Assembly: GCA_024860865.1 (NCBI GenBank)
Contig: JACRDV010000035.1
Location: 1 to 9,519 of the forward strand
Origin: JACRDV01 sp024860865 [NCBI: Methanobacteriota archaeon]
GTDB lineage: Archaea > JACRDV01
Direction of reading: 5' to 3'
DNA: 9,519 nucleotides
Shown here: in pieces, positions 1-9,519 of the stretch
Layout of the letters: every line of letters starts with the position of its first letter
Numbering within the stretch: position 1 is the stretch's first letter
Notes under the pieces: generated by a model
What the model saw: the letters and a program-made list of their open reading frames with translations, nothing else
Database searches by the model: none
What the model was told of the DNA's origin: nothing
Position numbers and translations under genes: made by a program

Positions 1-726
1 GTTTTTTGCGAAGGAGCAGAGAGCTGGTATTTATGCCATACAAGGGCTGTTCACAATCCATTTGAGTTTCAGAAGAGAGATGTCGAACGCCCTTATCAAA
101 GGCCAATATTTAGTATTTCCCCAAGGCTTTCTAAGATATTGGTTAATCTCTCGGGAGCCAAGCCTAATGATATTTTACTTGACACATTTTGTGGTTATGG
201 AACTATATTGCAAGAAGCAATTTTAATGAGCATGGATATTAGAGGCATTGATATAGACGAGAAATGTGTAGAGGCAACTAAAAAAAATTTGAAATGGTTG
301 AGCAAAGAATACAATATTAAAATAAATGATGTTGATGACAAAATATTTCTTGGCGATGCAAAGAAGTTAGATCAATACTTTGAAGAAAATTCAATTGATG
401 CTATTGCTACTGAACCCCCATTGGGTCCTCCTCTTAAAAAATTGCCTCCTACAAAAATTGCTGAAAGAATCATTGAGGATTTAGAACCCTTATATTACAG
501 TTCTTTTCAATCCTTTTATAAGGTTCTCAAACCAAACAAAAGGATATCGATTGTTTTACCTTGTATTAAAACAAGCACAGGGAAATTTGTTAAATTTGAC
601 CCCATAGAATTAACTCGAGAAATAGGCTTTGGTGCAATTCCATTGTCTCTAGAACATACGACTCTTATTGATGCCGAGATGAGACATAGAGTTCTAAGAG
701 AGATTTACGTTTTTAAAAAATTTTAA
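1..726 (+). CDS. Trm11/Trm-G10-type RNA methyltransferase, 5'-truncated by window edge
   Basis: The frame is open from base 1, so the gene starts outside the window; the TTG at 139 is internal. 241 residues are visible. They hold an S-adenosylmethionine-dependent methylase fold: motif I DTFCGYGTI (visible residues 61-69), an acidic ribose-binding strand GIDID (82-86), and a motif IV region TEPPLGPP (138-145). The upstream HNPFEFQKRDVERPYQRP segment is typical of the archaeal Trm11/Trm-G10 (UPF0020) family, which N2-methylates guanosine 10 of tRNA in the cytoplasm. Full-length members carry an N-terminal THUMP domain, which would lie off the left edge. The usual (D/N)PPY catalytic motif is replaced by TEPPLG, so the exact target is uncertain. 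The gene ends at TAA and converges with the SQR-like gene. It has no evident functional link to the sulfur genes. Confidence 0.8.
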   Translation, partial: VFCEGAESWYLCHTRAVHNPFEFQKRDVERPYQRPIFSISPRLSKILVNLSGAKPNDILLDTFCGYGTILQEAILMSMDIRGIDIDEKCVEATKKNLKWLSKEYNIKINDVDDKIFLGDAKKLDQYFEENSIDAIATEPPLGPPLKKLPPTKIAERIIEDLEPLYYSSFQSFYKVLKPNKRISIVLPCIKTSTGKFVKFDPIELTREIGFGAIPLSLEHTTLIDAEMRHRVLREIYVFKKF

Positions 727-802
727 TCTTTTGCATAACCCTAAATTTAGGTTCAAGTATTTTCGCTTAGATTGGTATCTAAAATAAACTATAGAGAACT
801 AA

Positions 803-1960
803 TTAGAACCAATGCCAGAACCACCATTTTTCAAAAAGAATTTTGCCCCAATGCCATATCCTGCCTGGTTCTCTCATTTTAACAGCTGGTGCCGGTTCTG
901 CATAGAAATTGCCGGAACCATAGGCAGCTTTACTATAACCTATTTCAATAAAGCAAGAACCTTTTCCATCGAACTTCCTTAGTGTTCCACTACCGCTGAT
1001 TTCAGCATCAATATTATGCGCTACTGCCTCTGCCTGATAATGAGCGAAGACACCTGCCTTTGGCAACATTTTTTTGCCATCAGGCAATCTAACAGCAGTA
1101 ACATCTCCAATAGCATATAGCTCATCATATTTAGTGTTTAGTGTTTCTCTACTCACAGGTATCCATCCGCTTTCGTCCGTTAGACCCGCTTCTTTAACCA
1201 CCTTCGGGCTCCTATGAGGGGGTATGCCGACTAGAAAATCGTATTTTACTTTTTCACCTTTTTCAAAAGTAATTTCTCTTTTTTCCGAATCTATAGAAGT
1301 CACTTTAAAGTTTGGATTATAGTTTATGCCGCGCATTTCTAACATTTGCTTCATTGCATTGCCTACAGTTGGACCTGCAACCGGCATAGGCTGAGGCTCT
1401 GGAGTATAAATTCTCAAGTCAATTTTGTCTCTCATTCCTCTCTCTCTATAGTAGTAGTCCATGAGAAAAGCAGCTTCATATGGAGCAGCAGGACACTTGA
1501 AAGGGAGGCTAGAAATCAACACAATTAATTTTCCACTAGAAAAGCCCTTTAATGCATCTCTTAATTTAATAACTCCATTTAAATCATAAAAATTGTGGGC
1601 AGATTGAGCGAATCCAGGAACAGCTTCTAACGCTAGATCTGCACCAAGTGAGATCACAAGATAATCATATGCAAAGTCTTGAACACTTGTTTTTACTAAC
1701 CTATTTGCAGGGTCAATTTGTAAAATTTCAGCGTTAACATACTCTATCTTTTTTTTATTTAACTTTTCCAAGCTCTTTTGGACTTGAGATGGCTCTCTCC
1801 ACCCCATTAAAACCCAAACAAACGATGAATTGAAGATGTGTTTTGTATTTTTATCTATAAGGATAATCTTATGCTCTTTACCTAGCCTTTTACGTAATTC
1901 GTTGGCAACAACAAGTCCGCCTGCTCCTCCACCTAAAACCAATATATTTTTACCACTCAT
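803..1960 (-). CDS. sqr: Sulfide:quinone oxidoreductase-like FAD/NAD(P) flavoprotein
   Basis: 385 aa, of usual SQR/FCSD length. The N-terminal Rossmann FAD motif is GGGAGG (residues 10-15), the second dinucleotide-fold region begins near 143, and the C-terminal FAD contact is AIGDVTAVRLP (283-293). There are exactly two cysteines: Cys156 in FKCPAAPYE and Cys336 in GKGSCFIEIG. These are the positions of the redox pair that oxidises sulfide at the flavin in SQR and flavocytochrome c sulfide dehydrogenase. A third cysteine found in some SQRs is absent. The tryptophan-rich tail KWWFWHWF (378-385) suits peripheral binding to the cytoplasmic membrane near quinone. Start ATG at 1960 is preceded by GTGATC, a partial SD. 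The gene lies 90 nt downstream of the DsrE selenoprotein, with SECIS copy 1 between them. The likely role is sulfide oxidation to persulfide/polysulfide; a related oxidoreductase cannot be excluded. Confidence 0.82.
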   Translation of the reverse strand: MSGKNILVLGGGAGGLVVANELRKRLGKEHKIILIDKNTKHIFNSSFVWVLMGWREPSQVQKSLEKLNKKKIEYVNAEILQIDPANRLVKTSVQDFAYDYLVISLGADLALEAVPGFAQSAHNFYDLNGVIKLRDALKGFSSGKLIVLISSLPFKCPAAPYEAAFLMDYYYRERGMRDKIDLRIYTPEPQPMPVAGPTVGNAMKQMLEMRGINYNPNFKVTSIDSEKREITFEKGEKVKYDFLVGIPPHRSPKVVKEAGLTDESGWIPVSRETLNTKYDELYAIGDVTAVRLPDGKKMLPKAGVFAHYQAEAVAHNIDAEISGSGTLRKFDGKGSCFIEIGYSKAAYGSGNFYAEPAPAVKMREPGRIWHWGKILFEKWWFWHWF

Positions 1961-1981
1961 TTGATCACAACCAAAAGTTTT

Positions 1982-2059
1982 TTCAGGTTATGACTTTCCT
2001 GCTGGAAAGCTCTTTGCTCGAGATTAAAACTTTTCTCGAACAAATCATTGTTACCCGAA
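1982..2059 (-). promoter_or_regulatory. SECIS element, copy 1 (3' UTR of DsrE selenoprotein)
   Basis: Read as minus-strand RNA. Helix I pairs 2059-2053 with 1988-1982 (7 bp, one G.U) and overlaps the last codons and the first base of the TAA stop. AUGA lies at 2048-2045. Helix II pairs 2044-2035 with 2022-2013 (10 bp, with a U2040.G2017 wobble). The apical loop begins with AAAA (2034-2031). GA at 2012-2011 faces UGA, giving tandem sheared A2045.G2012 and G2046.A2011 pairs plus U2047.G2010. This AUGA/AA/GA layout is the kink-turn core of eukaryotic SECIS elements. A second hairpin, CUUUCC-AGCA-GGAAAG (2009-1994), branches between the core and the 3' strand of helix I. The folding was done by eye. 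Confidence 0.8.
1987..2053 (-). repeat. Direct repeat copy 1 (SECIS cassette)
   Basis: This 67-nt segment aligns without gaps to 3127-3193, with six differences (at 1991, 1992, 2040, 2044, 2049 and 2052). The core 1993-2039 is 47 bp of perfect identity with 3133-3179. On the minus strand the segment begins exactly with the stop codon of the upstream gene. The two host genes (DsrE-like and HesB-like) are not homologous, so the element was duplicated independently of the coding sequence. Confidence 0.95.
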
Positions 2060-2380
2060 TGTTATAACTTTATCATTTTCTTCAACAAATTTGACAAAAT
2101 CGTTCATAACCGCTAGAGGGGAAAGTTGAAAAGTTTTATCTTTCCCTCTGGCTATTAAGCAAGTACCTCAAGCCATTATATGTCCACCGGCATCAATGAA
2201 ATCTCTTGTAACTTTTTCAACATCGAAAGTTTCATGTTTTATTTCTCCTACCTCGACTCCTTTACTCATGAGAAAAACTTTTACTTCATGGCCTTCAAGA
2301 ATAGCTGTAAGTCCAAATCTAAAAGCGTTCCAAGCACTTTCAGGTTCATTTGTATTAATTACAATACCTATTTTGCTCAT
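2051..2380 (-). CDS. DsrE-like selenoprotein with in-frame TGA (Sec71, UxxC site)
   Basis: The frame from ATG 2380 runs 70 codons to TGA (2170-2168). It then continues in frame for 38 codons (GTCLIARG ... DKVITFG) to TAA at 2053-2051, giving 109 residues. Read-through produces a complete DsrE-family protein: IGIVINTNEPESAWNAF at the N-terminus, the loop GGHIMA-U71-GT-C74-LIARG, then LSPLAVMNDF and a final DKVITFG strand. DsrE proteins have Cys at the position of residue 71; the paralogue at 8172-8564 has CGPC there. They are small cytoplasmic persulfide carriers. ATG 2380 is preferred because GGAGGTGA (2396-2389) sits 8 nt upstream, inside the end of the arsR gene; the GTG at 2392 is part of that SD. 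A SECIS follows two bases after the stop. The protein probably takes sulfane sulfur from the SQR encoded next. A nonsense mutation is the main alternative. Confidence 0.88.
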
Positions 2381-2388
2381 TCTTGTTC

Positions 2389-2739
2389 TCACCTCCTACC
2401 CCGGATTTTTTTAGCTAGTTTTTCATCATCAGCTAATTGCTCAAACAAAATGTCTCTTATAATGCTACAAGCCTGGATGATTTTTGGGTTAGTGATTTTG
2501 TAGAAGATATTCACGCCTTCCCTTCTGCTCTCAACAATCTTTTTCTTTCGTAAGAGGGCAAGATGCTGGGATAAATTCGCTTGAGGAATATTAGCCAACG
2601 AAGCTAGTTCGGTGACTGTTTTTTCACCATCTCGGAGTATATCCAATATTTCTAATCGCTTGGGATTCGCTAATATTTGACATATTTCAGCATGCAATTC
2701 AAAGATTTTTTTGTTTAATTCCGAAACTCTTTGACCCAT
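2389..2739 (-). CDS. ArsR-family winged-helix repressor, possible thiol/persulfide sensor
   Basis: 116 aa, the normal ArsR/SmtB length. The family core is visible: LANPKRLEILDIL (residues 23-35), recognition region ELASLANIPQANLSQHLALLRKKKIV (44-69, written here only to mark its extent), then the wing REGVNIFYKI (73-82). It binds DNA as a dimer and is typically released by metals or reactive sulfur. Only two cysteines are present, Cys20 in the first helix and Cys91 in the C-terminal helix. In ArsR dimers these helices lie together, so a disulfide or persulfide switch is plausible, as in the SqrR/BigR group, although the cysteine positions differ from SqrR. It is first in an operon with the DsrE selenoprotein and SQR; its TGA stop overlaps the SD of the next gene. 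A near-palindrome in its own promoter suggests autoregulation. Confidence 0.85.
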   Translation of the reverse strand: MGQRVSELNKKIFELHAEICQILANPKRLEILDILRDGEKTVTELASLANIPQANLSQHLALLRKKKIVESRREGVNIFYKITNPKIIQACSIIRDILFEQLADDEKLAKKIRGRR

Positions 2740-2761
2740 GGAAGCAACTCTAAAAATTTTA

Positions 2762-2777
2762 ATTCTAATATTCGAAT
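2762..2777. promoter_or_regulatory. Candidate ArsR operator
   Basis: ATTCTAATATTCGAAT is a 16-bp inverted repeat with 14 of 16 positions symmetric. It lies between the TATA-like box at 2781-2792 and the arsR start codon at 2739, about where transcription would begin. Binding there would block initiation of the arsR-DsrE-SQR operon. Placement and symmetry are seen directly; the identity of the bound protein is inferred. Confidence 0.5.
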
Positions 2778-2780
2778 AAA

Positions 2781-2792
2781 TTTATATATATA
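2781..2792 (-). promoter_or_regulatory. TATA-like box of the ArsR operon
   Basis: On the minus strand this reads TATATATATAAA. Its centre is about 47 nt upstream of the arsR ATG, so a start site about 26 nt downstream would fall near 2760, within the candidate operator and leaving a 5' leader of about 20 nt. Confidence 0.5.
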
Positions 2793-2851
2793 CTTGTTTT
2801 TTATTTAAAGACTTTTAAAATAATAATTATAATTATATTAAGGATGGCAGA

Positions 2852-2860
2852 GTATATTTA
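2852..2860 (+). promoter_or_regulatory. TATA-like box of the rubredoxin-like gene
   Basis: GTATATTTA is centred about 46 nt upstream of the ATG at 2902, which fits an archaeal promoter with a start site near 2882. The 162-nt gap between the divergent arsR and rubredoxin-like genes thus carries a promoter for each strand. Confidence 0.4.
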
Positions 2861-2901
2861 GTTCGATTATCACTTGAAAATATAGACTTAGAGGGCTATA
2901 T

Positions 2902-3063
2902 ATGAAGAAGACAAGTAAATGGAAGTGTGAGCCCTGTGGACATTTAACAGACGAAAAACCTACTGAGGTTTGTTTAATATGCGGTTCCCGTAGTACCGGT
3001 GCAGTAAAAATAGTCAGTCAAGAAGGTGAAATCAAACATATAGGGAGAGGAAAAACTGATTAA
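2902..3063 (+). CDS. Small rubredoxin-like iron/zinc ribbon protein
   Basis: 53 aa from ATG 2902 to TAA, preceded by GAGGG (2891-2895) six bases upstream. It has two CxxC knuckles, C9-E-P-C12-G and C24-L-I-C27-G, spaced as in the rubredoxin-like domain at the C-terminus of rubrerythrins (WKCxxCGH ... CxxCG). Such domains bind one iron or zinc through four cysteines and act as one-electron carriers or structural zinc ribbons. The C-terminal half (STGAVKIVSQEGEIKHIGRG) is short and not recognised. It is a single-gene unit on the plus strand, divergent from the ArsR operon and convergent with the HesB-like selenoprotein. An electron-transfer role in the surrounding sulfur chemistry is an inference; a non-redox zinc ribbon is equally possible. 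Confidence 0.8.
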   Translation: MKKTSKWKCEPCGHLTDEKPTEVCLICGSRSTGAVKIVSQEGEIKHIGRGKTD

Positions 3064-3121
3064 TAAAATGAATACGTTTGAGAGAGACAGTTTTAAATCA
3101 TTACAATCAAGAGCTATCTTT

Positions 3122-3200
3122 AATTTGTTAAAACTTTCCTGCTGGAAAGCTCTTTGCTCGAGATTAAAACTTTTCTCGAGCAAGTCATAGTCAACAAATT
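3122..3200 (-). promoter_or_regulatory. SECIS element, copy 2 (3' UTR of HesB-like selenoprotein)
   Basis: Minus-strand RNA. Helix I pairs 3200-3191 with 3131-3122 (10 bp, one G.U); it contains the TGA stop codon of the gene. AUGA is at 3188-3185. Helix II pairs 3183-3175 with 3162-3154 (9 Watson-Crick bp). The apical loop starts with AAAA (3174-3171). GA at 3152-3151 gives tandem sheared pairs A3185.G3152 and G3186.A3151, plus U3187.G3150. The side hairpin CUUUCC-AGCA-GGAAAG (3149-3134) is kept. Helix I differs in sequence from copy 1 but is still paired, which supports the fold. Confidence 0.8.
3127..3193 (-). repeat. Direct repeat copy 2 (SECIS cassette)
   Basis: This is the partner of 1987-2053, with 61 of 67 positions identical, including the 47-bp perfect core 3133-3179. 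Orientation is the same. The stop codon is again followed by two bases and then AUGA, so the cassette sits at the same register relative to the end of an unrelated coding sequence. Confidence 0.95.
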
Positions 3201-3520
3201 CTTTCAAAACCTTTAATCGTTAGATATTCCGTGAACCAAGTTTTTTCAGCATCTATTTCTAGTTCACTTGTACTTAGGTGTTGTAGTAGGTACTGAGCAA
3301 GCTCAGAATCTAGGAAAATTGGGATATTATCATCTTTAATTTTTAGTAAGTTATATCCCTTTAGTTCCTGCTCTCTGACCAATGAAACGTCAAGGCTAGG
3401 CCCGCTTCATCCAATTCCGGCATATATTAAGACTGCTGGATCTGTGACGCCTAAGCTAATTTTTTTCTGTATGTAATGCTTTGCTTTTTCAGTTAAAACT
3501 GCTTTCAGGCCATTTTCCAA
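3191..3520 (-). CDS. HesB/IscA-like selenoprotein with in-frame TGA (Sec38)
   Basis: From TTG 3520 the frame runs 37 codons to TGA (3409-3407), then on in frame through SGPSLDVSL to a second TGA at 3193-3191: 109 residues. The N-terminus LTEKAKHYIQKK and the loop YAGIG-U38-SGPSLDVSL align with the HesB/IscA pattern LTekAa... GGCSGxxY, placing Sec exactly on the first conserved cysteine used for Fe-S binding. A family of HesB-related (seleno)proteins with Sec at this site is known (TIGR01911). The CGC tail of classical IscA is absent; one terminal Cys109 remains. The start is chosen from GGAAGTGA (3533-3526), five bases upstream; GTG 3529 is the alternative. The second TGA is taken as the stop because it lies five bases from the SECIS core. 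The role is probably Fe-S or selenium/sulfur handling in the cytoplasm. Confidence 0.87.
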
Positions 3521-3547
3521 GAAATTCACTTCCTTTTTATAATTATG

Positions 3548-3566
3548 TGTTCAAGATTGTTGAACA
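3548..3566. promoter_or_regulatory. Candidate operator between HesB-Sec and HTH regulator
   Basis: TGTTCAA-GATTG-TTGAACA is a perfect 7-bp inverted repeat around a 5-bp spacer, in the 95-bp divergent gap. A further TTGAAC half-site follows at 3586-3591. It is most likely the binding site of the winged-helix regulator encoded just to the right, controlling itself and the divergent selenoprotein. AT-rich TATA-like stretches lie at 3572-3579 (TATTTAAT on the minus strand) and 3592-3600 (plus strand). Confidence 0.5.
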
Positions 3567-3615
3567 GTTATGATTAAATATCTTTTTGAACTAATATTTA
3601 AGTTTAGTGTTATTC

Positions 3616-3954
3616 ATGGAATTCAGGTCCTTACTAGTATCTAAATGCATATCAGTAAATGATATAATTAAGTGTTTGCTTTGTATCGGAGATACCGAAA
3701 TCCAAATATTAGAAATTTTAAAAAAACGCGAGGCTACTGTTGAAGAGATAGCTGAAAAACTTAAGATAAATAGGAGTACAGCTCAAAGATGTTTACAAAC
3801 TCTAGTCGCTACTGGTTTAATTTTCAGAAAAAGTACAACTGAAATTAAAGGGCGTAAATTTATTTACCGTGCAATATCCGAGAGAGAGTTGAAAGAAATA
3901 TTAAAAAATACAGCTGAGCAATGGTATCAAAAAGTTATGGAATCATTAAAATAG
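3616..3954 (+). CDS. Winged-helix transcriptional regulator with N-terminal cysteines
   Basis: 112 aa from ATG 3616; GTG 3607 would add three residues. No SD is evident at either, and a TATA-like stretch at 3592-3600 is so close that the mRNA may be nearly leaderless. The centre is a winged helix: IQILEILKKREATVEEIAEKL followed by recognition helix INRSTAQRCLQTLVATGLI and a wing with FIYRAIS, as in archaeal TrmB/MarR-like regulators. The N-terminus contains Cys11 and a C20-L-L-C23 pair, unusual for this fold, suggesting metal or redox sensing (inference). The gene is divergent from the HesB-like selenoprotein, with an inverted repeat between, and 68 bp upstream of the thioredoxin gene. Its likely targets are one or both. 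The ligand is unknown. Confidence 0.72.
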   Translation: MEFRSLLVSKCISVNDIIKCLLCIGDTEIQILEILKKREATVEEIAEKLKINRSTAQRCLQTLVATGLIFRKSTTEIKGRKFIYRAISERELKEILKNTAEQWYQKVMESLK

Positions 3955-4022
3955 AGGAAGTTAATTTTAAGTGAAAACTAAAAAGCGATGCATTTTGGCA
4001 TTAATCTAAGGAGGATAGATAA

Positions 4023-4436
4023 ATGAATGAACTAGAAGAAATTCGAAGGAAAAAAATGGAAAAGTTAGTGAAAGAAATTGGTGAAAAGAATCCGAGTGCG
4101 CAAAATTATCCAAAGGCACCAATAACTATTACTGACGAAAATTTTGATCAAATAGTTCAACAATATCCTTTGATGGTCATAGACAATTGGGCCCCTTGGT
4201 GTTTTCCTTGCAGAATGATCGCTCCAATTATCGAAGAAATGGCTAAAGATTATGCTGGAAAAGTAGTCTTTGGAAAATTAAATACTGATGAAAACCAAAG
4301 AACCCCTCTAAAATTTGGAGTTATGGGCATACCAACGCTACTTATCATTAAAAATGGAAAAGAAGTCGATAGAATAGCAGGGGCAGTACCGAGAGAATAT
4401 ATCGAATCTAAATTGCGAAGATATTTGCATGAATGA
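4023..4436 (+). CDS. trxA: Thioredoxin
   Basis: 137 aa. The thioredoxin domain occupies about residues 33-137 and has the active site W59-C60-F-P-C63 and cis-Pro104 in MGIPT. An extra charged, probably helical N-terminus of about 30 residues (MNELEEIRRKKMEK...) precedes it; there is no signal peptide, so it is cytoplasmic. It reduces disulfides and persulfides in client proteins using electrons from the reductase two genes downstream. A strong SD, AAGGAGG, lies upstream of ATG 4023. It opens a plus-strand cluster with the MIP18-like, reductase and disulfide oxidoreductase genes. The WCFPC site differs from the common WCGPC, which usually shifts redox potential; the effect here is not predictable from sequence. 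Confidence 0.92.
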   Translation: MNELEEIRRKKMEKLVKEIGEKNPSAQNYPKAPITITDENFDQIVQQYPLMVIDNWAPWCFPCRMIAPIIEEMAKDYAGKVVFGKLNTDENQRTPLKFGVMGIPTLLIIKNGKEVDRIAGAVPREYIESKLRRYLHE

Positions 4437-4500
4437 ATCAAATTAAAATCATTTTGAGCTTTAAAGCTTTCTTTAATAATAAAAAAATCGAGGGAGATTA

Positions 4501-4854
4501 ATGGAAAAATATGAAATTCTTGAAATTTTAAAAAACGTATATGACCCAGATTATAAAGATAAGTCCATTGTAGAATTGGGTCTTGTGGATGAAAACACCA
4601 TAAAAATAAATGAAGACAAAATAGAAGTGGAATATAAAGTGGCAGCTCCATTTTGTCCATTTAGCGCTGCTATCGGAATTATGATTCAGTATGCTTTGGA
4701 AAAGAAATTTGGAAAGCGAGTTGATGTGAAAATCCAGCCTGGGCATTATCAAGAAAAACTAGTAGAAGAAATATTGAGAAGCGAAGAAAAAAGAAAAGAT
4801 TTGCTTAGTAAATTAGAATCTTTTGGAATACTTCAGCGATGTGTAAGAATATAG
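4501..4854 (+). CDS. MIP18/DUF59-family Fe-S assembly protein
   Basis: 117 aa with SD GAGGGAG before ATG 4501. The MIP18/PaaD/SufT pattern is clear: the N-terminal helix MEKYEILEILKNVYDPDYKDK, the strand SIVELGLV (22-29), and the loop AAPFCPFS (48-55) containing Cys52, the family's conserved cysteine, followed by a helix and a second beta element DVKIQPGHYQEK. Members help mature Fe-S proteins. Residues 88-117 are a charged tail ending in CVRI (Cys114), longer than the minimal domain. It sits between thioredoxin and thioredoxin reductase, only 12 bp before the latter, which implies co-transcription. Co-location with a HesB-like selenoprotein fits an Fe-S theme; partners are unknown. Confidence 0.82.
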   Translation: MEKYEILEILKNVYDPDYKDKSIVELGLVDENTIKINEDKIEVEYKVAAPFCPFSAAIGIMIQYALEKKFGKRVDVKIQPGHYQEKLVEEILRSEEKRKDLLSKLESFGILQRCVRI

Positions 4855-4866
4855 TAAATGAGATAA

Positions 4867-5775
4867 ATGAATACTGATATCCTAATTATCGGATCAGGAC
4901 CAGCCGGAATACAGGCTGCGATTTATGCCGCTCGAAGAAAAGTTGATGTAATCATTCTTGGTAAATTAGAAAATAGCTCTTTAGCAAAAGCCCATGTTGA
5001 AAATTATTTTGGCATCTCTGGGCCAATAGTTGGTATAGATTTACTAAGGGTTGGAAAAGAACAGGCAGAAAAATTTGGTGCAAAATTTATTGAAGAAGAT
5101 GCACTGCATCTCGAGCGAAAAGATGACAAGTTTATTGTTAAGACTGAAGGCGGAAAAGAAGTCGAATCAAAAGCAGTAATTTTTGCGATGGGTGTATCAA
5201 GAAAAAAACTTGGTGTGAAGGGAGAACAACAATTTCAGGGAAGAGGGGTTAGCTATTGTGCAGAATGCGATTGCGGATTTTTCAAGGGAAAGAAAGTGGC
5301 GGTCATTGGAGATGGAAGCGCGGCAGCTAGCAGCGCAATATTACTGGCTAAATATGCCTCAAAAGTCTATTTAATTTCAAAAAAACTTAGCACATCAGAA
5401 CATTTACAAGATGAATTGAAAGTAGGGAATATTGAAATAATAGAAGGCAAAAGAATAAGCGAAATTTACGGCAACAGTGCAGTCGGTGGGATTAAGCTGG
5501 ATGGCAGCTCATTGGAAGTAGAAGGTGTTTTCATTGAATTGGGTTCAAAGGGGGTTATAGAGCTCGCTGTCAATGTTGGTTTGCTCCCGGATCCAAGAGG
5601 TTACATTCATGTGAATGAGGAACAAAAAACCTCAGTGCTAGGAATTTTTGCTTGCGGCGATATATGCGGTCCTCCTTTACAACTTGCTAAGGCTGTTGGT
5701 GAGGGATGTATTGCCGGCATTGAAGCAGCAGAGTATGTAAAAAGAATAAGCAAATTAGAAAAGCAGACTGTTTGA
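4867..5775 (+). CDS. trxB: Thioredoxin reductase-like flavoprotein, atypical cofactor site
   Basis: 302 aa, the normal low-molecular-weight TrxR length. The FAD motif is GSGPAG (residues 9-14), the redox-active disulfide C131-A-E-C134 is followed by Asp135 and Cys136, the second dinucleotide loop is GDGSAA (148-153), and the FAD tail motif is FACGDICGPP (261-270). It would reduce thioredoxin or the neighbouring disulfide oxidoreductase. The usual NADPH-binding features are degraded: GGGNSA is GDGSAA, and no HRRxxxR follows (LISKKLST instead). Archaeal TrxRs that do not use NADPH are known, for example the F420H2-dependent enzyme of Methanocaldococcus, so the donor here is open. Start ATG 4867 follows the MIP18 gene by 12 bp; the SD is weak. 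Confidence 0.87.
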   Translation: MNTDILIIGSGPAGIQAAIYAARRKVDVIILGKLENSSLAKAHVENYFGISGPIVGIDLLRVGKEQAEKFGAKFIEEDALHLERKDDKFIVKTEGGKEVESKAVIFAMGVSRKKLGVKGEQQFQGRGVSYCAECDCGFFKGKKVAVIGDGSAAASSAILLAKYASKVYLISKKLSTSEHLQDELKVGNIEIIEGKRISEIYGNSAVGGIKLDGSSLEVEGVFIELGSKGVIELAVNVGLLPDPRGYIHVNEEQKTSVLGIFACGDICGPPLQLAKAVGEGCIAGIEAAEYVKRISKLEKQTV

Positions 5776-5810
5776 AAATAACCCATCATAAAAAAACTTG
5801 GAGGACTAAT

Positions 5811-6440
5811 GTGGGAGCAATATCCGAGAAGGATAAAAAACATTTGCAAAAGATATTTGAAAAGAACGTACAGACCGGAGTAAAAATACTAGTTTTTACT
5901 CAAGAAGATAGGCATAGAGAAATAAAAGAGCTTATGCAAGAATTAGCTACTACTTCAAATAAAATTGAAGTTGAATTATACGATTTTACTAGAGATAGCG
6001 AAAAGATTAAACAATACAATATAGATAAGATCCCCGCGATTGCAATCATCGGGAAAGAAGATTATGGGGTAAGATTTTACGGCATACCCTCAGGCTATGA
6101 ATTTTCATCTTTAGTTGAAGATATTATTGATGTCTCTAGAGGAACAACAGATCTCCCTGAAAAAATCAGAAATCAATTAGGATCAATAAATAAACCAATC
6201 CATATTCAAGTTTTTGTGACGCCTACTTGTCCTTACTGCCCTAAAGTGGTTAGGCTAGCACACAAGTTCGCAATTGAGAATGATTTAATAATATCGGATA
6301 TGATAGAAGCCACGGAATTTCCAAATCTGGCATTAAAATATAGAGTTATGAGCGTTCCGAAAACAGTTATAAATGAAAAAATTGAATTTGTAGGAGCGCT
6401 GTCCGAAGAGGACTTTCTTGAATATATATTAGCTGCATAA
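5811..6440 (+). CDS. pdo: Protein disulfide oxidoreductase, two thioredoxin folds
   Basis: 209 aa from GTG 5811, chosen because TTGGAGGAC lies just upstream (GGAGG at 5800-5804). A TTG at 5772 in the same frame overlaps the previous stop but has no SD. The protein has the tandem fold of archaeal PDO/glutaredoxin-like proteins. The N-terminal unit spans about 20-108 with cis-Pro75 in KIPAI. The C-terminal unit spans about 128-209 with active site C140-P-Y-C143 and cis-Pro183 in SVPKT. In typical archaeal PDOs both halves carry CxxC; here the first has FTQEDRHREI at that position and no cysteine, so only one site is active. It is probably a cytoplasmic thiol-disulfide exchanger, reduced by the TrxR-like enzyme encoded 35 bp upstream. 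Confidence 0.88.
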   Translation: MGAISEKDKKHLQKIFEKNVQTGVKILVFTQEDRHREIKELMQELATTSNKIEVELYDFTRDSEKIKQYNIDKIPAIAIIGKEDYGVRFYGIPSGYEFSSLVEDIIDVSRGTTDLPEKIRNQLGSINKPIHIQVFVTPTCPYCPKVVRLAHKFAIENDLIISDMIEATEFPNLALKYRVMSVPKTVINEKIEFVGALSEEDFLEYILAA

Positions 6441-6483
6441 CTTTAGAAATTCTAATTAATATTGTTTGAAAATTAATCTAAAA

Positions 6484-6526
6484 TTTCTTTTTTGTTTAGA
6501 GTAATTTTTAGTTTTTTGTTCTTTTA
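6484..6526 (+). terminator. U-tract terminator after the thiol-redox cluster
   Basis: Several T runs follow the PDO stop by 44-86 bp: TTTCTTTTTTG (6484 onward) and GTTTTTTGTTCTTTT (6511-6525). Archaeal transcription usually ends at such tracts without a hairpin. The rest of the 195-bp gap to the next gene is AT-rich and carries that gene's promoter. Confidence 0.45.
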
Positions 6527-6577
6527 TAATTATAAATACTAAAGTAAATTATATATTACTATATTATAATATACTAA

Positions 6578-6585
6578 TTTAAATA
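6578..6585 (+). promoter_or_regulatory. TATA-like box of the YeeE-TusA-DsrE operon
   Basis: TTTAAATA is centred about 54 bp before the ATG at 6636. A start site about 26 bp downstream would leave a leader of about 28 nt. The whole 6530-6600 stretch is very AT-rich, so the exact box is uncertain. Confidence 0.45.
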
Positions 6586-6635
6586 TTTGAAAAAATTAAA
6601 ATCGTTATTCTCTTTAAAACAAAAGAAGTGAATTA

Positions 6636-7838
6636 ATGAGCCCCAATCAAATCTACAAGAGAATATTTGTCGCGCCTTGGCCCGAATGGATTGGCGGTCT
6701 TATTTTAGGGATCTTCTTTATTATTTTCTCTGCTTGGGCATTAACGCCTTTTAACATTTATGGAGGCTATTATAATTGGGGTAGCTGGTTCTACAAACTC
6801 ACTGGATTAAGTGATTTTTTCCCTGCCTTTAAGGATCCTGCTTCACCACTTATGGCAAAGATGAGCGTGGGCAATTTAGGATTTTTGTTAGGTGTTTTCT
6901 CAGCAGCAATACTGGCAGGCGAATTTAAATTGAAAGGAGTCACATCAAAAACTGATTACATAGAAGCGGTTTTAGGCGGCTTTGTTATGGCTTTGGGCGT
7001 AGTGTTTGCATGGGGGTGCAACTTCGGAGGCTTCTTCTCAGCTATCACAGCGTTGAGCCTAAATGGCTTTGCTATGATGCTGGGGCTAATTGTTGGCGGC
7101 TTCTTGGGTTCTCTATATGTGAATTGGAGAGCAGCGGGGATAGAAATATTGGAGTTGATACCGGTTGAAGCCAAAATCTCTAGCCCATCTACGCCTTCAG
7201 ATAGTGGTAACAAAACGTGGCTGCCTATTTTACTGATACTTATTCCCATAACACTTGTTGTTTTAATAAATTACTATTATTCTATTAACGGTGCCATTAT
7301 TTACTCTGGAATTTTATTCATAGGTTTGTTCATTGGTTTTACTGTACAAAGGTCACGGCTTTGCTTCACAACTGCTTTTCGAGATCTCTTTAACAAAAAA
7401 GGAGAATTTTTAAGATCATTAAAATTGCAAAGAGCCATAGTACTAGGCTTAATTGTAGCAGCAATAGGTATTGCTGCTTTAAAGGCGAATAATCTCTTAG
7501 ATAAAGATCTAAATGTAAGCCCAGTGGGATGGATCAATGTGATGGGAGGCATTTTATTTGGGTTTGGCATGGTAATTGCAGGAGCTTGCGGTTCCGGAAT
7601 GTTATGGCGGACTGCAGAAGGACATTTGAAGCTTGTGATAGCACTTGTTGTTACCACCTTAGCCTTCGTGCCTTTAACGCTATTTATATGGAACTATGCA
7701 CCTGCATTGGCAGGGCCTAAAATCTTTATTCCAACCGTCTTTGGATGGCCACTTGGTCTACTATTCATTATAGGTCTACTTTCGGTATGGCTGCTAATTT
7801 TGAGATGGATAGAACATCAATGGAGAGGTAGGAAATAG
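6636..7838 (+). CDS. YeeE/YedE-family sulfur (thiosulfate or selenium) transporter
   Basis: 400 aa and strongly hydrophobic, with about nine membrane segments in two homologous halves. Each half has the family signature around a cysteine: WGCNFGG (Cys128) in the first and GACGSG (Cys318) in the second; Cys243 lies in QRSRLCFTTAFRD. In characterised YeeE (TsuA), such membrane cysteines pass thiosulfate across the membrane; the related YedE is associated with selenium metabolism and is paired with YedF, a TusA-DsrE-like fusion. The loop at about 175-195 (AKISSPSTPSDSGNK) links the halves. TusA starts on the base after the stop, showing tight coupling. Thiosulfate, another sulfane-sulfur compound or a selenium compound are all possible substrates. 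Start ATG 6636 has only a weak SD (AAGTGA). Confidence 0.88.
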   Translation: MSPNQIYKRIFVAPWPEWIGGLILGIFFIIFSAWALTPFNIYGGYYNWGSWFYKLTGLSDFFPAFKDPASPLMAKMSVGNLGFLLGVFSAAILAGEFKLKGVTSKTDYIEAVLGGFVMALGVVFAWGCNFGGFFSAITALSLNGFAMMLGLIVGGFLGSLYVNWRAAGIEILELIPVEAKISSPSTPSDSGNKTWLPILLILIPITLVVLINYYYSINGAIIYSGILFIGLFIGFTVQRSRLCFTTAFRDLFNKKGEFLRSLKLQRAIVLGLIVAAIGIAALKANNLLDKDLNVSPVGWINVMGGILFGFGMVIAGACGSGMLWRTAEGHLKLVIALVVTTLAFVPLTLFIWNYAPALAGPKIFIPTVFGWPLGLLFIIGLLSVWLLILRWIEHQWRGRK

Positions 7839-8090
7839 ATGGGAGTTAAGTTTGAAAAAAAAGATGAGAAATCTTACCTATTAGATGTAAGAGGATATCT
7901 ATGTCCTTATCCAGTAATCTTTACGAGAAAAGCCCTTCTACAGTTAAAAGAAGGAGATTTCTTGGAGGTCTTTACTGATAATCCCGCTTCTTGTGAAAAT
8001 GTGCCTAATGATGTTAAGGAAGATGGCCATAAGGTCTTAGCTATTGAACAAATGGGGCGAGGTGAGTGGAAGATAGTTATTAAAAAATAG
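7839..8090 (+). CDS. tusA: TusA/SirA-family sulfur carrier
   Basis: 83 aa. The motif LDVRGYLCPYPVIFTRKAL contains C22-P-Y-P, the sulfur-accepting cysteine of TusA proteins, and a second cysteine, Cys52, sits in ASCENVP. The body is the small beta-alpha-beta fold ending GEWKIVIKK. TusA carries sulfur as a cysteine persulfide in the cytoplasm between donors and DsrE/TusBCD-type proteins or biosynthetic enzymes. ATG 7839 directly abuts the TAG of the transporter gene, and GAGAGGTAGG upstream is the SD. TusA next to YeeE is a recurrent pairing: the transporter hands imported sulfur to it. In YedF a TusA-like and a DsrE-like domain are fused, and this operon carries the same two parts separately. 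Confidence 0.93.
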   Translation: MGVKFEKKDEKSYLLDVRGYLCPYPVIFTRKALLQLKEGDFLEVFTDNPASCENVPNDVKEDGHKVLAIEQMGRGEWKIVIKK

Positions 8091-8171
8091 AGGGGTGAAG
8101 AGTTAGCTAGGAAAATGAGAAATTAAAACTTGCCAGTTCTAAAAAATAAAAATTTTTTGAGAGGTGTTAAA

Positions 8172-8564
8172 TTGGAAATAGGTGTAAGCCAAGGCAATAT
8201 TGAAAAGAAAAATAAAACCTTAACAATATTTTTATTCACGAGCCCATATGGTTTTGAAAATTCCTCGACGGCAGCGCGATTGGCTGAGGCAGCTTTAGAC
8301 AAAGGTTATTCTGTGAATATGTTCGCTTCGAGCGATGGAGTTTACAATTTTATGGCAGGACAAAAGGCTGTTGCAATTCCGAACATTCAACAAGAGTTTG
8401 AAAAACTGATCAATAAAGGGTTAAAGGTATACTTATGTGGTCCTTGTTTAAACTTTCGTGGGATACAGCGCCAGAATCTTATCGAGAATTCTAAACCTAG
8501 CTCTCTTACTGAACTTTTTGCTATAATGGGTCAGAGCAATGTATTTCTATGCTTTAGTTTTTAA
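8172..8564 (+). CDS. DsrE-family protein with CxxC (sulfur relay)
   Basis: 130 aa from TTG 8172, preceded by GAGGTG (8161-8166) at ideal spacing; the in-frame TTG at 8130 lacks an SD. It has the DsrE fold: strand LTIFLFTSPYG, helix STAARLAEAALDKG, strand VNMFASSDGVYNF, and the active loop VYLC89-G-P-C92-LNFRGI, then SSLTELFAIM and a final strand VFLCFSF. Cys89 and Cys92 correspond to Sec71 and Cys74 of the selenoprotein at 2051-2380, so the window holds Cys and Sec forms of one active site. The likely task is accepting persulfide sulfur from TusA in the cytoplasm, together with the two related proteins that follow. It lies 81 bp after TusA in the same operon. Confidence 0.88.
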   Translation: MEIGVSQGNIEKKNKTLTIFLFTSPYGFENSSTAARLAEAALDKGYSVNMFASSDGVYNFMAGQKAVAIPNIQQEFEKLINKGLKVYLCGPCLNFRGIQRQNLIENSKPSSLTELFAIMGQSNVFLCFSF

Positions 8565-8579
8565 TGGGCAGGTGGTTTT

Positions 8580-8945
8580 ATGGAATCAATTTGCATAATA
8601 GTAAGAAAGGCTCCTTATGGAGTCATCCAAGCGGGCGAGGCTTTAAGGCACATTAGTGGAGCAGTTGTTCATAAACTAAAGACTACTGCAGTTTTGTTGG
8701 ATGATGGAGTTTACCTTGCAAAAGCCAATCAAGCCGGTGAGAATACTGGTTGGCCCTCTTTAGCTGATGGTTTGAAGGAACTGTTGGAAGTTAGTAAGGG
8801 CAACCCTCCAAAAATTTTTATTCATGCTGAATCGATGAAAAACAGAGGATTGCACATGACGGACATGATAAAAGGAGCTGAAGAAATCACTGACGACCAG
8901 TTAGCAAAAATTTTGAGCGATACTAAAACAGTAATGATATTTTAA
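8580..8945 (+). CDS. DsrE-superfamily protein lacking active-site cysteine (DsrF/TusC-like)
   Basis: 121 aa, SD AGGTGG before ATG 8580. Fold pattern as in DsrE/DsrF: SICIIVRKAPYG, helix QAGEALRHISGA, strand TTAVLLDDGVYLA, then IFIHAESMKNRGLH and a final TKTVMIF strand. In the loop where DsrE proteins carry Cys, this one has H-A-E-S; its only cysteine is Cys5. DsrF/TusC are the non-catalytic partners in the DsrEFH and TusBCD hexamers, so a structural subunit with the flanking genes is likely (inference). It starts 15 bp after the upstream gene and ends 16 bp before the next. Confidence 0.82.
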   Translation: MESICIIVRKAPYGVIQAGEALRHISGAVVHKLKTTAVLLDDGVYLAKANQAGENTGWPSLADGLKELLEVSKGNPPKIFIHAESMKNRGLHMTDMIKGAEEITDDQLAKILSDTKTVMIF

Positions 8946-8961
8946 AAATAGGGGGAGAAAA

Positions 8962-9291
8962 ATGAAATCAATTCTGATAGTAATATCTAACTCGCAAGAT
9001 AATGCCATATCTTCATTACAGCTGGCTAATTCAATTCAAAAACAGGGCAATAAGGTTTCCATTTACCTTCTTCAAGACGGTGTATTTTGTTCTCTTGCTA
9101 ATGAAAATATAACTAAATCAGTGGTGGAAAAAGCCATAGCAAGTGGAGTGGAGTTTTATGTGCTATGCGATGACCTAACCCTTCGGGGGTTTTCAGAAAG
9201 GGAGATAATCCCGCAAGTACATGTTTCATCTTATTCTGAGCTGATCGACCTAATGTTAGAAAAATGCGATTTTACCATAGGAGTCCTTTAA
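8962..9291 (+). CDS. DsrE-superfamily protein (DsrH/TusB-like position)
   Basis: 109 aa, strong SD AGGGGGAG before ATG 8962. It shows the same alternating pattern: SILIVISNSQDN, helix SSLQLANSIQKQG, strand VSIYLLQDGVF, then FYVLC69-DDLTLRGF and CDFTIGVL at the end. Cys69 aligns with the first catalytic position of DsrE, and the second is Leu, so only one cysteine is left in the loop; Cys43 and Cys102 lie elsewhere. DsrH/TusB are the third, short subunits of the DsrEFH/TusBCD sulfur-relay complexes and carry one conserved cysteine. By place and size this could be that subunit, although its loop (Cys...LRG) is more DsrE-like. It is the last gene of the operon. Confidence 0.82.
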   Translation: MKSILIVISNSQDNAISSLQLANSIQKQGNKVSIYLLQDGVFCSLANENITKSVVEKAIASGVEFYVLCDDLTLRGFSEREIIPQVHVSSYSELIDLMLEKCDFTIGVL

Positions 9292-9329
9292 GGAAAATCA
9301 AAAGAGCAAATATTATTACTTACTGCGGC

Positions 9330-9335
9330 TTTTTT
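9330..9335 (+). terminator. Short U-tract after the sulfur-relay operon
   Basis: GCGGC followed by six T's, 39 bp beyond the last stop. It is a plausible archaeal termination site but weak on its own. Confidence 0.35.
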
Positions 9336-9378
9336 AATCGATTAATCCAACATTTCTTTATAAATTAGAATTAGAAAC

Positions 9379-9386
9379 AAAAAAAA
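9379..9386 (-). terminator. U-tract after the minus-strand partial gene
   Basis: Eight A's on the plus strand read as a U8 tract on the minus strand, about 30 bp beyond the stop at 9417. This suits termination of the convergent partial gene. The rest of 9292-9416 shows no other feature. Confidence 0.35.
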
Positions 9387-9416
9387 TAAATGATAAATGA
9401 GTTATTTCTTTCGCTT

Positions 9417-9519
9417 TCATTGATATTTTTTGGCTGAAATAAAAACACAATCTGGCTCAATATTTTTAACATCTAAATTTTCAAATTCAGATTCCTTTAG
9501 CATGTTTCGTATATCCCTA
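9417..9519 (-). CDS. C-terminal fragment of a minus-strand protein, possibly a methyltransferase
   Basis: The frame is open from the right edge to TGA at 9419-9417, showing 33 residues that end in IEPDCVFISAKKYQ. The pattern of a helix (MLKESEFENL), a strand (DVKNIEP) and a last strand VFISAKK is typical of the end of small class I SAM-dependent methyltransferases, including arsenite-methyltransferase types. With so little sequence this is a tentative reading. It is convergent with the sulfur-relay operon. Confidence 0.4.
   Translation of the reverse strand, partial: RDIRNMLKESEFENLDVKNIEPDCVFISAKKYQ

Follow-up and report, generated by a model that had tools for sequence, protein, structure and literature searches.

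We identify two elements on the minus strand of a 9519-base stretch of an archaeal genome (contig C131; hereafter "the window", meaning this whole stretch) which we interpret, with a probability of about 0.83, as SECIS elements that are k-junctions and that recode an upstream UGA to selenocysteine (Sec) in a DsrE-like and a HesB-like gene. In a k-junction the non-bulged strand of a kink-turn carries an additional helix; published examples fold with ions (PMC4005666, PMC10573300). The interpretation draws on the sequence, the predicted pairing, covariation in other archaea, the gene context and the presence of most of the Sec machinery. A preliminary description of this DNA had reported AUGA, a helix, an A-rich apical loop and GA on the minus strand at 1982-2059, all of which we recover as described (the helix has 11 bp, and 10 bp in a second copy); it did not include a further helix, located between the GA and the closing helix, which we refer to as helix III. 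The elements, their parts and their host genes lie at the following positions of the window:

1982..2059 (-): putative SECIS of the DsrE-like gene, a three-way (k-junction) element (sequence, MFE, shuffles, descriptor)
2053..2059 (-): helix I 5' strand, UUCGGGU, overlapping the final codons and stop of the DsrE-like gene (sequence, MFE)
2045..2048 (-): AUGA, kink-turn core (sequence)
2034..2044 (-): helix II 5' strand (sequence, MFE)
2024..2033 (-): apical loop, AAAGUUUUAA (sequence)
2013..2023 (-): helix II 3' strand (sequence, MFE)
2011..2012 (-): GA, kink-turn core (sequence)
1993..2010 (-): helix III, GCUUUCC-AGCA-GGAAAGU, the extra hairpin on the non-bulged strand (MFE; its counterpart at this position in other archaea covaries)
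1982..1988 (-): helix I 3' strand, ACCUGAA (sequence, MFE)
2051..2392 (-): DsrE-like putative selenoprotein gene, in-frame UGA read as Sec, stop UAA (PF02635, 44.2 bits)
2168..2170 (-): putative Sec codon UGA, codon 75 of the DsrE-like gene, AUGA 122 nt downstream
3122..3200 (-): putative SECIS of the HesB-like gene, second copy (sequence, MFE; matched by model R2, built without it)
3185..3188 (-): AUGA of the second copy (sequence)
3151..3152 (-): GA of the second copy (sequence)
3133..3150 (-): helix III of the second copy (MFE)
3191..3529 (-): HesB-like putative selenoprotein gene, in-frame UGA read as Sec, stop UGA (TIGR01911, 19.9 bits)
3407..3409 (-): putative Sec codon UGA, codon 41 of the HesB-like gene, AUGA 221 nt downstream

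Each element runs from helix I through a short linker to AUGA, helix II with its loop AAAGUUUUAA, GA, helix III and a second linker before returning to helix I. At 3184/3153 the HesB copy has C/A, which shortens its helix II by one pair. In both copies helix I reaches into the end of the coding region (in the second it is AAUUUGUUGA/UUAACAAAUU and contains the HesB-like stop codon), and its sequence differs between them yet pairs in both (UUCGGGU/ACCUGAA versus AAUUUGUU/AACAAAUU). The earlier argument for the minus strand also holds: 2040/2017 and 3180/3157 are U.G and C-G on that strand, as against A/C and G-C on the plus strand. Each copy shares with a eukaryotic SECIS the AUGA...GA quartet, helix II and an apical unpaired A; the 11 (10) bp and 10 nt of the upper stem and loop fall within the ranges of the Asgard eSECIS-like type I, for which the model gives GA_[G/A]A as core, 7-15 bp for the upper stem and 8-20 nt for the loop; and the G.A/A.G tandem, joined on the non-bulged strand by a third helix, agrees with a k-junction at the level of secondary structure.

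The three-way junction is the MFE fold of both copies, with z-scores of -4.80 (DsrE) and -4.76 (HesB) and 0/200 shuffles as good in each case. A three-arm descriptor, written after seeing the copies, scores them 60.6 and 63.1, where the best of 60 shuffled windows reaches 45.5. When the hand-picked cores were held fixed and the flanks shuffled, helices I and III were matched in 0/200 shuffles for either copy. The Rfam SECIS families gave no match to the element at E<=5 or E<=10; this is a weak test, as these families also matched nothing in 13 + 6 loci holding other archaeal elements, including methanogen GAA/A ones.

The UGA of the DsrE-like gene falls in an alignment column that is Cys in 31 of 32 homologs and Ser in the remaining one (33 loci were collected and one was dropped as too short); the in-frame UGA thus occupies a conserved redox position, and the element lies, as for a SECIS, in the UTR of this gene. 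The assignment of the second gene is weaker, its TIGR01911 (HesB-like protein) score of 19.9 bits comparing with a cut-off of 66.35, and a Pfam search gave no match. DsrE-like and HesB-like proteins are both among the prokaryotic selenoproteins listed in a recent review (PMC13188914). The two genes are surrounded by a sulfur/redox gene cluster (window 803-1960 on the minus and 4023-9291 on the plus strand) whose members include a type III sulfide quinone reductase-like protein, a thioredoxin, reductase-like proteins, a YedE-like transporter and TusA-like and TusC-like proteins; the best model for the sulfide quinone reductase-like gene is a selenoprotein subtype, and the gene itself has no UGA.

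Most of the Sec machinery is represented elsewhere in the assembly. One contig (C153) carries the N-terminal 300 aa of SelB at its end (297.9 bits, cut-off 242.25) and a PSTK match of 195.6 bits, below the cut-off of 290.5. SepSecS was not found in this genome in a survey of 394 genomes, 39 of which had a match above cut-off. Beside selD lies a tRNA-Sec candidate (locus L123, G000:C124, 1402-1519, minus strand), a full-length match to RF01852 with anticodon UCA, a nine-pair acceptor and a four-pair T stem. It scores 35.5 bits against a gathering threshold of 47, as does one tRNA-Ser of the genome, and ARAGORN did not detect it. Inserts of about 13 nt in its anticodon loop and 17 nt in its T loop may be introns, possibly two; a T-arm intron is on record for the tRNA-Sec of Lokiarchaeota (PMC9499178). 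According to one review archaeal Sec is confined to Methanococcales, Methanopyrales and Asgard (PMC13188914), but Sec machinery has been reported in some Bathyarchaeota and one Archaeoglobi (PMC8762117), and a Sec user outside the three listed groups is therefore not wholly new.

Seven genes with an in-frame UGA were found in the genome, five of which adjoin an AUGA-core element. The preliminary description would have been refuted by an element lying mostly away from TGA-containing genes, which is not the pattern here, and its central proposal of an archaeal SECIS with an AUGA/GA core, next to genes that contain UGA, is supported. Of the five elements, those of DsrE, HesB and SelD clearly have three arms, one FlpD element possibly has them, and in that of an HdrA-like gene they were not seen. 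The selD gene (C124) has one in-frame TGA, and its element begins six bases past the stop (AUGA-AAAACUAGU-AAACCUUUUAGGA-ACUAGUUUU-GA-GUUA-CUGCU-GCAA-AGCAG-ACCA), combining the arms of the window copies with another sequence. A wider stretch around it has a three-armed MFE fold with a few extra pairs beside the core (z -2.86, 1/200), and 3/200 flank shuffles were as good in helices I and III around its hand-picked core. The gene on C55 we take to be HdrA-like from its motifs; Pfam gives it FAD and 4Fe-4S domains. It has a UGA at codon 61, preceded by 307 nt by an AUGA/GA element in the 5' UTR:

locus L219 (G000:C55) 2397-2475 (-): 5'-UTR AUGA/GA element of the HdrA-like gene, third helix weak or absent

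No third arm was found for this element (flank test 200/200). It resembles the M. jannaschii fdhA SECIS (PMC9499178) in preceding its gene, and differs from it in its AUGA/GA core and its hdrA-like host.

Three FlpD genes (C68, C147 and C132) carry one or two TGA each. In the C68 element the UGA of the AUGA is also the stop codon, helix II has GAA/A at its apex and a third hairpin is present; the AUGA is partly paired in the MFE fold, the z-score is only -1.36 (18/200), and the element did not pass the flank test (22/200). The earlier statement that these elements lack the GAA/A loop of methanogen SECIS is thus correct for both window copies, from which a GAA/A bulge with S-S pairs is absent, but does not extend to C68, which has GAA/A at the helix II apex and AUGA/AA at the base. 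A UGA of the AUGA/GUGA core that doubles as the stop codon (254-257, minus strand, of locus L253 in C68) is seen also in SelD loci of family f38, such as L102. For C147 there is a weak by-eye candidate, missed by the core scan: a hairpin capped by GAAA that extends over the 3' end of the gene and whose GUGA is paired in the MFE fold. No element was found for C132.

How such an element might act is suggested by its likeness to known k-junctions. Helix I would correspond to the C helix, AUGA...GA and helix II with its A-rich apical loop to the NC helix, and helix III to the T helix; the junction would fold by itself with ions into a kinked shape and expose the apex of helix II to the ribosome-bound aSelB/Sec-tRNA. 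Eukaryotes use SBP2, an L7Ae-family protein. By analogy with the published junctions no SBP2-like protein of that family would be needed here, the third helix lying where such a protein would sit. Self-folding without an L7Ae-type protein, as in two published k-junctions, could explain how archaea lacking SBP2 manage, and the third arm may thus account for archaeal independence from the eukaryotic binding protein; SBP2 was not found in archaea according to PMC11227280 and PMC13188914. The competing view, that the kink-turn is bound by an L7Ae/L30e-type protein as by SBP2 in eukaryotes, with the third helix tolerated, can appeal to the AUGA/GA core, and binding of this kind had been proposed in the preliminary description. 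We consider it unlikely, though the strongest of the alternatives: two k-junctions are not folded by L7Ae, with the T helix thought to block it (PMC10573300), and SBP2 was not found in Asgard archaea (PMC11227280). By this analogy L7Ae-type binding is doubtful.

Less probable still is that these are plain two-helix eukaryote-like SECIS followed by an independent hairpin, for example a terminator or spacer. Helix III does lie in the 3' UTR, a possible place for a terminator, UUUU follows it in the second copy, and it is missing or very weak in the HdrA-like element. However, the first copy has no U-run after helix III, helix I encloses helix III in the MFE fold of both copies, and helix III ends only 0-4 nt before the helix I 3' strand in the DsrE, HesB and SelD elements. 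The earlier designation of the element as a eukaryotic SECIS applies to its AUGA/GA core and not to its form, in which the non-bulged strand bears a third helix. Covariation of helix III in related elements of other archaea, to which we now turn, argues in the same direction.

We sampled SelD 3' regions of a second phylum from 75 of the 94 listed matches. From UGA-containing selD and a GUGA/GA core in one family we infer that this phylum is Asgardarchaeota; we call it Asgard-like, and its genomes are mostly 2-4 Mb. The three-arm descriptor matched 26/30 loci of family f38, 31/32 of f53, 4/4 of f121 (two of them below the shuffle 95% point) and 8/9 of other families; for 870 shuffled regions the 95% and 99% points lay at 35.5 and 40.9, and the highest score was 48.1. 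The 99% point was not reached by 6/30 f38 and 13/32 f53 loci, and in the four f38 loci with no descriptor match helices I and III are visible by eye. As a stem-seeking descriptor favours stems, we also chose cores by helix II alone and compared helices I and III with those of shuffled flanks. This flank test gave p<=0.05 for 23/25 f38, 24/30 f53 and 10/10 other SelD loci and for 16/20 FlpD loci of the Asgard-like phylum, having left out 5/30, 2/32, 3/13 and 3/23 loci, respectively, for want of a core; the FlpD sample comprises all 23 TGA-containing matches of that phylum. In the source genome, around cores picked by hand, three of five elements (DsrE, HesB and SelD) pass the test. A shuffle test by MFE class had little power, with about one quarter of shuffles three-armed and several natural folds not counted as three-arm.

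Three arms are absent from all 11 methanogen-like SelD loci, where the three descriptor matches all lie elsewhere. Scans of eight such loci (families f23 and f42) detected neither three arms nor an AUGA/GA core close to the stop; the 3' region of SelD in family f10 (L088, L089) has a GUGA core, a GAA/A apex and a strong hairpin after GA or AA, with no clear helix I. Among methanogen-like FlpD loci three arms are present in 2/4 (L238 and L240; flank test 0/200 each, tested because they had already matched) and absent from the two of family f10. The possibility that helix III corresponds to the methanogen SECIS upper stem was dropped, as GAA/A maps to the helix II apex.

Covariation was assessed in MAFFT alignments of 26/30 f38 and 29/32 f53 elements, taken from descriptor-matched rows, a choice which favours pairing (L166 and L175 were left out despite a descriptor match). 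Helix III is paired in 96.1% (f38) and 96.2% (f53) of cases, with double changes at 5/5 and 4/4 pairs, and helix I in 99.5% and 95.9%. The whole structure is paired at 93.7% and 94.2%, compared with at most 43.4% and 56.2% when the partner is slid by 1-3 columns. In neither family did any of 500 shuffles reach the covariation score of helix III; the f53 helix III showed no excess of further pair types (492/500 shuffles as high). The preliminary description had named a lack of helix covariation among further copies as a refutation of its proposal; in these related elements the helices do covary. Model R2, built from 16 Asgard-like elements and the SelD element of the source genome, matched the HesB copy (21.6 bits, E 0.0098) and not the DsrE copy; an Enterococcus locus scored 19.4 bits, near the score of the HesB copy. 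Across 29 genomes R2 gave one match at E 0.0028, in a genome with no SepSecS match (G002), and none in four f38 genomes; the window copies are not among the hits of this search, which scored 150 of 589 source-genome candidates. Of four R2 candidates examined in detail, three (L213, L217 and L209) look like chance.

A contig contributed by contamination from an Asgard archaeon is very improbable. In its favour are a core type that matches Asgard SECIS (PMC11227280), an assembly of 160 contigs (1.54 Mb, completeness 92.45, contamination 0.73) and the missing SepSecS. Against this, the tetranucleotide use of the window agrees better with eight other stretches of its own assembly (correlation 0.77-0.91) than with three Asgard-like loci (0.55-0.77; stretches of differing, uncontrolled length), and SelD, whose SECIS shares the same architecture, clusters with methanogen-like rows (98/94) and apart from 15 Asgard-like rows in an unrooted tree (26 of 30 loci tried were used, four not being extracted). 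All 40 relatives compared are related to the source genome only at the level of "same domain", as are all the SepSecS survey genomes among the matches listed (293 of the 394 are not listed), including SepSecS-bearing methanogen-like and Asgard-like ones, and the genomes listed with SelD matches. Since every listed relative is this distant, we infer that none of the compared genomes shares the phylum of the source genome. The earlier suggestion of a Lokiarchaeota intermediate to the eukaryotic system does not fit, because no closer relative was found and SelD clusters with methanogen-like rows. The element is neither Asgard-specific nor quite eukaryotic, given this clustering, the three-armed methanogen-like flpD elements and the third helix.

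Finally, a terminator, or a palindromic or mobile repeat, located behind two genes by chance would account for two copies 92% identical and 1.1 kb apart, but is the least credible alternative, since only these two copies of the sequence, both in the window, were found in the 1.54-Mb genome (by a sequence search and by model R1, whose searches rest on sequence and helix II), both follow genes with in-frame UGA, DsrE's at a conserved Cys column, and the third element, after selD, has the same arms with a different sequence.

The k-junction SECIS that we favour for the window copies has partial counterparts among known systems. The Asgard eSECIS-like types I and II (Huang 2024, PMC11227280) share the AUGA/[G/A]A core, upper stem, A-rich apex and 3' UTR location, but are modelled as upper stem, core, internal loop and lower stem, with no third helix in the main-text description; in the text of that paper "three-way" does not occur and "k-junction" occurs only in a reference. 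Eukaryotic SECIS form 1 shares the AUGA...GA kink-turn core, helix II and A-rich apical loop, and has two helices and an internal loop (PMC11227280) as opposed to three helices. Euryarchaeal GAA/A elements share the 3' UTR location and, with one flpD element of the source genome, GAA/A (here at the helix II apex), and differ in that the AUGA/GA core and three arms were not found in the eight f23/f42 loci. The k-junctions of the TPP riboswitch and DUF-3268 (PMC4005666, PMC10573300) have the same kink-turn with an added helix and a riboswitch or unknown function, and the main texts of these papers do not mention SECIS. An [A/G]UGA_[G/A]A core is reported for methanogen hdrA and frhD (PMC11227280). 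Most archaeal SECIS are described as having two apical loops and those of Lokiarchaeota a single one, in wording that leaves a branched form possible (PMC9499178). We found no description of a three-way or branched archaeal SECIS in the literature searched, the scope of which excluded Mariotti 2016 and supplementary files, and the novelty of the third helix is accordingly provisional.

In the DsrE-like and HesB-like genes, then, an in-frame UGA is probably read as selenocysteine via a three-armed signal. This touches on two open questions, how UGA is recoded in archaea without SBP2 and how the eukaryotic SECIS originated. To the first, a third arm on the kink-turn offers a testable answer. As to the second, an AUGA/GA core outside Asgard archaea implies that the core alone need not mark a route to eukaryotes. 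In a tentative scenario, to which we give somewhat less than even odds, archaeal SECIS descend from a self-folding k-junction whose helix II had AUGA/GA at its base and GAA/A (or AAA) at its apex. Most methanogen elements would have kept this apex without helices I and III, and in the line to eukaryotes helix III would have disappeared, leaving open the kink-turn face that SBP2 now binds; were this true, the third arm would have been lost and SBP2 acquired in a single transition. Helices I and III are left out of search models that cover only the core, upper stem and apical loop, and the published failure in M. maripaludis of a lokiarchaeal SECIS (PMC11881835) may merit a second look with the whole element.

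Two further observations concern the host genes in other archaea. Some Asgard-like genomes (L086, L127-L130) have a SelD match of about 390-400 bits in an open frame of 532-782 aa with no TGA. Upstream of methanogen-like flpD, and separate from the downstream three-arm element, lie matches to the Rfam flpD RNA (RF01737, gathering threshold 40) of 56.5 bits at L240 (1966-2012, minus strand) and 35.8 bits at L238 (1242-1287, plus strand).
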